DNA of 64,000 nt from positions 1 through 64,000 of the forward strand of contig JAGWLO010000010.1 of NCBI GenBank assembly GCA_028872015.1. The letters run 5' to 3'. The position numbers and the translations under genes were made by a program. Of the stretch, positions 1 to 64,000 are shown in pieces. Within the stretch, counting starts at the first letter, position 1. Each line of letters begins with the position of its first letter. The notes below the pieces were generated by a model. That model saw nothing but the letters and a program-made list of their open reading frames with translations, was not told where the DNA came from and made no database searches. This DNA comes from Burkholderiales bacterium. GTDB taxonomy: Bacteria; Pseudomonadota; Gammaproteobacteria; Burkholderiales; Burkholderiaceae_C.

Positions 1-1255
1 AGCGCGTGGACACGCCGCTCATGCCTTCGTCGACGCCGGCGTAGTCGCGGTACTCCTGGTAGCTCGTGGCGCGCGGGTCGGTGTCCTTCAGGTTCTCGCC
101 GTCGTAGACCAGCATCTTGCTGTACAGGCTGCTGTTCTCGGGCTCCTTCAGGCGCGTGAGGATGGCGAACTGGCTCATCATCTTCAGCGTGCCCGGCGCG
201 CAGGTGGCCTTGGCCAGCGAGCTGTTCTTCAGCAGCTTCTCGTAGATGTGCACCTCCTCGCTGACGCGCAGGCAGTAGGGCACCTTGACGATGTAGATGC
301 GGTCGAGAAAGGCCTCGTTGTTCTTGTTGTTGCGGAAGGCCTTCCACTCGCTTTCGTTGCTATGGGCCAGCACCACGCCGTCGAACGGGATCGCGCCGAA
401 GCCCTCGGTGCCCTTGAAGTTGCCCTCCTGGGTGGCCGTCAGCAGCGGGTGCAGCACCTTGATCGGCGCCTTGAACATCTCGACGAATTCGAGCAGGCCC
501 TGGTTGGCCAGGCACAGGCCGCCGCTGTAGCTATAGGCGTCGGGGTCGTCCTGGCTGTAGGTCTCGAGCTTGCGGATGTCGACCTTGCCCACGAGGCTGC
601 TGATGTCCTGGTTGTTCTCGTCGCCGGGTTCGGTCTTGCTGATGCCCACCTGCTTGAGGATGCTGGGGTGGCGCTTGACGACCTTGAACTTGCGGATGTC
701 GCCGCCGAACTCTTCCAGCCGCTTCACCGCCCACGGCGACAGGATGCGGTTGAGGTACCGGCGCGGGATGCCGTATTCGCTCTCCAGGATGGTGCCGTCC
801 TCGACGGCGTCGAACAGGCCCAGTGGCGACTCGTTCACCGGCGAGCCCTTGATGGCGTAGAAGGGCACCTCCTGCATCAGCTGCTTCAGGCGCTCGGCGA
901 TGCTGCTCTTGCCGCCGCCCACCGGGCCGAGCAGGTAGAGGATCTGCTTCTTCTCTTCGAGGCCCTGCGCGGCGTGGCGGAAGTAGCTCACCACCTGCTC
1001 GATCGAGTCCTCCATGCCGTAGAACTCGGCGAAGGCGGGGTAGACCTTGATGATCTTGTTGGCGAACAGGCGCGACAGGCGCGGGTCGTTGCGCGTGTCC
1101 ACCGGGGTCGGCTCGCCGATGGCGCGCAGCATGCGTTCGGCGGCGGTGGCGTAGGCCAGCGGGTTGCGCTTGCACTCGGCCAGGTAGTCTTCGAGCGAGA
1201 GTTCTTCTTCGCGCGTGCGCTCGTAGCGTGCGGCAAAGTGGCTGATCACATCCAT
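1..1255 (-). CDS. prkA: PrkA-family serine protein kinase (5' part; runs off window edge)
   Basis: The first 418 residues of a PrkA/YeaG protein (usual length about 640) are visible; the C-terminal kinase-like part lies outside the window. A Walker A motif (GPVGGGKS, residues 110-117) sits in the AAA-like PrkA domain. The N-terminus (MDVISHFAARYERTREEELS) and the block around SNESEWKAFRNNKNNEAFLDR are typical of the family. The start is ATG with a GGAGG ribosome site 6 nt upstream. In enterobacteria the gene (yeaG) is stress and stationary-phase induced and usually precedes a VWA protein (yeaH) and a SpoVR protein (ycgB); those would lie off the left edge here. The identity is sure; the substrate is unknown. 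Confidence 0.95.
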   Translation of the reverse strand, partial: MDVISHFAARYERTREEELSLEDYLAECKRNPLAYATAAERMLRAIGEPTPVDTRNDPRLSRLFANKIIKVYPAFAEFYGMEDSIEQVVSYFRHAAQGLEEKKQILYLLGPVGGGKSSIAERLKQLMQEVPFYAIKGSPVNESPLGLFDAVEDGTILESEYGIPRRYLNRILSPWAVKRLEEFGGDIRKFKVVKRHPSILKQVGISKTEPGDENNQDISSLVGKVDIRKLETYSQDDPDAYSYSGGLCLANQGLLEFVEMFKAPIKVLHPLLTATQEGNFKGTEGFGAIPFDGVVLAHSNESEWKAFRNNKNNEAFLDRIYIVKVPYCLRVSEEVHIYEKLLKNSSLAKATCAPGTLKMMSQFAILTRLKEPENSSLYSKMLVYDGENLKDTDPRATSYQEYRDYAGVDEGMSGVSTR

Positions 1256-1676
1256 GCGGGCCTCCGGTGTCCAGCGCACGATGGGGAGGCCAACCCTGCC
1301 CCGCCGTGCGTCTGGGAAGTTCTGATGGAGTCCCGGCTGTACGGACCCAGGCTCCATCAGAGCTTTCCTGCCTACCGGTGCCCACCTCGTTGCAGGCGCA
1401 CCCCGATCATCGCGGCCTGTGCCGACTCAGCATGGTTCAGCCCGCTTTCGACCATGGCCCGATGAAGGCATCGAACACCGGCCATCTCTGACCGGACCCG
1501 CGCAATCATGCGCCATCCCACGGGCACCGCAAGACGCATGCCCTGACGTTGCCGCAGGCGCGTGGACTCGTGCCGGCCCTGCGCGGATCAACGGCTTGGG
1601 CGCCGACGCGGCTGACAGGCCCGCTGCGCACCGGGATGGAGCGGCATCGCGCCGCGATGGTTCCAGCCTTGCCGGT
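1256..1676. other. Intergenic region between prkA and parB
   Basis: About 420 bases without a convincing gene. Short open frames exist on both strands but none has a ribosome site, a recognisable domain or a conserved-looking start. The region must hold the prkA promoter and any parB terminator. Apart from the long inverted repeat listed separately I see no clear -35/-10 pair or sigma-54 element. Confidence 0.6.
1317..1365. repeat. Long inverted repeat upstream of prkA
   Basis: Arms AAGTTCTGATGGAG (1317-1330) and CTCCATCAGAGCTT (1352-1365) pair over 14 positions with a single G-T wobble, enclosing a 21-nt GC-rich loop. It lies 62-110 bp upstream of the prkA start on the strand that would be its leader. 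It has no T-tract on either side, so a simple intrinsic terminator is unlikely. It could be an mRNA leader structure, a small RNA or a dimeric protein-binding site. Confidence 0.55.
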
Positions 1677-2552
1677 TCAGGCGGCGCTGACGCCCAGGCG
1701 CTCGAGCAGCGCGTCGAGCTCGTCGAGCGAGCCGAAGGCGATGGCGATCTCGCCGCGGCGCCCGCGCAGGCGGATGTCGACGCGCGCGGCCAGGCGGTCG
1801 GCCAGGCGCTCTTCGAGCCGCGCCGTGTCGCCGGGCTTGGGCGCGCCTGCCGGCTTGCTGCCGGCGTGATCGGGCGCGCCGCTGCCGACCCGGGCGGCCA
1901 GGCGCTCGGCCTCCCGCACGCTCAGCTTGCGCGCGCTGATCTGTTGTGCGGCCATCACCTGCTCGGCGGCGCCCAGGCTCAGCAAGGCGCGCGCATGGCC
2001 CATGTCGAGATCGCCGGCCATCAGCATCTGCTGCACCGGCTCGGCCAGGTTGAGCAGGCGCAGCAGGTTGGTGGCGGCGCTGCGCGAGCGGCCCACGGCC
2101 TGCGCTGCCTGCTCGTGCGTGAGCTTGAAGTCGGCCACCAGGCGCTGCAGGCCCTGCGCTTCTTCGAGCGGGTTGAGGTCTTCGCGCTGGATGTTCTCGA
2201 TCAGCGCCATCACCGCGGCGGCCTCGTCGGCCACCGGCTTGACGAGCACCGGCACTTCGGCCAGGCCCGCCAGGCGGGCGGCGCGCACGCGGCGCTCGCC
2301 GGCGATGATCTCGTAGTCGCCATCCACCAGCGGCCGCACGAGCACCGGCTGCATCACGCCCTGGCTGCGGATGCTCTCGGCCAGCTCGTACAGCGAGCCT
2401 TCGTCCATGCGCGTGCGCGGCTGGTACTTGCCGGGGCGCAGCCGGTCCAGTGCCAGCGTCGAGGGTTGCCCCGCAGCGGCGGCATCGCTCACCGTCGGGC
2501 CCAGCAAGGCCTCCAGGCCCAGACCCAGGCCCTTGGGTTTTTTGGTCACCAT
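1677..2552 (-). CDS. parB: Chromosome-partitioning protein ParB
   Basis: 291-residue ParB/Spo0J CTPase that loads at parS sites and spreads to organise the origin region. The canonical N-terminus (MVTKKPKGLGLGLEALLG) fixes the start. Then come the ParB N-domain with the GERRVRA nucleotide-binding motif, a helix-turn-helix (THEQAAQAVGRSRSAATNLL) and a C-terminal dimerisation segment (GEIAIAFGSLDELDALLERLG). The gene is separated from parA by a small unknown gene, argC (opposite strand) and a GNAT gene, whereas parA and parB are usually adjacent. Its likely targets, two parS sites, lie in rsmG and mnmG nearby. Confidence 0.96.
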   Translation of the reverse strand: MVTKKPKGLGLGLEALLGPTVSDAAAAGQPSTLALDRLRPGKYQPRTRMDEGSLYELAESIRSQGVMQPVLVRPLVDGDYEIIAGERRVRAARLAGLAEVPVLVKPVADEAAAVMALIENIQREDLNPLEEAQGLQRLVADFKLTHEQAAQAVGRSRSAATNLLRLLNLAEPVQQMLMAGDLDMGHARALLSLGAAEQVMAAQQISARKLSVREAERLAARVGSGAPDHAGSKPAGAPKPGDTARLEERLADRLAARVDIRLRGRRGEIAIAFGSLDELDALLERLGVSAA

Positions 2553-2582
2553 CGGTCCATTGTCTCCGAGCGGTGCGGCGCT

Positions 2583-3110
2583 TCAGCCGCCGCCCGCTCG
2601 GGCACGCCGTCGGCGCTGTGCGGCCGGGTACAGCACCTCGCGCTCGAAGTAGCGTCGCAGGCGCTGCACGCGCAGGTCATCGCGGCCGGGCATGGTGGCC
2701 AGCACCCGCACCACGGCGTCCACGCGCAGCATCAGCACGCCGTGCTCGGTGCGGCGCCAGCAGCCGCTGTGCCGCGCCGCCAGCACGCTGTCTGGCTCGA
2801 CGCGGCCCAGCACCCGCTGCAGGCCCTCACCCGCGACCCAGACCAGGCGGCCGTCGTCCTCGATCTGCAGCGGCACGCCGCCGAAGCTGTGAAACCGCCC
2901 TTGCTCCGGCGCCCAGAAGCGGCCACGCACCCACAACGTCATGCTGTCGAGCAGGCGCACGCCCAGCCATGGCAAGGCCCAGGCGATGAGGGCAAAGGTG
3001 CCGGCCACGAGCAGCAGCAGTGGCAGGCCCACGCCCAGCCACTGCAGCACGCCCAGCAGGGCCGCCAGCAGGGCGGCCAGGCGCAGGGCGCGCAGGGCCG
3101 GACCCTTCAT
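2583..3110 (-). CDS. Hypothetical membrane-anchored protein
   Basis: I do not recognise a family. The 175-residue product has one or two hydrophobic segments near the N-terminus (residues about 8-50, [16 protein letters not shown] and [22 protein letters not shown]). A soluble part follows with possible beta structure ([31 protein letters not shown]), and the tail is arginine-rich ([11 protein letters not shown]). It lies 30 bp upstream of parB on the same strand and could be co-transcribed with it, divergent from argC. A membrane protein whose soluble domain faces the cytoplasm is the simplest reading; no function can be assigned. Confidence 0.7.
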
Positions 3111-3220
3111 GCCGGGCGGCCGGGCGTGGCCTTGCGTCGGGGCGCTGGCGCATTCCCGTATCCTCGAAGCTTCGATGGCAGGGGGCGCATGGCCCCGCAG
3201 CCCGGCCGGAGCACCCCGCG

Positions 3221-4153
3221 ATGATCAGCGTCTTTGTCGATGGCCAGGAAGGCACCACGGGCCTGCAAATCCACGAGCTGCTTGCGCGCCGGCACGACAT
3301 CGAGTTGCTGCGCATCGCGCCCGAGCGCCGCAAGGACGCGGCCGAGCGGGCGCGGCTGCTGAATGCCGCCGACGTGGCCTTCCTGTGCCTGCCTGATGCG
3401 GCCGCGCGCGAGGCGGCGACATGGGTGACGAATCCGCGCACCTGCCTGATCGACGCCAGCACGGCGCACCGCACCGACCCGGCCTGGGTGTTCGGTTTGC
3501 CCGAGCTGGCACCGCCGCAGCGGGCGGCGATCCGCAGTGCCAAGCGCATCGCGAACCCGGGCTGCCATGCCAGCGCCTTCATCCTGCTGCTGCGGCCGCT
3601 CGTCGACGCAGGCCTGGTGCTGCCCGGGCAGATGGTGTCGGCGACGTCGATCACGGGCTACTCGGGCGGTGGCAAGAAGATGATCGAGCAGTACCAGCAG
3701 GGCGGCGACCCGGCCTTGGCCGCGCCCCGGCCCTACGCGCTGGCGCTGGCGCACAAGCACCTGCCGGAGATGGCCGCGCACACGGGCCTGCGGTCGCCGC
3801 CCATCTTCATGCCGATGGTGGCCAACTTCTACAAGGGCCTGGCGGTGAGCGTGCCGCTGGCGACCCAGGCCCTGGGTTGCACGGCCGAGGCGATACAGGC
3901 CGTCTACGAGCGGCGCTATGCGGGCGAGCGCTTCGTGCGGGTGATGCCGCTGCGCGATCCGGCAGTGATGGAGACGGGCTACTTCGACGTCCAGGGCTGC
4001 AACGACACGAACCGGGTGGACGTGTTCGTGTTTGGCAACGCCACCCAAGCGGTGGTGATGGCGCGGCTCGACAACCTGGGCAAGGGAGCCAGCGGCGCCG
4101 CGGTGCAGTCGATGAACATCCACCTGGGGTTGGACGAAGGCCTGGGGTTGTAG
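3221..4153 (+). CDS. argC: N-acetyl-gamma-glutamyl-phosphate reductase (short type)
   Basis: 310-residue ArgC of the shorter class, which reduces N-acetyl-glutamyl phosphate to the semialdehyde with NADPH in arginine synthesis. The N-terminal motif ([18 protein letters not shown]) binds the nucleotide and the catalytic cysteine lies in [17 protein letters not shown]. Further family motifs are [16 protein letters not shown] and [12 protein letters not shown]. The start ATG has a GGAG site about 9 nt upstream; the frame is open further upstream but without a ribosome site. It is transcribed alone, divergent from the unknown gene at 2583-3110 and convergent with the GNAT gene (10-bp gap). It interrupts the usual parA-parB neighbourhood. 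Confidence 0.93.
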
Positions 4154-4163
4154 CCGGCGGCGC

Positions 4164-4943
4164 TCAGGGCTGTTGCCGGTAGTGATAGGCATAGGCGTTG
4201 ACGAAGCCGAGCCGGGTGTAGATGCGGCGCGCCGCGTGGTTCTCGCCTTCTACCTGAAGGTAGACGATTTTGCCGCCATGGTTGGCAGATGACGTAAGCA
4301 TGTGCTCACACAGTCGGGTTGCCAGGCCGCGGCCGCGTGCGGTCTCGGCGGTGACGATGTCGTACAGGCCGACCAGTTCGGCCTCGCACGTGAACTGCCC
4401 ACAGGCCAGCACGGTGCCATCGGCTTGCACGAGGGCGCAGCCCTGGTGGAGGACCGGCGCGTGCGCCAGACGCTCGCCATGGGCATGGCGCTGTGCCGGC
4501 GGCGAGCTGCGAAGTGCACCCACGGCTTGGGCGAATTCGAGCGGCGCCAGAGTCGCCAGGCGGATGCCGTCGGGCAGCGGAGTGGGTACCGACCGGGTCG
4601 CGCCAGGCAGGTTCTGCAACACCATCACCCAGGTGTCGTCGCTGCGGCTGTAGCCGCGCTCGGCCAGCGCGGCGTCGAGCCCCGCGGGCTGGCTGAAGCG
4701 CGTGACGCGAACCACCATCGGCAGGCCGGCCGCGGCGTACACGGTGGCGGCCAGCTGCAGCTTCTGGTCCAGCGGCAGGCGGCCCGCGGCCACGGCGTTG
4801 ATGCAGCGCGCGCGCCGGGCCTGGCCCGGCGAGTAGCGGACCAGCCAGCCGTCGAGCCAGCGCTGCTGGGGCGGGACGGTGGCGTTCAGCCCCGCATCTT
4901 CGATGCGCGACAGCAGGTCGTCGGACCAGGCTTCAGGGTCCAA
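4164..4943 (-). CDS. GNAT-family N-acetyltransferase
   Basis: 259 residues. The C-terminal half is a GNAT fold: [26 protein letters not shown] contains the acetyl-CoA pyrophosphate-binding loop (ARGRGLA), followed by [21 protein letters not shown]. The N-terminal half ([23 protein letters not shown]) resembles the degenerate first domain of tandem GNAT proteins. The open frame begins with TTG and overlaps the 3' end of parA by 11 bases, implying translational coupling; no better-placed ATG is visible. The substrate is unknown. Being directly downstream of parA it probably shares the mnmG-rsmG-parA transcript. Confidence 0.85.
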
Positions 4944-5697
4944 GCCGTTTCACTACTTCGCTGGCGAAGGCCAGGAAGGCTTGTGCGCCCTTGGAAGCCG
5001 GGTCGAACGTCACGCCCGGCTGGCCGTAGCTCGGCGCCTCGGCCAGGCGTACGTTGCGCGGAATGATGGTGTCGAACACCTTGCTGCCGAAATGTGCCTT
5101 GAGCTGGTCGCTCACCTGCTGCTGCAGGGTGATGCGGGGATCGAACATCACCCGCAGCAGGCCGATGATCTGCAGGTCCGGGTTGAGGTTGGCATGCACC
5201 TGCTTGATGGTGTTGACCAGGTCGGACAATCCTTCGAGGGCGAAGTACTCGCACTGCATCGGCACCAGGACGCCGTGGGCCGCGCAGAGGCCGTTCAGGG
5301 TGAGCAGGCTGAGCGACGGTGGGCAATCGACGAGCACGAAGTCATGGTCGTCGGCAGCCGTTTGCAGGGCGGACTTCAGGCGGCGATCGCGCCGCTCGAG
5401 CCGAACCAGCTCGACTTCGGCACCCGCCAGCTCGCGGTTGGCGCCCAGCACCTGGTAGCCGCCCTTGGGGCTGGGCTGGCGCGCTTCGGCCACGGTGGCC
5501 GATTCGAGCAGAACTTCGTACACCGACAGCGGCAGGCTGCGCTTGTCGATGCCCGAGCCCATGGTGGCGTTGCCCTGCGGATCGAGATCGACCAGCAGCA
5601 CGCGTTGTCCCAACTGGGCCAGGCCTGCGGCGAGATTGACGGCGGTGGTGGTCTTGCCGACGCCGCCCTTCTGGTTCGCAATACAGAAAACGCGCAT
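4933..5697 (-). CDS. parA: Chromosome-partitioning ATPase ParA
   Basis: 254-residue ParA/Soj ATPase that works with ParB to segregate origins. The deviant Walker A motif (QKGGVGKTT, signature lysine K10) is at the N-terminus, followed by [35 protein letters not shown] (Walker B) and RITLQQQV near the C-terminus. The start at 5697 gives the usual [12 protein letters not shown] beginning. An in-frame ATG at 5706 overlaps the rsmG stop as ATGA, so a product three residues longer is possible. It is the third gene of mnmG-rsmG-parA. ParB lies 2.4 kb away rather than next door. Confidence 0.96.
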
Positions 5698-5702
5698 GCG
5701 GC

Positions 5703-6401
5703 TCATTCGGCGGGGGCGCTCGGGGGAGCGGCAGCTTGGGTGGGCATGGGGCCGGACGGGGGCGCTGCCGTTCGCTGCGAAGCCGTGGGCGCCGTTATCG
5801 CCACGCTGGTTCGCGGTCGCATCCATACCAGGCATCGCTCGGCGTCCAGGCCCGGCACCGACAGGGGTTCCACGTGAAACACCTCGATCTCGGCCGACAA
5901 CTCGGCTATCTCGTCGGTCGGATGCCGCCCCTTCATGGCCAGCCACACGCCGCCGGGCGCCAGCAAGTGCTGCGTGGCAGCCACGAAGCGGGCCATCGAA
6001 GCAAAGGCACGGCAGACGATCAGGTCGAACGGGGGGCTGTTCAGGGATTCGACCCGATCGTGCACGGCGTGCAGGTTGGGCAACGCCAAGGTGCCGGCCA
6101 CCTGGCGGATGAAAGCGGCCTTCTTGGCGACCGTGTCGATGCACGTGACGTCGATTGCCGGCAGGGCCGCGGCCAGCACCACGCCAGGCAGACCGCCACC
6201 GCTGCCGACATCGAGCGCTCTCCCTGTGGTGAGGCGCTGGGCCAGGGGTCGGACGACGGCCAGGCAGTCGGCGAGATGTTGGTGGAGCATCGCGCTGCGC
6301 TCGCGTACGGCCGTGAGGTTGTAGGTGGCATTCCAGCGCTGCAGCAAATCGAGGTAGCGCAGCAGCGCCTGGTGTTGCGCCGGGCGGAGCTCCAAACCCA
6401 A
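5703..6401 (-). CDS. rsmG: 16S rRNA (guanine-527-N7)-methyltransferase RsmG
   Basis: At least 232 residues. RsmG (GidB) uses SAM to methylate G527 of 16S rRNA. The SAM site [15 protein letters not shown], the family signature [12 protein letters not shown] and [15 protein letters not shown] are all present. The start is uncertain: TTG at 6401 leaves little N-terminal helix before the first motif. The frame is open back into mnmG without an ATG, so initiation at a rare codon near the mnmG stop (about 6450) is possible. The C-terminus carries an unusual alanine/proline-rich extension (about 40 residues). The gene carries a parS site and overlaps the alternative parA start. Confidence 0.9.
5866..5881. 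other. parS centromere-like site (inside rsmG)
   Basis: GGTTCCACGTGAAACA matches the bacterial parS palindrome TGTTTCACGTGAAACA at 14 of 16 positions, including the CACGTG core. It lies within the rsmG coding sequence and is a likely ParB loading site. Confidence 0.8.
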
Positions 6402-6448
6402 GGCGGTGGTGATCGTGCCCAGCTCGTCGGGCTGGGCCGCGGGCGCGC

Positions 6449-8395
6449 TCAGGCTGGCTCCCCGGTGGCCCCGGCCATACCGCGCCGTCGCTTCTTCAGG
6501 TAGACCTGCAGCAGCGTGATCGCGGCCGGGGTCACACCCGAGATGCGGCTGGCTTGCCCGAGCGTGGCGGGGCGGTGGCGGTTCAGCGTCTGGCGAACTT
6601 CATAGGAGAGTGCTGCTACCTCGGTGTAGTCGAGATCCTGTGGCAATGCCAGGTCTTCCATCGCGGTGCTGCGCGCCACTTCCTCGCGCTGCTTGTCGAT
6701 GTAGCCGGCGTACTTGATCGAGATCTCGGCTTGCTCGATCACGGCATCGGCCTCTCGCGGGCCGAGTTCGCCCCGCAGCGTTTCACGTGAAACATCGTGG
6801 CCACCGAAGCGACCCAGCGCCGCCACCGCGTCGTAGTCCAGCCCCGGCCGGCGCAGCAGGTCGGCCAGGCTGTGCTCGTGCTCCAGGGCCTTGCCGAGCA
6901 CCCGCTCGGCTTCCGCTGCCGGTAGCGTGGCCGGGCGCAGCCAGCTCGTGCCCAGGTGGTGGAGCGTCCGGCCCAAGGCCATGCGCTTGCCTTCCATCGC
7001 GCGCAGCCGGTCATCGCCGACCAGGCCCAGGCGGTGGCCGATCTCGGTCAGTCTCAGGTCGGCGTTGTCCTCGCGCAGCTGCAGCCGGTACTCGGCACGG
7101 CTGGTGAACATGCGGTAGGGCTCGGTCACGCCCTTGGTGACCAGGTCGTCCACCAGCACGCCCAGGTAGGCCTGGTCGCGGCGCAGCAGCCAGGGCTCGC
7201 GCCCCAGCGCCTGCAGCGCGGCATTGGAGCCGGCATGGAGGCCTTGGGCGGCCGCCTCTTCGTAGCCCGTGGTGCCGTTGATCTGGCCGGCGAAGAACAG
7301 CCCCCGGATCGCCTGCGTCTCGAAGCTGGCGCGCAGCGCTCGCGGGTCGAAGTAGTCGTACTCGATGGCGTAGCCCGGCCGCAGGATGTGCGCCCGCTCC
7401 AGGCCGCGCATCGACTGCACCGCCGCGAGCTGCACGTCGAAAGGCAGTGAAGTGGAGATGCCGTTGGGATAGAACTCGTGCGTGCTCAAGCCCTCGGGCT
7501 CGAGAAAGATCTGGTGCGAGCCCTTGTCGGCGAAGCGGTTCACCTTGTCCTCGATGCTCGGGCAGTAGCGCGGCCCGATTCCCTCGATGAGACCGGTGAA
7601 CATCGGGCTGCGGTCGAAGCCGCTGCGGATGATGTCGTGCGTGCGCTCGTTGGTGTGCGTGATCCAGCACGGCACCTGGCGTGGGTGCTGGTCGGGCCGA
7701 CCCAGAAAGCTGAACACCGGCACCGGATCGAGATCGCCGGGCTGTTCTTCGAGGCGCGAGAAGTCGATGCTGCGGCCGTCCAGGCGCGGCGGGGTGCCGG
7801 TCTTCAGCCGGCCCTGCGGCAGCTTCAGCTCTTTCAACCGCGCCGACAGCCGCAGCGCCGGCGGGTCGCCGGCGCGGCCGGCGCTCTGGTTGGCCAGACC
7901 CACGTGCATGCGGCCGTCGAGAAAGGTGCCTGCCGTCAGCACCACCGCCCGGGCGCGAAACCGGATGCCGATCTGCGTCACCACCCCCACCACACGGTCG
8001 CCTTCCAGCCACAGATCGTCGACGCCCTGCTGGAACAGGCTCAGCCCCGGCTGGTTCTCGATCCGACGCCGGATCGCCGCCCGGTACAGGACGCGGTCGG
8101 CCTGTGCCCGGGTGGCCCGGACCGCCGGTCCCTTGCTGCCGTTGAGGATGCGGAACTGGATGCCGGCCTCGTCGGTGGCCGCCGCCATCGCGCCACCCAG
8201 GGCGTCGATCTCCTTGACCAGGTGTCCCTTGCCAATGCCGCCGATCGAGGGGTTGCAGCTCATCTGCCCCAGCGTTTCGATGTTGTGCGTCAGCAGCAGC
8301 GTGGCGCAGCCCATCCTGGCCGCCGCCAGCGCAGCCTCGGTACCGGCGTGACCACCGCCGACCACGATCACGTCGAATGCCTGGGGGTGCAACAT
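6449..8395 (-). CDS. mnmG: tRNA uridine-5-carboxymethylaminomethyl modification enzyme MnmG (GidA)
   Basis: 648-residue FAD enzyme that, with MnmE, installs the cmnm5 group at wobble U34 of several tRNAs. The dinucleotide-binding motif is at the N-terminus ([21 protein letters not shown]). The family signatures [21 protein letters not shown] and [19 protein letters not shown] follow, and the C-terminus has the usual helical domain ([16 protein letters not shown]). The length is normal for the family. It heads the mnmG-rsmG-parA cluster; the rsmG frame abuts its end. An almost perfect parS site lies in its 3' half. Confidence 0.98.
6779..6794. other. parS centromere-like site (inside mnmG)
   Basis: CGTTTCACGTGAAACA matches the parS palindrome TGTTTCACGTGAAACA at 15 of 16 positions. 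It lies in the mnmG coding sequence, about 900 bp from the second site in rsmG. Confidence 0.88.
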
Positions 8396-8451
8396 AAGCC
8401 CTTGATTTTAGAAGCGAAACGCCGGCCGGCGCGCGCTTCCTGCCGCGCCGG

Positions 8452-10584
8452 CTACTGCAGCGGCACGCCGCCGGCCACGCTGCGCAGGTCTTGCGCCACC
8501 CGCCCGTCGTGCAGCGCAATCACGCGGCTGGCCGATGCGATGGTTTCCGGTCGGTGGGCGACAATGATGCGAGTGAGCGCTAACTGTTTGATTGCCTGAT
8601 TGACGCTGCGCTCGCGCTCCACGTCGAGCGAGCTGGTGGCCTCGTCGAGGAGCAGGATCTTCGGCCGCTTGTACAGCGCGCGGGCGAGCAGGATGCGCTG
8701 CTTCTGCCCGCCCGACAGCGCGGTGCCCATGTCGCCGATCAGCGTGTGATAGCCCATCGGCATGGCCTCGATCTCGTCGTGCACGGCGGCCACGCGCGCG
8801 CATTGCTCGGCCCAGGCCAGGTCGGGCGCGGCGCCGAAGAAGCTGATGTTGTCGACGATGGAGCCCGAGAACAGCGGCTCGTCCTGCATCACCACGCCGA
8901 TCTGGTCGCGCCAGGCGCGCAAGCCCACCTTGGCCAGCGGCACCCCACCGGCCAGCACCTCGCCGGCCCCGGGCGCATGCACGCCCAGGATGATCTTGAG
9001 CAGCGTGGTCTTGCCGCAACCCGAAGGCCCGACGATGGCCACCGACTCACCCGCCTCGATCTTCAGGCTCACACCGCGCAGGATCTCGGGCTCGCCGTCG
9101 GCGTAGGCGAAACGCAGGTCGCGCAACTCCAGGCCCGCGCCCACCTCGCGCGCCGGCGTGGCAATGTCGCTCTCGGGCGGTGTCAGCACGATGTCGGCCA
9201 GGCGCTCGCCCTGCAGCCTCAGCATGCCGACCTCCACGCCTTTGTCGATCAGGCCGCTGACGCGGGCGGCGAAGGTCTCGCGGTAGGCGAAGTAGGCGAA
9301 CAGCATGCCGACCGAGAAGCGGCCGTCCAGCACAAGCAAGGCGCCGATCCAGATCACGGCCACCCGCTCCAGGCCGAACAGCAGGCGGTGGCCCAGCGTC
9401 ACGAGCAGGTCGAGCCGCCGCACGTCCACCTGCGCATTCATGGTCTCCACCACCAGGCTGGCGAAGCGCGACTGTCGGTCGCCCTGGGCGTTGAACTGCT
9501 TGATCGCCTGCACGCCCCGCAGTGACTCCAGGAAGTGGCTGGACTGGCGCGCCTCGTAGACCAGCGCGTCCTCGGTGGCCCGCGCCAGCGGCCGGTAGGC
9601 CAGCGCCCGCAGCAGCGCGTACAGGCCCACGGCGGCCAGCGACACCAGGGTGAGCGTGCCGCTGTACAGAGCCATCATCACCAGCGTCAGCAGCATCATC
9701 GCGCCGTCGAGCAGGGCTTCGAGAAAGCTCGTCGTGAGCGTGCGCTGGATCTGCTGCACGGCGCCGAAGCGCGACCAGATGTCGCCGATGTGGCGCTTCT
9801 CGAACCACGCCACCGGCAGCCGCAGCAGGTGCGCGAAGACGCTCACCATCCACTGCAGGTTCAGCGACGACGACAGCACCAGCACCGCCCACGAGCGCGC
9901 CGCCGCGGTGGCCACCTGGATCAGCACCAGCAGCCCGAAGCCCAGGCCCAGCGTGAGCAGCAGGTCGCGATCGGCGCTGACCAGCACATCGTCCACGACC
10001 CATTGCATGAAGAACGGGCTGGCCAGCGCGAACAGCTCGAGCGCCAGCGCCAGCAATAGGATCTGCGCCAGCGAACGCTTCAGGCCGCGCACCGGCCCGA
10101 TCAGCTGGCGCAGGCCGACGCGACGCCGCTCCTGCGCGGGCTGGAAGCTCGGGGCCGGCTGCAGCTCGAGCAGCACGCCGGTGAAATGGCGCGACAGCTC
10201 CGCCGGCCGCACGCGCCGCCGGCCCCGTGCCGGGTCGTGGATGATCGCGTCCCCGCCCTGCCAGCCCACCAGCACCACGAAGTGGTTCAGGTCCCAGTGC
10301 AGGATGCAGGGGCGGGCCACCTGGGCCAGCTCGTCGAGCTCGGCGCGCAACGCACGCGAGTTCAGCTGCATCGACTCGGCCATGCGCACCAGGTCGGCCA
10401 GCGTCACGCCCTTCAGCGAGAGCGCGAAGCGCCGGCGCAAGGCGGCCAGATCGGTGTCCAGGCCATGCGCCGCGGCCACCATCGCCAGGCAGGCCAGGCC
10501 GCATTCGGCGGCCTCGGTCTGCAGCATCACCGGCACCCGGCTGCGCCGGGCCAGGATGCGGGTGCCGTCCCAATCGGCCGTCAC
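8452..10584 (-). CDS. Peptidase-containing ABC exporter for double-glycine peptides (C39 family)
   Basis: 710-residue bacteriocin/GG-peptide exporter. The N-terminal C39 protease domain has the full catalytic set: Gln22 and Cys28 (LQTEAAECGLACLAMV), His101 (NHFVVLVGW) and Asp117 (IIHDPARG). Six membrane helices follow (about 160-450), then an ATPase domain with Walker A GPSGCGKTT, signature LSGGQKQR and Walker B ILLLDEATSSLD. Such proteins cleave the leader after Gly-Gly while exporting the peptide across the inner membrane. The start is GTG at 10584, overlapping the HlyD stop as GTGA, so translation is coupled. The intact protease triad predicts a GG-leader substrate; one is encoded just upstream (11931-12083). 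Confidence 0.95.
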   Translation of the reverse strand: MTADWDGTRILARRSRVPVMLQTEAAECGLACLAMVAAAHGLDTDLAALRRRFALSLKGVTLADLVRMAESMQLNSRALRAELDELAQVARPCILHWDLNHFVVLVGWQGGDAIIHDPARGRRRVRPAELSRHFTGVLLELQPAPSFQPAQERRRVGLRQLIGPVRGLKRSLAQILLLALALELFALASPFFMQWVVDDVLVSADRDLLLTLGLGFGLLVLIQVATAAARSWAVLVLSSSLNLQWMVSVFAHLLRLPVAWFEKRHIGDIWSRFGAVQQIQRTLTTSFLEALLDGAMMLLTLVMMALYSGTLTLVSLAAVGLYALLRALAYRPLARATEDALVYEARQSSHFLESLRGVQAIKQFNAQGDRQSRFASLVVETMNAQVDVRRLDLLVTLGHRLLFGLERVAVIWIGALLVLDGRFSVGMLFAYFAYRETFAARVSGLIDKGVEVGMLRLQGERLADIVLTPPESDIATPAREVGAGLELRDLRFAYADGEPEILRGVSLKIEAGESVAIVGPSGCGKTTLLKIILGVHAPGAGEVLAGGVPLAKVGLRAWRDQIGVVMQDEPLFSGSIVDNISFFGAAPDLAWAEQCARVAAVHDEIEAMPMGYHTLIGDMGTALSGGQKQRILLARALYKRPKILLLDEATSSLDVERERSVNQAIKQLALTRIIVAHRPETIASASRVIALHDGRVAQDLRSVAGGVPLQ

Positions 10585-11834
10585 AGCCGGCTCCGCAATC
10601 CCAGCAGGGGCTCGAACAGCCATTGCACCAGGCGCCGCCGCTCCAGCATCACATCGGCCTGCAGACGCATGCCGGCGACCAGCGCCATGGACGTGCGGGG
10701 CGCCGGGTCGAGTGCCACCGTGATGCGGAACAGCGGCTCGCTGCCGGCTCCCACCGCCGGCAGCGCCAGGGCCGCCAGCTCGTTGGCTGCCAGCGGCGTG
10801 CGCGAGACCCGCAGCACGTGGCCGGGCTGCTGCCCGAACTCCTGGTACGGGAAGGCCTCGTAGCGCAGCCGCACTGTCTGTCCCGGCTGCACGAAACCCA
10901 CCGCACTGGAGGGCGCATACAGCTGCGCCTGCAGCTGTGCCCCGCGCGGCACCAGCGTGGCCAGCGCCGCTGCCGGCGACACGCTCTGGCCGACCTCGGC
11001 CAGCACGGTGCTGACCGTGCCCGGTTGCGGCGCGCGCACCACCACCTGCTGCTGCGCACCCTGCTCGGCGGCGTCGCGTTCGACCTGGGCCAGATCGCGC
11101 TCGAGGCTGCCCACCTGGCTCTCGGTCTGCAGCGGCAGGTCGCGCCGTTGGCCCGCCAGCGTGTCGCGCTCGCGCACCAATGCCGCCCGTTGGCGTGCCA
11201 GTGCCTGCGAAGCCACCTCCAGGCCCAGCACCTCGTCCGACTTGCCCTGCGCCTGCGCGGCCGAGATGAAGTGGTCGGCCTGCAGCGATTGCAGCCGGGC
11301 CAGCGCCTGCTGGGCCAGGGCCAGCCGCTGTTGCTGCAGCCGGGCTTCGGTGTCGAACTGGGCCAGCTCGCCGGCCAAGGAAGCCAGCCGGCGATCGAGC
11401 TCGGCCTGACGCGACTGCGCGAGCGCACGTGCGGCCTGCACGGCCTCGGCCAGGCTGCGCCGGCGGTCGTCCAGGCTCTGGCGCACCTGGGACTGAGCCT
11501 GGCTGCCCAGGGCCGGGCGGTCCAGCGCCAGCACGAACAGCACGTCGCCGGCCTGCACGCCCTGCCCCTCGGCGACCCGGCGTTCGACGACTGTGCCGCT
11601 GACCGAGGGCACCAGACGTATGAGCCCGCGGTCGGGCACGAGCACCCCGGCCACGGTGGCCTTGCGCGTGTAGTGCGCCAGGGTGACGAACGCCACCAGG
11701 GCCAGCACCGCGCACACGGCGCCGCCAGTCAGCCAGCTCAGCGCCAGCGGTCGCACCAGCTGCACCGAACCCAGCCACTGCTGGCGCTGGGCCGCAATCG
11801 CTTCGGGTCGGAACAGCGGGCGTGCGGAAGCCAT
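10581..11834 (-). CDS. HlyD/RaxA-family periplasmic adaptor (membrane fusion protein)
   Basis: 417 residues. A cytoplasmic N-terminus (LFRPEAIAAQRQQWLGSVQL) is followed by one membrane helix (about 33-53), a lipoyl/barrel-sandwich half (GLIRLVPSVSGTVVERRVAEGQGVQAGDVL) and a long coiled-coil hairpin (about 115-230). The second lipoyl half (VVRAPQPGTVSTVLAEVGQSVSP) and a beta-barrel complete it. It links the C39 ABC exporter to an outer-membrane TolC-type channel; none is encoded here. It is oddly placed: its ATG lies only 5 nt after the T-tract of an intrinsic terminator, and no Shine-Dalgarno sequence precedes it. Expression must therefore come by readthrough from the peptide transcript and may be kept low on purpose. 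Confidence 0.93.
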   Translation of the reverse strand: MASARPLFRPEAIAAQRQQWLGSVQLVRPLALSWLTGGAVCAVLALVAFVTLAHYTRKATVAGVLVPDRGLIRLVPSVSGTVVERRVAEGQGVQAGDVLFVLALDRPALGSQAQSQVRQSLDDRRRSLAEAVQAARALAQSRQAELDRRLASLAGELAQFDTEARLQQQRLALAQQALARLQSLQADHFISAAQAQGKSDEVLGLEVASQALARQRAALVRERDTLAGQRRDLPLQTESQVGSLERDLAQVERDAAEQGAQQQVVVRAPQPGTVSTVLAEVGQSVSPAAALATLVPRGAQLQAQLYAPSSAVGFVQPGQTVRLRYEAFPYQEFGQQPGHVLRVSRTPLAANELAALALPAVGAGSEPLFRITVALDPAPRTSMALVAGMRLQADVMLERRRLVQWLFEPLLGLRSRL

Positions 11835-11839
11835 GGACG

Positions 11840-11869
11840 AAAAAACGCGGGCCGCATCAGGCGGCCCGC
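11840..11869 (-). terminator. Intrinsic terminator between GG-peptide gene and HlyD gene
   Basis: Reading the minus strand, a perfect 9-bp GC stem (11861-11869 with 11847-11855) and 5-nt loop are followed by one G and six Ts (11845-11840). It sits 61 nt after the peptide stop and immediately before the HlyD start, so it should make peptide mRNA abundant and exporter mRNA scarce. Confidence 0.85.
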
Positions 11870-11930
11870 ATGCACCTCGGGATCGGAGGGACGGCTCCCG
11901 GGGAGCGCAAAAAGCGAGGTCTGACGTTGA

Positions 11931-12083
11931 TCAGCCGACGCGCGGCAGGGGCTCGGGCACTGACGTGCCGCCACTCACGCGCTTCAGGCTGGCGGCATCC
12001 AGCGGCTGCGGCCGGCGCTGCTCGGCGGCCTGGGCGGTCTTGGTGTTGAAGGACTTGCTGAACAGGGATTGCAGGCGCTGCAT
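11931..12083 (-). CDS. Small double-glycine leader peptide (predicted exported signal or RiPP precursor)
   Basis: A 50-residue ORF starting at ATG with a GGAG ribosome site 7 nt upstream. The product begins MQRLQSLFSKSF and contains LDAASLKRVSGG, a good match to the double-glycine leader consensus (LSxxELxxIxGG). Cleavage after Gly39 would leave an 11-residue core, TSVPEPLPRVG, rich in proline and without Cys, Ser-rich or Tyr modification sites. The gene is flanked downstream by an intrinsic terminator and the HlyD/C39 exporter genes, and upstream by a lux box and a LuxR-type receptor gene. It is therefore the likely substrate of that exporter. No modifying enzyme is encoded nearby, so an unmodified signal peptide or small bacteriocin is the simplest reading. 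Function is inferred only from leader and context. Confidence 0.85.
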   Translation of the reverse strand: MQRLQSLFSKSFNTKTAQAAEQRRPQPLDAASLKRVSGGTSVPEPLPRVG

Positions 12084-12131
12084 GACTCGGCTCCATCCAT
12101 TTCAGGCCCGGGAATCCGAACCCATGGAGAG

Positions 12132-12178
12132 ATTGAATCAGCGGCATCGCGCGCGCGTAACTGTCAAGTCTTACAGGG
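12132..12178 (-). promoter_or_regulatory. lux box and -10 element of the GG-peptide gene
   Basis: On the minus strand, CCCTGTAAGACTTGACAGTT (12178-12159) is an imperfect dyad. It matches the Burkholderia cep box as I remember it (CCCTGTAAGAGTTACCAGTT) at 17 of 20 positions and the Vibrio lux box at 13 of 20. A -10-like TTCAAT (12137-12132) lies at the distance expected when the box is centred about 42 bp upstream of the start of transcription. This predicts an mRNA start near 12126 and a leader of about 42 nt. The arrangement is that of a LuxR-activated class II promoter. Confidence 0.75.
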
Positions 12179-12228
12179 TGCCGCGGCGGGCCGGCATGCT
12201 GCCCGAAGGCGCAGGCCCACGCATCACC

Positions 12229-12942
12229 TCAGTGGATGAGCCCCAGGCGCAACGCCTTCAGGACCGCCTGGTGCTTGTTGTTGCAATTCAGCTTGTGCAT
12301 GGCGTGGTTGATGTGCAGCACCGCCGTGCGCTCGGTGATGCCGAGCACGGCGCCCACCTCCCAGGCGGTCTTGCCCTCCATCGTCCAGCGCAGCACCTCG
12401 AGCTCGCGCGGCGTCAGCGCCGGCTTCTCGGCCTGCTGCGCCTTCGGCACCAGCAGGCGCATCGCGGCCTCCTGCGCATGCACCGCGAACAGCTGCAGGT
12501 CGGCCACGATGCGCTGCAGCTCGGCGGGGTCGGCCGGCAGTGCCTGGTCGCGGTCGACGCCGAGCAGGAAATGCTTGCCCTCGGGCAGATGCAGGGCCAT
12601 CGCCACGCCGGTGCGGTAGCCGTAGCTGGCCTGCTGCTCCCACAGGTCGCCGGCGCCGCTGTCGACGTAGGTGTCCTGATTCCAGATGATGGGCACGCTC
12701 TCCTGCTTGCAGTGACGCAGGATCGGGTCACGACGGCAGTCGGCGGGATCCGAGTAAGGCTCCACGTAGTCCCGCGGCGTGTTGTCGACCGTGATCATTT
12801 CACGCTGGCCCAAGCCACGATCGATCATCGTGACCGCCGACACGGTCTCGAACCCAAGCTGCCGCGTGAAGCGAACCACCTCATCGCGGAACTCATCACG
12901 ATCACGGGCCTGAAGCACCGTCGTGTAGCCACCCGGGAGCAT
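12229..12942 (-). CDS. LuxR-family regulator with acyl-homoserine-lactone-binding domain
   Basis: 237 residues: an autoinducer-binding domain (about 15-160) followed by a GerE-type helix-turn-helix (about 176-234, LTPRELEVLRWTMEGKTAWE, with the recognition helix ending HINHAMHKLN). Alignment by eye to TraR keeps the ligand residues Tyr63 (Y61), Asp72 (D70), Pro73 (P71) and Trp87 (W85), while W57 is replaced by Tyr59. The receptor therefore probably still binds an acyl-homoserine lactone or a close relative. The start has a strong GAGGAG site. No luxI gene is in the window, so it is a solo receptor here or its synthase is elsewhere. Lux-box-like sites lie on both sides of it. Confidence 0.92.
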   Translation of the reverse strand: MLPGGYTTVLQARDRDEFRDEVVRFTRQLGFETVSAVTMIDRGLGQREMITVDNTPRDYVEPYSDPADCRRDPILRHCKQESVPIIWNQDTYVDSGAGDLWEQQASYGYRTGVAMALHLPEGKHFLLGVDRDQALPADPAELQRIVADLQLFAVHAQEAAMRLLVPKAQQAEKPALTPRELEVLRWTMEGKTAWEVGAVLGITERTAVLHINHAMHKLNCNNKHQAVLKALRLGLIH

Positions 12943-12984
12943 TGCTCTCCTCGCCAGATCGACGCCAGCCGTCAGGGCCCAGTA

Positions 12985-13004
12985 CCCTGACAGGATTTAC
13001 AGCT
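12985..13004. promoter_or_regulatory. Second lux-box-like element between luxR and the divergent gene
   Basis: CCCTGACAGGATTTACAGCT matches the box upstream of the peptide gene at 12 of 16 core positions (CTGxCAxGxxTTACAG) and the remembered cep box at 13 of 20. It is centred 44 bp upstream of the divergent ATG at 13039 and 53 bp upstream of luxR, so it could serve either gene or autoregulate luxR. Confidence 0.5.
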
Positions 13005-13038
13005 TTCGCGCGTTCGCCGCTTGGCTAAAGATACGGCC

Positions 13039-13452
13039 ATGCAGAACATCGAAGCAGTGGCCCCTCTTTCCAGCCTCCCCACCACGGCCTGGTCATTGCG
13101 CTCTTGGCCGCCGTTATTGTGGCAGGCTGGCGAGCGCGTGCACGTGCGCTTTCAGCACCTGGGCACGCGCGTGACGCTGGGCATGAGCCCGCCCGGGCCG
13201 GCGGCGGGCCAGACCGTCTGGGCCGCATCGGCGGCCGACGGCGAGGCGGGCATGGCCTGGGATTGGGTGCTGATCGCTCGCGGCGTGGTCGCCATGGCCG
13301 ACCCCATGTCCGTCATCACCAACGTGCGCCTGCTCGGCGAAGAAGGCGAGGTGCTGACAGCCGTCGAGTCGGCCCGCTTCCTCAACGCGTTCGTGCGCGC
13401 CCTGCCCTGGCAGCAGGAGGTGCAGCGCGCCCTGGGCGAGCGCCTGAACTGA
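13039..13452 (+). CDS. Hypothetical protein divergent from luxR
   Basis: 137 residues from ATG at 13039 (an in-frame TTG at 13021 would add six). I do not recognise the family. It is a mixed soluble protein with no signal peptide or membrane segment; notable stretches are WPPLLWQAGERVHVRFQHLG, WDWVLIARGVVAMADPMSVI and a C-terminal helix (FVRALPWQQEVQRALGERLN). No Shine-Dalgarno sequence precedes the ATG. A lux-box-like element centred 44 bp upstream would put the transcript start almost on the ATG, hinting at a leaderless mRNA. Its position suggests a part in the LuxR/peptide system, but this is inference from location only. It is convergent with the NatB-type permease gene. Confidence 0.75.
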   Translation: MQNIEAVAPLSSLPTTAWSLRSWPPLLWQAGERVHVRFQHLGTRVTLGMSPPGPAAGQTVWAASAADGEAGMAWDWVLIARGVVAMADPMSVITNVRLLGEEGEVLTAVESARFLNAFVRALPWQQEVQRALGERLN

Positions 13453-13465
13453 CGCGGCCTGCCGC

Positions 13466-14659
13466 TCACTTCAGCGCCGCGCTGCGCAGCACGCGCGCCA
13501 CGAAGGCCAGCGCCAGCAGCGTCAGCAGCAGGCTCACCGCCACCCCGGGCAGCACTAGGGCCGCCGTCAGCGCTTCGCCCTTGAGCACGCGGCCCATCAA
13601 GGTGGTCTGGGCCAGCGCAGGCACCCAGTAGTGCCAGGGCCGGGTGCCTTCCTGGTTGAAGATCGCCAGCAGCGGCAGCAGCGAGAAGCCCAGCATCACC
13701 ACGGTCGCGCTGGCCTGGGCTTCCTTGAAGGTCTTGCAGCGGATGGCGATCGCCATCAGCAGCGCCGCCAGCGCGGCGGCCAGCGGCACCAGCAGCGCGA
13801 CGAAGGCCAGCGCCTCGCGCGCGCCGAAGCGGAACATGGCCGCCAGCACTTCGCTGCGCAGCAGCCACTGCCCGGGCAGGAAGCTCAGGCACGACAGCAC
13901 CGCGATCAGCAGGCCCACGCTGGCCACGGCGGCCCACTTGCCCAGCACCAGCGCGGCGCGCGGCGCCGGGTTCATGAGCAGCGGCTCCAGCGAGCCGCGC
14001 TCGCGCTCGCCGGCGGTGCTGTCCAGCGCCGCGTTCAGTGCGCCGTACAGCACCGCCATCAGCACGAAGTACGGCACCATCGTGCTGAGCTGCGCCGCCC
14101 GCGTGGCCGGGTCGGCCAGATCGCGCTCCTCCACCCGCACCGCCTCCAGCGCCGCCGGCGCCACGCCGCGCGCGGCCAGCCGCAGCACCGCCTGCTCGCG
14201 GTCGAAGCCGCGCAGCAGCCGCAGCAGCGGGCCCACGCCGGCCTGCGCGCGCTGGTTGCCCGAGCTGGAAACCACCAGCACCCGCGGCGCGCGGCCGTCC
14301 ACCAGGCCGGCTTCGAAGCCGGGCGGGATCACCAGCACCGGCTCGCCCAGATGGCTGTTCTGAAGCTGGCGCTCGTAGTCGGCCGGCGCCGGGCGCAGGT
14401 GGTAGGTCTGGCGCTCGAGGTAGTTGCGCAGCGTGGGGGCCTGCGCCAGGCCCTGCACGACCACGACGCGGGCTTCGGCGCGCTTCTCGAGCCCGGCCAC
14501 CAGCGACGACACCAGCAGCAGCACCAGCGGGCCGATCGCCACCGAGCTGAGCAGCACCGTCATCAGCGTGCGCCGGTCGCGCAGGGCGTCGACCAGCTCC
14601 TTGCAGTACACGGTCCAGAAGGCGGCGCTCGCGGCGCGGGCGCCCCGGGCCGCCTTCAT
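13466..14659 (-). CDS. ABC-2 type permease (NatB-like)
   Basis: 397 residues. An N-terminal membrane helix (about 30-55, MTVLLSSVAIGPLVLLLVSSL) is followed by a roughly 150-residue extracytoplasmic domain. Five or so helices lie in the C-terminal half, with the ABC-2 signature AGERERGSLEPLLMNPAPR. This topology is that of NatB/YhaP-type permeases, including sodium exporters. Start and upstream stop overlap as ATGA with the ATPase gene, so the pair is translationally coupled. The last gene of the operon starting at the glutaredoxin-like gene. The substrate cannot be read from sequence. Confidence 0.88.
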   Translation of the reverse strand: MKAARGARAASAAFWTVYCKELVDALRDRRTLMTVLLSSVAIGPLVLLLVSSLVAGLEKRAEARVVVVQGLAQAPTLRNYLERQTYHLRPAPADYERQLQNSHLGEPVLVIPPGFEAGLVDGRAPRVLVVSSSGNQRAQAGVGPLLRLLRGFDREQAVLRLAARGVAPAALEAVRVEERDLADPATRAAQLSTMVPYFVLMAVLYGALNAALDSTAGERERGSLEPLLMNPAPRAALVLGKWAAVASVGLLIAVLSCLSFLPGQWLLRSEVLAAMFRFGAREALAFVALLVPLAAALAALLMAIAIRCKTFKEAQASATVVMLGFSLLPLLAIFNQEGTRPWHYWVPALAQTTLMGRVLKGEALTAALVLPGVAVSLLLTLLALAFVARVLRSAALK

Positions 14660-15429
14660 GGCGCACCCCGCGGCCCGGGCCCGGGCGCGCCGTACGCCAG
14701 GCGCACGAAGGTCTCCTCGAAGTCGGCCTGCCCGGTGCGCGCGGCCAGCTCGGCCAGCGTGCCGTCGGCCACCGCCCGCCCGCCGGCCATCACCACCACG
14801 CGGTCGCACAGGCGCTCCACCTCCTGCATCACGTGGGTCGAGAACACGATGCACTTGCCCTGCTCGTCGCGCAGCCGGCGCAGCGTCTGGCGCAAGGCGC
14901 GCGTGGCCAGCACGTCCAGGCCGTTCGTGGGCTCGTCGAGCACGATGTTCGGCGGGTCGTGCACCAGCGCGCGGGCGAGCGCCGTCTTCATGCGCTCGCC
15001 TTGACTGAAGCCCTCGGCGCGGCGATCCAGCAGCGGCTGCATGGCCAGCATCTCGGCCAGGGCCTCGGCCCGCCGTGCCGCCGCCGCCGCGGGCATGCCG
15101 TGCAGCCGGCCGTAGTAGACGATGTTCTCGCGCGCGGTCAGCCGCGGGTACAGGCCCCGGGCGTCGCTCAGCACGCCCATCCGCGCCAGCGCCGCGGCCG
15201 GCGCGCGCGCCACCACGATGCCGTCCACCCGCACCTGGCCGGCATCGGGCTCGATCAGGCCGGCCGCGATGCGCAGCGTGGTCGTCTTGCCGGCGCCGTT
15301 GGGGCCCAGCAGCCCCGTGATGCAGCCGTCGGCGGCACTGAAGCTCAGGCCGTCGACCGCCAGCACCGGGCGTGCCTTGCGCCCGCTGCCCGGGGCGAAC
15401 TGCTTGCGCAGGGCCTGCACCTCGATCAT
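14656..15429 (-). CDS. ABC transporter ATP-binding protein (NatA-like)
   Basis: 257 residues with a complete ATPase core: Walker A GPNGAGKTTT, a Q-loop region, signature FSQGERMKTALARAL, Walker B NIVLDEPTNGLD and the H-loop STHVMQE. The variant signature (FSQGE rather than LSGGQ) is common in NatA-type exporters. It begins at ATG 15429, overlapping the stop of the secreted hydrolase gene as ATGA, and ends overlapping the NatB-like permease start in the same way. It powers that permease; sodium or drug export is possible but unproven. Confidence 0.9.
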   Translation of the reverse strand: MIEVQALRKQFAPGSGRKARPVLAVDGLSFSAADGCITGLLGPNGAGKTTTLRIAAGLIEPDAGQVRVDGIVVARAPAAALARMGVLSDARGLYPRLTARENIVYYGRLHGMPAAAAARRAEALAEMLAMQPLLDRRAEGFSQGERMKTALARALVHDPPNIVLDEPTNGLDVLATRALRQTLRRLRDEQGKCIVFSTHVMQEVERLCDRVVVMAGGRAVADGTLAELAARTGQADFEETFVRLAYGAPGPGPRGAP

Positions 15430-16931
15430 GGCAAGGCTGCGTCGTGCACCGGCACGAAGGCCGGCGGGCGCGGCACCTCGGCGGCGCAGCCGGCATCGAC
15501 CCGCATCGCCTGGGCATCGCTGGCGGCATCGATGAATCTGAACACGACGTCGCGCAGGCACGGGATCGCCAGCAGCCCGTGGCCGGCCTGGGCCACCGTC
15601 ACCTGGCGCGCCATCGGACCGAGCGCGCGCGCCACCTGCGCGGCGTGCCGCGGCGGCGTCACCGGGTCGGCGCCGCCGGCCAGCAGCAGCGCCGGCATGG
15701 CCGCCACGGGCAGGCGGTAGAAGGCCGCCGGCACGGGCGCGCGCGGCCAGTCGGCGCAGACCTCGCGGTACTGGCGCGCGAAGGTGGCGCCGAAGTCCGC
15801 ACCCGGCGCATCGGGCGCCTGGGCCAGCCGGGGATAGTCCTCGCTGCAGACGACCGAGAAATGCATGCCTTCGTAGATCTTGCCCGGCCCGCCCTCGGTG
15901 GCCGCCGACAGGCCGACCAGGGCGTCGAAGCGCCCGCCGGCGGCTTCGTGCAGCGCCAGCGGCAGGCCGGCGGCCAGCGATGGGGCGTAGAGCGGTCCGC
16001 GCACCAGGCCGAGCACCATGTCGCGCGTGAAGACCAGGTGCTGAACCTGCCCGGTCAGCGGCTGCGCCACCGACGCTGCGCGCGGCAGCGAGGCCAGCAG
16101 GGTCTGCCAGTCGGCGCGCAACGTCGGGTAGCTTCGGCGGCAGTCGGGCGCGCCCTCGCAGGCCGCCAGCAGGCCGTCCAGGGCCGCCTGGTTGTCGGTG
16201 GAGAACGAGGCCGGCAGCACCATGTCGGGCGGCGCCACGCCGTCCAGCACCAGGCGCCGCACATGCTGCGGGTACTGGCGCAGGTAGTCCAGGGCGGCAC
16301 GCGTGCCGTACGAGCCGCCGACCACGTTCAGCCGCGCCGCGCCGATGGCCCGGCGCACGGCGTCGGCGTCCTGGCTGGCGATCCAGGTGGCGTAGTCGCG
16401 CAGGTCGCCGTAGGGCAGCCGTTGCAGCGCGGCGCGGCAGGCCTGCATCCGCGCCACCAGCAGCCCGGGGTCGAGCTGCTCGTCCAGCGGCGCCGTGGGG
16501 CGGCCTTCGGGGCAGGCCAGCGGCGCGCTGCGGCCGGTGCCGCGCTGGTCGATGAGGACGATGTCGCGCCGGCTCGACAACCGCGCCAGCATCGCGCTGA
16601 TGGGCCCCGCCAGCTCGAGTGCGCTCTGGCCCGGGCCGCCGGCGAAGAACACCACCGGATCGGGCTGGGGGTTGCGCGCCAGTGCCGGCAGCAGCGCGAA
16701 GTGGATGGCGATCTGCGGCCCCAGCGGCCGTGACGGGTCGAGCGGGCGCGGCACCTGGCCGCACAGGGCCGCGTGCTCCAGGCCCTCCAGGCGGCAGGGC
16801 GCGAGCGCTGCCGGCGCCGGCCCCGCCGGCGTCGGCCCCATGGCCCGCAGCGGCAGCGTCGCCGCGCAGGCGCCCAGCGCGGCAAGCAGGCGCCGGGACG
16901 GCAGACGCCAGGACAACAGCCGCAGGCGCAC
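15426..16931 (-). CDS. Secreted alpha/beta hydrolase, S33/TAP-like peptidase
   Basis: 501 residues with an N-terminal signal region (RRLLAALGACAATLPLRA, arginines then a hydrophobic core). The alpha/beta-hydrolase fold shows the oxyanion motif GGPGQ at 98-102, DQRGTGRS at 128-135 and the nucleophile Ser207 in GGSYGTR. A catalytic Asp lies in GGADPVTPP and His in AQAGHGLL. The fold and motifs are those of the prolyl aminopeptidase/tripeptidyl (TAP) group. It acts in the periplasm or envelope. It is ATGA-coupled to the NatA-like ATPase gene, so hydrolase and transporter are made together. Confidence 0.88.
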   Translation of the reverse strand: MRLRLLSWRLPSRRLLAALGACAATLPLRAMGPTPAGPAPAALAPCRLEGLEHAALCGQVPRPLDPSRPLGPQIAIHFALLPALARNPQPDPVVFFAGGPGQSALELAGPISAMLARLSSRRDIVLIDQRGTGRSAPLACPEGRPTAPLDEQLDPGLLVARMQACRAALQRLPYGDLRDYATWIASQDADAVRRAIGAARLNVVGGSYGTRAALDYLRQYPQHVRRLVLDGVAPPDMVLPASFSTDNQAALDGLLAACEGAPDCRRSYPTLRADWQTLLASLPRAASVAQPLTGQVQHLVFTRDMVLGLVRGPLYAPSLAAGLPLALHEAAGGRFDALVGLSAATEGGPGKIYEGMHFSVVCSEDYPRLAQAPDAPGADFGATFARQYREVCADWPRAPVPAAFYRLPVAAMPALLLAGGADPVTPPRHAAQVARALGPMARQVTVAQAGHGLLAIPCLRDVVFRFIDAASDAQAMRVDAGCAAEVPRPPAFVPVHDAALP

Positions 16932-16936
16932 CGGTC

Positions 16937-17302
16937 TCAGGCCAGCAGTCGCTGCAGCTCGCCGCTGTCGATCAGTCGCTGCAGGTCATCGGCACCACCG
17001 ACCAGCGTGCCCTTGACGAAGACCATCGGCAGCGTCGGCCAGCCGGTCCACATCTTCAGCGCATTGCGCTGCCGCCAGGCGCTGAAATAGCTGCCGTACT
17101 CGAGGTAGGTGTGCGTCACCCCGGCGGCGTCCAGCGCGCGCCTGGCGCGGCGCGGATACGGGTTCTGCGCCATGCCCACCACCACCACCGCGTCGCGCGC
17201 CACGGCGGCCTGCACCTCGCGCAGGGTGCCTTCGTGGTGACGTGCGACCCGCTCGCGCACGGCCGGGTGGATCTGGGATTCGTCGAGTACGGGGCGCGGC
17301 AT
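16937..17302 (-). CDS. Glutaredoxin-fold protein lacking the active-site cysteines
   Basis: 121 residues with the glutaredoxin fold: VVVVGMAQNPYPRRARRALDAAG aligns with the strand-active-site-helix of monothiol and dithiol glutaredoxins, then TLP (residues 90-92, the cis-proline loop) and GGADDLQRL (glutathione-site GG motif). Where CPYC or CGFS is expected there is N47-P48-Y49-P50, so both redox cysteines are absent and no cysteine occurs anywhere in the protein. Glutathione or iron-sulfur binding without thiol chemistry is possible. It starts the minus-strand operon, 5 bp upstream of the S33 hydrolase gene. Confidence 0.8.
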   Translation of the reverse strand: MPRPVLDESQIHPAVRERVARHHEGTLREVQAAVARDAVVVVGMAQNPYPRRARRALDAAGVTHTYLEYGSYFSAWRQRNALKMWTGWPTLPMVFVKGTLVGGADDLQRLIDSGELQRLLA

Positions 17303-17496
17303 CGGTCAACTCTCCTGCGCCTGAATCTACCCCAGCCGAGCCGCGCCGCGATGACACCCCGCATCCGCGGGGTCGCGGCGTAACTATGCACGGCCCCCCG
17401 CGCCGCCGCGCTGCGCCGGGGTGGCACAGCGCCACCACGCGGCCTAGGATGCCCGACGGGCCCGCCTTCCCTCGCATCCTTCCTCGCTGCCCCTTC

Positions 17497-20346
17497 GTGT
17501 CCCTCGCCTCCCTCGCCCGACGCCGGCTGACCGCGTCCGCACCCGCTCGGCTGCTCACCTTGGCGGCGGCTCTGGCCCTGTGCGGCCTGGCCGTGCTGCC
17601 GCGCCCGGCGCTGGCCGACCGCGCCGACCAGGCCGCCCGGCTGTACGACGACGCCCTGACGCGCTACGAGAAGCACGACCTGGCCGGCGCGGCGCTCCAG
17701 CTCAAGAGCGCGCTGCAGATCGACCGCAAGCAATTGCCGGTGCATGTGCTGATGGGCAAGGTGCTGCTCGACAGCGGCCAGCCGGTCGCCGCCGAAGCCG
17801 AATTTGCCCAGGCGCTGGACCTCGGCGTGAACCGGGCCGAAGTCGCGGTGCAGCTGGCGCGCAGCCTGGTGGCGCAGGGGCGCGAGCAGGAGGTGATCGA
17901 CGATGCGCGCTTCGCCCTGGCCGGCCTGCCGGATTCGGCGCTCGCCCCGCTGCTGCTGATCAAGGCCGGCTGCTACGCCGACCTGGGCAACGCGCGCGCC
18001 GCGCTCGACGCCGTGGCGGCGGCGCGCAACGCCGACCCGCGATCGGCCGAGGGCTGGCTGGCCGAGGTGCCGATCCGCATCCGCGCGCGCCAGTGGGCCG
18101 AGGCGCGCAGTGCGCTCGAGCACGCCCGCGCCCTGGCGCCCGGCTCGGCCGCCGTGCATTACACCTTGGGGTCGATCCTGCACGTTTCGGGCGACGAGGC
18201 GGGCGCGCTGGCGGCGTACGACAGGGCGCTGGCGTCCGACCCCGGCTACATCGACGCCCGCGTGGCGCGCGCCGGCATCTACGTCGACATGCGGCGCGAC
18301 GCCGACGCCGCACGCGAGGTCGCCGTGCTCACGCGGGACTCGGCGCTGGAGCCGCGCGGCTGGTACCTGGGCGCCCTGCTGGCCGAGCGAGCCGGCCGCA
18401 CGGCCGCGATGAAGTCCGCGCTGCAGCAGGTGACCGAGCTGCTCGACCCGGTGCCGCTGGGCTACATCCGCTACCGGCCGCAGATGCTGCTGCTGAACGG
18501 CGAGGCTCACTACGGCCTGGGCGAGAACGAAAAGGCGCTGCCCTATTTCGAGGCCTTCCAGCGCGCGCAGCCCGGCAGCCCGGTGGCCAAGGTGCTGGGC
18601 AGCCTGTACCTGGTCAACGGCAATCGCGACCGCGCGGTGGATGTGCTCGAAGACTACCTGCGTGCCGCGCCGAACGACGCGCAGGCGATGGCGCTGCTGG
18701 CGTCGGCCTACATGGCCAAGGGGCGCAACGCCCGCGCGGCCGACCTGATGCAGCAGGCCCTGCAACGCAGCGATGCGGCCGAGCTGTACACCGCCTACGG
18801 CCTGAGCCTGATGCGCTCGGGCCGACGCGCCGACGCCCAGCAGCAGCTCGAATCGGCCTTCCGCAAGGACCCGCGGCAGACCCAGGCCGGCTACGCGCTG
18901 GTCGGCCTGTACCTGCGCGACCACCAGCTCGACAAGGCCCTGGCCGTGGCCGGCACGCTGGTGCGGCAGCAGCCCGCCAATCCGAGCCTGCAGAATCTGC
19001 TGGGCATGGCGCGGGCCAGCCGGCGCGACGTGACCGGCGCCCGCGCCGCGTTCGAGCAGGCGATCGAGCTCGACCCCTCGCTCACGCAGGCCAGCCTGAA
19101 CCTGGCGCGCCTGGAAATGGCGGCCGGCCAGTACGACCGTGCGCAGGGCCTGCTCGACGGCGTGCTGGCCAAGGCGCAGGACAACACCGAGGCGATGGTC
19201 GAGCAGGCGACGCTGGCCGAGCGCCGTGGCCGACCGCGGGATGCGCTGCGCTGGCTCACCAAGGCCTGGGACACCGCCGGCGCCGGCAGCTTGCGCGCCG
19301 GTCTCGCCCTGGTCGACCTGCAACTGCGCCAGGGCCGGCCCGACCAGGCGCTGAAGGTGGCGCAGCAGGTGGCGGCCAGCCGCTCCGACAGCCTGCCGGC
19401 CCTGCTGGCACTGACCCGGGCGCAGCTGGCCAGCCACGATGCCGCCGGGGCCCGCCTCACGCTCAGCGCCGCCACCCGCTACGCTGGCTTCGAAGCCCCG
19501 GTGCAGGTCGAGATCGCGCTGCTGCAGATGGCCGCCGGCAACCTCGGCGGGGCCGCCTACAGCCTGGACAAGGCGCTGTCCTCGCAGCCCGGATTCCTGC
19601 CCGCCCAGGTGCTGTTGACCGAGGTGCAGACGCGGCAGGGCGATTTCGCCGGCGCCGAGCAGCGTGCGCAGCACGTCATCGCCCAGGCCCCGAAGCTGGC
19701 CATCGGCTACAGCCTGCTGGGCGATCTGGCACTGGCGCGCCGGCAGCCCGAGCCGGCCCTGGCCGCCTATCGCAAGGCGCATGCGGTGCAGCCGTCCACC
19801 GAGACCCTTCAGCGCCTGGCGCAAGTCCTGCTGGTGCGCGATCCCACGGCGAGCCTCGCGCTCGTCGAGGCCTGGGTGCGTGTACACCCGGCGGACACCG
19901 TCGCGGCCAACCTGCTGGCTCAGGCTCACGTGCGCAGCGGCCGGTTCGCGGCGGCACGCGAGGTCTACCAGCGCCTGCGTGCGGCGCGGCCGACGGATGC
20001 CGGCGTCCTGAACGACCTGGCCAACGTCCTGCTGGCGCTGAACGACCCGCAGGCCCTCGCCACCGCCGAGCAGGCGCTGGCGGCCGACCCGGGCAACGCC
20101 CTCGTCATCGACACCGCCGGCTGGGCGGCTTTCCGCGCCGGCAAGGTCGATCGGGCGGCCCAGCTGCTGCGCGACGCCCGCCTGCGCGACCCTGGCAACG
20201 GCGCCATCCGGTACCACCTGGCGGCCGTGCTGGCGCAGACCGGGCGCCGATCGGAAGCGCGCGACGAGTTGAGCGCGGCCCTGAAGTCGGGCGCCGAATT
20301 CGATGGCCGGGCAGCCGCCCAGGCGCTGTTGGTGACCCTCGAGTGA
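17497..20346 (+). CDS. TPR-repeat protein of the PEP-CTERM/exosortase system (PrsT-like)
   Basis: 949 residues from GTG 17497. A clean signal peptide (RRRLTASAPAR, hydrophobic core LLTLAAALALCGLAVL, cleavage after PALA) is followed by about twenty tetratricopeptide repeats throughout the mature protein. Length, repeats and an adjacent PEP-CTERM gene match the PrsT family that accompanies exosortase and exopolysaccharide loci. The start is not certain: ATG codons at 17386 and 17449 are in frame. However, a -10-like TAGGAT (17445-17450) overlaps the latter, and only the GTG gives a standard signal peptide. There is no obvious ribosome site. No exosortase gene is in the window. Confidence 0.85.
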   Translation: MSLASLARRRLTASAPARLLTLAAALALCGLAVLPRPALADRADQAARLYDDALTRYEKHDLAGAALQLKSALQIDRKQLPVHVLMGKVLLDSGQPVAAEAEFAQALDLGVNRAEVAVQLARSLVAQGREQEVIDDARFALAGLPDSALAPLLLIKAGCYADLGNARAALDAVAAARNADPRSAEGWLAEVPIRIRARQWAEARSALEHARALAPGSAAVHYTLGSILHVSGDEAGALAAYDRALASDPGYIDARVARAGIYVDMRRDADAAREVAVLTRDSALEPRGWYLGALLAERAGRTAAMKSALQQVTELLDPVPLGYIRYRPQMLLLNGEAHYGLGENEKALPYFEAFQRAQPGSPVAKVLGSLYLVNGNRDRAVDVLEDYLRAAPNDAQAMALLASAYMAKGRNARAADLMQQALQRSDAAELYTAYGLSLMRSGRRADAQQQLESAFRKDPRQTQAGYALVGLYLRDHQLDKALAVAGTLVRQQPANPSLQNLLGMARASRRDVTGARAAFEQAIELDPSLTQASLNLARLEMAAGQYDRAQGLLDGVLAKAQDNTEAMVEQATLAERRGRPRDALRWLTKAWDTAGAGSLRAGLALVDLQLRQGRPDQALKVAQQVAASRSDSLPALLALTRAQLASHDAAGARLTLSAATRYAGFEAPVQVEIALLQMAAGNLGGAAYSLDKALSSQPGFLPAQVLLTEVQTRQGDFAGAEQRAQHVIAQAPKLAIGYSLLGDLALARRQPEPALAAYRKAHAVQPSTETLQRLAQVLLVRDPTASLALVEAWVRVHPADTVAANLLAQAHVRSGRFAAAREVYQRLRAARPTDAGVLNDLANVLLALNDPQALATAEQALAADPGNALVIDTAGWAAFRAGKVDRAAQLLRDARLRDPGNGAIRYHLAAVLAQTGRRSEARDELSAALKSGAEFDGRAAAQALLVTLE

Positions 20347-20349
20347 AGG

Positions 20350-20371
20350 GTCGGCCGGCACGCCGGCCGAC
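20350..20371 (+). terminator. Hairpin just after the TPR gene (probable terminator)
   Basis: GTCGGCCGGC (20350-20359) and GCCGGCCGAC (20362-20371) form a perfect 10-bp GC stem starting 4 nt after the stop. The sequence after it (GCCGGTCGTTCTT) is only moderately T-rich, so termination may be partial. The remaining bases to 20522 hold the promoter of the PEP-CTERM gene, but I see no clear -35/-10 pair. Confidence 0.55.
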
Positions 20372-20522
20372 GCCGGTCGTTCTTACAATTGATCACGAGA
20401 ATGACAGGCGGGTCATCTCAAGTCGTTGTTTTCCGCAAGGTTCCCATGCCTGGCACCGGGCTTGCTGCCCTTGCCACCGAACGCCCGATGGCGGGCAAGC
20501 CCTGAAAGCCGAGGTAGTTCGT

Positions 20523-21395
20523 ATGAACCAATTGTCGAAGTGGATGGGCCGCGCGGCGCTCGTGGCCGGGCTGGGTTTCGCCACGGCGGCGCACGCGACC
20601 TGGACGTTCAAGGGCTCCGGCACGACCGCCTCCAACGGTGACCCGCTGGCCAAGACCAGCTACACCCCGGATGCCGGCTTCTCGACCGACCCGTCGTTGA
20701 CGATCAGCGGGCTCTACGCCCAGAACGGCGCCGGCAACGCGGGCTTCGCCTCCGGTGCCAGCTGGGCCGCCCAGGCGCTGACCTACTACAACCCGGCAGG
20801 GCTGGGCATGTCCTCCGACGGCAACACGGCGCCCAACCACGCGATCGACAACAACGGCAACACCGAAGGCCTGCTGCTGAGTTTTGGCAGCAGCGTGGTG
20901 CTCAGCAGCATCGGCATCGGCTACCTCTCGGGCGACGCCGATGTCTCGGTGTTTCGCTACACCGGCGCCAGCGCGCCGGCGGCTTTGCCCGGCTCGAGCG
21001 TCGCCGGGTTTCTCACCGACGCGCTGGGCTCGGCCAATTCCGGCTGGGACCTGGTGGGCAATTACGCCAACATGGTCCAGGACACGACCAGTCCATACAA
21101 CCTCGTGAATGCCGGCAACAAGGGCTCGAGCTGGTGGCTCATCACGGCCTACAACACGGCGTATGGCGGCGCTAGCGCGAGCCTGACGCAGGGCAACGAC
21201 TACTTCAAGATCTACGCCGTCGCCGGCACCAAGTGCACGGCCGGCGGCACGGCTTGCGGAACCCCGAACACACCGACCGGCGGCAACGTGCCCGAGCCGG
21301 GGTCGCTGGGGCTGGTGCTGGCCGCACTGGCCGGCACCTGGGCCTTCCGGCGTACGCGCGTCGGCGTCGTCGTGCCGTCCTTGGCGGCCGCCTAG
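20523..21395 (+). CDS. PEP-CTERM sorting-domain surface protein
   Basis: 290 residues. It has a signal peptide (MGRAALVAGLGFATAAHA, cleavage before TWTFKG) and a secreted beta-rich middle with many Asn, Gly, Ser and Thr. The C-terminus is a sorting signal: VPEP, a hydrophobic helix (GSLGLVLAALAGTWAF) and basic RRTR. Exosortase would cleave near VPEP and release the protein to the outer surface or matrix. Unusually about 11 further residues (VGVVVPSLAAA) follow the basic cluster, whereas such proteins normally end there. It lies downstream of the PrsT-like gene. Its stop shares the four bases CTAG with the convergent DUF427 gene. Confidence 0.9.
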   Translation: MNQLSKWMGRAALVAGLGFATAAHATWTFKGSGTTASNGDPLAKTSYTPDAGFSTDPSLTISGLYAQNGAGNAGFASGASWAAQALTYYNPAGLGMSSDGNTAPNHAIDNNGNTEGLLLSFGSSVVLSSIGIGYLSGDADVSVFRYTGASAPAALPGSSVAGFLTDALGSANSGWDLVGNYANMVQDTTSPYNLVNAGNKGSSWWLITAYNTAYGGASASLTQGNDYFKIYAVAGTKCTAGGTACGTPNTPTGGNVPEPGSLGLVLAALAGTWAFRRTRVGVVVPSLAAA

Positions 21396-21673
21396 TCCAC
21401 CACCTGCACACCCTTCCAGAACGCCACGCGGCCCTTGATTTCGGTCGCGGCTTCCTTCGGCTCGAGATAGGTCCATACAGCGTCGGGGTTGGCGTCGCCG
21501 TCCACGAACAGCGTGTAGTAGCTGGCCTGGCCCTTCCAGGAGCACATGGTCTTGGTGTTGCTGGGCAGGACGTACTCGCGCTTCAACGCGTCGGCCGGGA
21601 AGTAGTGGTTGCCTTCCACCACCACGGTGTCGCTGCTCTCGGCCACGACCGTGCCGTTCCAGATGGCCTTCAT
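21392..21673 (-). CDS. DUF427 domain protein
   Basis: 93 residues spanning a single DUF427 domain: MKAIWNGTVVAESSDTVVVE, the conserved NHYFPADAL, SWKGQASYYTL and AVWTYLEPKEAA. These small beta-sandwich proteins are common in bacteria and their function is not settled. The length is normal. It is convergent with the PEP-CTERM gene (stop codons overlap) and divergent from pirin, with 108 bp between starts. Confidence 0.93.
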   Translation of the reverse strand: MKAIWNGTVVAESSDTVVVEGNHYFPADALKREYVLPSNTKTMCSWKGQASYYTLFVDGDANPDAVWTYLEPKEAATEIKGRVAFWKGVQVVD

Positions 21674-21781
21674 GGCGTGCGCTCCTGGATGAACCTAGTG
21701 CCGATCAGGCTACCACTGGCGTGAACGCTGCGTGCAAGCCCGCGCAACCCCATCTGCCGAGCCGGGGTCTACAGTGTGGGC

Positions 21782-22660
21782 ATGGATACCGCGGCCTCCA
21801 CCACCACCCGACCCGCCGTCACTGCCCCGCGCCCCGTCGAGCGCTTGCTGCGCGGCCAGGACACCCGCGACGGCGCGGGTGTGCGCCTCACCCGGCTGCT
21901 GACCCAGGACCTGCAGCGCCGGCTCGACCCGTTCCTGATGCTCGACCTGTTCGGCACCGACAACCCGGGCGACTACATCGGCGGCTTTCCTGATCATCCG
22001 CACCGCGGCTTCGAGACCGTCACCTACATGCTGCAGGGGCGCATGCGCCACCGCGACAGCGCCGGCCACGAAGGCCTGCTGGTGCCGGGTGGCGTGCAGT
22101 GGATGACGGCCGGCCGTGGCGTCATCCACAGCGAGATGCCCGAGCAGCAGGACGGCGCGATGGAAGGCTTTCAGCTCTGGCTCAACCTGCCGGCGCGCGA
22201 CAAGCTGCGCGCGCCCTGGTACCGCGACATCGCCAGCGCCGAGATCCCCGAGTGGCAAGGCGCGGGGGTGGTGGCGCGCGTGATCGCCGGCGCCAGCCAC
22301 GGTGTGGCTGGGGCGGTGCAGCGCGTAGACACCGACGCGATGTTCCTGGATCTGCACCTGGCGCCGGGCGCCGGCTTCGAGCAGCCATTGCCCGCCACCC
22401 ACAACGCCTTCGTCGTGGTCTATCGCGGCACGCTCGGCGTGGCCGGCAGCGCCGTGCCGGCCCGGCAGCTGGCGATCCTGGCCAACACGCCGGCCAGCGA
22501 TGGCGTGGCGCTGCAGGCCGGCCCGCAGGGCGCGCGTGCCATCCTGGTGGCGGGGCGTCCTCTGAAGGAGCCGATCGCCCAGTACGGCCCGTTCGTCATG
22601 AACACCCAGCAGGAAATCCTGCAAGCCGTCGACGACTTCCGGGCCGGCCGGCTGGCCTGA
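21782..22660 (+). CDS. Pirin-family protein
   Basis: 292-residue bicupin. The metal-binding motif HPHRGFETVTYMLQG (two His and one Glu) and the following GLLVPGGVQWMTAGRGVIHSE are diagnostic of pirin, and the C-terminal domain has ILVAGRPLKEPIAQYGPFVMN. Bacterial pirins include quercetin dioxygenases and regulators of metabolic enzymes; the substrate is unknown here. ATG at 21782 is preferred over an in-frame GTG 6 nt upstream. A single-gene unit, convergent with a DUF4397 lipoprotein gene. Confidence 0.94.
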   Translation: MDTAASTTTRPAVTAPRPVERLLRGQDTRDGAGVRLTRLLTQDLQRRLDPFLMLDLFGTDNPGDYIGGFPDHPHRGFETVTYMLQGRMRHRDSAGHEGLLVPGGVQWMTAGRGVIHSEMPEQQDGAMEGFQLWLNLPARDKLRAPWYRDIASAEIPEWQGAGVVARVIAGASHGVAGAVQRVDTDAMFLDLHLAPGAGFEQPLPATHNAFVVVYRGTLGVAGSAVPARQLAILANTPASDGVALQAGPQGARAILVAGRPLKEPIAQYGPFVMNTQQEILQAVDDFRAGRLA

Positions 22661-22686
22661 GCCTGCGAAACCGCCAGGCCGCGCCG

Positions 22687-24009
22687 TCAGCGGTCCTTGC
22701 GCAGGATGCCCACCGGCGAGGCCGCCGAGCCGAGCGTGAACACGGTGTAGTTGGCGCCGGCCACGAAAGTCTGGTTGCTGGCGCCGACCAGGGGCGTGCC
22801 CAGGCCCGCGGCGGTGACGGACAGGCTGGCGGTGATCGAGGCGGCCACGCTGCCGTAGCCCGATGCCGTGCCGGCGGCCACGCCGTCGGCCACGGGCACG
22901 AAATCCACCGTCAGCGCCAAGGGCGTGCCCAGGTCGGCCAGCCCATTGAGCAGGCGCACCTTGGCTTGCGTGCCGTCGTTGGGCAGATGGTTGTCGTCCT
23001 CGATCAGGCCCGCCCGCGGCGCCGTCGGCGGGCCCCAGACCAGCAACGTGTAATCGCCGCCGGCTGCCAGCGACAGCGATGTGACGGGCGCGCTGTTGCC
23101 GTTGACGCCCAGCGCGGCGCTGGCCGGGCCCGCCGGCACCAGCGCGTACAGGCCCACCGCAGGCGAGCCCACGCCGCTCATCAGCGTGACGCCGCCCAGG
23201 CTGGCGCTGACGGCACCCCCGCCGCTGGCGCCCGCTGCCACCCGCACGCGGGCCTGGGTGTTGTCCAGGCGCGTCACGTCGCCTTGCTGCGTCACCAGCA
23301 GCGCGTTCACGAGCACGCCGCCGCGACCCGGTGTCAGCACCAGCGTGGCGACCTGCTTGCTGGACAGCAGGAGGGCGGCCAGGTCGAGCCGCAGGTCGGT
23401 CTTGCTGCCGGCGGCCGTGACGCGCAGGCGCCAGGTGGCGCTGTTGACGGTGAGCCAGCCGCTGGGCGTGGCCGACGCGCCGCCAAGCACCGGCACCGCG
23501 GCGGCGAGGTCGTCGCCGCTGCCCGTGAGGTAGACGTCCAGGTTGCCGGCATCCGGCGCGCCGTTGACCACCCGCAACAGGGTCTTGCCGTCGGCCGGCG
23601 CGGCCACGTCTTCGTCCAGCAGCACCTGGGCCAGGGCGCCGGCATTGCCGTAGGCCAGCAGCGTGTAATGCCGGTTCTTGGCCAGGGCGGGCGTGAACGT
23701 CAGCAGCGCGGTGGGCGAGCCCGCACTGTTGAGCGTGGTGTCGGCGTTGCCGGGGTCGATGGCCACGTAGCCGGCGTTCGCGGCGTAGGCCACGCCGCCC
23801 TGGCGAACCTGTCCATGCACCACCAGGTCGAGCGCGCTGTAGCCGGTGCTGGCGTCGACCAGCCGCAGCTGCGCCTTCGTGCGGTCAGCGCCGCCGCCGC
23901 AGCCGCCGAGCAGCAGGGTGAGCCAGCCCAGGGCAGCGAGCGCGGCGAGGGCGTGCAGCGAGCGGAACTTGATGGTGGGCATGGCGGGCGCGGCGGGCGC
24001 GGAGGGCAT
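22687..24009 (-). CDS. DUF4397 lipoprotein (paralogue 1)
   Basis: 440 residues from 24009; an internal ATG at 23982 gives a tighter lipoprotein signal (MPTIKFRSLHALAALAALGW ending LLGGC, lipid-bearing Cys). The mature part has repeated DUF4397 beta domains: QLRLVDASTGYSALDLVVHG, LLRVVNGAPDAGNLDVYLTG, ARVRVAAGASGGG and VRLLNGLADLGTPLALTVDF mark successive repeats. Each is followed by a YTLLAYG/YTLLVWG strand. It is anchored in a cell membrane and probably extracytoplasmic; the role is unknown. A similar protein is encoded at 45859-47193. Confidence 0.88.
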   Translation of the reverse strand: MPSAPAAPAMPTIKFRSLHALAALAALGWLTLLLGGCGGGADRTKAQLRLVDASTGYSALDLVVHGQVRQGGVAYAANAGYVAIDPGNADTTLNSAGSPTALLTFTPALAKNRHYTLLAYGNAGALAQVLLDEDVAAPADGKTLLRVVNGAPDAGNLDVYLTGSGDDLAAAVPVLGGASATPSGWLTVNSATWRLRVTAAGSKTDLRLDLAALLLSSKQVATLVLTPGRGGVLVNALLVTQQGDVTRLDNTQARVRVAAGASGGGAVSASLGGVTLMSGVGSPAVGLYALVPAGPASAALGVNGNSAPVTSLSLAAGGDYTLLVWGPPTAPRAGLIEDDNHLPNDGTQAKVRLLNGLADLGTPLALTVDFVPVADGVAAGTASGYGSVAASITASLSVTAAGLGTPLVGASNQTFVAGANYTVFTLGSAASPVGILRKDR

Positions 24010-24025
24010 AAGGGCGAGGCGCGCA

Positions 24026-24319
24026 TCATGCCTGCCCCAGCCGCGTGCCGCCCTGCCCTTGCACCCGGCCCTGCGGGCCGGCCAGGCACAGCGCCAGCCA
24101 GGCGTTCAACGGCAGCTCGGCGCCCAGCGCGTCGACGCCGGCATGTTCGTGCACGACCAGCCCCTGCTGCAGTTCATGGCTGGAATCGAACCAGCCGCAG
24201 CCCAGCGGCCGCTCGTCGTCGGGGGCCACGGCGGTGGCGGGCTGCGGTGTCGCAGCGCAGACCCGCGGAGGCCGCTGCCGCAGGCGTTGCCACAGGCGTC
24301 GGGCGAAGCGTTCGATCAT
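24026..24319 (-). CDS. Small hypothetical protein
   Basis: 97 residues beginning MIERFARRLWQRLRQRPPRV, then a conserved-looking soluble core, CGWFDSSHELQQGLVVHEHA and LPLNAWLALCLAG. I have the impression of similar short proteins in other Burkholderiales, but no domain name can be given. The start is an ATG inside a longer open frame; upstream ATGs in frame would add a less credible low-complexity N-terminus. It lies just upstream of the DUF4397 gene, with 16 bp between. The 143 bases between this gene and nnrU show nothing recognisable. Confidence 0.65.
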   Translation of the reverse strand: MIERFARRLWQRLRQRPPRVCAATPQPATAVAPDDERPLGCGWFDSSHELQQGLVVHEHAGVDALGAELPLNAWLALCLAGPQGRVQGQGGTRLGQA

Positions 24320-24462
24320 GGCCAGCTCCGTGGTTCGAGGTGAACCATCGTCGGCCGCCATGAGGGTCGCAGCCATCGCCACGAGGGCGGGCGCAGGCGG
24401 GCCCTCCTCGGGGGGGCCGCAGGCAGCGGGCAAGCCGGGCAGCCGCGCCCACGGGAGCGCGT

Positions 24463-25044
24463 TCAGCCGAAAGGCCGCACCCCGATCAGCCAGCCGTGGA
24501 CCCAGAAGGCGAACACGGCCCAGGCCAACACGCCCACCAGCAGCGTGAGCCCGGTGGCCCGCGCGCTGCCGGCGGCCGGCGCCAGGGCGACCGCGCCGCG
24601 GTCGCGTTGGCGCGCGGCGCGGAAGTCGAGCACCGCCCAGAGCAGGAAGCTGCCGAACAGCAGCACCGCGGCCAGGCTGCCGTTGGCCAGCAGGTGCGCC
24701 AGGGCCCAGGTCTTCACGGCCAGCACCATGGGGTGCTTCAGCTGCGCCTTGATGGCATTGCCCGGCACATAGGCCGCCGCGAGCATCACGAAGGCGGCCA
24801 GCATCAGCAGGCCGGCCAGGTGGCGCGTCCACACCGGCGGCGCCCACAGCAGCACCGGCTGCTGCCGCGCGGCGCCCCAGCCCCAGACGATGAGCGCCAA
24901 GCCTGCCAGCGCCAGCACGCCGTAGGCGCCTTTCCAGGCGCCGGGGCCGATGCGCGCGAGCGTGCGGCCACGCCAGCCCTCGGCCACGATGCGCACCGAG
25001 TGCACGCCCAGGAACAACGCGAGGCCGAGGATCAGCAAGGTCAT
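24463..25044 (-). CDS. NnrU-family membrane protein
   Basis: 193 residues with five predicted membrane helices: MTLLILGLALFLGVHSVRIV at the N-terminus, then GVLALAGLALIVWGW, LAGLLMLAAFVMLAAAY, a central pair around KTWALAHLLANGSLAAVLLFG, and LLVGVLAWAVFAFWVHG. The motif LKHPMVLAVKTWALAHLLANG is characteristic of NnrU. The family is linked to nitric-oxide reduction in some denitrifiers, but it also resembles isoprenylcysteine methyltransferase-like proteins and is widespread without denitrification genes. No such genes are nearby. Confidence 0.9.
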   Translation of the reverse strand: MTLLILGLALFLGVHSVRIVAEGWRGRTLARIGPGAWKGAYGVLALAGLALIVWGWGAARQQPVLLWAPPVWTRHLAGLLMLAAFVMLAAAYVPGNAIKAQLKHPMVLAVKTWALAHLLANGSLAAVLLFGSFLLWAVLDFRAARQRDRGAVALAPAAGSARATGLTLLVGVLAWAVFAFWVHGWLIGVRPFG

Positions 25045-25106
25045 GGCAGGACAGCCCGTGGTTGGCGCAGACCCGCCGGATTGTGCCGCCGCTATCCTCG
25101 GCGGCC

Positions 25107-25140
<34 letters not shown>

Positions 25141-25263
25141 GGGCCCGCGGCTGCCCGCGGTCGGCCAGAATCGCTGGCGGTCCGTTGTCCTCTGTCAGCC
25201 AGGTCGTGGCCCCGAGGCTGCAGGCCGGCCATCCCCACAGTCCGTAAGGCCAGAAAGCCCGCC

Positions 25264-26397
25264 ATGCTCCACCTTCCCCGCCCGGCCCGCGCCTTGTGCG
25301 CGTTCGCCCTGGCCGCCGTCGCTGTTGCGGTGGCCGCACCACCGGTCCGCGCCCAGGCCCCCGAGCCCAAGGTGCTGAACATCTACAACTGGTCGGACTA
25401 CATCGCCGACGACACGATCAAGAACTTCGAGAAAGAGACCGGCATCAAGGTCCGCTACGACAACTACGACAACAACGAGATCCTGCAGGCCAAGCTGCTG
25501 GCGGGCAAGACCGGCTACGACATCGTGGTGCCCAGTGCACAGTTCGCCAAGCTGCAGATCAAGGCCGGGCTGTTCCGCAAGCTCGACCGCTCGCTGCTGC
25601 CGAACTGGAAGTACCTCGATCCGGCGCTGCTGGCCAAGCTGGACGCGGTGGATCCGGGCAACCAGTACCTGGTGGACTGGTTGTGGGGCTACATCACGGT
25701 GGGCATCAACACCGCCAAGGTGAAGGCCGCGCTGGGCGGCCAGCCGCTGCCGGCCAACCCATGGGACCTGATCTTCCAGCCCGCCTATGCCAGCAAGCTC
25801 AAGGCCTGCGGCATCAACCTGCTCGATTCGGCTTCCGAGGTGATGCCGGTGGCCATGATCTATGCCGGCAAGCCGCCCTACAGCACCCACGCGGCAGACT
25901 ACAACGCCGCGCGTGCGGTGCTGGCCAAGGCGCGGCCCTACATCACCCGCTTCTCGTCCTCGGGCTACATCAACGACCTGGCGGCCGGGCAGCTGTGCGT
26001 GGTGATGGGCTATTCGGGCGACATCAACATCGCGCGCCAGCGCGCCCTCGACGACAAGAGCGGGCAGGACATCCAGGCCCTGGTACCCGACCGCGGCGCG
26101 ACGCTGTTCTTCGACACGATGGCGATTCCGGCCGACGCCGAGCACCCGCGCAACGCGCACCTGTTCATCAACTACATCCTGCGCCCCGAAGTCGACGCCA
26201 GTCTCACCAACAAGGTCTTCTACGCCAACCCCAACCTGGCCGCGCGCAAGTACGTCAAGAAGTCGGTGGCCGACAATCCGACGGTGTTCCTGACCCCGGC
26301 CGAGCTGGCCAAGATGACCGTGCCCGACGCCGTGCCGCAGGACATCCGCCGCGTGCAGACGCGCATCTTCACGGCCTTCAAGGCCGGGCTCAACTGA
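25264..26397 (+). CDS. Periplasmic polyamine (putrescine)-binding protein, PotF-like
   Basis: 377 residues with a signal peptide (hydrophobic core ALCAFALAAVAVAVAAP, cleavage after VRAQA). The mature protein is a type-II periplasmic binding protein of the PotD/PotF group: VLNIYNWSDYIADDTIKNFE, YDIVVPSAQFAKLQIKAGLF, NQYLVDWLWGYITVGINTAK and GATLFFDTMAIPADAEHPRN. It delivers putrescine or spermidine to an ABC importer, but no permease or ATPase genes lie next to it, so it is an orphan or works with a distant system. The stop overlaps the next ATG by one base. Confidence 0.92.
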   Translation: MLHLPRPARALCAFALAAVAVAVAAPPVRAQAPEPKVLNIYNWSDYIADDTIKNFEKETGIKVRYDNYDNNEILQAKLLAGKTGYDIVVPSAQFAKLQIKAGLFRKLDRSLLPNWKYLDPALLAKLDAVDPGNQYLVDWLWGYITVGINTAKVKAALGGQPLPANPWDLIFQPAYASKLKACGINLLDSASEVMPVAMIYAGKPPYSTHAADYNAARAVLAKARPYITRFSSSGYINDLAAGQLCVVMGYSGDINIARQRALDDKSGQDIQALVPDRGATLFFDTMAIPADAEHPRNAHLFINYILRPEVDASLTNKVFYANPNLAARKYVKKSVADNPTVFLTPAELAKMTVPDAVPQDIRRVQTRIFTAFKAGLN

Positions 26398-26828
26398 TGG
26401 GCGCGCTGGCCAGGCGCGTGCTGCTGCCGCTGATCGCCCTGGCCCTGCTGGGCGCCCTGTACTTCTGGGTCGTGTTGCACTGGAGCTACTCCACGGGCGA
26501 GCGCGCCGGCTGGGTGCAGAAGCTCTCGCACAAGGGCTGGCTGTGCAAGACCTGGGAAGGCGAGCTGGCGCTGGTCTCGCTGCCGGGCACGGCGCCCGAG
26601 AAGTTCGCCTTCACGATCCGCGACGAGGCGACGGCCCAGGAAGTGGTCAAGGCCATGGGGCGCCGCGTGAGCCTGCACTACGAGCAGAAGGTGGGCCTGC
26701 CCGGCAGCTGCTTCGGCGACACCCGCTACTACATCACCGGCGTGAAGGTCAGCGACGAGATTCCGCTCGCCGCCGGGGTGGTGGTGCCTGCGCCCCCGGC
26801 CTCGGCCGCCGCGTCGGCGCCGCGCTGA
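26397..26828 (+). CDS. Hypothetical membrane-anchored protein
   Basis: 143 residues. One N-terminal membrane helix (LLPLIALALLGALYFWVVLHW) is followed by an extracytoplasmic domain with two cysteines (GWLCKTWEGELALVSLPG and GLPGSCFGDTRYYITGVKV), then an alanine/proline tail. I recognise the type, a conserved beta/gammaproteobacterial single-pass protein, but no function. Its ATG overlaps the stop of the polyamine-binding gene (TGATG), so the two are co-translated. Confidence 0.8.
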   Translation: MGALARRVLLPLIALALLGALYFWVVLHWSYSTGERAGWVQKLSHKGWLCKTWEGELALVSLPGTAPEKFAFTIRDEATAQEVVKAMGRRVSLHYEQKVGLPGSCFGDTRYYITGVKVSDEIPLAAGVVVPAPPASAAASAPR

Positions 26829-26834
26829 GCTCGC

Positions 26835-26852
26835 CGGCCCCGCCGCGGCGGG
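26835..26852. terminator. GC palindrome between convergent genes
   Basis: GCCCCGCCG/CGGCGGGGC is a perfect palindrome (effective loop about 4 nt) between two convergent stop codons. There is no T-tract on either side, so it is a weak candidate for a bidirectional terminator. Confidence 0.35.
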
Positions 26853-26856
26853 GCGC

Positions 26857-28554
26857 TCAGACGCCGTACCAGATCACCTTCTGGCGCAGACCCACCCAGC
26901 GGTCGTAGTTCTTCGCGAAGAGATCCTCGATCCGGTTGCGCTTGATCTTGAAGGTGGGCGTGATGATGTCGTTGTCCACCGTCCAGGCGTCGACCATCGC
27001 CACCAGGCAGTCGAGCTGCTCGTGCGGGTCGAGCGTGGCGTTGATGCGCGCCAGGTGCGCCGCCAGCGAGGCCTCGAGCTCGGCCCGGCCCGCGGGGTCG
27101 CGCGCCTTGTGCGCGGCCTCGGCGTTGAGCATCACCAGCGCCAGCGGCTGACCGAGGTTGGCGCCGGTGACGCAGCAGGCCTCGATGGCTTCGTGCATGA
27201 CCAGCCGGTCCTCGATCGGCGCCGGCGCCACGTACTTGCCCTTGCTGGTCTTGAAGAGGTCCTTCACGCGCCCGGTGATGCGCAGGTTGCCCTCGGCGTC
27301 GAGCGCGCCCTTGTCGCCGGTCTTGAGCCAGCCGTCGGCGCTGAGCGTCTGCGCCGTCAGCTCGGGCTGCTGGAAGTAGCCCAGCATGACGCAGGGCGCG
27401 CGCACCTGGATCTCGCTGCTGACCGGGTCGAGCCGGCACTCCACGCCCTCGTAGGCCTGGCCCACCGTGCCCGGCCGCGGGCGCCCCGGTAGCGTGGCGT
27501 GGCTGATGCCGCAGTTCTCGGTCATGCCATAGACCTCGACCAGGTCCAGCCCCAGCCGGTCGTACCAGCGCAGCAGCTCGGGCGGCATCGGCGCCGCCCC
27601 ACCGGCGGCGAACTGGCATTCCTGCAGGCCCAGCGCGCTGAGCACCTTCTTGCGCACGATGCCGCGCAGGATGGGGATCTTGAGCAAGCGGTCGAGCTTG
27701 GCCGGCGGCATCTTGGCGTTCACGCCCTGCTGGAACTTCACCCACAGCCGCGGCACCGAGAAGAACACCGTGGGCCGCGCGCGCTGCAGGTCGACCGTGA
27801 AGGTGTCCAGGCTCTCGGCGAAGTACACGTGCATGCCGGTGGCCAGCAGCCCGTGTTCGACCAACGTGCGCTCGGCCACGTGCGACAGCGGCAGGTAGCT
27901 CAGCATGCGTGCGCTGTGGTTCAGCGCCGGCACCCGCTTCAGCCCCGCCTGCACGCCCCAGGCAAAGGTGCCGAAGCTGTGCATCACGCCCTTGGGCGCG
28001 CCGGTGGTGCCCGAGGTGTACATGATGGTGGACAGGGCCTCGGCCGCGCGCAGCGGCTGGCCCGCCAGCGGCGCGGTGCGGGCCGTGATGTCGTCCCAGG
28101 CCGGGTACGAGCGGGCCACGTCGGCCGGCGCCAGCGGCAGGCCGATGCAGGGCAGATCGGGCGGCACCCCGGGCTTCATTGCCTCCCAGCCGTCGAGCTT
28201 GCCCACGAACAGCAGCCGCGCGCCACTGTGCTGCAGGATCTGGCGGATCGTGCCGGCGGCCAGCGTGGGGTACAGGGGCACCGAGACGAGGCCGGCGAGC
28301 CAGATCGCGAAGTCGCTCATCAGCCAGTGCGCGGTGTTCTTCGACAGCAGCGCCACCCGGTCGCCCGGCTGCAGCCCCAGGCTCTGCAGATGGGCGGCCA
28401 TGCGCCGGCACTGGTCCATCAGCTCGCGCCAGGTGTAGTCGCGCACCACACCGCCGCCCAGCGGCTGGGTCAGCGCGATGCGCTCGGGCGCCGTGGCCTC
28501 CCAGTGGTAGAGGCGCTGCAGGGCGAGCGCGTCGGGGGCAACCGTGAGGGTCAT
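26857..28554 (-). CDS. Long-chain acyl-CoA synthetase (AMP-forming)
   Basis: 565 residues of the ANL superfamily. The AMP-binding loop TIMYTSGTTGAPKGVMHSFG, the motif VYGMTENCGISH, WLKTGDKG and RITGRVKDLFKTSKGKYVAP mark the usual A3-A8 core sequences. The C-terminal lysine region is KRNRIEDLF. The long, FadD/FAA-like arrangement (PTVFFSVPRLWVKFQQGV and a helical insertion) points to fatty-acid activation to acyl-CoA. The ATG at 28554 (MTLTVAPDALALQRLYHWEA) is preferred over 28608. It is a single-gene unit, convergent with the small membrane-protein gene. Confidence 0.92.
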   Translation of the reverse strand: MTLTVAPDALALQRLYHWEATAPERIALTQPLGGGVVRDYTWRELMDQCRRMAAHLQSLGLQPGDRVALLSKNTAHWLMSDFAIWLAGLVSVPLYPTLAAGTIRQILQHSGARLLFVGKLDGWEAMKPGVPPDLPCIGLPLAPADVARSYPAWDDITARTAPLAGQPLRAAEALSTIMYTSGTTGAPKGVMHSFGTFAWGVQAGLKRVPALNHSARMLSYLPLSHVAERTLVEHGLLATGMHVYFAESLDTFTVDLQRARPTVFFSVPRLWVKFQQGVNAKMPPAKLDRLLKIPILRGIVRKKVLSALGLQECQFAAGGAAPMPPELLRWYDRLGLDLVEVYGMTENCGISHATLPGRPRPGTVGQAYEGVECRLDPVSSEIQVRAPCVMLGYFQQPELTAQTLSADGWLKTGDKGALDAEGNLRITGRVKDLFKTSKGKYVAPAPIEDRLVMHEAIEACCVTGANLGQPLALVMLNAEAAHKARDPAGRAELEASLAAHLARINATLDPHEQLDCLVAMVDAWTVDNDIITPTFKIKRNRIEDLFAKNYDRWVGLRQKVIWYGV

Positions 28555-28687
28555 GACGATGGAGCCGGCCGGACCGGCGTTGAGCGCAAGGGGTGCGAGC
28601 CTACCCAAGCGGCGGCGCGGCCGGGAGCAGGACTTCCCGCAAGAAGCGCGTAGGGGCCCCGAAAGAGGGTGCTCGGCGCAGTGCTGG

Positions 28688-29509
28688 CTAGCCCCGGCCC
28701 TGCTGCAGGGCCTGCGCGAGCTGCTCGTGCGACTGGCGGGCGGCGCGCAGCACCAGGGTCGGGTCGAGGCCGGCCCGGTCCGCCACGTCGAGGGCCACGT
28801 CGTCCAGGGTCTGGGGCGCCGCCATCAGCGCATGCACCAGCACCGACAGGCCGCAGATCGCCCGGGCGCCGGCCGGCTCGGGCAGCGGCCCGCCGGCCTG
28901 GGCCGCCACGTGGTGCCGCACGCTGGCCACGGCGGCCGCGCCCAGGCCCCAGGTCTCGCACAGCGCCGCGCCCAGCGCGTCGTGGCTGACGCCGAAGCCG
29001 GTGCGCTCCAGCGTCACCAGCTCGGCGTCGGCCGGGGCGGCACGCAGCATCGCGCCGTAGTGGCTGGGCGAATGGCGGAACAGCACCGCCTTGCCGCATT
29101 CCTCGAACAGGCCGGCCGAATGCGCCGCCCAGGCGTCCAGCGCCAGCCGGCTGCCCAGCCGGCCCATGAGCAGGCCGCGCTGCGCGGCGCGCTGCCACAC
29201 CGGCTCGAGCTCGGGCGCGGGCGGAAAGGCGGCCCGCAGGCCGATCTCGAAGGTGATCGCCGCCACCTCGCGCATGCCCAGGTAGGTGATGGCCTGCTGC
29301 ACGCTCTGCACCCGGCCCTTCAGGCCGTAGAGCGAGGAGTTGACGGCCTTCAGCACGGCCGCGGCCAGCGCCATGTCGGTCTCGATCAGGCTGGCCGCGG
29401 CCAGCAGGTTGATGTCCTCCTCGGCCAGCAGCAGGGACAGCTGCACCAGGGCCTGCGGCTGCGCCGGGATGTCGATGTCGAGGGCGCGCAGTTCGGGGGC
29501 TACGGACAT
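28688..29509 (-). CDS. HDOD-domain signalling protein
   Basis: 273 residues covered by one HDOD domain: IPAQPQALVQLSLLLAEEDI, LIETDMALAAAVLKAVNSSL, YGLKGRVQSVQQAITYLGMR and GLFEECGKAVLFRHSP. HDOD domains resemble HD phosphohydrolases but usually lack the metal ligands and act in signalling or regulation; the partner is unknown. It has no second domain such as GGDEF. It lies alone between the acyl-CoA ligase gene (gap 133 bp) and the GMC oxidoreductase gene. Confidence 0.92.
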   Translation of the reverse strand: MSVAPELRALDIDIPAQPQALVQLSLLLAEEDINLLAAASLIETDMALAAAVLKAVNSSLYGLKGRVQSVQQAITYLGMREVAAITFEIGLRAAFPPAPELEPVWQRAAQRGLLMGRLGSRLALDAWAAHSAGLFEECGKAVLFRHSPSHYGAMLRAAPADAELVTLERTGFGVSHDALGAALCETWGLGAAAVASVRHHVAAQAGGPLPEPAGARAICGLSVLVHALMAAPQTLDDVALDVADRAGLDPTLVLRAARQSHEQLAQALQQGRG

Positions 29510-29597
29510 GGCAGTGGAGGGGAGAGGCCGCGGATGAGCGATGGTAGGTCGCCGCCGAGGGGCCCGCGTATCGAACCGTGCACCACCGCCCGGGCAA

Positions 29598-29625
29598 CAA
29601 AAAAGCGCCGTCGCAGCGGCGCTTT
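29598..29625 (-). terminator. Intrinsic terminator downstream of the GMC oxidoreductase gene
   Basis: AAAGCGCCG (29602-29610) and CGGCGCTTT (29617-29625) form a 9-bp stem with a 6-nt loop, followed on the minus strand by T residues (29601-29599). A second GC hairpin (29631-29637 with 29647-29653) lies just before it. The 277-bp gap 29510-29786 contains these two hairpins and nothing else I can identify; I saw no tRNA. Confidence 0.7.
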
Positions 29626-29786
29626 CAAAGCCGGCCCATCATGGCGGGGCCGGTCTGCCATGCTGGCTTCGAATGATGTCTGCTGTCTCCTCAGGCCCCC
29701 GTGGGGCGAGTGGGCGCCGTATCAGCCGACCGCTCGCCACGAGTGCCGGCACTATGTGGCAGGCGCGCGCTTCGCCGCCATCGGGG

Positions 29787-31442
29787 CTAACCCGCCGCGC
29801 CGGTGATCCAGGCTGCAGCGCGCTCGGCGATCATCAGCGTGGGCGAGTTGGTGTTGCCGCTGGTGATGGTGGGCATGACGCTGGCATCCACCACCCGCAG
29901 GCCGGCCAGCCCCTGCACGGCCAGCCGCGGGCTCACCACGGCGCCGGCGTCGCCTGCGGCGCCCATGCGGCAGGTGCCCACGGGGTGGAAGATCGTGGTG
30001 CCGATGTCGCCCGCCAGGCGCACCAGTTCGTCGTCGCTCTGGTAGGCAGGGCCCGGCTTGATCTCGCGCGGCCGGTAGCGCGCCAGCGCCGGCATGCCCA
30101 CGATGCGGCGTGTCAGGCGCAGCGAGGCCGCCGCCACCTGCCGGTCTTCGGGCGTCGACAGGTAGTTCGGCCGGATTGCCGGTGCGTCCTCGGCCCGCGG
30201 CGACCGGATGTGGACCTGTCCGCGCGAGCCGGGGTTGAGGTTGCACACGCTGGCCGTGAAGGCGTCGTAGCGATGCAGCGGCTGGCCGAAGGCATCGAGC
30301 GACAAGGGCTGCACGTGGTACTGCAGGTCGGGCCCGGGCTGCCCGGGCGACGACCGTGCAAACGCCCCCAGTTGCGACGGCGCCATGCTCATCGGGCCGC
30401 TGCGCCGCCACAGGTACTCGAGCGCGATGCCGGCCTGGCCCCACAGCGAATGGGCCAGGGTGTTCAGCGTCTTCACGCCCTCGACCGCGAACACGGCACG
30501 GATCTGCAGGTGGTCCTGCAGGTTCTCGCCCACGCCCGGCAGGTCGTGGACGACGGGAATGCCGTGCGCGTGCAGCAGCGCCCCTGGGCCCACGCCGGAC
30601 AGCTGCAGCAGCTGCGGCGTGCCCACCGCGCCGGCGCACAGGATCACCTCGCGCGCGGCGTGAACGGCCTGCGGCGCACCGCCCGCGGCCGGTCGCAGCT
30701 CCACGCCCAGCGCGCGCCGGCCCTCGAACAGCACGCGCAGGGTCTGGGTGCCGGTGCGCACCTCGAGGTTGGGCCGCCTGGCGGCCGGGCGCAGGAAGGC
30801 CTTGGACGCATTCCAACGCACGCCACGGCGCTGGTTGACCTCGAAGTAGCCCACGCCTTCGTTGTCGCCTCGGTTGAAGTCATCGCTGGCCGGCAGCCCG
30901 GCCTCGCCGGCAGCGGCGGCAAAGGCGTCGAGCACCTCCCAGCGCAGGCGCTGGCGCTCGACCCGCCACTCGCCGCCGTGCCCGTGGTGGACTGCGTCGA
31001 AGGCGGCCCGGGCGTCGGCATCGCCGCGCCAATGGTCCTCGTGGCGCTTGAAGTACGGCAGGCAGGCGTCCCAGCGCCAGGCCGGATCGCCCGTCCGCGC
31101 CGCCCAGGCGTCGTAATCTCGTGCCTGGCCCCGCATGTAGATCATGCCGTTGATGCTCGAGCTGCCGCCCAGCACGCGCCCGCGCGGGTAGCGCAGGCTG
31201 CGGCCGTTCAGGCCCGGGTCGGGCTCGGTGCTGTACAGCCAGTCGGTGCGCGGGTTGCCGATGCAGTACAGGTAACCCACGGGAATGTGGATCCAGGGGT
31301 AGTTGTCGCGCCCGCCGGCCTCGACCAGCAGCACGCGGCAGGACGGATCGGCCGACAGGCGGTTGGCCAGCAGGCAGCCGGCAGTGCCTGCGCCGACGAT
31401 CACGTAGTCGAACAGCGGGGTTTGCGGAATCGTGGGGGTCAT
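29787..31442 (-). CDS. GMC-family FAD oxidoreductase (choline dehydrogenase-like)
   Basis: 551 residues. The FAD motif is at the N-terminus (YVIVGAGTAGCLLANRLSAD). The GMC signatures follow: RGRVLGGSSSINGMIYMRGQ and GAVGTPQLLQLSGVGP. The C-terminal catalytic region has FHPVGTCRMG and a substrate/FAD segment SGNTNSPTLMIAERAA; the conserved His and Asn are present. Such enzymes oxidise alcohols, often choline-like or aliphatic alcohols; no betaine aldehyde dehydrogenase gene is nearby, so choline is not implied. Single gene, with an intrinsic terminator about 160 bp downstream. Confidence 0.93.
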   Translation of the reverse strand: MTPTIPQTPLFDYVIVGAGTAGCLLANRLSADPSCRVLLVEAGGRDNYPWIHIPVGYLYCIGNPRTDWLYSTEPDPGLNGRSLRYPRGRVLGGSSSINGMIYMRGQARDYDAWAARTGDPAWRWDACLPYFKRHEDHWRGDADARAAFDAVHHGHGGEWRVERQRLRWEVLDAFAAAAGEAGLPASDDFNRGDNEGVGYFEVNQRRGVRWNASKAFLRPAARRPNLEVRTGTQTLRVLFEGRRALGVELRPAAGGAPQAVHAAREVILCAGAVGTPQLLQLSGVGPGALLHAHGIPVVHDLPGVGENLQDHLQIRAVFAVEGVKTLNTLAHSLWGQAGIALEYLWRRSGPMSMAPSQLGAFARSSPGQPGPDLQYHVQPLSLDAFGQPLHRYDAFTASVCNLNPGSRGQVHIRSPRAEDAPAIRPNYLSTPEDRQVAAASLRLTRRIVGMPALARYRPREIKPGPAYQSDDELVRLAGDIGTTIFHPVGTCRMGAAGDAGAVVSPRLAVQGLAGLRVVDASVMPTITSGNTNSPTLMIAERAAAWITGAAG

Positions 31443-31532
31443 GGGAGCCTGGTCGGTGCTGGCAGCGGTGGCAGGCGCGGCCTGACGCGGGTTTTCACGG
31501 GGGCATCAAAACAACATTTTCCGGCGCCCTGC

Positions 31533-31564
31533 TTTACAGGGGGGCCGCAGGGGTGCCCTAATAC
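31533..31564 (+). promoter_or_regulatory. Possible promoter of the RNA-binding protein gene
   Basis: TTTACA (31533-31538) and TAATAC (31559-31564) resemble -35 and -10 elements, but the 20-bp spacer is long. It would give a leader of about 90 nt, a length often seen for cold-regulated mRNAs. Confidence 0.3.
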
Positions 31565-31657
31565 GGAGTCTGTGTCTGGCAGCCGCACCTTTCGCCTGAT
31601 TGGTTCACGCAGGGTTGAGCTCCACATGGTTCTGACTGGTACTTTCGAGGGCTCCCC

Positions 31658-32146
31658 GTGGGAAACAAACTTTACGTCGGTAATCTGGCTTACTCGGTGC
31701 GCGACGACTCGCTGCTCCAGGCCTTTTCGCAGTTCGGCAATGTCGCTTCGGCCAAGGTCATGATGGACCGAGAGACCGGCCGCTCCAAGGGTTTCGGCTT
31801 CGTCGAGATGGGCTCGGACGCCGAGGCCCAGGCCGCCATCAACGGCATGAACGGCCAGCCGCTGGATGGCCGTGCCGTCGTCGTCAACGAGGCCCGTCCG
31901 CGTGAAGAGCGCCCGGGCGGCTTCGGCGGTGGTGGCGGTGGCAGCCGCGGCGGTGGCGGCGGCTACGGCGGTGGCGGTGGCGGTGGTGGCTACGGCGGCG
32001 GTGGTGGCGGTGCCGGCGGCGGCGGGCGCAGCCCGTACGGCGGTGGTGGCGGCGGCCGCAGCCCGTACGGCGGTGGCGGCGGCAGCCGTGGCGGCTATGG
32101 CGGCGGCGGTGGCGGCACTGGCGGCGGCAGCCGCGGTGGCTACTGA
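31658..32146 (+). CDS. Glycine-rich RNA-binding protein (single RRM)
   Basis: 162 residues. One RRM occupies residues 4-80 with RNP2 LYVGNL (5-10) and RNP1 KGFGFVEM (44-51), then a tail of about 70 residues made almost only of Gly with Arg, Tyr and Ser (RGG/YGG repeats). Bacterial RRM proteins of this type are RNA chaperones, often induced by cold. GTG at 31658 with a GAGGG site 7 nt upstream is the start; the family normally begins MGNKLYVGNL. A strong terminator follows. The tail is highly repetitive at DNA level (GGCGGTGGT and similar) and so prone to length change. Confidence 0.95.
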   Translation: MGNKLYVGNLAYSVRDDSLLQAFSQFGNVASAKVMMDRETGRSKGFGFVEMGSDAEAQAAINGMNGQPLDGRAVVVNEARPREERPGGFGGGGGGSRGGGGGYGGGGGGGGYGGGGGGAGGGGRSPYGGGGGGRSPYGGGGGSRGGYGGGGGGTGGGSRGGY

Positions 32147-32181
32147 GACTTCCGCCCGGGTGCCTCGCACCCGACGCGCGC

Positions 32182-32205
32182 AAGGGCACCTTCGGGTGCC
32201 CTTTT
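32182..32205 (+). terminator. Intrinsic terminator after the RNA-binding protein gene
   Basis: AAGGGCACC and GGTGCCCTT pair perfectly around a TTCG tetraloop and run into TTTT, 36 bp after the stop. This is one of the clearest terminators in the window. Confidence 0.93.
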
Positions 32206-32243
32206 GCATGGTGGCGCCGGTGCGGTCCGCGGCCGGCCAGGCG

Positions 32244-33020
32244 CTAGGGTGAGCGCCGCGGCTTGCGTCCGCGCCCGGCCACCAGCCGGTCGAACAGACG
32301 GTCGGGCAGCAGCCGCAACACCGCGGCGATGCCGGCCATCGGCCACGGAATGACGCGCCGGCTGACGCCTGCGGCGATGGCGGCGAACGCCCGCTCGGCA
32401 AAGGCCTCGGCCGTCATCAGGAACGGCTTGCGGTACGGGTCGTGCGCGGTCAGCGGCGTGGCGACGAAGCCCGGCAGCAGCGTCACCACCTGCACGCCGC
32501 TGCCGCGGCACTCGCCGCGCAGGCTCTCGCAGTAGGCCACCACGGCCGCCTTGCTGGCACAGTAGGCGCCGTGTCCCGGAAAGCCGCGCAGGGCCGCGAC
32601 GCTAGCGACGCCCACCAGCCGGCCGCTGCCCCGCTCGCGCATCGGGCGCAGGAACGGGTGGAAGGTGGCGGCCAGGCCGAAGCAGTTGACGGCGAACACC
32701 TCGCGCATCACATCCAGGTCGGCGCGCTCGGTGGTGTCCATGCCGATGCTGATGCCGGCGTTGGCGACCACGACGTCGGGCAGCCCCTGGCGCTCGATGC
32801 AGGCCTGGGCGGCGGCGACGATCTCGTCGGTGCGGGCCACGTCGGCGCCGTAGACGCCGGCGCGGCCATCGTCCAGCCCCTGGCGCCGCACCCAGTCGTG
32901 CAGCAGGTCGGTGCGGCGGGCCACCAGCGCCACGCGCCAGCCGGCGGCGACGTAGCGGGCCGCCAGCGCCTGCCCGATGCCGCTGGACGCCCCGGTAATG
33001 AAGACCAGCGGTGCCTTCAT
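32244..33020 (-). CDS. Short-chain dehydrogenase/reductase
   Basis: 258 residues of the classical SDR family: the cofactor motif TGASSGIGQALA at the N-terminus, VVANAGISIG (NAG motif), the catalytic Ser in VGVASVAALRG and Tyr/Lys in YCASK. The absence of an acidic residue after the second strand (VALVARRTDLL) suggests NADPH use. The C-terminus is extended and hydrophobic-basic (WPMAGIAAVLRLLPDRLFDR), as in membrane-associated SDRs. It overlaps lptC as ATGA and so is the last gene of kdsD-kdsC-lptC, the place where lptA is usually found. The substrate is unknown. Confidence 0.92.
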   Translation of the reverse strand: MKAPLVFITGASSGIGQALAARYVAAGWRVALVARRTDLLHDWVRRQGLDDGRAGVYGADVARTDEIVAAAQACIERQGLPDVVVANAGISIGMDTTERADLDVMREVFAVNCFGLAATFHPFLRPMRERGSGRLVGVASVAALRGFPGHGAYCASKAAVVAYCESLRGECRGSGVQVVTLLPGFVATPLTAHDPYRKPFLMTAEAFAERAFAAIAAGVSRRVIPWPMAGIAAVLRLLPDRLFDRLVAGRGRKPRRSP

Positions 33021-33697
33021 GGCCGGGGCTTCGGTGCCAGCTCGGCCCGCAACGGTCCCTGCAGGACCAGGCGCCGGGCCGGGTTGTCGTACTCGAGGCC
33101 GGCGGCGTGCACGGTGTCGCCGCCGTACTGCACCACCGCCGGCAGCGGGCTCTTCACCTGCTCGGTGACGGTGTACAGATCGAGGAATTCGCCGCGGATG
33201 ACCACCGCCTGACCGGCGCCGTCGATGCTGCGCACCTCGGCCCCGCCGCGCAGCTGCACTTCCGAGCCGTCGCCGTTGGCCAGCGCGCGCCGCGCCACCG
33301 CGGTGGTGACGCGGCCGTCGGCGCCGATGGCGCGGATCTCGGCCTGGTCGACGTCGATGCGGTCGGTGACCGGGAAGTGCTGCAGCCGCTGGCCCTGGAT
33401 GCGCAGCTTCAGGCGACCGCGGGGGTCGAAGCGCTCCAGGACGAACTGGTCCATGGTGTAGTCGGGGGCGCTGGAGACGAGGGGCGTCGGAGCCTGCGAG
33501 CCCGGCCTCGGCGCGTTCTTCAGCAGCCACCAGCTGGCCAGCGCCAGCAGGGCCATCAGCAGCAGCGGCAGGTAGGCTCCCAGCGCCTCCCGCAGGCGCT
33601 GGTGCCAGCTCAGCGGCACCCGACCCGGCGCCGGTCGCGGCGGGCCGAGCGAGATCGGCACCTCGGGCAGATCGGGCAGATGCAGCTCGACGCTCAT
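33017..33697 (-). CDS. lptC: LPS export protein LptC
   Basis: 226 residues. One membrane helix (about 41-60, YLPLLLMALLALASWWLLK) anchors a periplasmic beta-jellyroll domain: PDYTMDQFVLERFDPRGRLK, HFPVTDRIDVDQAEIRAIGA and GDTVHAAGLEYDN are LptC-type motifs. LptC passes LPS from the LptBFG ABC transporter to LptA. The cytoplasmic N-terminus is longer (about 40 residues) than in E. coli. ATG at 33697 is chosen over an in-frame GTG at 33709. It follows kdsC with a 21-bp gap, joining KDO synthesis to LPS export. Confidence 0.9.
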   Translation of the reverse strand: MSVELHLPDLPEVPISLGPPRPAPGRVPLSWHQRLREALGAYLPLLLMALLALASWWLLKNAPRPGSQAPTPLVSSAPDYTMDQFVLERFDPRGRLKLRIQGQRLQHFPVTDRIDVDQAEIRAIGADGRVTTAVARRALANGDGSEVQLRGGAEVRSIDGAGQAVVIRGEFLDLYTVTEQVKSPLPAVVQYGGDTVHAAGLEYDNPARRLVLQGPLRAELAPKPRP

Positions 33698-33718
33698 GGC
33701 GGGTGGCACCGCACGCGC

Positions 33719-34297
33719 TCAGGCGCCATCCAGCGTGCGGCGCTCGTCCTGCAGCAGCGCGGCGTAGCGGCCGGCCGCCATCAGCAGCAGGTCGCAGAAC
33801 TCGCGCGCCGCGCCATGGCCGGCCGGCGCGGCCGTGACATGGTGCGCCACGGCCCGCACCTCGGCGTGGGCGCCCGGCGGCGCGCAGGCCAGGCCGGCGC
33901 GCGTCAGCAGCGGCAGGTCAGGCCAGTCGTCGCCGATGGCTGCCACCTCGGCCCAGGCCAGGCCGAGCGCCGCCAGCAGGGACTGCGCCACCGCCAGCTT
34001 GTCGGCCACGCCGTAGGCCGCATGCGCCAGCGCCAGGTCGGCCACGCGGCGGCGCACGGCCGGCGAGTCGCGCCCGGTGATGACGAGGGGCTCGATGCCG
34101 GCGCGGCGCAGCAGCTTCAGGCCGTGGCCGTCCAGGGTCGAGAACGCCTTCACCGTCTCGCCGTGCTCGCCGATGTACAGCCGGCCGTCGGTGAGCACGC
34201 CATCGACGTCGAACAGCGCCGCCTTCATGCCCAGGCCGCGACCCTGCGCGCGCAGCAGCAGCGCGGGCGCGAAGCGCAGCGCGGGGCCCGGCGCCAT
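33719..34297 (-). CDS. kdsC: 3-deoxy-D-manno-octulosonate 8-phosphate phosphatase KdsC
   Basis: 192-residue HAD-type phosphatase without a cap domain. The nucleophile motif FDVDGVLTDG, TGRDSPAVRRR and AIGDDWPDLPLL are diagnostic of KdsC, which removes phosphate from KDO-8-P before activation for lipid A-core assembly; it acts as a tetramer in the cytoplasm. The N-terminal about 23 residues before MKAALFDVDG are comparable in length to the family. Its ATG overlaps the kdsD stop by one base, so the two consecutive KDO-pathway enzymes are co-translated. Confidence 0.94.
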   Translation of the reverse strand: MAPGPALRFAPALLLRAQGRGLGMKAALFDVDGVLTDGRLYIGEHGETVKAFSTLDGHGLKLLRRAGIEPLVITGRDSPAVRRRVADLALAHAAYGVADKLAVAQSLLAALGLAWAEVAAIGDDWPDLPLLTRAGLACAPPGAHAEVRAVAHHVTAAPAGHGAAREFCDLLLMAAGRYAALLQDERRTLDGA

Positions 34298-35283
34298 CAG
34301 ATCACCTTGGCGCGCATCAGGTCGTTGGAGTTGAGCGCGCCCACCAGCGCGCCCGCCTCGTCGACCACCAGCACGCTGGTGATGCGGTGCTCTTCCATCA
34401 CGTCGGCGGCGTCCACCGCCAGCGCGTCGGCCCGCACCAGGCGCGGGCTGCGGTGCATCACCTGCTCGGCCGTCAGCGCGCGCAGGTCGGCACCGCGCTC
34501 GATCAGGCGGCGCAGGTCGCCGTCGGTGAAGATGCCGATCGGCCGGCCCGCGGCGTCCTCCACCGCGGTGAAGCCCAGGCCCTTGCCGGTCATCTCGCGC
34601 AGCAGCGCGGTGAAGCTGGCCGCCGGCGCCACGCGCGGCACGGCGTCGCCGCTGCGCATCAGGTCGTGCACGTGCATCAGCAGCTTGCGGCCCAGGCTGC
34701 CGCCCGGGTGCGAGCGCGCAAAGTCCTCGGGCTTGAAGCCGCGCGCATCGAGCAGCGCCACCGCCAGCGCATCGCCCAGCGCCATCTGGGCCGTGGTGCT
34801 GGCCGTGGGCGCCAGGTTCAGCGGGCAGGCTTCCTCGGACACGGCGCAGGGCAGCACGGTGTCGGCATGGCGGCCCAGCGTCGAGTCGGCGCGACCCGTC
34901 ATGGCCACCAGGCCCACGCCCAGGCGCCGCAGGGCCGGCAGGATGGCGGCCAGCTCGTCGCTCTCACCGCTGTTGCTGATGGCCAGCACCAGGTCGCCCG
35001 CGATCACCATGCCGAGGTCGCCGTGACTGGCCTCGGCCGGATGCACGAACAGCGCCGGCGTGCCGGTGGACGCCAGCGTGGCGGCCACCTTGCGCCCGAC
35101 ATGGCCGCTCTTGCCCATCCCCATCACCACCAGCCGGCCGCGGCAGTGCAGGATCGCCTGCACCGCCTGGGCGAAGCCCGCGCCCTGGGCCGACGCCACC
35201 TCGTGCAGGGCGCGCGCCTCGATCTCGAAGGTGCGAGCGGCCAGGCGCAGGGCACGCGCCGCATCGAAGGGCGGCGGCGTCAT
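34297..35283 (-). CDS. kdsD: Arabinose-5-phosphate isomerase KdsD
   Basis: 328 residues with a SIS sugar-isomerase domain (about 40-180: GRLVVMGMGKSGHVGRKVAA, HPAEASHGDLGM, ISNSGESDEL) and two CBS domains (about 210-328, ending TSVLVVDEAGALVGALNSND). It converts ribulose-5-phosphate to arabinose-5-phosphate for KDO synthesis. ATG at 35283 gives the normal length; the open frame continues upstream without need. It heads kdsD-kdsC-lptC-SDR and is divergent from the CPA2 antiporter gene with only 50 bp between starts, a conserved beta- and gammaproteobacterial arrangement. Confidence 0.95.
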   Translation of the reverse strand: MTPPPFDAARALRLAARTFEIEARALHEVASAQGAGFAQAVQAILHCRGRLVVMGMGKSGHVGRKVAATLASTGTPALFVHPAEASHGDLGMVIAGDLVLAISNSGESDELAAILPALRRLGVGLVAMTGRADSTLGRHADTVLPCAVSEEACPLNLAPTASTTAQMALGDALAVALLDARGFKPEDFARSHPGGSLGRKLLMHVHDLMRSGDAVPRVAPAASFTALLREMTGKGLGFTAVEDAAGRPIGIFTDGDLRRLIERGADLRALTAEQVMHRSPRLVRADALAVDAADVMEEHRITSVLVVDEAGALVGALNSNDLMRAKVI

Positions 35284-35333
35284 CGGCCGGGTCGGTGCAC
35301 TAGCATCGGTCGATTCTAGGCACGCCCCCGGCC

Positions 35334-37334
35334 GTGGCATCGACCCTCGAACTCGTGCTGCTGTACCTGATCGCCGCGGTGCTCGGCGTGGTCGCCTGCC
35401 GCTCGCTGAAGCTGCCGCCGATGCTGGGCTACCTGGCGGTGGGCGTGCTCATCGGCCCGAACGCGCTGGCCCTGGCCGCGGACAGCGCCGGCGTCAAGTA
35501 CCTGGCCGAGTTCGGCGTCGTGTTCCTGATGTTCGTCATCGGGCTCGAGTTCAACCTGCCCAAGCTGCGCAGCATGCGCACCCTGGTGTTCGGCCTGGGT
35601 CTGTCGCAGGTGCTGCTGACGCTGGCCGGCGCCCTGGCCGGGCATGCGCTGATCGCCTGGGCCTACACCCAGTTCGCGGACCGGCCCTGGCAGATGTCGT
35701 GGCAGGGCTCGGTGGTGCTGGGCGGGGCATTCGCCATGTCGTCCACCGCCATCGTCGTCAAGCTGATGGCCGAGCGGCTCGAACTGGCCAGCGAGCACGG
35801 CCGGCGCGTGCTGGGCGTGCTGCTGTTCCAGGACCTGGCGGTGGTGCCGCTGCTGGTGCTGATCCCGGCGCTGGGCTCGCCCGCCGCGGCGCTGCTGCAG
35901 GCGATGGGCTGGGCCGCGCTGAAGGCCGCGCTGCTGCTGGGCGCGCTGCTGCTCGGCGGCCCGAAGCTGATGCGGCCCTGGCTGACGCTGGTGGCGCGGC
36001 GCAAGAGCGAGGAGCTGTTCGTCCTCAACCTGCTGCTGATCACGCTCGGCCTGGCCTGGCTCACCGACCGGGCCGGCTTGTCGCTGGCGCTGGGCGCCTT
36101 CCTGGCCGGCATGCTGATCGCCGAGACCGAATACAAGCATCAGGTCGAGACCGACATCCGGCCCTTCCACGACGTGCTGCTGGGCCTGTTCTTCATCACC
36201 ATCGGCATGAAGCTCGACTGGCGCCCGGTGCTGGCGCATTGGCCCGTGGTGCTGCTGCTGACCACGCTGCCGGTGCTGGTGAAGTTCGCACTGGTGGCGT
36301 CCCTGGCGCGCGCCTTCCGTGCGGCGCCGGGGGTGGCTTTGCGCACCGGCCTGTACCTGGCGCAGGCCGGCGAGTTCGGTTTCGTGCTGCTGACCCTGGG
36401 CGCCGAGCGCGGGCTGGTCCCGCCGGCCTGGGAGAGCGCGGTGCTGGCCAGCATGGTGCTGTCGATGCTGGCCAGCCCCTTCCTCATCCTCCACAGCAAC
36501 CGCATCGTCAACCGGCTGAGCGCCAGCGACTGGCTGATGCAGTCGGTGGCGCTGACCACGATCGCGCGCCGCGCCATCGCCACCGAGGGCCACGTCATCA
36601 TCTGCGGCTACGGCCGCAGCGGCCAGAACCTGGCCCGGCTGCTGTCGCCCGAGGGCATCCCGTACATGGCGCTCGACCTCGACCCCGACCGCGTGCGCCA
36701 GGCCGCCGCCGCCGGCCAGAGCGTGGTCTTCGGCGACGCCGCGCGGCTGCCCAGCCTGGTGGCGGCCGGCCTGGCGCGCGCCGCCGCGGTGGTGGTGAGC
36801 TACCACGACACCGCCTCGGCGCTGCGCATCCTGCGCCTGGTGCGGGCGCATGCGCCGAAGGTGCCGGTGATCGTGCGCACGGTGGACGACGCCGACATCG
36901 ACCGGCTCAAGGCCGCCGGCGCCACCGAGGTCGTGCCCGAGGCGATCGAGGGCTCGCTGATGCTGGCCGGCCACGCGCTGGCCCTGGTGGGGGTGCCGAT
37001 GAAGCGCGTGATCCGCGTCATCCGCGACGCGCGCGATGCCCGCTACGGCCTGCTGCGCGGCTACTTCCACGGCGCCGACGACGACACCGTCGAAGAGCGC
37101 GAGCAGGCGCGGCTGCAGAGCGTGACACTGCCCGAGGCTGCGCGCTGCCTGGGCCAGACGCTGGACGCGCAGGCACTGCACGCGGTGGGCGTGAGCGTGG
37201 TGTCGGTACGCAAGGCCGCCGGCAGCGTGGTGGCGCCGGCGCCGGCGCATGTGCTGGCCGCGGGCGACACGCTGGTGCTGTCGGGCCTGCCCGAGCCGCT
37301 GGCCCTGGCCGAGGAGAAACTGCTGCGCGTGTAG
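35334..37334 (+). CDS. CPA2-family cation:proton antiporter (KefB/KefC-like)
   Basis: 666 residues from GTG 35334. About twelve membrane helices (residues 5-385) include FLMFVIGLEFNLPKLRSM, GGAFAMSSTAIVVKLMAERL, GVLLFQDLAVVPLLVL and YLAQAGEFGFVLLTLG, all CPA2 signatures. A cytoplasmic TrkA-N (KTN) domain follows with the NAD-binding motif VIICGYGRSGQNLARLL and VVVSYHDTASALRILRLV, then a TrkA-C-like end. Such proteins exchange K+ or Na+ for protons and are gated by glutathione adducts or nucleotides. Divergent from kdsD. Confidence 0.94.
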   Translation: MASTLELVLLYLIAAVLGVVACRSLKLPPMLGYLAVGVLIGPNALALAADSAGVKYLAEFGVVFLMFVIGLEFNLPKLRSMRTLVFGLGLSQVLLTLAGALAGHALIAWAYTQFADRPWQMSWQGSVVLGGAFAMSSTAIVVKLMAERLELASEHGRRVLGVLLFQDLAVVPLLVLIPALGSPAAALLQAMGWAALKAALLLGALLLGGPKLMRPWLTLVARRKSEELFVLNLLLITLGLAWLTDRAGLSLALGAFLAGMLIAETEYKHQVETDIRPFHDVLLGLFFITIGMKLDWRPVLAHWPVVLLLTTLPVLVKFALVASLARAFRAAPGVALRTGLYLAQAGEFGFVLLTLGAERGLVPPAWESAVLASMVLSMLASPFLILHSNRIVNRLSASDWLMQSVALTTIARRAIATEGHVIICGYGRSGQNLARLLSPEGIPYMALDLDPDRVRQAAAAGQSVVFGDAARLPSLVAAGLARAAAVVVSYHDTASALRILRLVRAHAPKVPVIVRTVDDADIDRLKAAGATEVVPEAIEGSLMLAGHALALVGVPMKRVIRVIRDARDARYGLLRGYFHGADDDTVEEREQARLQSVTLPEAARCLGQTLDAQALHAVGVSVVSVRKAAGSVVAPAPAHVLAAGDTLVLSGLPEPLALAEEKLLRV

Positions 37335-37394
37335 CCTGCGGTGGCGAAGCCGGGTCTGCCGCTCCCGAGCGCGCCGCCCCGGGCGGCCGTGCGG

Positions 37395-38300
37395 CTAGCG
37401 CTTCAGTCGCCGGATCAGGCTCGAGGTGTCCCAGCGCCGGCCACCCAGGGCCTGCACCTCGGCGTAGAACTGGTCCACCAGCGCCGTCACCGGCAGCTGC
37501 GCGCCGTTGCGGCGCGCCTCGTCGAGCACCAGGCCCAGGTCCTTGCGCATCCAGTCCACCGCGAAGCCGAAATCGAACTGGTCCTGGACCATGGTCTTGC
37601 CGCGGTTGTCCATCTGCCAGCTTTGCGCCGCGCCCTTGCCGATGACGTCCAGCACCAGCGGCAGGTCCAGCCCGGCGCGCTGGCCGAAGGCGATCGCCTC
37701 GGCCAGGCCCTGCACCAGGCCGGCGATGGCGATCTGGTTCACCATCTTGGCCAGCTGGCCCGCGCCGCTGGCGCCGACACGCGTCACGGCCTTGGCGAAG
37801 CTGAGCGCCACCGGCCGCATGGCGTCGAACGGCGCGGCGTCACCGCCGCACATCACGGTGAGCGCGCCGTTCACGGCCCCGGCCTGGCCGCCCGAGACCG
37901 GGGCGTCGATGAAGTGCAGGCCGAGCTGCATGGCCTGGGCATGCAGCGCGCGCGCCACCTCGGCCGAGGCCGTGGTGTGGTCGACGAACACCGCGCCCGG
38001 CTTCATGCCGGCGTAGGCGCCCGTCTCGCCCAGCGTTACCGCCCGCAGGTCGTCGTCGTTGCCGACGCAGGCGAACACGAAATCGGCGCCGCCGCCGGCC
38101 TCGGCGGCTTCACGCGGGGTGGCCGCGCTGGCCCCGCCATGGCGGGCCACCCAGTCCCGGGCCTTGGCGGCACTGCGGTTGTAGACGGTGACGTGGTGCC
38201 CGGCGCCCGCCAGGTGGCCGGCCATCGGGTGGCCCATCACGCCCAGGCCGAGGAAGGCCACGCGGGCCGGGGGAACGGGGTCGTAGCTGCGGGTGTTCAT
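37395..38300 (-). CDS. Beta-hydroxyacid dehydrogenase family oxidoreductase
   Basis: 301 residues of the 3-hydroxyisobutyrate / tartronate-semialdehyde reductase family: cofactor motif VAFLGLGVMGHPMAGHLAGA, substrate motif FIDAPVSGGQAGAVNGALTV and the catalytic Lys region GQLAKMVNQIAIAGLVQGL. VYNRSAAKARDWVARHG after the second strand (Asn-Arg-Ser) suggests NADP(H). The exact substrate, hydroxyisobutyrate, tartronate semialdehyde or another, cannot be decided. A single gene between the antiporter (convergent, 60-bp gap holding a weak GC hairpin at 37373-37387) and pilU. Confidence 0.92.
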   Translation of the reverse strand: MNTRSYDPVPPARVAFLGLGVMGHPMAGHLAGAGHHVTVYNRSAAKARDWVARHGGASAATPREAAEAGGGADFVFACVGNDDDLRAVTLGETGAYAGMKPGAVFVDHTTASAEVARALHAQAMQLGLHFIDAPVSGGQAGAVNGALTVMCGGDAAPFDAMRPVALSFAKAVTRVGASGAGQLAKMVNQIAIAGLVQGLAEAIAFGQRAGLDLPLVLDVIGKGAAQSWQMDNRGKTMVQDQFDFGFAVDWMRKDLGLVLDEARRNGAQLPVTALVDQFYAEVQALGGRRWDTSSLIRRLKR

Positions 38301-38337
38301 CGCGCAATGCTGCCATGAACCGCCGCCGCGACCGCGC

Positions 38338-39474
38338 TCAGACCATCTTCATGTGCTCGGTGCCGGCGGCCAGGTCGAGATTGCGCGCGCGCTGGCTCTG
38401 CAGCTTGATCTGCAGCCGCAGGTCGTTCACCGAGTCGGCGTTGCGCAGCGCGTCCTCGTAGGTGATGTGGCGGCCTTCGTAGAGGTCGAACAGGCTCTGG
38501 TCGAAGGTCTGCATGCCCAGCTCGCGGCTGCGCTTCATCAGCTCCTTGATCTCGGCGATCTCGCCCTTGAAGACGAGGTCGCCGACGAGCGGCGTGTTCA
38601 GCAGGATCTCCACCGCCGCCACGCGCCCGCGGCCCTGCTCGCGCGGTACCAGGCGCTGGCTGACCAGGGCCTTCAGGTTGAGCGACAGGTCCATCAGCAG
38701 CTGCTGGCGCCGCTCCTCCGGGAAGAAGTTGATGATCCGGTCCAGCGCCTGGTTGGCGCTGTTGGCGTGCAGCGTGGCCAGGCACAGGTGGCCCGTCTCG
38801 GCGAAGGCCACCGCGTGCTCCATCGTCTCGCGGTCGCGGAGCTCGCCCATCAGGATCACGTCGGGCGCCTGGCGCAGCGTGTTCTTCAGCGCCGCCTCCC
38901 AGCTGTCGGTGTCGATGCCCAGCTCGCGCTGCGTGACGATGCAGTTCTTGTGCGCGTGCACGAACTCGACCGGGTCCTCGACCGTGATGATGTGGCCGAA
39001 GCTGTGCTCGTTGCGGTGGTCGACGATCGCCGCCAGCGAGGTGCTCTTGCCCGAGCCGGTGGCGCCGACGAAGATGACCAGGCCGCGCTTGGACAGCGCC
39101 ACATCCTTCAGCACCGCCGGCAGGCCCAGGCCGTCGATGGTGGGCAGCGTGGCCGGGATCGTGCGGCACACCAGCCCCACCTGGCCCTGCTGCACGAAGG
39201 CGTTGACGCGAAAGCGCCCCACGCCCTGGGGCGAGATCGCGAAGTTGCACTCCTTGGTGCGCTCGAACTCGGCCGCCTGCTTGTCGTTCATCACCGCGCG
39301 CGCCAGCGCCAGCGTGTGCTGGCCGGTGAGCGGCTGCGGGCTGACCTTGGTGACCCTGCCGTCGACCTTGATCGCGGGCGGGAAGTCGGCGGTGAGGAAC
39401 AGGTCGCTGCCGTTGCGGCTGACCATCAGCCGCAGCAGGTCGTTGACGAACTTCGAGGCCTGGTCGCGTTCCAT
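38338..39474 (-). CDS. pilU: Type IV pilus retraction-type ATPase PilU
   Basis: 378 residues. PilT/PilU core: Walker A IFVGATGSGKSTSLAAIVDH, Asp box VEDPVEFVHAHKNCIVTQRE, Walker B APDVILMGELRDRETMEHAV and His box GHLCLATLHANSANQALDRI. The PilU-specific FPEERRQQLLMDLSLNLKAL and the long C-terminus (SVNDLRLQIKLQSQRARNLD) distinguish it from PilT. PilU is a PilT-dependent accessory retraction motor at the pilus base. It lies 4 bp downstream of pilT and is surely co-transcribed. Confidence 0.96.
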   Translation of the reverse strand: MERDQASKFVNDLLRLMVSRNGSDLFLTADFPPAIKVDGRVTKVSPQPLTGQHTLALARAVMNDKQAAEFERTKECNFAISPQGVGRFRVNAFVQQGQVGLVCRTIPATLPTIDGLGLPAVLKDVALSKRGLVIFVGATGSGKSTSLAAIVDHRNEHSFGHIITVEDPVEFVHAHKNCIVTQRELGIDTDSWEAALKNTLRQAPDVILMGELRDRETMEHAVAFAETGHLCLATLHANSANQALDRIINFFPEERRQQLLMDLSLNLKALVSQRLVPREQGRGRVAAVEILLNTPLVGDLVFKGEIAEIKELMKRSRELGMQTFDQSLFDLYEGRHITYEDALRNADSVNDLRLQIKLQSQRARNLDLAAGTEHMKMV

Positions 39475-39478
39475 CGTC

Positions 39479-40522
39479 TTACCCCGGGAAATTTTCGGGA
39501 ATCTTCGCCTTGGAGCGCGCCTCGGCGGCGGAGACCAGGTTGCGCCGAACCAGGTCGGACAGGTTCTGGTCCAGCGTCTGCATGCCCAGGCTCTGCCCGG
39601 TCTGGATCGAGCTGTACATCTGCGCGATCTTGTTCTCGCGGATCAGGTTCTTGATCGCCGAGGTGGCGATCATGATCTCGTGCGCCGCCACGCGGCCGCT
39701 GCCGTCCTTGAGCTTGCACAGCGTCTGCGAGATCACGGCCACCAGCGACTCGGACAGCATCGCGCGCACCATGTCCTTCTCGGCCGCCGGGAACACGTCG
39801 ACCACGCGGTCGATGGTCTTGGCCGCGCTGCTGGTGTGCAGCGTGCCGAACACCAGGTGGCCGGTCTCGGCCGCGGTGAGCGCCAGCCGGATGGTCTCGA
39901 GATCGCGCATCTCGCCCACCAGGATGGCGTCGGGGTCCTCGCGCAGCGCCGAGCGCAGCGCGTTGGCGAAGCTGAGCGTGTGCGGCCCGACCTCGCGCTG
40001 GTTGACCAGGCATTTCTTGCTCTCGTGCACGAACTCGATCGGGTCTTCCACCGTCAGCACGTGGCCGAACTCGTTCTCGTTGAGGTGGTTGACCATCGCC
40101 GCCAGCGTCGTGCTCTTGCCCGAGCCGGTGGGCCCGGTGCACAGCACCAGGCCGCGCGGGCGCAGCGCGAGCTCGGCGAACACCTTGGGCGTGCCCAGCT
40201 GCTCGAGCGTGAGGATCTTGCTCGGGATGGTGCGGAACACCGCGCCGGCGCCGCGGTTCTGGTTGAACGCGTTCACGCGGAAGCGCGCCAGGCCCTGGAT
40301 CTCGAACGAGAAGTCGCACTCCAGCGTGTCCTCGTAGTGCTTGCGCTGGGCGTCGTTCATGATGTCGTACACCATGGCGTGGACCATCTTGTGGTCCAGC
40401 GGCTCGACGTTGATGCGCCGCACGTCGCCATGCACCCGGATCATCGGCGGCAGGCCGGCCGACAGGTGCAGGTCCGAGGCCTTGTTCTTGACCGAAAAGG
40501 CCAGCAGCTGGGTGATGTCCAT
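39479..40522 (-). CDS. pilT: Type IV pilus twitching-motility ATPase PilT
   Basis: 347 residues, the standard PilT length. MDITQLLAFSVKNKASDLHL and SAGLPPMIRVHGDVRRINVE form the N-terminal domain; Walker A is LCTGPTGSGKSTTLAAMVNH, Walker B LREDPDAILVGEMRDLETIR and the His box GHLVFGTLHTSSAAKTIDRV. The C-terminal AIRNLIRE-like motif (AIKNLIREN) is present. PilT depolymerises pili for twitching, adhesion and DNA uptake. It is divergent from the YggS-family gene with about 50 bp between starts, a conserved proteobacterial neighbour pair. Confidence 0.97.
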   Translation of the reverse strand: MDITQLLAFSVKNKASDLHLSAGLPPMIRVHGDVRRINVEPLDHKMVHAMVYDIMNDAQRKHYEDTLECDFSFEIQGLARFRVNAFNQNRGAGAVFRTIPSKILTLEQLGTPKVFAELALRPRGLVLCTGPTGSGKSTTLAAMVNHLNENEFGHVLTVEDPIEFVHESKKCLVNQREVGPHTLSFANALRSALREDPDAILVGEMRDLETIRLALTAAETGHLVFGTLHTSSAAKTIDRVVDVFPAAEKDMVRAMLSESLVAVISQTLCKLKDGSGRVAAHEIMIATSAIKNLIRENKIAQMYSSIQTGQSLGMQTLDQNLSDLVRRNLVSAAEARSKAKIPENFPG

Positions 40523-40573
40523 GGGGGGCGCAAAGGGCCCGTATGCTCGTGCGCCCGGGCCGGGAAGTTCGAA

Positions 40574-41275
40574 ATGATTATGGGCAGCATCGGAAGCAAC
40601 CTGCAAGAAGTGAAGCAGCGCATCGCCACCGCCTGCGCCACAGCCGGCCGAAGTGCCAACAGCGTCACGCTGCTGGCGGTGAGCAAGACCTTCGAGGCCG
40701 CCGCCGTGCGCGCCGCGCACGACGCCGGCCAGCGCGAATTCGGCGAGAACTACGTGCAGGAAGCGCTGGCCAAGATCGAGGCCCTGGCCGGGCTGCGGCC
40801 GCGACCCGTCTGGCACCTGATCGGCCCCTTGCAGGCCAACAAGACGCGCGCGGTGGCCGAGGCCTTCGACTGGGTGCACTCGGTCGACCGGCTGAAGATC
40901 GCGCAGCGGCTGTCGGCGCAGCGCCCCGCGGCGCTGCCGCCGCTGAACATCTGCTTGCAGATCAACGTCAGCGGCGAGGCCAGCAAGAGCGGGCTCGTGC
41001 CGGCCGAGCCGGCCGAGCTCGCCGATGTGGCCCGGGCCGTCGCGGCGCTGCCGCGTCTGCGCCTGCGCGGCCTGATGTCCATCCCCGAGCCGGCCACCCA
41101 CTTCGAGGCCCAGCGCGCACTGCACCGCGTGCTGGCGCAGGCCCTGGCGGCGCTGAACGCCCAGGGCCTGCAGCTCGACACGCTGTCGATGGGCATGAGC
41201 GCCGATCTCGAGGCGGCGGTGGCCGAAGGCGCGACGATCGTGCGCGTGGGCACGGCGATCTTCGGCCGGCGCTGA
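40574..41275 (+). CDS. YggS-family PLP homeostasis protein
   Basis: 233 residues with an alanine-racemase-like barrel: PLP-binding Lys38 in LLAVSKTFEAAAVRAAHDAG, then REFGENYVQEALAKIEAL, WHLIGPLQANKTRAVAEAFD, LQINVSGEASKSGL, LRGLMSIPEP and LSMGMSADLEAAVAEGATIV with RVGTAIFG at the end. These proteins bind PLP without catalysis and regulate vitamin B6 and amino-acid homeostasis. ATG codons at 40574 and 40580 are both possible. Divergent from pilT and in many genomes adjacent to proC; here proC is 9.7 kb away. Confidence 0.95.
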   Translation: MIMGSIGSNLQEVKQRIATACATAGRSANSVTLLAVSKTFEAAAVRAAHDAGQREFGENYVQEALAKIEALAGLRPRPVWHLIGPLQANKTRAVAEAFDWVHSVDRLKIAQRLSAQRPAALPPLNICLQINVSGEASKSGLVPAEPAELADVARAVAALPRLRLRGLMSIPEPATHFEAQRALHRVLAQALAALNAQGLQLDTLSMGMSADLEAAVAEGATIVRVGTAIFGRR

Positions 41276-41284
41276 GCCCGGCCG

Positions 41285-41776
41285 CTACAGCGGCAGCAAG
41301 GCGCTGTTCTTCACCTCTTCCATCACGGCATAGGTGCGCGTCTCGCGCACACCGGGCAGGCTCCAGATGACGCTGCCGATGAACTGGCGGTAGGCCGCCA
41401 TGTCGGCCACGCGGGTCTTGAGCAGGTAGTCGAAGCCGCCGGCCACCAGGTGCGCTTCCAGGATCTCGGGCCGCACCTGCACCGCGGCCTTGAAGCTGTC
41501 CATCACGTCGTGCACGGTGCGGTCGAGCAGCACCTCCACGAACACCAGCAGCCCGGCGCCCAGCTTGGCCGGGTTCAGCCGCGCCTCGTAGCCCAGGATG
41601 TAGCCCTCGCGCGTGAGCCGCTTCACGCGCTCGAGCACGGCGGTGGGCGACAGGTGCACCGTCTCGGCCAGCTTGAGGTTGCTGATGCGCCCGTCGGCCT
41701 GCAGCACGCGCAGGATGCGGCGGTCGATCTTGTCCGGCTCGCGCTCGGCGCGCGGGCCCAGGGTGCTGCTGTCCAT
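41285..41776 (-). CDS. Lrp/AsnC-family transcriptional regulator (probable proline-responsive regulator of putA)
   Basis: 163 residues: an N-terminal winged helix (KIDRRILRVLQADGRISNLK then LAETVHLSPTAVLERVKRLT) and a C-terminal RAM ligand domain (VRPEILEAHLVAGGFDYLLK, with VADMAAYRQFIG). The family senses amino acids and forms octamers. It is divergent from putA with 147 bp between starts, the arrangement of known Lrp-type proline regulators (PutR and relatives). As this PutA lacks its own DNA-binding domain, a separate activator is expected. ATG at 41776 is chosen over GTG at 41782. Confidence 0.9.
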   Translation of the reverse strand: MDSSTLGPRAEREPDKIDRRILRVLQADGRISNLKLAETVHLSPTAVLERVKRLTREGYILGYEARLNPAKLGAGLLVFVEVLLDRTVHDVMDSFKAAVQVRPEILEAHLVAGGFDYLLKTRVADMAAYRQFIGSVIWSLPGVRETRTYAVMEEVKNSALLPL

Positions 41777-41923
41777 GGTCACGAATTCTGGGCCCTGGGC
41801 CGCCCGGCGGCGCCGAGGAAGCTGCGGCTCCGGACGCCGATTTCCGCATCCGATGCGGCCGCGCCGCGCCTAAGCTGCGACCTGCCGCGGCCCTGGTGCC
41901 GCCCCCGACCGGAACCCCCCGCC

Positions 41924-44900
41924 ATGCCTGCCGCCCGCCTGCCCCACCCGTACCGCCCCGAGGCCGACGCCGCCGCGGCCGCGCTGGCCGCCTTGGGCGG
42001 CACGCTCGACTGGCCCGCCGTGCTCGCCCGTGCCCGGCCCTGGATCGCCGCCGTGCGCGCACGGCCGGCGCCCTTCTGGGCCCTGGAGTCGCTGCTGCGC
42101 GAGTACCCCATCTCGAGCAGCGAAGGCCTGGCCCTGATGCGGCTGGCCGAGGCGCTGCTGCGCGTGCCCGACGCCGAGACTGCCATCGCGCTCACCGCCG
42201 ACCAGCTCGGGCGCGCCGATTTCGAGGCCGACGAGGGCGCATCCGCCGGCCCGCACCGCCGGCTGGCCCAGCTCTCGGCCAGCGCCATCGCGCTGTCCAA
42301 GCGCTTCCTGCCCGAGTCGGCGGGCCCGGGCGACAGCCCGCCCGGCCTGCTGCAGCGCCTGGGCGCACGCACCGTGGTGGCGGCCACCGTGCGCGCGATC
42401 CAGCTGCTGGGGCGTCAGTTCGTGCTCGGCCGCACGATCGCCGAGGCGCAGGCCGCGGCCGACGCCGCGCGCCGCGGCAGCGCGGCGCTGCGCTACAGCT
42501 ACGACATGCTGGGCGAAGGCGCGCGCACCGAGCGCGACGCGCAGCGCTACCTGGCGAGTTACGCTGACGCCCTCGCGGCCATCGCCGCTGCCGCGCCGGC
42601 CGCGCTGCGGGCGCAGGACGACGGCCCGCGCCGCTGCGACGGCATCTCAATCAAGCTCAGCGCGCTGTACGCGCGCTACGAAGAGGCGCAGCGCGAGCGC
42701 GTCTTCGCGGAGCTGCTGCCGCGCGTGCAGGCCCTGGTCGACCAGGCCGCGCAGGCCAACCTCAACCTCACCATCGATGCCGAGGAAAGCGACCGGCTCG
42801 AGCTGTCGCTGGCGCTGTTCGAGGCGCTGGCCTCGCACATCGCCGCCCGGCATCCGCGCTGGCAGGGCTTCGGCCTGGCGGTGCAGGCGTACCAGACGCG
42901 GGCGCTGGCGGTGGTGGACGAGGTGGCGCGCATCGCCGCCGCCCACGGCCTGCGCTTCATGGTGCGGCTGGTGAAGGGCGCGTACTGGGACGGCGAGATC
43001 AAGCGCGCGCAGGAGGCCGGCCTGCCCGGCTACCCGGTGTACACGCACAAGGCCCACACCGACCTGTCCTACCTGGCCTGCGCGGCGCGGCTGCTGGGCC
43101 ACCGCGAGCGGCTCTATGCCCAGTTCGCCACCCACAACGCCGGCACCCTGGCGGCCCTCCTGCAGCTGGCGCAGGCGGTGGGCGCCGAGGGCAGCTTCGA
43201 GCTGCAGCGCCTGCACGGCATGGGCGAAGGCGTGTACCGCGAGGTGCTGGCCGATGCGGCGACGGCGGGCGTGCCCTGCCGCGTCTACGCCCCGGTGGGC
43301 GAGCACCGCGACCTGCTCGCCTACCTGGTGCGCCGGCTGCTGGAGAACGGCGCCAACTCGTCGTTCGTGCACCAGCTGGCCGACGAGACGGTGGATGCCG
43401 AGGCCCTGCTCGCGTCGCCGCTGGCCGTGGCCACGGCGCCGGCGCTGGCGCTGCCGCCGGCGCTGTACGGGCCGCAGCGCGCCAACTCGATCGGTGCCGA
43501 TCTGGCCTGCGCCGAGATGCGGGCCCCGCTGCAGGCGGCGGTGGCCGCCACGCGCCTCCAGGCCGTGCCGCTGGCCGACGCGGCCGAGGCCGGCGCCGCG
43601 ATGGCGCGCCTGCAGGCCGGCTTCGAGGCCTGGGCCGCGCGGCCCCTGGCCGAGCGCGCCGCCGTGCTGCGCCGGGCCGCCGATGCGCTGCAACAGCGCC
43701 TGCCCGAGTTCTGCGGCCTGCTCGTGAAGGAGGCCCACAAGACCCTGGGCGACGCCGTGGCCGAGGTGCGCGAGGCGATCGACTTCTGCCGCTACTACGC
43801 CGCCCAGGCCGAACTGCGGCTGGCCGACCAGACCCTGCCCGGGCCCACCGGCGAGAGCAACGTGCTGCGCCTGCGCGGCCGCGGCGTCTTCGTCTGCATC
43901 AGCCCGTGGAACTTTCCGCTGGCCATCTTCGCCGGCCAGGTGGTGGCGGCGCTGGTGGCGGGCAACGCCGTGGCCGCCAAGCCGGCCGAGCAGACGCCGC
44001 TGGTGGCGTTGCGCTTCGTGGCGCTGCTGCTCGAGGCCGGCGTGCCGGCCGATGCGCTGCAATGCCTGCACGGCCCGGGCGAGACCGTGGGTGCGGCCCT
44101 GGTGGCCGACGCGCGCACGGCCGGCGTGTGCTTCACCGGCAGCACGCAGGTGGCCCGGCTCATCCACCGCGCGCTGGCGGCCAAGGACGGCCCCATCGTG
44201 CCGCTGATCGCCGAGACCGGCGGCCTGAACGCGATGGTGGTGGACAGCAGCGCGCTGCCCGAGCAGGTGGTGGACGCGGTGGTGCAAAGCGCCTTCCGCA
44301 GCGCCGGCCAGCGCTGCTCGGCGCTGCGCCTGCTGTGCGTGCACGAGGCGGTGGCCGACGGCCTGGTGGAGATGCTGCAGGGCGCGCTGGCCCTGTGGCG
44401 CCTGGGCGACCCGGCCGAGCTGGCCACCGACGTCGGGCCCGTGATCGACGACGCGGCCTGCGCTGCCCTCGAGCGCCAGGTGCAGCGTCTGCGCCGCCAG
44501 GCGCGGCTGCTGGGCGAGGCGCCGTTGCCGGCCGGCCCCGCGGTGCCGCGCCTGGTGGCGCCGATCGCGTTCGAGATCGGCCGCATCGACGAGCTGCGCG
44601 AGGAGATCTTCGGCCCCGTGCTGCACGTCGTGCGCTGGGGTCCGGGCCAGCGCGGCGAGGGCGCGGCGCACGATGTGGCCGCGGTGGTGCAGCAGATCAA
44701 TGCGCTGGGCTACGGCCTGACCCTGGGCGTGCACACGCGCATCGACAGCCGCGCGCGCCGCATCGCCGAGGCCGCGCGCGTGGGCAACGTCTACGTCAAC
44801 CGCAACATGATCGGCGCCGTAGTCGGCGTGCAGCCTTTCGGCGGCGAGGGCCTCAGCGGCACCGGCCCGAAGGCCGGCGGGCCGCACTACCTGCTGCGCC

Positions 44901-44992
44901 TGTGCACCGAGCAGACGCTGACCATCAACACCGCGGCGGCCGGCGGCAACGCCGAGCTGCTGGCCGAGTTCGGCCTGCCTGCGGGGCGCTAG
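41924..44992 (+). CDS. putA: Bifunctional proline dehydrogenase / L-glutamate-gamma-semialdehyde dehydrogenase PutA
   Basis: 1022 residues. The N-terminal half is the FAD proline dehydrogenase barrel (ISIKLSALYARYEEAQRERV, NLTIDAEESDRLELSLALFE, LVKGAYWDGEIKRAQEAG, FATHNAGTLAALLQLA). The C-terminal half is an aldehyde dehydrogenase with Glu in PLIAETGGLNAM and catalytic Cys in FRSAGQRCSALRLLCVHEA. It oxidises proline to glutamate. The length and the absence of a ribbon-helix-helix N-terminus make it a short type-A PutA without autorepressor function. An Lrp-type regulator is divergent. The stop shares CTAG with the convergent thioredoxin-like gene. Confidence 0.96.
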   Translation: MPAARLPHPYRPEADAAAAALAALGGTLDWPAVLARARPWIAAVRARPAPFWALESLLREYPISSSEGLALMRLAEALLRVPDAETAIALTADQLGRADFEADEGASAGPHRRLAQLSASAIALSKRFLPESAGPGDSPPGLLQRLGARTVVAATVRAIQLLGRQFVLGRTIAEAQAAADAARRGSAALRYSYDMLGEGARTERDAQRYLASYADALAAIAAAAPAALRAQDDGPRRCDGISIKLSALYARYEEAQRERVFAELLPRVQALVDQAAQANLNLTIDAEESDRLELSLALFEALASHIAARHPRWQGFGLAVQAYQTRALAVVDEVARIAAAHGLRFMVRLVKGAYWDGEIKRAQEAGLPGYPVYTHKAHTDLSYLACAARLLGHRERLYAQFATHNAGTLAALLQLAQAVGAEGSFELQRLHGMGEGVYREVLADAATAGVPCRVYAPVGEHRDLLAYLVRRLLENGANSSFVHQLADETVDAEALLASPLAVATAPALALPPALYGPQRANSIGADLACAEMRAPLQAAVAATRLQAVPLADAAEAGAAMARLQAGFEAWAARPLAERAAVLRRAADALQQRLPEFCGLLVKEAHKTLGDAVAEVREAIDFCRYYAAQAELRLADQTLPGPTGESNVLRLRGRGVFVCISPWNFPLAIFAGQVVAALVAGNAVAAKPAEQTPLVALRFVALLLEAGVPADALQCLHGPGETVGAALVADARTAGVCFTGSTQVARLIHRALAAKDGPIVPLIAETGGLNAMVVDSSALPEQVVDAVVQSAFRSAGQRCSALRLLCVHEAVADGLVEMLQGALALWRLGDPAELATDVGPVIDDAACAALERQVQRLRRQARLLGEAPLPAGPAVPRLVAPIAFEIGRIDELREEIFGPVLHVVRWGPGQRGEGAAHDVAAVVQQINALGYGLTLGVHTRIDSRARRIAEAARVGNVYVNRNMIGAVVGVQPFGGEGLSGTGPKAGGPHYLLRLCTEQTLTINTAAAGGNAELLAEFGLPAGR

Positions 44993-45852
44993 TTCAGGTA
45001 CATGCCCAGGTAGCGGCGGCCGCGGCTGACGGCTTCGGCGTCGGGGCAGACGTCGAACCAGGCCACCAGCTGCTGCCGTGCCTTCTCGCGCCACTCGGCC
45101 TTGTCGCGCAGCACGGTGTCCAGCAGCTGCTCGAAGGCGGCCGGCCATCGGCCGTCGTGCGCCAGCAGCGCGGCCAGGCCGAAGCGGGCCTCGAAATCCC
45201 TGGGGTTGGCGGCCACGCGCGCGGCCAGGGCCACCGGGTCACCCTCGGGGCGGTGTGCGGCGAGCTCGATGCGGCCCATCAGCGCCGCGTAGCGGTGCCC
45301 CATCGCCTCGCCCGGCAGGCCTTCCAGCAGCGCCTGCGCCGGGGCATGCTCGCCGCGCCCGATCAGGCGCTCGGCCAGGTCGAGCGTGGCCTCGACGTGG
45401 CCGGGCTCGATGGACAGCGCTTCGTGCAGCAGCGGCAGCGCCTCGTCGTCGCCGAGCTCGGCGGCCTCGGCGCGCAGGGCCTCCACCGGCGAGGCCGGCT
45501 CGGTCAGGTGGCGGTCGAGGAATTCGCGCACCTTGCCTTCGGGCAGCGCGCCCAGGAACTGGTCCACCGGCTGGCCGCCGATGAACAGCATCACCAGCGG
45601 AATGCTGCGGATCTGCAGCGCCGCCGACAGGTTGGGCGCCTGGTCGGTGTCGAGCTTGGCGAGCACGAAGCGCCCGTCGTAGGCCGCCGCCAGCTTCTCG
45701 AGCACCGGCCCGAGCGAGCGGCAGGGCCCGCACCACGGGGCCCAGCAATCCAGCAGCACCGGCACCTGGAGCGAGCGCTCCAGCACGGCCGACTCGAAGT
45801 CGGCCTCGGTGACGTCGAAGCTGAACGGGCCGTTCACGGCAGCGGCGGCCAC
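44989..45852 (-). CDS. Thioredoxin-TPR chaperone CnoX (YbbN)-like
   Basis: 287 residues: an N-terminal thioredoxin domain with an intact WCGPC motif (Cys41, Cys44; VPVLLDCWAPWCGPCRSLGP) and cis-Pro in IRSIPLVMLFIGG. A helical TPR-like C-terminal half follows (LLHEALSIEPGHVEATLDLA, LAARVAANPRDFEARFGLAA). The order and length are those of YbbN/CnoX, which holds folding clients for GroEL under oxidative stress. E. coli CnoX lacks one cysteine, whereas this protein keeps both and should be redox-active. The start is GTG at 45852. Confidence 0.92.
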   Translation of the reverse strand: MAAAAVNGPFSFDVTEADFESAVLERSLQVPVLLDCWAPWCGPCRSLGPVLEKLAAAYDGRFVLAKLDTDQAPNLSAALQIRSIPLVMLFIGGQPVDQFLGALPEGKVREFLDRHLTEPASPVEALRAEAAELGDDEALPLLHEALSIEPGHVEATLDLAERLIGRGEHAPAQALLEGLPGEAMGHRYAALMGRIELAAHRPEGDPVALAARVAANPRDFEARFGLAALLAHDGRWPAAFEQLLDTVLRDKAEWREKARQQLVAWFDVCPDAEAVSRGRRYLGMYLN

Positions 45853-45858
45853 GGCGCC

Positions 45859-47193
45859 TTACTGCGGCCGCTCGTTGCGCAGCGTGCCCAGCGGCGTCGT
45901 CTTGCCCGAGAGCACGAACAGCGTGTAGACGCCCTGGCCCAGCAGCGGATCGCCGTTGGTGCGGCTGGTCAGGTAGACCGGGGTCGATTGCGAGGCCGAG
46001 TCGACCTCGATCACGGCGCCCGTGGCGTTGCTGGCCACGTTGGTGTAGGGCGCGGCCTGGCCGGCGGCGATGTTCTGCGAGCCCGAGACCACGCCGTAGT
46101 CGACCAGCATCGTGACCGGGGACAGGCTGGCGACGCCGTTGACGACGCGGATCTTGGTCTGCGCGGTGCTCACCGGCAGCCGGTTGTCGTCGGTGATCGT
46201 GGTCAGCTGCGGCGTGCTGCCGCCCCAGGCCAGCAGCGTGTAGTCGCCGCCGGCGGCCAGCGGCAGGGTGCCGGTGAAGGTGGGATTGCCGTTGACCAGC
46301 ACCCGCAGCGTCGGGTCGCCGCCGGCGGCGCTGCTGGCCGGAACCAGCGTGTAGGCGCCCACGGCCGGCGACGACAGGCCGCTGGCCACCAGCGTGCCGC
46401 CCACGTTGGCCGACACCAGGCCGGCGTTGTCCACGCTGGCCACCAAGCGCACGCGGGCCTGGGTGTTGGCCATGGCCGTGCTGCTGCCCTGCTCGACGAC
46501 CATGGTGCCGTTGACCAGTGCGCCGCCCGTGCCCGCGGTGAGCACGATGGTCTCGTACTGCGCGGCCGTGAACGTGACCGAGGGGATGTCGAGCCGGACG
46601 TCGGCGGGGTTGCCCTTGCCGGTGACGCGCAGCTCGTAGGTGCCGGCCGGGATCTCGCGGAAGCCCGACAGCGAGCCGCTGGTCAGCGCGCCCTGCGTGG
46701 GCGTGCTGACCGTGAGGTCGGCGCCGGGGGTCGTGAGATACACGTCCAGGGTGCCGGTGGTGCTGGTGGCATTGAACATGCGCACCCGCGTGTTGCCGGC
46801 GCCGATCTGGGTGGTGTCGTCGTCCTCGGGCAGCGTGGTCACGTGCAGCGAGGCCTGCGGGCCCCACACCACGGCCGTGTAGTGGGCGCCGCCCGACAGC
46901 GTGTAGCTGCCGGTGAACAGCGCCGCGCTGTTGCCGGCGCTGTTGACGTTGAGGGTGTAGGTGTTGGCCGAGACCGAGGCGTAGGACGACAGCGCGCCCG
47001 GCGTCAGGCTGCTGAAGAGCTTCTGCGTGCCGCTGAGGTAGACGTCGGCGCTGGCGAGGTCATCGGTGAGGTTGATGGCGCGGATCGAGCTCGAGCCGCC
47101 GCTGCCGCTGCCCTTGCCGCAGGCGGCCAGCGTGAGACAGGTGGCGACGGCGCCGAACAGGGCCAGCCGGCGCAGGAAAGAGGCAGAAGTCAT
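45859..47193 (-). CDS. DUF4397 lipoprotein (paralogue 2)
   Basis: 444 residues from ATG 47193, which has an AAGGA site 8 nt upstream. The lipoprotein signal is FLRRLALFGAVATCLTLAAC with lipidated Cys. A Gly/Ser linker and repeated DUF4397 domains follow (SIRAINLTDDLASADVYLSG, VRMFNATSTTGTLDVYLTTP, ARVRLVASVDNAGLVSANVG, IRVVNGVASLSPVTMLVDYG), each ending in a YTxxxWG-like strand. It shares architecture, the TQARVR repeats and an LIED/TITDDNxLP-type segment with the protein at 22687-24009. The product is extracytoplasmic, of unknown role. It is divergent from the response-regulator gene. Confidence 0.9.
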   Translation of the reverse strand: MTSASFLRRLALFGAVATCLTLAACGKGSGSGGSSSIRAINLTDDLASADVYLSGTQKLFSSLTPGALSSYASVSANTYTLNVNSAGNSAALFTGSYTLSGGAHYTAVVWGPQASLHVTTLPEDDDTTQIGAGNTRVRMFNATSTTGTLDVYLTTPGADLTVSTPTQGALTSGSLSGFREIPAGTYELRVTGKGNPADVRLDIPSVTFTAAQYETIVLTAGTGGALVNGTMVVEQGSSTAMANTQARVRLVASVDNAGLVSANVGGTLVASGLSSPAVGAYTLVPASSAAGGDPTLRVLVNGNPTFTGTLPLAAGGDYTLLAWGGSTPQLTTITDDNRLPVSTAQTKIRVVNGVASLSPVTMLVDYGVVSGSQNIAAGQAAPYTNVASNATGAVIEVDSASQSTPVYLTSRTNGDPLLGQGVYTLFVLSGKTTPLGTLRNERPQ

Positions 47194-47424
47194 CGAGGGG
47201 GTCCTTGGAGGGTGCCTGGTCAGGACGGGGATTGCAGCGCCACGATGGCCAGGCACGGTTTCCGTCCAACGCTGGATTATGACGCGCGGTGACCCTGGCC
47301 TTCCGTGTCGCAACCGCCCTGGCATGCGCCTGGGCGCTGGTAACGCGGCCGTCGTACCATGTCATTTCGCGTCGCATCTGGACATCGGCCAACCGGGCGG
47401 ACTGCACCCGCAGCCTCTTACGCT

Positions 47425-48153
47425 ATGCGCATGGAGACCAAACCGTATCACCTCTTCGTCGTCGAGGACGACCCGGCGATGCGCGACATGCTCAGCAGCT
47501 ACCTCGAGAAGCAGGGCATGGCCGTGACCAGCATGCCCAGCGCCGAGGACCTGATGCGCCGCATCCACCGGCTGCGGCCCGACCTGGTGATCCTGGACGT
47601 GTCGCTGCCGGGCGAGTCGGGCCTGCAGGCCTGCCAGCGCCTGCGCGCCGAGGGCGACCGCGTGCCGATCATCCTGCTGACCGCGCGCACCGAGGAGGTC
47701 GACCGCGTGCTCGGCCTGGAGATGGGCGCCGACGACTACCTGGGCAAGCCCTTCTCGGCGCGCGAACTGCTGGCGCGCATCCGCGCCGTGCTGCGCCGTG
47801 CCGGCAGCACACCGGGCCTGCCGGTGGCCTTCGACCGCGAAGTGCCGATCGGTCCCTACACCTTCGCCCCGGCCACGCGCAGCCTGCACGGCAGCGACGG
47901 TCAGGTGCGCGTGCTCAGCACGGTCGAGTACGCCATGCTCACCGAGCTGGTGACCAACCCCAACGTGGCGATCTCGCGCGAGCGGCTGCTGGCGGTCTCC
48001 CACACGCGGGCCGAGGCGCTGCTGACGCGCACGGTGGACGTGGCCGTGATGCGCCTGCGCCGCATCGTCGAGCCCGATGCCAGCACGCCGCGCTTCATCC
48101 AGACGGTGCGGGGGCACGGTTACATGTTCGTGCCCCATGCCCGGCCCGCCTAG
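47425..48153 (+). CDS. OmpR-family response regulator
   Basis: 242 residues. The receiver domain has the acidic pair in LFVVEDDPAMRDMLSSYLEK, the phosphoacceptor Asp in LVILDVSLPGESGLQ, Thr in ILLTARTEEVDRVLGLEMGA and Lys in DDYLGKPFSARELLARIRAV. The C-terminal winged helix ends in RIVEPDASTPRFIQTVRGHG. It begins at 47425 or at the next ATG (47431). The kinase gene follows with a 17-bp overlap. Resemblance is to the betaproteobacterial OmpR/EnvZ (RisA/RisS) group, which responds to osmotic or acid conditions, but the stimulus is not deducible. Confidence 0.93.
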   Translation: MRMETKPYHLFVVEDDPAMRDMLSSYLEKQGMAVTSMPSAEDLMRRIHRLRPDLVILDVSLPGESGLQACQRLRAEGDRVPIILLTARTEEVDRVLGLEMGADDYLGKPFSARELLARIRAVLRRAGSTPGLPVAFDREVPIGPYTFAPATRSLHGSDGQVRVLSTVEYAMLTELVTNPNVAISRERLLAVSHTRAEALLTRTVDVAVMRLRRIVEPDASTPRFIQTVRGHGYMFVPHARPA

Positions 48154-49459
48154 CCCGCAGACCCCCCCGCGCCGCGCCTGGTCGATGGTGCGCCGCCTCA
48201 CCGGCGGCGTGGCGCTGATCGCGCTGCTGTCGTTCGCCGCCCAGGCCGTGGTCATCAGCCTGTGGCTGCGGCCGGTGGCCGACGACGTGGCCAGCCTGGC
48301 CGCCGAACAGGCCGAGATGGCGCGCGCCGCGCTGGCCGCGGTGCCGCCCGCCTCGCGCCCGGCGCTGGCGGCGCAGATGTCGGCCGGGCGCGTGAGCGTG
48401 AGCGCCAGCGAGCCGCAGCGCGGCGAGTCCATCACCGCGCTGCCGGCCCCGCGCGAATACGAGCTGCAGACGCGCGAGATGGTGGGCCCGGACATCGATG
48501 TGCGCTTCGAGCCGCGGCCCGACAACAGCTTCGCCGCCGTGTTCAAGCTGCCGGTGGGCGGCCAGACCTGGTGGCTGACGCGCGAATACAGCCCGGCCGG
48601 CCGCGCCATCACGGGCACGCTGGGCGTGTGGCTGCTGCTGCTGGCCAGCGCCACCGTGGGCGCGCTGCTGATCTCGGTGCGCTTCATCGCCCGCCCGATC
48701 GGCCGCCTGGCCGAGCAGATCGGCCGCCAGCAGGGCCTGCTGCAGCCGCTGCCCGAGCGCAGCGACGCCAGCGTCGAGCTGCAGGCGCTGGTCCGCGCCT
48801 TCAACGAGCTGGCGCGCCAGGTCAGTGCCGCCAGTCAGGCGCGCCAGCAATTGCTGGCCGGCGTGTCGCACGACCTGCGCACGCCGCTGGCGCGGCTGCG
48901 GCTGCGAGCCGAGACCCAGTGCGAGCCCGTGGTGGCCGATGCGCTCACGGCTGACCTGCTCTCGCTGGAGCGCATCGTCGACCAGTTCCTGGCCTACGTG
49001 CAGGGTGACAGCGGCCCGGCGCTGGGCCTGCCCGAGCCGCTGGCCGACACCGTGCGCGACACGCTGCGGCGCTGCGTCGACGCCGGCCAGCCGGTGGTGG
49101 GGCAGATCGAGCCGGTGCCCTTGCCGGTGCCCGACCTGGCGGTGCAGCGGCTGCTGGTGAACCTGGTGGACAACGCGCTGGCCTACGGGGGCGCGCCGGT
49201 GGAGGTGACGCTGCGCCGCACCGCCGAGGGCGCCGAGCTGCGCGTCAGCGACCCCGGGCCCGGCATGTCGGCCGACGATTTCGAGCGCGCGCAGCAGCCC
49301 TTCGTGCGCCTGACCAGCAGCCGCAGCGAGCTCGGCCACTGCGGCCTGGGCCTGGCCATCGTGGCCCAGATCGCGCGCCAGCTCGGCGGCGCGCTGCGCG
49401 CCGAGCGCGACGAGCGCGGCCGCTTCGGCATCGTGCTGGCGCTGCCGCAGGCCGGCTGA
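48137..49459 (+). CDS. Sensor histidine kinase (EnvZ-like)
   Basis: 440 residues. A first membrane helix (about 21-44), a periplasmic loop of about 110 residues, a second helix (VWLLLLASATVGALLISVRF) and a HAMP domain precede the H box GVSHDLRTPLARLRLRAE. The ATPase domain has N box NLVDNALAYGG, G1 DPGPGMS and G2 GLGLAIV. The ATG at 48137 overlaps the response-regulator gene, so the pair is translationally coupled; an internal ATG at 48185 would remove the proline-rich N-terminus. Convergent with glutamate dehydrogenase (13-bp gap). Confidence 0.92.
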   Translation: MPGPPSPQTPPRRAWSMVRRLTGGVALIALLSFAAQAVVISLWLRPVADDVASLAAEQAEMARAALAAVPPASRPALAAQMSAGRVSVSASEPQRGESITALPAPREYELQTREMVGPDIDVRFEPRPDNSFAAVFKLPVGGQTWWLTREYSPAGRAITGTLGVWLLLLASATVGALLISVRFIARPIGRLAEQIGRQQGLLQPLPERSDASVELQALVRAFNELARQVSAASQARQQLLAGVSHDLRTPLARLRLRAETQCEPVVADALTADLLSLERIVDQFLAYVQGDSGPALGLPEPLADTVRDTLRRCVDAGQPVVGQIEPVPLPVPDLAVQRLLVNLVDNALAYGGAPVEVTLRRTAEGAELRVSDPGPGMSADDFERAQQPFVRLTSSRSELGHCGLGLAIVAQIARQLGGALRAERDERGRFGIVLALPQAG

Positions 49460-49472
49460 TCGAGGCGGCTGA

Positions 49473-50762
49473 TCAGGGGTACAGGCCGCGCTCCTCGCGC
49501 GCGGTCAGGATGCGCTCGCAGGCCACCGCGAAGGTGGCGGTGCGCAGCGTGATCCGGTGGCGGTCGGCGGTGTCCCAGATCTTCTTCAGCGCGCCGATCA
49601 TGATCTTGTCCAGGCGCACGTTGATCTCGTCCTCGGTCCAGAAGAAGCTGCTGAAGTCCTGCACCCACTCGAAGTAGCTCACCGTCACGCCGCCGGCATT
49701 GCAGATGACGTCGGGCACGACCAGGATGCCGCGCTCGGCCAGGATGTCGTCGGCACCCGGCAGCGTGGGGCCGTTGGCACCTTCCAGCACCAGCCGCGCC
49801 TGCAGCCGCCGCGCGCGCGCGGCCGTGATCTGGCCCTCCAGCGCCGCCGGCACCAGGATGTCGCAGCGCGTGTCCCAGAACGCCTCGGCCTGCAGCGGCT
49901 CGGCGCCCCGGAACCCGCCCACCCCGCCCGTCTCGCGCACATGGGCCGTCAGGTCGGCCATGTCGAAGCCTCGGTCGTTGACGATGCTGCCGGTGTGGTC
50001 CTGCGCGGCCACGATGAGGGCCCCCGCCTGGGCGAAGAGCTCGGCCGCCGCGGAGCCCACGTTGCCGAAGCCCTGCACCGCCACGCGGGCGCCGTTCAGG
50101 TCGAGGTTGAGCCGTCGCGCCGCCTCGCGCCCGGTGACGAAGACGCCGCGGCCGGTGGCCTTGACGCGGCCCAGCGAGCCGCCCAGGTGGATGGGCTTGC
50201 CGGTGACCACGCCGGTGGCCGTGGTGCCGGTGTTCATGCTGTAGGTGTCCATCATCCACGCCATGATCTGCGGGTTGGTGTTCACGTCCGGCGCCGGGAT
50301 GTCCTGCTGCGGCCCGATGATGATGCCGATCTCGCTCGTGTAGCGGCGCGTCATCCGCTCCAGTTCCTTGTTCGACAGCAGCTTCGGGTCGACGCGGATG
50401 CCGCCCTTGGCGCCGCCGTAGGGCAGGTTCACGGCCGCGTTCTTGATGCTCATCCAGGCCGCCAGCGCCATCACCTCTTCCAGCGTCACGTCGGGGTGGT
50501 AGCGCACGCCGCCCTTGCCCGGCCCCCGGCTCAGGTTGTGCTGCACGCGGTAGCCCTCGAAATGGGCCACGTTGCCGTTGTCGAGCTCGATCGGGATGTC
50601 CACGATCAGCGTGCGCTTGGGCCGCCGCAGCGTCTCGGCCCACTTCGCGAGGTGACCCAGGTAGGGCACGACGCGGTCGACCTGCATCAGGTAGGTGCCC
50701 CAGGGGCTGTCGGCGGTCGGGTGGACGAAGGACAGCGGCGAGGGTGACAAGGCAGAGTTCAT
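49473..50762 (-). CDS. Glutamate dehydrogenase
   Basis: 429 residues of the hexameric Glu/Leu/Phe/Val dehydrogenase family. The substrate motif [20 protein letters not shown], the catalytic Lys region [20 protein letters not shown] and [20 protein letters not shown] are followed by the NAD(P) domain with [20 protein letters not shown]. It interconverts glutamate and 2-oxoglutarate plus ammonia. ATG at 50762 has an AGGAAA site about 5 nt upstream. With putA and proC in the same window it links proline degradation to central carbon. Divergent from proC. Confidence 0.95.
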
Positions 50763-50962
50763 TCGGTTTCCTGGTTGGTCTGGCGCCCGCGGCGCCCGGC
50801 CGGCTTCGTGGGCCGGCCGGGCCCGGTGATCCCCGGGCGGCGATCGGCACTGTAGGCGCCCGCCGGGCCTGCGGGTCACACGTGGCGATGCCGGCTTTGC
50901 ATGGGCGCTGCGCAGGCCAGGCATCGGCGGGTCCGCCGCAAGCCGCTGGCTACACTGCGCCG

Positions 50963-51778
50963 ATGGCAGCGGACCTCATCGCCTTCATCGGCGGCGGCAA
51001 CATGGCCTCGGCCCTCATCGGCGGCCTGCGCCGCGGCGGGCGCGCCGCGGCGGCGATCGCCGTCGTCGAGCCCGATGCCGCGCAGCGCGCGCGCCTGGCG
51101 CAGGCCTTCGGCGTGCAGGCGCAGGCTGCCGCCGATGCGCGGCTGGCCCGCGCCGGCACCGTGGTCTGGGCCGTCAAGCCGCAGTTCTTCGCCGCCGCCG
51201 CCGCGCCCTGCGCGCCCCACGTCGGCCACGCCCTGCAGGTCAGCGTGATGGCCGGCGTGCGCAGCGCCGCCATCGCGCGCGCCAGCGGCAGCGCCACCGT
51301 CGTGCGCAGCATGCCCAACACGCCGGCGCTGATCGGCCGCGGCATCGCCGGGCTGCACGCCAGCGCTGCCGTGGCGGCCGAACAGCGGGCCGAGGTCGAA
51401 GCCCTGTTCGCGCCCACCGGCGCCACGCTGTGGGTGGCGCGCGAGGACGACTTGGACGCCGTCACCGCCTTGTCGGGTTCGGGCCCGGCCTACGTGTTCT
51501 ACGTGCTCGAGGCGATGATGCAGGCCGCGGTCGAGATGGGCCTGAGCGCCGAGCAGGGCCGGCGGCTGGCGCTGGCCACCTTCGACGGCGCCACCGCCCT
51601 GGCCGCTGCCAGCCCCGAGCCGCCGCAGACCCTGCGCGCCCAGGTCACGTCCCCGGGCGGCACCACGCAGGCCGCCATCGCCTCGCTCGATGCCGACGGC
51701 GTGCGCGCCGCGTTCGTGCAGGCCCTGCGCGCGGCGCAGCAGCGCGCGCACGAGCTGGGCCGGTCGTTCGGCGGCTGA
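50963..51778 (+). CDS. proC: Pyrroline-5-carboxylate reductase
   Basis: 271 residues. The nucleotide motif is [40 protein letters not shown] and the C-terminal signature [20 protein letters not shown] plus [20 protein letters not shown] are diagnostic of ProC, which makes proline from pyrroline-5-carboxylate with NAD(P)H. ATG at 50963; the open frame upstream lacks family sequence. It lies between glutamate dehydrogenase (divergent) and ubiA (convergent, 31-bp gap). It opposes PutA in proline metabolism. Confidence 0.95.
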
Positions 51779-51809
51779 ACGGGTGGGTCGGGCCGAGCCG
51801 GCCGCGCGC

Positions 51810-52718
51810 TCAGCGCAGCGCCAGGTCCAGCGCCGTGCCGGCAAACACCGCCGCGCCCAGCCAGTGGTTCAGGCGGAAGGCCCGGAAGCACCCCTGGCGC
51901 GTGCGGCCGCGGATCAGTGCAAGGTGCCACGCGGCCTGCGCCGCCGCCAGCGCCATGCCGAGCAGGAACACGCGGCCCAGGCCGAGGGCCCGGCCCAGGC
52001 CGGCCCAGCTGCCCAGGTAGACGGCGTAGAAGCCCGCCACCGCCGCCACGTCGAAGCGGCCGAGCGTGATGGCCGAGGTCTTGATGCCGATGCGCAGGTC
52101 GTCGTCGCGGTCGACCATCGCGTACTCGGTGTCGTAGGCCAGCACCCAGAACAGGTTCGACAGCAGCAGCAGCCAGGCCTGCGGCGGCACGGCGGCGGCC
52201 AGCGCCTTCCAGCCCCAGGCGGTGCCGCCCTGCGCCGCGGCAAAGGCCATCGGGATGCCGAAGCTGAAGGCCACGCCCAGCACCGCCTGCGGCATCGCCA
52301 GCACGCGCTTGGCGTACGGGTAGGCCAGGGTCACGGCCAGCGCCGCGAACGACAGCGCGATGGCGCTCGGGTTGGTCGTCAGCACCAGGCCGAAGGCCAG
52401 CAGCGCCAGCCCGGCACCCAGCGCCAGCGCCTCGCGCACCGAGACCGCGCCGCGCGTGACCGGGCGCTGCGCGGTGCGCTTGACGTGGCGGTCGAACTCG
52501 CGGTCGGCCACGTCGTTGGCGCAGCAGCCCGCGCTGCGCATGAGGATGGTGCCGAGCACGAACACGAGCAGCAGGTGCCAGCCCGGCCAGCCGTCGGCCG
52601 CGATCCACAGCGCCGACAGCGTGGGCCACAGCAGCAGCAGCCAGCCCGCCGGGCGACGCCAGCGGATCAGGTCGAGATACAGCGCAAGGCGCGAAGGCGC
52701 CGGCTCGGCAAGGTTCAC
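51810..52718 (-). CDS. ubiA: 4-hydroxybenzoate octaprenyltransferase UbiA
   Basis: 302 residues, integral membrane with about nine helices. The two Asp-rich prenyl-diphosphate/Mg motifs are [15 protein letters not shown] and [40 protein letters not shown] and the KTSAITLGR region are UbiA-typical. It prenylates 4-hydroxybenzoate in ubiquinone synthesis. It follows prfC on the same strand with a 38-bp gap, so may be the last gene of the recG-oxyR-katG-dps-prfC-ubiA run, although separate promoters are likely. Confidence 0.95.
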
Positions 52719-52756
52719 GGCGCCGGATTATCGGCGCCGGCCGGCGCTCGAACGGC

Positions 52757-54406
52757 TCAGCCTTCCAGCCGCTTCTGGAACACCAGCCCCGCGTGCTCGC
52801 GCAGGGCGTGGAAGCGGATCTTGGGCCAGTTGGCCTCGATCGCGCGCAGCTCGGGCGCGTACTCCACCAGCACCGTGGGGGCGTCGACCGCGTCGTAGGC
52901 CACGCGGTGGGCGTTGCCGTCGACGAAGCGCTTGAGCTCGCGCTCGTCGGCGGCCGCGCCCTCGCCGGTTTCGGCCGTGACCCAGCGCGCCACCTGGTAG
53001 CGGCTGGGCATCACGCGCGCCTTGCAGCCGTACTCGTGCTCGAGCCGGTGCGCCACCACCTCGAACTGCAACTGCCCCACCGCGCCCAGCAGCAGCACGG
53101 TGCCGGCCAGGGGCCGGAAGACCTGGATCGCGCCTTCTTCGCCCAGTTGCGTCAGGCCGGCCTTGAGCTGCTTGGTCTTCAGCGGGTCGGCCACCTCGAC
53201 GCTGCGGAACATCTCGGGCGCGAAGAAGGGCAGGCCCGTGAACTGCAGGGCTTCGCCCTCGGTGAGCGTGTCGCCCAGCTGCAGCACGCCATGGTTCGGG
53301 ATGCCGATGATGTCGCCCGCAAAGGCCTCGTCGAGCAGCTCGCGCCGCTGCGACAGGAAGCTGACCACGGTGTTCGGCCGCAGCTCCTTGCCGCTGCGCG
53401 CCACCTTCAGCCGCATGCCGCGCTCGAAGTGGCCGCTGGCCACGCGCAGGAAGGCGATGCGGTCGCGGTGCGCCGGGTCCATGTTGGCCTGGATCTTGAA
53501 CACCACGCCGCTGAACTTGGGCTCGTCGGGCTGCACCACGCGCTGCAGCGCCGCCCGCTCGGCCGGCGCCGGCGCCAGGTCGACCAGCGCATCCAGCACC
53601 TCGCGCACGCCGAAGTTGTTGACGGCCGAGCCGAAGAACATCGGCGTCTGCCGGCCGGCCAGAAAAGCGGCTTCGTCGAACGGCGGCGCCGCGTCGGTGA
53701 GCAGCGCGATCTCGCCCTGGGCCTGGATGTACTGCAGGCCGAAGCGCTCGGCATAGGCCGGATGGTCCAGACCCGCCAGGATCTCGTCGCGGTGGTGGTC
53801 GCGGTCTGCGCCGGGGCTGAACACGCGCATCTGCTGCGCCCGCAGGTCCATCACGCCGTGGAAGGCCTTGCCCATGCCCACGGGCCAGGTGAAGGGCACG
53901 ACCTCCATGCCCAGCTCGCGCTCGATCTCGTCCATCAGCACCAGCGGGTCTTTCACCTCGCGGTCCATCTTGTTGACGAAGGTCAGGATCGGCGTGTGGC
54001 GGGCGCGGCACACCTGCAGCAGCCGGCGCGTCTGCGGCTCCACGCCGTTGGCGGCGTCGATCACCATCAGCGCCGCGTCCACCGCGGTCAGCACGCGGTA
54101 GGTGTCTTCGCTGAAGTCCTGGTGGCCGGGGGTGTCCAGCAGGTTGATGACGCAGTCGCGGTATTCCATCTGCATCACCGAGCTGGCCACCGAGATGCCG
54201 CGCTGCTTCTCGATCTCCATCCAGTCGCTGGTGGCGTGCCGCGTTGCCTTGCGCGCCTTCACGCTGCCGGCGATCTGGATCGCGCCGCTGAACAGCAGCA
54301 GCTTCTCCGTCAAGGTGGTCTTGCCGGCGTCGGGGTGGCTGATGATGGCGAAGGTGCGCCGGCGGTGCACTTCGGCGGCGATGCGGGCGGGGGTGTCGAT
54401 GGCCAT
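52757..54406 (-). CDS. prfC: Peptide chain release factor 3
   Basis: 549-residue translational GTPase that recycles RF1/RF2 from terminating ribosomes. G1 is ISHPDAGKTTLTEKLLLFSG, G3 DTPGHQDFSEDTYRVLTAVD and G4 NKMDREVKDP; SVMQMEYRDCVINLLDTPGH shows the switch region. The C-terminal part (LGAVGQLQFEVVAHRLEHEY) is RF3-specific and separates it from EF-G. Length is normal (about 530). It lies 70 bp downstream of dps on the same strand. Confidence 0.96.
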   Translation of the reverse strand: MAIDTPARIAAEVHRRRTFAIISHPDAGKTTLTEKLLLFSGAIQIAGSVKARKATRHATSDWMEIEKQRGISVASSVMQMEYRDCVINLLDTPGHQDFSEDTYRVLTAVDAALMVIDAANGVEPQTRRLLQVCRARHTPILTFVNKMDREVKDPLVLMDEIERELGMEVVPFTWPVGMGKAFHGVMDLRAQQMRVFSPGADRDHHRDEILAGLDHPAYAERFGLQYIQAQGEIALLTDAAPPFDEAAFLAGRQTPMFFGSAVNNFGVREVLDALVDLAPAPAERAALQRVVQPDEPKFSGVVFKIQANMDPAHRDRIAFLRVASGHFERGMRLKVARSGKELRPNTVVSFLSQRRELLDEAFAGDIIGIPNHGVLQLGDTLTEGEALQFTGLPFFAPEMFRSVEVADPLKTKQLKAGLTQLGEEGAIQVFRPLAGTVLLLGAVGQLQFEVVAHRLEHEYGCKARVMPSRYQVARWVTAETGEGAAADERELKRFVDGNAHRVAYDAVDAPTVLVEYAPELRAIEANWPKIRFHALREHAGLVFQKRLEG

Positions 54407-54476
54407 GGCGCGGGTGGCACGGGAGCGGGCCCCGGTTCAGGGCAACCGCGGATTATCGCCGCGGCCCGCCCGGCGC

Positions 54477-54998
54477 CTACTCCTCCAGCAGCGAGCGCAG
54501 CATCCAGGCCGTCTGCTCGTGCACCGTCAGGCGCTGGGTCAGCAGGTCGGCGGTGGGCTCGTCGCCGGCCTGCTCGGCCAGCGGGAAGATGCTGCGCGCC
54601 GTGCGCGCCACCGCCTCGTGGCCCTCGACCAGGATCTTCACCATCGCCAGCGCCTTGGGCGGCGTGGCCGGCGCGTCCGGGATCGAGGCCAGCGCCCCGA
54701 ACTGCGCGTACGAGCCCGGCGCCACATGCCCCAGCGAGCGGATGCGCTCGGCCACCGGGTCGACCGCGTTCCACAGCTCGGTGTACTGGCCCATGAACAT
54801 CGCGTGCAGCGTGTTGAACATGGGTCCGGTCACGTTCCAGTGGAAGTTGTGCGTGGTCAGGTACAGGGTGTAGGTGTCGGCCAGCAGCCGGGACAGCCCG
54901 CCGGCGATGGCGGCGCGGTCCTGCTCGCTGATGCCGATGTTGACGCCGGCGCCGGCGCGGGGGGCCGGCGCGCGGCCGGCGTCCTTCTTCTTGGCCAT
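54477..54998 (-). CDS. dps: Dps-family DNA-binding ferritin-like protein
   Basis: 173 residues. A basic N-terminal tail ([16 protein letters not shown]) precedes the four-helix ferritin-like domain. The inter-subunit ferroxidase residues lie in [20 protein letters not shown] and [14 protein letters not shown] (His and acidic residues). Dps dodecamers oxidise Fe(II) with H2O2 and protect DNA. The start has a GGAG site. It is directly downstream of katG, so peroxide removal and iron sequestration sit together; a weak hairpin separates the two. Confidence 0.95.
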
Positions 54999-55021
54999 GG
55001 GTCACTCCAAACGGACGAAAG

Positions 55022-55049
55022 GGCCCCGCACTCTACCCAAGCCGGGGCC
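55022..55049 (-). terminator. Hairpin between katG and dps
   Basis: GGCCCCG (55022-55028) and CGGGGCC (55043-55049) pair across a 14-nt loop, followed on the minus strand by CTTTCG. It is a weak or partial terminator 7 bp after the katG stop, and dps may depend on readthrough or on a promoter inside this short gap. Confidence 0.4.
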
Positions 55050-55056
55050 GGTCAGC

Positions 55057-57438
<2,382 letters not shown>

Positions 57439-58374
57439 TCAGCCCGTGAGCCGCTTCACGCCCGGCAGCGCGCAGGCATAGATGCAGTTGCGCAGCGCCG
57501 CGATGGCCTCGTAGCGCGGGAAGGTGCGGCGCCACACCAGCACCACGCGCCGCGTCGGCACCGGCGCGCAGAACTTCAGGTAGTGGATGTGCGGCTGCAC
57601 CTCGCCCGGCACGCTGAGCTGCGGCACCACCGTCACGCCCATGCCCGAGGCCACCATGTACTTGATGGTCTCCAGGCTGCTGCCCTCGAAGCTGCGGCGG
57701 ATGCCCTCGTGGGCGTCGCCGGCCGGGCTGGCGAAGCGCGCGTACTCCGGGCAGACCTCCAGCACGTGGTCGCGAAAGCAGTGCCCGGTGCCCAGCAGCA
57801 GCATCGTCTCCTGCTTCAGCTCCTCGGCGCTGATCTGCTTGCGCCGGGCCAGCGCGTGCGTCCTGGGCACGGCGGCCTGGAACGGCTCGTCGTACAGCGG
57901 CGCCATCGCCAGCCCGGTGTCGGGGAAGGGTTCGGCCAGGATCGCGCAATCCAGCTCGCCGGTGCGCAGCATCTCCAGCAGCCGGGCGGTGAAGTTCTCC
58001 TGCAGCATCAGCGGCATCTGCGGCACGCGCTCGATCGCCTGGCGCACCAGGTCGGGCAGCAGGTAGGGGCCGATGGTGTAGATCACCCCCACGCGCAGCG
58101 GGCCGGCCACCGGGTCCTGGCCGCGCTTGGCGATCTCCTTGATCGCCGCGGCCTGCTCGATGACCTGCTGCGCCTGGCGCACGATCTGCTCGCCCAGCGG
58201 CGTGGTGCTCACCTCGCTGGCGCCGCGCTCGAAGATCTTGACGTCCAGTTCTTCCTCGAGCTTCTTGATCGCCACGCTGAGCGTGGGCTGCGAGACGAAG
58301 CAGGCCTCGGCGGCGCGGCCGAAGTGCCGCTCGCGCGCCACGGCCACGATGTACTTGAGCTCGGTCAGCGTCAT
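57439..58374 (-). CDS. oxyR: Hydrogen peroxide-sensing LysR-type regulator OxyR
   Basis: 311 residues. The LysR winged helix (MTLTELKYIVAVARERHFGR with AAEACFVSQPTLSVAIKKLE) is followed by the sensor domain holding the two redox cysteines in LLGTGHCFRDHVLEVCPEYA, which match C199 and C208 of E. coli OxyR by motif and spacing. The oxidised form activates peroxide genes. It lies between recG (31-bp gap upstream) and katG (153-bp gap downstream), all on one strand, so katG is its obvious target. Confidence 0.96.
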   Translation of the reverse strand: MTLTELKYIVAVARERHFGRAAEACFVSQPTLSVAIKKLEEELDVKIFERGASEVSTTPLGEQIVRQAQQVIEQAAAIKEIAKRGQDPVAGPLRVGVIYTIGPYLLPDLVRQAIERVPQMPLMLQENFTARLLEMLRTGELDCAILAEPFPDTGLAMAPLYDEPFQAAVPRTHALARRKQISAEELKQETMLLLGTGHCFRDHVLEVCPEYARFASPAGDAHEGIRRSFEGSSLETIKYMVASGMGVTVVPQLSVPGEVQPHIHYLKFCAPVPTRRVVLVWRRTFPRYEAIAALRNCIYACALPGVKRLTG

Positions 58375-58405
58375 GCCGCGATTGTGGCGAAGCCGGCCCG
58401 CGGCT

Positions 58406-60526
58406 TCAGGCCTTCAGGTAGTCGGCACGCGCCGCCAGCCAGCGCTGCACCAGGGCCTGCGCGGCGCGCGGGTGCTCGCGCAGCAGCCGCGGCGCGAGCT
58501 CGCGCGCCTGCTGCAGCAGCGCGTCGTCCTGCGCCAGGTCGGCGAATCGCAGCAGCGCGTCGCCGCTCTGGCGCGCGCCCATGAACTCGCCCGGGCCGCG
58601 GATCTCGAGGTCGCGGCGCGCGATCTCGAAGCCGTCGTTCGTCTCGGCCATCGCCTGCAGCCGCGCCTTGCCGGTGGGCGACAGCGGCCCGGTGTAGAGC
58701 AGCACGCAGACGCTGGCGGCGGCGCCGCGGCCCACGCGCCCGCGCAGCTGGTGCAGCTGTGCCAGGCCGAAGCGCTCGGCATGCTCGATCACCATCAGGC
58801 TCGCGCCCGGCACGTCGACGCCGACCTCGATCACCGTGGTGGCCACCAGCAGTTTCATCACGCCCCCGGTGAACAGGGACATCACGGCCGCCTTCTCGGC
58901 CTGCGGCATGCGGCCGTGCAGCAGGCCCACCAGCGTGTCAGGCAGCGCGGCGCTGAGCTCGGCATGGGTCGCGGTCGCGTTCTGCAGGTCCAGATGCTCG
59001 CTCTCTTCCACCAGCGGGCAGACCCAGTAGACCTGGCGCCCGCGCTGCAGCTCGTCGCGCACGCGGGCCACGACCTGGCCGCGCTTGCCGTCGGCGAACA
59101 CCTTGGTCACGATCGGCGTGCGGCCCGGCGGCAGCTCGTCGATCGTGCTCACCGCCAGGTCGGCGAAGTAGGTCATCGCCAGCGTGCGCGGGATCGGCGT
59201 CGCGCTCATCATCAGCAGATGCGGCTCCAGCCGTTGGGCTTCGAGTTTCTGGCGCAGGGCCAGCCGCTGCGCGACGCCGAAGCGGTGCTGCTCGTCGACG
59301 ATGGCCAGTCCCAGCCGCGCAAAGGCCACGTCGTGCTGGATGACCGCGTGCGTGCCCACCACCAGCATCGCCGCACCCGAGGCCACCTGCTCCACCATCG
59401 CGCTGCGTGCCCGGCCCTTGCGGCTGCCGGTGAGCCAGGCCACCGTCACGCCCAGCGGTTGCAGCCAGCCGACGAGCTTGCGGAAGTGCTGCTCGGCCAG
59501 GATCTCGGTCGGCGCCATCAGCGCGCACTGCCAGCCGGCGCCCATGGCCACGGCGGCGGCGAGTGCGGCGACCACGGTCTTGCCCGAGCCGACATCGCCT
59601 TGCAGCAGCCGGTGCATGGGTTGCGGGCGCCCGAGGTCGGCCTCGATCTCTTCCACCACGCGCTGCTGGGCCGCGGTCAGCGCGAAGGGCAGCGCCGCGT
59701 GCAGCCGGGCCGCGAGGTCGGCAGGCGATCGCCTGAGCGCGGGGGCCGCCAGCAGCGACCGCGCGGCCTGCGCCTGCAGCTGGGAGAGCTGCTGCGCCAG
59801 CAGCTCCTCCCACTTCAGCCGCTGCCAGGCCGGGTGGCTGCGGTCTTCGAGCGCGGCGATGGGCGCGCTCGGGCCCGGCTGGTGCAGGGCCTGCAGCGCC
59901 TCGCGCAGCGTGGGCAGGCCGGCGGGCACCAGGGCGGGTGGCAGCAGCTCGTCCAGCGGCGCCCGCGCCAGCGCCGACTGCACGGCCTTGCGCAGGTAGG
60001 CCTGCGGCAGCTGGGCGCTGCTCGGGTAGACCGGCGTCAGCGCCAGCGGCAGCGGCGCGTCCGGCGCGACGGCGCGGAACTCGGGGTGCACCATCTCGCG
60101 GCCGAAGAAGCCGCCGCGCACCTCGCCACGCGCCCGCACCGGCTGGCCTGCGGCCAGCGTCTTCTGGTGGGAGGGGTAGAAGTGCAGCAGCCGCAGCACC
60201 AGCTCGCCGCTGGTATCGGCCAGCCGCACCACCAGCTGGCGCCGGCCGCGCGTCTCGATGCGGCAGTCCTGCACCACGCCCTGCACCTGGGCCGTCTGGC
60301 CGTCGCGCAGCTGGCCCATGGGCGTGATCCGGGTCTCGTCCACGTAGCGCAGCGGCAGGTGCAGCGCCAGGTCGATGTCGCGCAGCAGGCCGAGCTTGTG
60401 CATGGCGCGCACCGGGGCCGAGGTCTGGTCGGCCGCGCGCTTGGGCCGCGGCGCAGAGGCGGTTGCCGGCATGGGCGCGGGCTGCGGGGGCTTGGGCGGC
60501 ACGGCGGGCGCCAGGGCGTCGGGCAT
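58406..60526 (-). CDS. recG: ATP-dependent DNA helicase RecG
   Basis: 706 residues. An N-terminal wedge/OB domain (QVQGVVQDCRIETRGRRQLV, LVLRLLHFYPSHQKTLAAGQ) is followed by the helicase core: Walker A MHRLLQGDVGSGKTVVAALA, DEAH-like VDEQHRFGVAQR, MMSATPIPRTLAMTYFADL, and motif VI region LHQLRGRVGRGAAAS. RecG reverses stalled forks and branched DNA. ATG at 60526 gives a slightly long, proline-rich N-terminus (PDALAPAVPPKPPQPAPMPA) before the first conserved residues; a later start is possible. It is upstream of oxyR (an oxyR-recG linkage is known in pseudomonads) and divergent from queA (45 bp). Confidence 0.95.
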   Translation of the reverse strand: MPDALAPAVPPKPPQPAPMPATASAPRPKRAADQTSAPVRAMHKLGLLRDIDLALHLPLRYVDETRITPMGQLRDGQTAQVQGVVQDCRIETRGRRQLVVRLADTSGELVLRLLHFYPSHQKTLAAGQPVRARGEVRGGFFGREMVHPEFRAVAPDAPLPLALTPVYPSSAQLPQAYLRKAVQSALARAPLDELLPPALVPAGLPTLREALQALHQPGPSAPIAALEDRSHPAWQRLKWEELLAQQLSQLQAQAARSLLAAPALRRSPADLAARLHAALPFALTAAQQRVVEEIEADLGRPQPMHRLLQGDVGSGKTVVAALAAAVAMGAGWQCALMAPTEILAEQHFRKLVGWLQPLGVTVAWLTGSRKGRARSAMVEQVASGAAMLVVGTHAVIQHDVAFARLGLAIVDEQHRFGVAQRLALRQKLEAQRLEPHLLMMSATPIPRTLAMTYFADLAVSTIDELPPGRTPIVTKVFADGKRGQVVARVRDELQRGRQVYWVCPLVEESEHLDLQNATATHAELSAALPDTLVGLLHGRMPQAEKAAVMSLFTGGVMKLLVATTVIEVGVDVPGASLMVIEHAERFGLAQLHQLRGRVGRGAAASVCVLLYTGPLSPTGKARLQAMAETNDGFEIARRDLEIRGPGEFMGARQSGDALLRFADLAQDDALLQQARELAPRLLREHPRAAQALVQRWLAARADYLKA

Positions 60527-60571
60527 GGAACAATTTTGGCCTTGCCCAGGTCCAGCGCCCAGGCCTGATCC

Positions 60572-61645
60572 ATGAACACCCCGCCACCCCCCCGCCCGGA
60601 GCGCGACTACACGCTCGCCGATTTCGATTTCGACCTGCCGGCCGAGCTGATCGCCCAGCACCCGGCGCCCGAGCGCAGCGCCTCGCGCCTGCTCGACGGC
60701 CGCGGCCGCCTGCCGCAGGACCGGCGTTTTTCCGAGCTGCCTTCGCTGCTGCAGCCGGGCGACCTGCTGGTGTTCAACGACACGCGGGTGATCAAGGCCC
60801 GGCTGCTGGGGGAGAAGCCCACCGGCGGCAGTGTCGAGGCGCTGGTCGAGCGCGTGCTGCCCGGGCACGCGGTGCTGGCGCACCTGCGCGCCAGCAAGTC
60901 GCCCCGGCCGGGCACCCGGGTGCGCTTCGCCGACGCCTTCGACGCCGAGGTGCTGGGCCGCGCCGGGCCCGACGAGGCGCTGTTCCAGCTGCGGTTTCCG
61001 GGCGACCCGCTGGTGCTGCTCGAGCGCCATGGCCATGTGCCGCTGCCGCCTTACATCACGCACGCCGACACGGCCGACGACGCGCAGCGCTATCAGACCG
61101 TGTTCGCGCGCCGACCGGGCGCGGTGGCGGCGCCCACGGCCTCGCTGCATTTCGACGCCGCGGTGCTGGCGGCGCTCGATGCGCGCGGCGTGCGGCGCGC
61201 CGCGGTCACGCTGCACGTGGGCGCCGGCACCTTCCAGCCGGTGCGGGCCGAGCGCATCGCGCTGCACCGCATGCACAGCGAATGGTTCGAGGTGGGCGCC
61301 GACACGGTGGCCGCCATCGCCGCCACGCGGGCCGCCGGTGGCCGCATCGTGGCCGCCGGCACCACCACGCTGCGCGCGCTCGAATCGGCGGCGCAGCGCG
61401 CGCCCGGCGAAGCCCTGCGGCCCTGCAGCGGCGAGACCGACATCTTCATCACGCCGGGCTTCGGCTTCCGCGTCGTCGATCGGTTGGTGACCAACTTCCA
61501 CCTGCCGCGCAGCACGCTGCTGATGCTCGTGAGCGCCTTCGCCGGCCACGAGCACGTGCGCTCGCTGTACCGCCACGCGGTGGAGGCGCGCTACCGCTTC
61601 TTCAGCTATGGCGATGCCATGCTGCTGGCGCGGCCCGGGGCGTAA
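60572..61645 (+). CDS. queA: S-adenosylmethionine:tRNA ribosyltransferase-isomerase QueA
   Basis: 357 residues. Family motifs: [20 protein letters not shown] and [11 protein letters not shown] at the N-terminus, [60 protein letters not shown], and [20 protein letters not shown] near the end. QueA adds the epoxycyclopentanediol moiety of queuosine to preQ1 in tRNA. The start ATG is at 60572. It is divergent from recG with only 45 bp between starts; a tgt gene is not in the window. Confidence 0.96.
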
Positions 61646-61715
61646 GACTCGGTGACATCTTTGCCCGGGCCGGGGCTTCCGCCCGGCCGCCGGCCTGCGG
61701 CACCATCGCGCCACC

Positions 61716-62606
61716 ATGGCGCGCGCGCAGCCCCCCGGCAGCTACCTCTACCTGCGCCACCGCTGGCCGGTGCGGCTGATGCACTGGGTCAACGTGGTGG
61801 CGCTCACGGTGCTGCTGATGAGCGGCCTGATGATCTTCAACGCCCACCCGTCGCTGGCCTGGGGCTCCTCGTCCTACAGCGGCCGGCCGGCCTGGCTCGA
61901 GATCACGGCCGACCAGGGCCCCGACGGCCAGCCGCGCGGCGTGACCGGCGTGTTCGGCCACACCTTCGACACCAGCGGCGTGCTCGGCCTGTCGCGCGAC
62001 CGCAGCGGCGCACTGTCGGAAGTGGCCTTCCCTTGGTGGATCACCATCCCCAGCGACTACTCGCTGGCCGACGCGCGGCGCTGGCACTTCTTCTTCGCCT
62101 GGGTGTTCGTCGTCAACGGCCTGGCCTTCGCGGTCTACGCGCTGGCCAGCGGCCACCTGCGGCGCGACCTGCTGCCCACGCGCGCCGACTGGCGCGGCAT
62201 CGGCCGCTCGGTGCTCGACCACCTGCGGCTGCGCCACCCGCAGGGGGAGGCCGCGCGCCACTACAACGTGCTGCAGAAGCTGGCCTACCTGGGCGTCGTC
62301 TTCGGCCTGCTGCCGCTGATGGCGCTGGCCGGCTGGGCGATGTCGCCCTGGATCGATTCGCTGTGGCCCGGCTGGGTGGCCGTGCTGGGGGGCCGGCAGT
62401 CGGCACGCAGCCTGCACTTCATCATCGCCTGGCTGCTGGTGGCCTTTGCCGGCGTGCACGTGTTCGAGGTCGTCGTCAGCGGGCTGTGGAACCACCTGCG
62501 CTCGATGGTGACGGGGCGCTACCGCATCACGCCGACGCCCGCGCCGGGGCCGCGGGTCGCCAAGGCGGACGGGGCGACCGGGGCGGACGCCGGGGCCCGG
62601 GCATGA
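61716..62606 (+). CDS. Membrane cytochrome b subunit
   Basis: 296 residues of the cytochrome b561/prokaryotic type (hydrogenase/formate dehydrogenase gamma-like). Four helices are clear: HWVNVVALTVLLMSGLMIFN, WHFFFAWVFVVNGLAFAVYA, LAYLGVVFGLLPLMALAGWA and FIIAWLLVAFAGVHVFEVVV. Heme-ligand histidines sit near helix starts and ends (LMHW, RWHF, SLHF, GVHV). The start is ATG 61716; the end overlaps the molybdopterin oxidoreductase gene as ATGA. The pair resembles a membrane b-type subunit with a molybdenum enzyme, analogous to MsrP-MsrQ or sulfite-oxidase systems; the physiological substrate is unknown. Confidence 0.88.
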   Translation: MARAQPPGSYLYLRHRWPVRLMHWVNVVALTVLLMSGLMIFNAHPSLAWGSSSYSGRPAWLEITADQGPDGQPRGVTGVFGHTFDTSGVLGLSRDRSGALSEVAFPWWITIPSDYSLADARRWHFFFAWVFVVNGLAFAVYALASGHLRRDLLPTRADWRGIGRSVLDHLRLRHPQGEAARHYNVLQKLAYLGVVFGLLPLMALAGWAMSPWIDSLWPGWVAVLGGRQSARSLHFIIAWLLVAFAGVHVFEVVVSGLWNHLRSMVTGRYRITPTPAPGPRVAKADGATGADAGARA

Positions 62607-63409
62607 AGCGGCCCCGCCCGGCCTTGTCGATATCGCCCGCGGCGCTGCGCAGGCGCCGGCTCCTGCGCAGCGCGCTGGGCGTGGGCGGCGGCCTGCTGGT
62701 GAGCGGCTGCGACCGCTTGAACGACAGCCCGGCCTTCACGCGCGTGTTGTCCGGCGGCGAGGCGCTGAACCTCGGCCTGCGCAACCTGGTGGGCGGCGTC
62801 CGGGTGACGATGGCGCAGGAGTTCACCCCGGCCGAGCTCTCGCCCAGCTTCCGCGGCAACGGCAACACCGACCCCGACAGCGCCGAGTACCGGGCCCTGC
62901 GCGCCGGCGGCTTTGCCGACTGGCGGCTGCGGGTCGACGGGCTCGTGCAGGCGCCGGCGGCGCTGTCGCTGGCCGAGCTGAAGGCCCTGCCCAGCCGCAC
63001 CCAGATCACGCGCCACGACTGCGTCGAGGGCTGGAGCGCCATCGGGCAGTGGACCGGCGTGCCGCTGGCCGAGGTGATGCGCCGCGTGCGGCCCGCGCCC
63101 GCCGCACGCTACCTGGTGTTCCACTGCGCCGACGCGTTCAGCGACGGCGACACCGCCACGCCCTATTACGAAAGCATCGACCTGCTGGACGCCTACCACC
63201 CGCAGACGCTGCTGGCGTACGGCCTCAACGGCCAGGACCTGCCGGTGACGAACGGCGCGCCGCTGCGCCTGCGCGTGGAGCGCCAGCTCGGCTACAAGCA
63301 GGCCAAGTACCTGATGCGGATCGAGCTGGTGGCCGATTTCGCCGCCATCGGCGGCGGCCACGGCGGCTACTGGGAGGACCAGGGCTACCAGTGGTACGCC
63401 GGCATCTGA
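62603..63409 (+). CDS. Molybdopterin-dependent oxidoreductase, sulfite-oxidase fold
   Basis: 268 residues. An N-terminal arginine run (RRRRLLRSALGVGGG) resembles a Tat signal and ends in a lipobox, LLVSGC, suggesting a membrane-anchored periplasmic lipoprotein. The oxidoreductase molybdopterin domain follows, with the Mo-ligand Cys in TRHDCVEGWSAIGQWTGVPL and YYESIDLLDAYHPQTLLAYG, PLRLRVERQLGYKQAKYLMR and GGYWEDQGYQWYAGI at the C-terminus. It is co-translated with the cytochrome b gene (ATGA), which likely takes the electrons. Substrate unknown; sulfite or sulfoxide chemistry are possibilities by family. Confidence 0.9.
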   Translation: MKRPRPALSISPAALRRRRLLRSALGVGGGLLVSGCDRLNDSPAFTRVLSGGEALNLGLRNLVGGVRVTMAQEFTPAELSPSFRGNGNTDPDSAEYRALRAGGFADWRLRVDGLVQAPAALSLAELKALPSRTQITRHDCVEGWSAIGQWTGVPLAEVMRRVRPAPAARYLVFHCADAFSDGDTATPYYESIDLLDAYHPQTLLAYGLNGQDLPVTNGAPLRLRVERQLGYKQAKYLMRIELVADFAAIGGGHGGYWEDQGYQWYAGI

Positions 63410-63412
63410 ACC

Positions 63413-64000
63413 CTAGCGCGCCAGGTAGTCGTGGGCCACGGTGCCCAGCGGCAGCGTCAGGTCGGCCAGGATGTGCACCGTCGACAGCACCTCGAGCACC
63501 GGCAGGTCGGCCACCGGGGCCAGCGCGTGGTCGCGCAGGTCGAGCGCGCCCGGGCCGGTCCACGCGCCCTTGACCTCGATCTCGGTCAGCGTGTAGCGCA
63601 CCAGCTCGCAGATGCGCGGCGTGCCGTCCACGTGCGGGATGATCTTCAGCAGGAAGGTCGGCGCGCCGAGGGCGGCCCGGGCCTGGTCGCGGTCGATCGC
63701 CCGGTGCTTGAAGCCCATGGTGCCGGTGGCGACGCGGAAGTCGCTGTAGTCCAGCGTGCCCATCAGCGTGTCGGCGTGCACGCGCAGCTCGGGGTGGCCC
63801 AGCTTCTTCGGAAATCCCCACAGCTCGCGCCCGGCGGCAATGGGCGGGTGGTCGTCGAGGTACATCGAGAGCACGAAGCCGCCCGCCTCGCCGCCCAGGG
63901 TGACCGGGATCACCTGCCCCGACTCGCAGTAATGCCCGAAGCCGGTGGAGTCGGGCATGTTGATGAACTCGTACTTCACCACCGGCTCGGCCAGCTTCAG
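63413..64000 (-). CDS. Acetoacetate decarboxylase (C-terminal part; start outside window)
   Basis: The last 195 residues of an acetoacetate decarboxylase-family protein (usually about 245). The block [20 protein letters not shown] and the active-site region [17 protein letters not shown] (catalytic Lys in the FPKK motif) identify it, with [20 protein letters not shown] towards the end. It decarboxylates acetoacetate to acetone or a related beta-keto acid; such enzymes accompany polyhydroxybutyrate or ketone metabolism in these bacteria. Convergent with the molybdopterin oxidoreductase gene (3-bp gap). Confidence 0.92.

What the first reader, a model, noticed from the sequence alone, without database searches (positions are those of the whole stretch)
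8452..13004. LuxR-controlled double-glycine peptide with dedicated protease-exporter
An overlooked 50-codon gene (11931-12083) encodes a GG-leader peptide (LDAASLKRVSGG, predicted core TSVPEPLPRVG). It sits between a LuxR-type AHL receptor gene and genes for an HlyD adaptor and a C39-protease ABC exporter with an intact Cys-His-Asp set. A strong lux-box match precedes the peptide gene. The pieces form a plausible circuit in which an AHL-type signal triggers secretion of a proline-rich 11-residue peptide. I know of no described system pairing these parts. The core lacks obvious modification sites and no modifying enzyme is nearby, so a second-tier signal peptide is as likely as a bacteriocin. 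The sequence facts are direct; the circuit and function are inference.
Basis: partly seen in the sequence, partly recalled or inferred. Interest (0 to 1): 0.85.

Follow-up and report, generated by a model that had tools for sequence, protein, structure and literature searches.

The report
Peptide pheromone read by LuxR receptor
A small overlooked gene makes a short peptide that very likely is the signal molecule sensed by the neighbouring LuxR-type receptor, a kind of receptor known for sensing acyl-homoserine lactones, which would be a new class of bacterial cell-to-cell signalling.

Summary
In detail: a 50-codon GG-leader peptide gene (11931-12083, minus strand) lies between luxR and an HlyD/C39 exporter operon, with a lux box before it. 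The AHL interpretation is not supported: no luxI was found in the genome, and the LuxR lacks the conserved pocket Trp57. The arrangement recurs in Rubrivivax and other genera of its family. Picking GG-leader ORFs blind to their cores, 87 of 100 loci have one; 76 of these cores hold P-x-x-x-W and the other 11 an LPRVG-like motif, the window's clade among them. 44 of 122 precursors carry 2-7 copies. Leader and exporter can be missing while luxR, lux box and motif persist (e.g. MQVFTQAQAVALLPRNGW). The motif co-evolves, phylogeny controlled, with the LuxR ligand pocket, and not with the exporter, the RsaM-like protein or, much, the LuxR DNA-binding domain; the residue pairings look steric and charge-complementary. 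The peptide promoter has a fixed lux-box/extended -10 layout, as expected for LuxR activation. Best reading: a self-inducing peptide pheromone circuit whose receptor is a LuxR solo. Binding, secretion and uptake are inferred, not shown; outputs are unknown. No paper describing it was found in the held library.

The parts
11931..12083 (-). precursor peptide gene, 50 codons: GG leader (residues 1-39, 11967-12083) and core TSVPEPLPRVG (11934-11966) ending in the clade motif LPRVG
   Evidence: sister genome L091 has ...GG|ASVPEPLPRVG; homologous small gene in 93 of 100 loci, 87 of 100 when picked blind by leader
12161..12176 (-). lux box CTGTAAGACTTGACAG of the peptide-exporter promoter
   Evidence: equivalent box in 88 of 93 loci
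12132..12140 (-). extended -10 element (TG n TTCAAT; family consensus CTGCTnCAAT 20-29 nt after the box), placing the box where a class II LuxR activator sits
   Evidence: information content up to 2 bits at fixed spacing in 88 loci; window bases read
12229..12942 (-). luxR solo: autoinducer-binding domain + GerE HTH; proposed receptor of the peptide
   Evidence: AlphaFold model, mean pLDDT 87.7, LasR/QscR/SdiA/RhlR-like; co-variation
12987..13002 (-). second lux box (CTGTAAATCCTGTCAG) between luxR and the divergent rsaM-like gene
   Evidence: equivalent box in 85 of 93 loci
13021..13452 (+). divergent RsaM-like gene (DUF4902 relative; start TTG 13021 or ATG 13039)
   Evidence: PF16245 E=4e-5, 23.9 bits, below gathering score 25; five orthologues likewise hit only PF16245, all below cut-off; beside luxR in 40 of 40 genus loci
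10581..11834 (-). HlyD-type periplasmic adaptor
   Evidence: PF13437 2.3e-16
8452..10623 (-). C39-peptidase ABC exporter (start uncertain; in-frame ATG at 10623, from the translation)
   Evidence: PF03412 1.9e-34, PF00664, PF00005; catalytic residues

Best explanation
The locus is a self-contained peptide quorum-sensing (pheromone) circuit in a Gram-negative bacterium. The small gene encodes a precursor whose functional unit is a short motif: xPxxxW in most of the family, LPRVG in this species. The C39/HlyD exporter cuts the precursor after GG and secretes it; further trimming would free the 5-7-residue pheromone. At high density the peptide re-enters cells by an importer that I did not identify. 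It binds in the ligand pocket of the adjacent LuxR solo, where AHLs bind in LuxR's relatives. Peptide-bound LuxR binds lux boxes in front of the peptide-exporter operon (lux box + extended -10, activation) and between luxR and the RsaM-like gene, closing a positive loop, with the RsaM-like protein as likely brake. Shown by sequence: gene content, conservation, motif and repeats, promoter layout, no detected luxI, motif-pocket co-evolution. Inferred: secretion, trimming, uptake, direct binding, the sign of the ligand's effect, density dependence, the brake, outputs.
For: (1) The motif is the constant part. With ORFs picked by leader alone, 76 of 87 cores hold PxxxW and the other 11 an LPR[VIA][GS] motif. 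97 of 125 assigned precursors end exactly in PxxxW. 44 of 122 carry 2-7 exact copies, e.g. GG|LPRGTW SEVQG LPRGTW SETEG LPRGTW ESS LPRGTW. (2) luxR + lux box + motif survive loss of leader and exporter: MQVFTQAQAVALLPRNGW (L344), MQATHQTQTTTLLPRNGW (L333, L337), 7 x GPRGTW without GG (L332), MIATTTRQANTTTELPRAGW (L254). (3) Co-evolution with phylogeny control. LuxR pocket columns (LasR list of PMC9654057 plus W60, D73, Y56, S129 named in PMC10613653, mapped) have mean z 1.82 on a HlyD+C39 tree of 106 loci. The rest of the ligand domain has 0.82, DNA-binding domain 0.33, HlyD 0.04, C39 -0.06, RsaM-like 0.02 (p 1e-6 to 7e-6 against the last three). On the LuxR tree (125 loci) the pocket has 1.89 against 0.29 for the rest of the domain (p=5e-5) (first run). 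(4) Physically sensible pairings: p5=T with Gly69 in 35 of 37, p5=G with Gly69 in only 4 of 63 (W 16, M 14 instead); p3=N with Lys100 in 12 of 14, p3=K/R with uncharged L/I/M/V100 in 86 of 86; p1=G with Phe126 in 11 of 13; p1=A with Cys114 in 23 of 29. Co-changes on the HlyD+C39 tree: p5/69 14 against 3.7 expected, p1/126 7.4 against 0.6. (5) LuxI not found in most carriers; Trp57 replaced. (6) Promoter layout of direct LuxR activation. (7) Precedent for a LuxR homologue answering to a peptide: PipR and Ser-His-Ser (PMC4981722, abstract and discussion read).
Against: No experiment. I noticed no importer or trimming protease in the locus. Exporterless, leaderless members raise the question of how their peptide leaves the cell, or whether it does. 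In the own genome only the two boxes of the locus match the strict pattern. In other genomes the boxes outside the locus are no more frequent than the reversed-pattern control (11 against 37 in 81 genomes; 31 against 41 in 56 genomes; my sums from the tables), so no regulon beyond the locus is evident. 7 of 56 locus-bearing genomes outside the genus do have a LuxI match. Pocket residues P71, W85 and G113 (TraR numbering) are kept in 125 of 125 and D70 in 124, so AHL binding is not excluded by sequence alone. Some strongly co-varying LuxR columns (62, 115, 130) are not in the LasR pocket list, and p4/63 is weaker on the LuxR tree (10.7 against 6.5, P=0.02). The pair groupings were chosen after seeing the table; the pocket-level test was not. 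The window's own clade has lost the Trp, so its motif rests on 10 of the 125 loci. Four fetched loci have this LuxR or a 50-62 % relative, three of them beside an rsaM-like gene, with no motif found (L276, L293, L296, L297).
Confidence: 0.72

Rival explanations
1. The peptide is a LuxR ligand but works inside the producing cell, either as an intracellular co-activator or as an anti-activator whose export relieves LuxR. The circuit then senses export or cell state rather than neighbours.
For: The pocket co-variation shows coupling to LuxR but not its sign or the site of contact. Leaderless, exporterless members exist (L254, L332, L333, L337, L344, L362, L364, L369). No importer was noticed in the locus.
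Against: 107 of 125 loci show a C39 exporter in the fetched stretch, with intact catalytic residues in 83 of 83 aligned. The between-species diversification of the motif looks like pherotype divergence. Multi-copy motifs separated by spacers suggest release of several short peptides.
Confidence: 0.15
2. One reading: an AHL (from neighbours, since no LuxI was found) activates LuxR, which switches on secretion of a peptide acting as bacteriocin or second-tier signal.
For: LuxR fold and four of six conserved pocket residues are kept; lux boxes are canonical; LuxR solos sensing foreign AHLs are known (PMC10134790, passages read).
Against: Trp57 is replaced in 119 of 125. The motif co-varies with the pocket of this LuxR and not with the exporter, which an AHL ligand does not predict. 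The recurring unit is only 5-7 residues, and no constant accessory (immunity-like) gene was seen after the exporter. LuxI was not found in most carriers.
Confidence: 0.1
3. The motif-pocket co-variation is a by-product of linkage: luxR and the peptide gene travel as a cassette by recombination, and the peptide has an unrelated extracellular role.
For: The genes are about 150 bp apart; non-pocket LuxR columns also show some excess on the HlyD+C39 tree (0.82).
Against: On the LuxR's own tree the excess stays in the pocket (1.89) and nearly vanishes elsewhere (0.29 ligand domain, 0.15 DNA-binding domain). Pairings are sterically and electrostatically complementary.
Confidence: 0.03

Closest known systems
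LuxR/LuxI acyl-homoserine-lactone quorum sensing
   Same: receptor family and fold (PF03472+PF00196; model closest to QscR, RhlR, SdiA), lux-box promoters, boxes at luxR itself, RsaM-like neighbour
   Different: no LuxI found; a ribosomally encoded peptide with an adjacent exporter takes the signal's place; Trp57 replaced
LuxR solos answering non-AHL signals (PipR/OryR; PluR, PauR)
   Same: LuxR solo with altered pocket; PipR responds to the tripeptide Ser-His-Ser taken up by an ABC importer (PMC4981722)
   Different: PipR/OryR sense exogenous, plant-related signals and sit beside proline iminopeptidase and transporter genes; PluR and PauR sense small molecules (PMC10134790). Here the peptide is encoded next to the receptor, and its motif co-evolves with it
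RRNPP/Rgg-type peptide pheromone systems of Gram-positive bacteria (recalled)
   Same: short C-terminal peptide freed from a small precursor encoded beside a cytoplasmic receptor-regulator; species-specific variants
   Different: receptor is LuxR-type, not a TPR protein; Gram-negative host; C39/HlyD export; multi-copy precursors
GG-leader pheromones and bacteriocins with C39 (PCAT) exporters
   Same: GG leader, C39 exporter and HlyD adaptor
   Different: the recurring unit is a 5-7-residue, often repeated motif coupled to a LuxR; some members have lost leader and exporter
RaxX/RaxA/RaxB of Xanthomonas (system recalled)
   Same: GG-leader peptide with HlyD + C39 exporter; NCBIfam RaxX model touches residues 3-42 (E=0.0058)
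   Different: far below the model's cut-off (16.9 against 40 bits); no Tyr in the peptide; lux box in front
rsaM divergent to a luxR solo (RsaM review, type 6 topology)
   Same: divergent rsaM-luxR without adjacent luxI in Pelomonas, Kinneretia, Albitalea and others (PMC10710839, section 4 read)
   Different: the review's main text has no word beginning 'peptid'

Membership tests
AHL LuxR/LuxI quorum-sensing pair | LuxI-type synthase in the genome | tested here: not met
   PF00765: 0 in own genome, 3 of 81 in the genus, 7 of 56 locus-bearing genomes of other genera
AHL LuxR/LuxI quorum-sensing pair | six conserved pocket residues W57 Y61 D70 P71 W85 G113 | tested here: not met
   W57 kept in 6 of 125; Y61 position variable; D in 124, P, W and G in 125 of 125
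LuxR solo | autoinducer-binding + GerE domains without cognate LuxI | tested here: met
LuxR solo, PipR/OryR subgroup | W57M/Y61W and adjacent proline iminopeptidase/transporter genes | tested here: not met
   position 59 is Y78 F39 W6 A1 M1; mapped neighbours are the rsaM-like gene, the peptide/exporter operon and, in 27 of 40 genus loci, mnmG; no iminopeptidase search was run
C39 peptidase-containing ABC exporter (PCAT) | N-terminal C39 domain with catalytic Cys/His/Asp, TMD and NBD | tested here: met
RaxX family RiPP (NF038382) | score over curated cut-off; tyrosine in the core (latter recalled) | tested here: not met
   16.9 bits against cut-off 40; no Tyr in P0001
RsaM (PF16245) | score over Pfam gathering cut-off | tested here: inconclusive
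   window 23.9 against 25; five orthologues 14.7-22.1; the only family hit in each; PDB 4o2h E=0.2
Peptide pheromone system (functional class) | secreted mature peptide activates the receptor in a density-dependent way | not testable with these tools
   needs peptidomics and reporter assays
RRNPP peptide quorum sensing | TPR-domain receptor | tested here: not met
   receptor is LuxR-type

The most novel reading that the evidence does not exclude
A new class of Gram-negative quorum sensing: ribosomally encoded penta- to heptapeptide pheromones (consensus xPxxxW), often in tandem copies in one precursor, are read directly in the AHL pocket of a LuxR-type receptor. A residue-by-residue specificity code (p1 with 114/126, p3 with 100/75, p4 with 63, p5 with 69) has diversified across dozens of genera around Rubrivivax, Roseateles, Ideonella, Methylibium, Rhizobacter and Aquabacterium.
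Probability: 0.7. Interest if true: 0.95.

Novelty: categorically new. Interest (0 to 1): 0.92.

Why it matters
LuxR-type receptors are textbook sensors of acyl-homoserine lactones, and many LuxR solos have no known ligand. Here the ligand appears to be written in the genome next to the receptor, so ligand identity and specificity can be predicted from sequence and tested with cheap synthetic peptides. It would bring peptide pheromone logic, known from Gram-positive bacteria, to LuxR signalling. It would also offer orthogonal receptor-peptide pairs for synthetic biology, and could explain rsaM-luxR solos without luxI of the kind already listed in the literature.

Tried and rejected
Homology of the peptide alone: tblastn of the 50-mer over 100 genomes (own included) gave one clear second copy. 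Taken alone this would have suggested no conservation; reading the luxR-hlyD gap locus by locus overturned it.

Bacteriocin with immunity gene: the space between the exporter and mnmG was read by eye in the genus loci (the printed output was cut). No constant gene was seen, and in the window the gap is about 60 bp. No immunity-protein search was run.

RiPP with modifying enzyme: none noticed as constant in the locus; no search with enzyme families was run on the flanks.

AHL made elsewhere in the genome: no LuxI found.

A larger regulon: 42 boxes outside the locus match the strict pattern (11, 31), no more than the reversed-pattern control (37 and 41). I read 29 of them (nine, twenty more); 13 were not read. 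Four precede clearly secreted-looking products: an RHS-repeat protein (L164), a gene with a similar N-terminus (L168, no Pfam hit), collagenase M9 (L409) and thermolysin M4 (L411) (L410 gave no Pfam hit). The rest show no common theme by eye, apart from three of one genus label (L401-L403). Outputs stay open.

Rows dropped or set by hand: of 100 loci the script assigned 94; L258 was removed as false, leaving 93. Seven have no assigned motif (L093, L258, L276, L293, L295, L296, L297; L295 has by eye a leaderless peptide ending LPRTGGW, not counted). Three motifs picked wrongly by the script were set by hand (L096, L280, L284), LPRVGGW was set for L255 and L352, and LPRVSG/LPRVSS were cut to LPRVS. 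Motif assignment searched for PxxxW or LPR[VIA][GS], so P and W in the assigned motifs are partly by construction; one search is the blind check. Of 80 named loci, 35 were duplicates and 45 new; of these, 3 had no credible motif and 10 repeated a known peptide, leaving 32. Loci of G005 and G046 (L173, L174, L176) and G055 (L065) were fetched but not put into the table. In the co-change tests 106 of 125 loci had HlyD+C39 for the tree.
Full report
What is there. On the minus strand of the window, from 13.0 to 8.5 kb, lie luxR (12229-12942), a 50-codon GG-leader peptide gene (11931-12083), an HlyD adaptor (10581-11834) and a C39 ABC exporter (8452 to about 10623). A divergent gene (13021-13452) is a distant relative of DUF4902/RsaM: PF16245 E=4e-5, slightly below the curated cut-off. 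Five orthologues hit only that family, also below cut-off. Lux boxes lie at 12161-12176 (peptide) and 12987-13002 (luxR/rsaM). A single box is not above chance in 64 kb; its conservation is what counts.

Conservation. The genome's nearest named relatives are Rubrivivax. LuxR orthologues of at least 68 % identity occur in 42 of 81 genomes of the genus; 49 of 81 genomes have a C39 exporter match at E<=1e-100. The rsaM-like gene is beside luxR in 40 of 40 genus loci examined (39 fetched, plus the window), and mnmG follows in the fetched stretch in 27 of 40; in seven others there are about 2-6 kb after the exporter without mnmG. In the wider family, LuxR relatives at E<=1e-55 occur in 102 of 399 genomes and 38 of 141 genera, paralogues included. 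In an order-level sample, 3 of 399 genomes match at E<=1e-50: the own genome, one of the same family, and one of another family at 40 % identity. Records with close LuxR relatives are named Roseateles, Paucibacter, Mitsuaria, Ideonella, Methylibium, Rhizobacter, Aquabacterium, Aquincola, Piscinibacter, Leptothrix and others.

The peptide. By direct search the 50-mer has one clear relative among 99 other genomes. Reading the luxR-hlyD gap of each locus shows a related small gene in 93 of 100 fetched loci, and 32 more distinct ones among named records. The motif is short, terminal or repeated: LPRGGW, LPKGTW, SPKGGW, APKNTW, GPNGGW, LPVKGW, APTKGW, SPFHRW and so on. My assignment looked for the motif, so I repeated it blind: choosing ORFs by the GG leader alone gives one in 87 of 100 loci, and 76 of those 87 cores hold PxxxW (63 at the very end), the other 11 LPR[VIA][GS], none neither. 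Of 125 assigned motifs 115 end in Trp; the ten exceptions are the window's own clade (LPRVG, LPRVS, LPRVGGL, LPRIGGL, LPRAGGL). Among other short ORFs of 93 of these loci, 48 of about 9,500 end in PxxxW. 44 of 122 precursors carry 2-7 exact copies.

Leader and exporter are dispensable, the motif is not. 18 of 125 loci show no C39 in the fetched stretch. In three of these the stretch may simply be too short (L110 and L327 end close to luxR; L240 shows an hlyD relative at its very end). In a group of records named Aquabacterium or only Burkholderiales/Burkholderiaceae, and in L254 (Rubrivivax pictus, by matching contig length with L348), the GG leader is gone too. Yet a lux box and a tiny ORF with the motif remain: MQVFTQAQAVALLPRNGW, MQATHQTQTTTLLPRNGW, MIATTTRQANTTTELPRAGW, and seven tandem GPRGTW. 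Of 12 genomes without an exporter beside luxR, 10 have some match to the exporter elsewhere at E<=1e-60 (G032's is the orthologue; G131's lacks the C39 part) and two have none.

Promoters. A box is found in 88 of 93 peptide promoters and 85 of 93 luxR promoters. In the peptide promoters an extended -10-like element, CTGCTnCAAT, sits 20-29 nt after the box at fixed spacing. This puts the box near -43 of the expected start, the position of a class II LuxR activator (the class II reading is established knowledge). The window fits this (TG at 12140-12139, TTCAAT at 12137-12132). The luxR promoter shows no such fixed -10.

The receptor. PF00765 (LuxI) is not found in the own genome, in 78 of 81 genomes of the genus (own included; several are incomplete), or in 49 of 56 locus-bearing genomes of other genera. 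Of the six residues conserved in AHL receptors (listed in PMC10134790, passage read), Trp57 is replaced by Tyr/Phe in 117 of 125 LuxRs, and the Tyr61 position varies. D70 stays in 124, P71, W85 and G113 in 125. An AlphaFold model (mean pLDDT 87.7) matches QscR, RhlR, SdiA and the LasR ligand domain.

Who senses the peptide? I asked which proteins of the locus change together with the motif, counting co-changes on a tree against a null that spreads each column's changes by branch rate. With the exporter tree (106 loci), 19 variable pocket columns taken from a published LasR list have mean z 1.82. The list is the PMC9654057 table, read, its doubled 'Leu38' taken as Leu39 and Leu40, plus four residues named in PMC10613653; it was mapped. 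The other ligand-domain columns have 0.82, DNA-binding domain 0.33, HlyD 0.04, C39 -0.06 and the RsaM-like protein 0.02 (p between 1e-6 and 7e-6 against the last three, 0.0007 against the DNA-binding domain, 0.005 against the rest of the ligand domain). With the LuxR tree (125 loci) the pocket keeps 1.89 and the rest falls to 0.29 and 0.15, the RsaM-like protein to -0.31. A first run on 82 loci, with a pocket list from memory, gave pocket 1.23, other ligand domain 0.61, DNA-binding domain 0.19 and the others 0.03-0.09. The leading pairs make physical sense: Thr at position 5 goes with Gly69 (35 of 37), Gly at position 5 mostly with other residues (Gly69 in 4 of 63). Asn at position 3 goes with Lys100 (12 of 14) and Lys/Arg with aliphatic or Met 100 (86 of 86). 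Gly at position 1 goes with Phe126 (11 of 13), Ala at position 1 with Cys114 (23 of 29). On the exporter tree p5/69 co-changed 14 times against 3.7 expected and p1/126 7.4 against 0.6; the weakest, p4/63 on the LuxR tree, 10.7 against 6.5 (P=0.02). These groupings were chosen after seeing the table. I take this as good evidence that the peptide is the ligand of this LuxR.

Function. In the own genome only the locus's two boxes match the strict pattern. In other genomes, boxes outside the locus are no more frequent than the reversed-pattern control (31 against 41 in 56 genomes; 11 against 37 in 81), so as a class they may be chance. I read 29 of 42. Four precede secreted-looking products: an RHS-repeat protein and a gene of similar N-terminus, a collagenase and a thermolysin-type protease; this is a lead, no more. 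Five of 60 fetched family loci carry clusters of 3-5 luxR genes, which could be receptors for foreign peptides (inference).

Known or new. The pairing was not found in eight literature searches aimed at it (a ninth was for the LasR pocket); preprints and most subscription papers are not held. Closest: PipR, a LuxR homologue that responds to Ser-His-Ser through an ABC importer (PMC4981722, abstract and discussion read), and rsaM-luxR solo pairs without luxI (PMC10710839, section 4 read; no word beginning 'peptid' in its text). In reviews of LuxR solos and LuxR partners and a meeting report (PMC10134790, PMC13043044, PMC13422126; passages read) I saw no ribosomal peptide pheromone. I file it as categorically new as a class (LuxR-type receptor with a gene-encoded peptide pheromone), while each half has precedents and all evidence is computational.

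Noticed in passing
L238, L239, L240, L241, L242: Clusters of 3-5 luxR paralogues beside the peptide locus in five family genomes; possible receptors for foreign peptides.
   Followed up: no
L409, L411, L164, L168: Lux boxes of the same type precede genes for a collagenase (M9), a thermolysin-type protease (M4), an RHS-repeat protein and a gene with a similar N-terminus in other genomes; candidate outputs, but such boxes as a class are no more frequent than the control pattern.
   Followed up: partly
L332, L333, L337, L344, L362, L364, L369, L254: Leaderless tiny peptides with the xPxxxW motif and no exporter in the fetched stretch (one with seven tandem copies).
   Followed up: partly
L401, L402, L403: A lux-type box recurs about 350-640 bp before a homoserine-kinase-like gene (named by eye) in three genomes with one genus label; meaning unknown.
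   Followed up: no
window 17242-21395: A large TPR-repeat protein gene (prsT-like, by eye) and a protein ending in a PEP-CTERM-like tail (VPEPGSLGLVLAALAGTWAFRR) lie nearby.
   Followed up: no
L093, L094: In G032 luxR has no peptide or exporter beside it, and hlyD-C39 lie at the end of another contig: rearrangement or assembly break.
   Followed up: no
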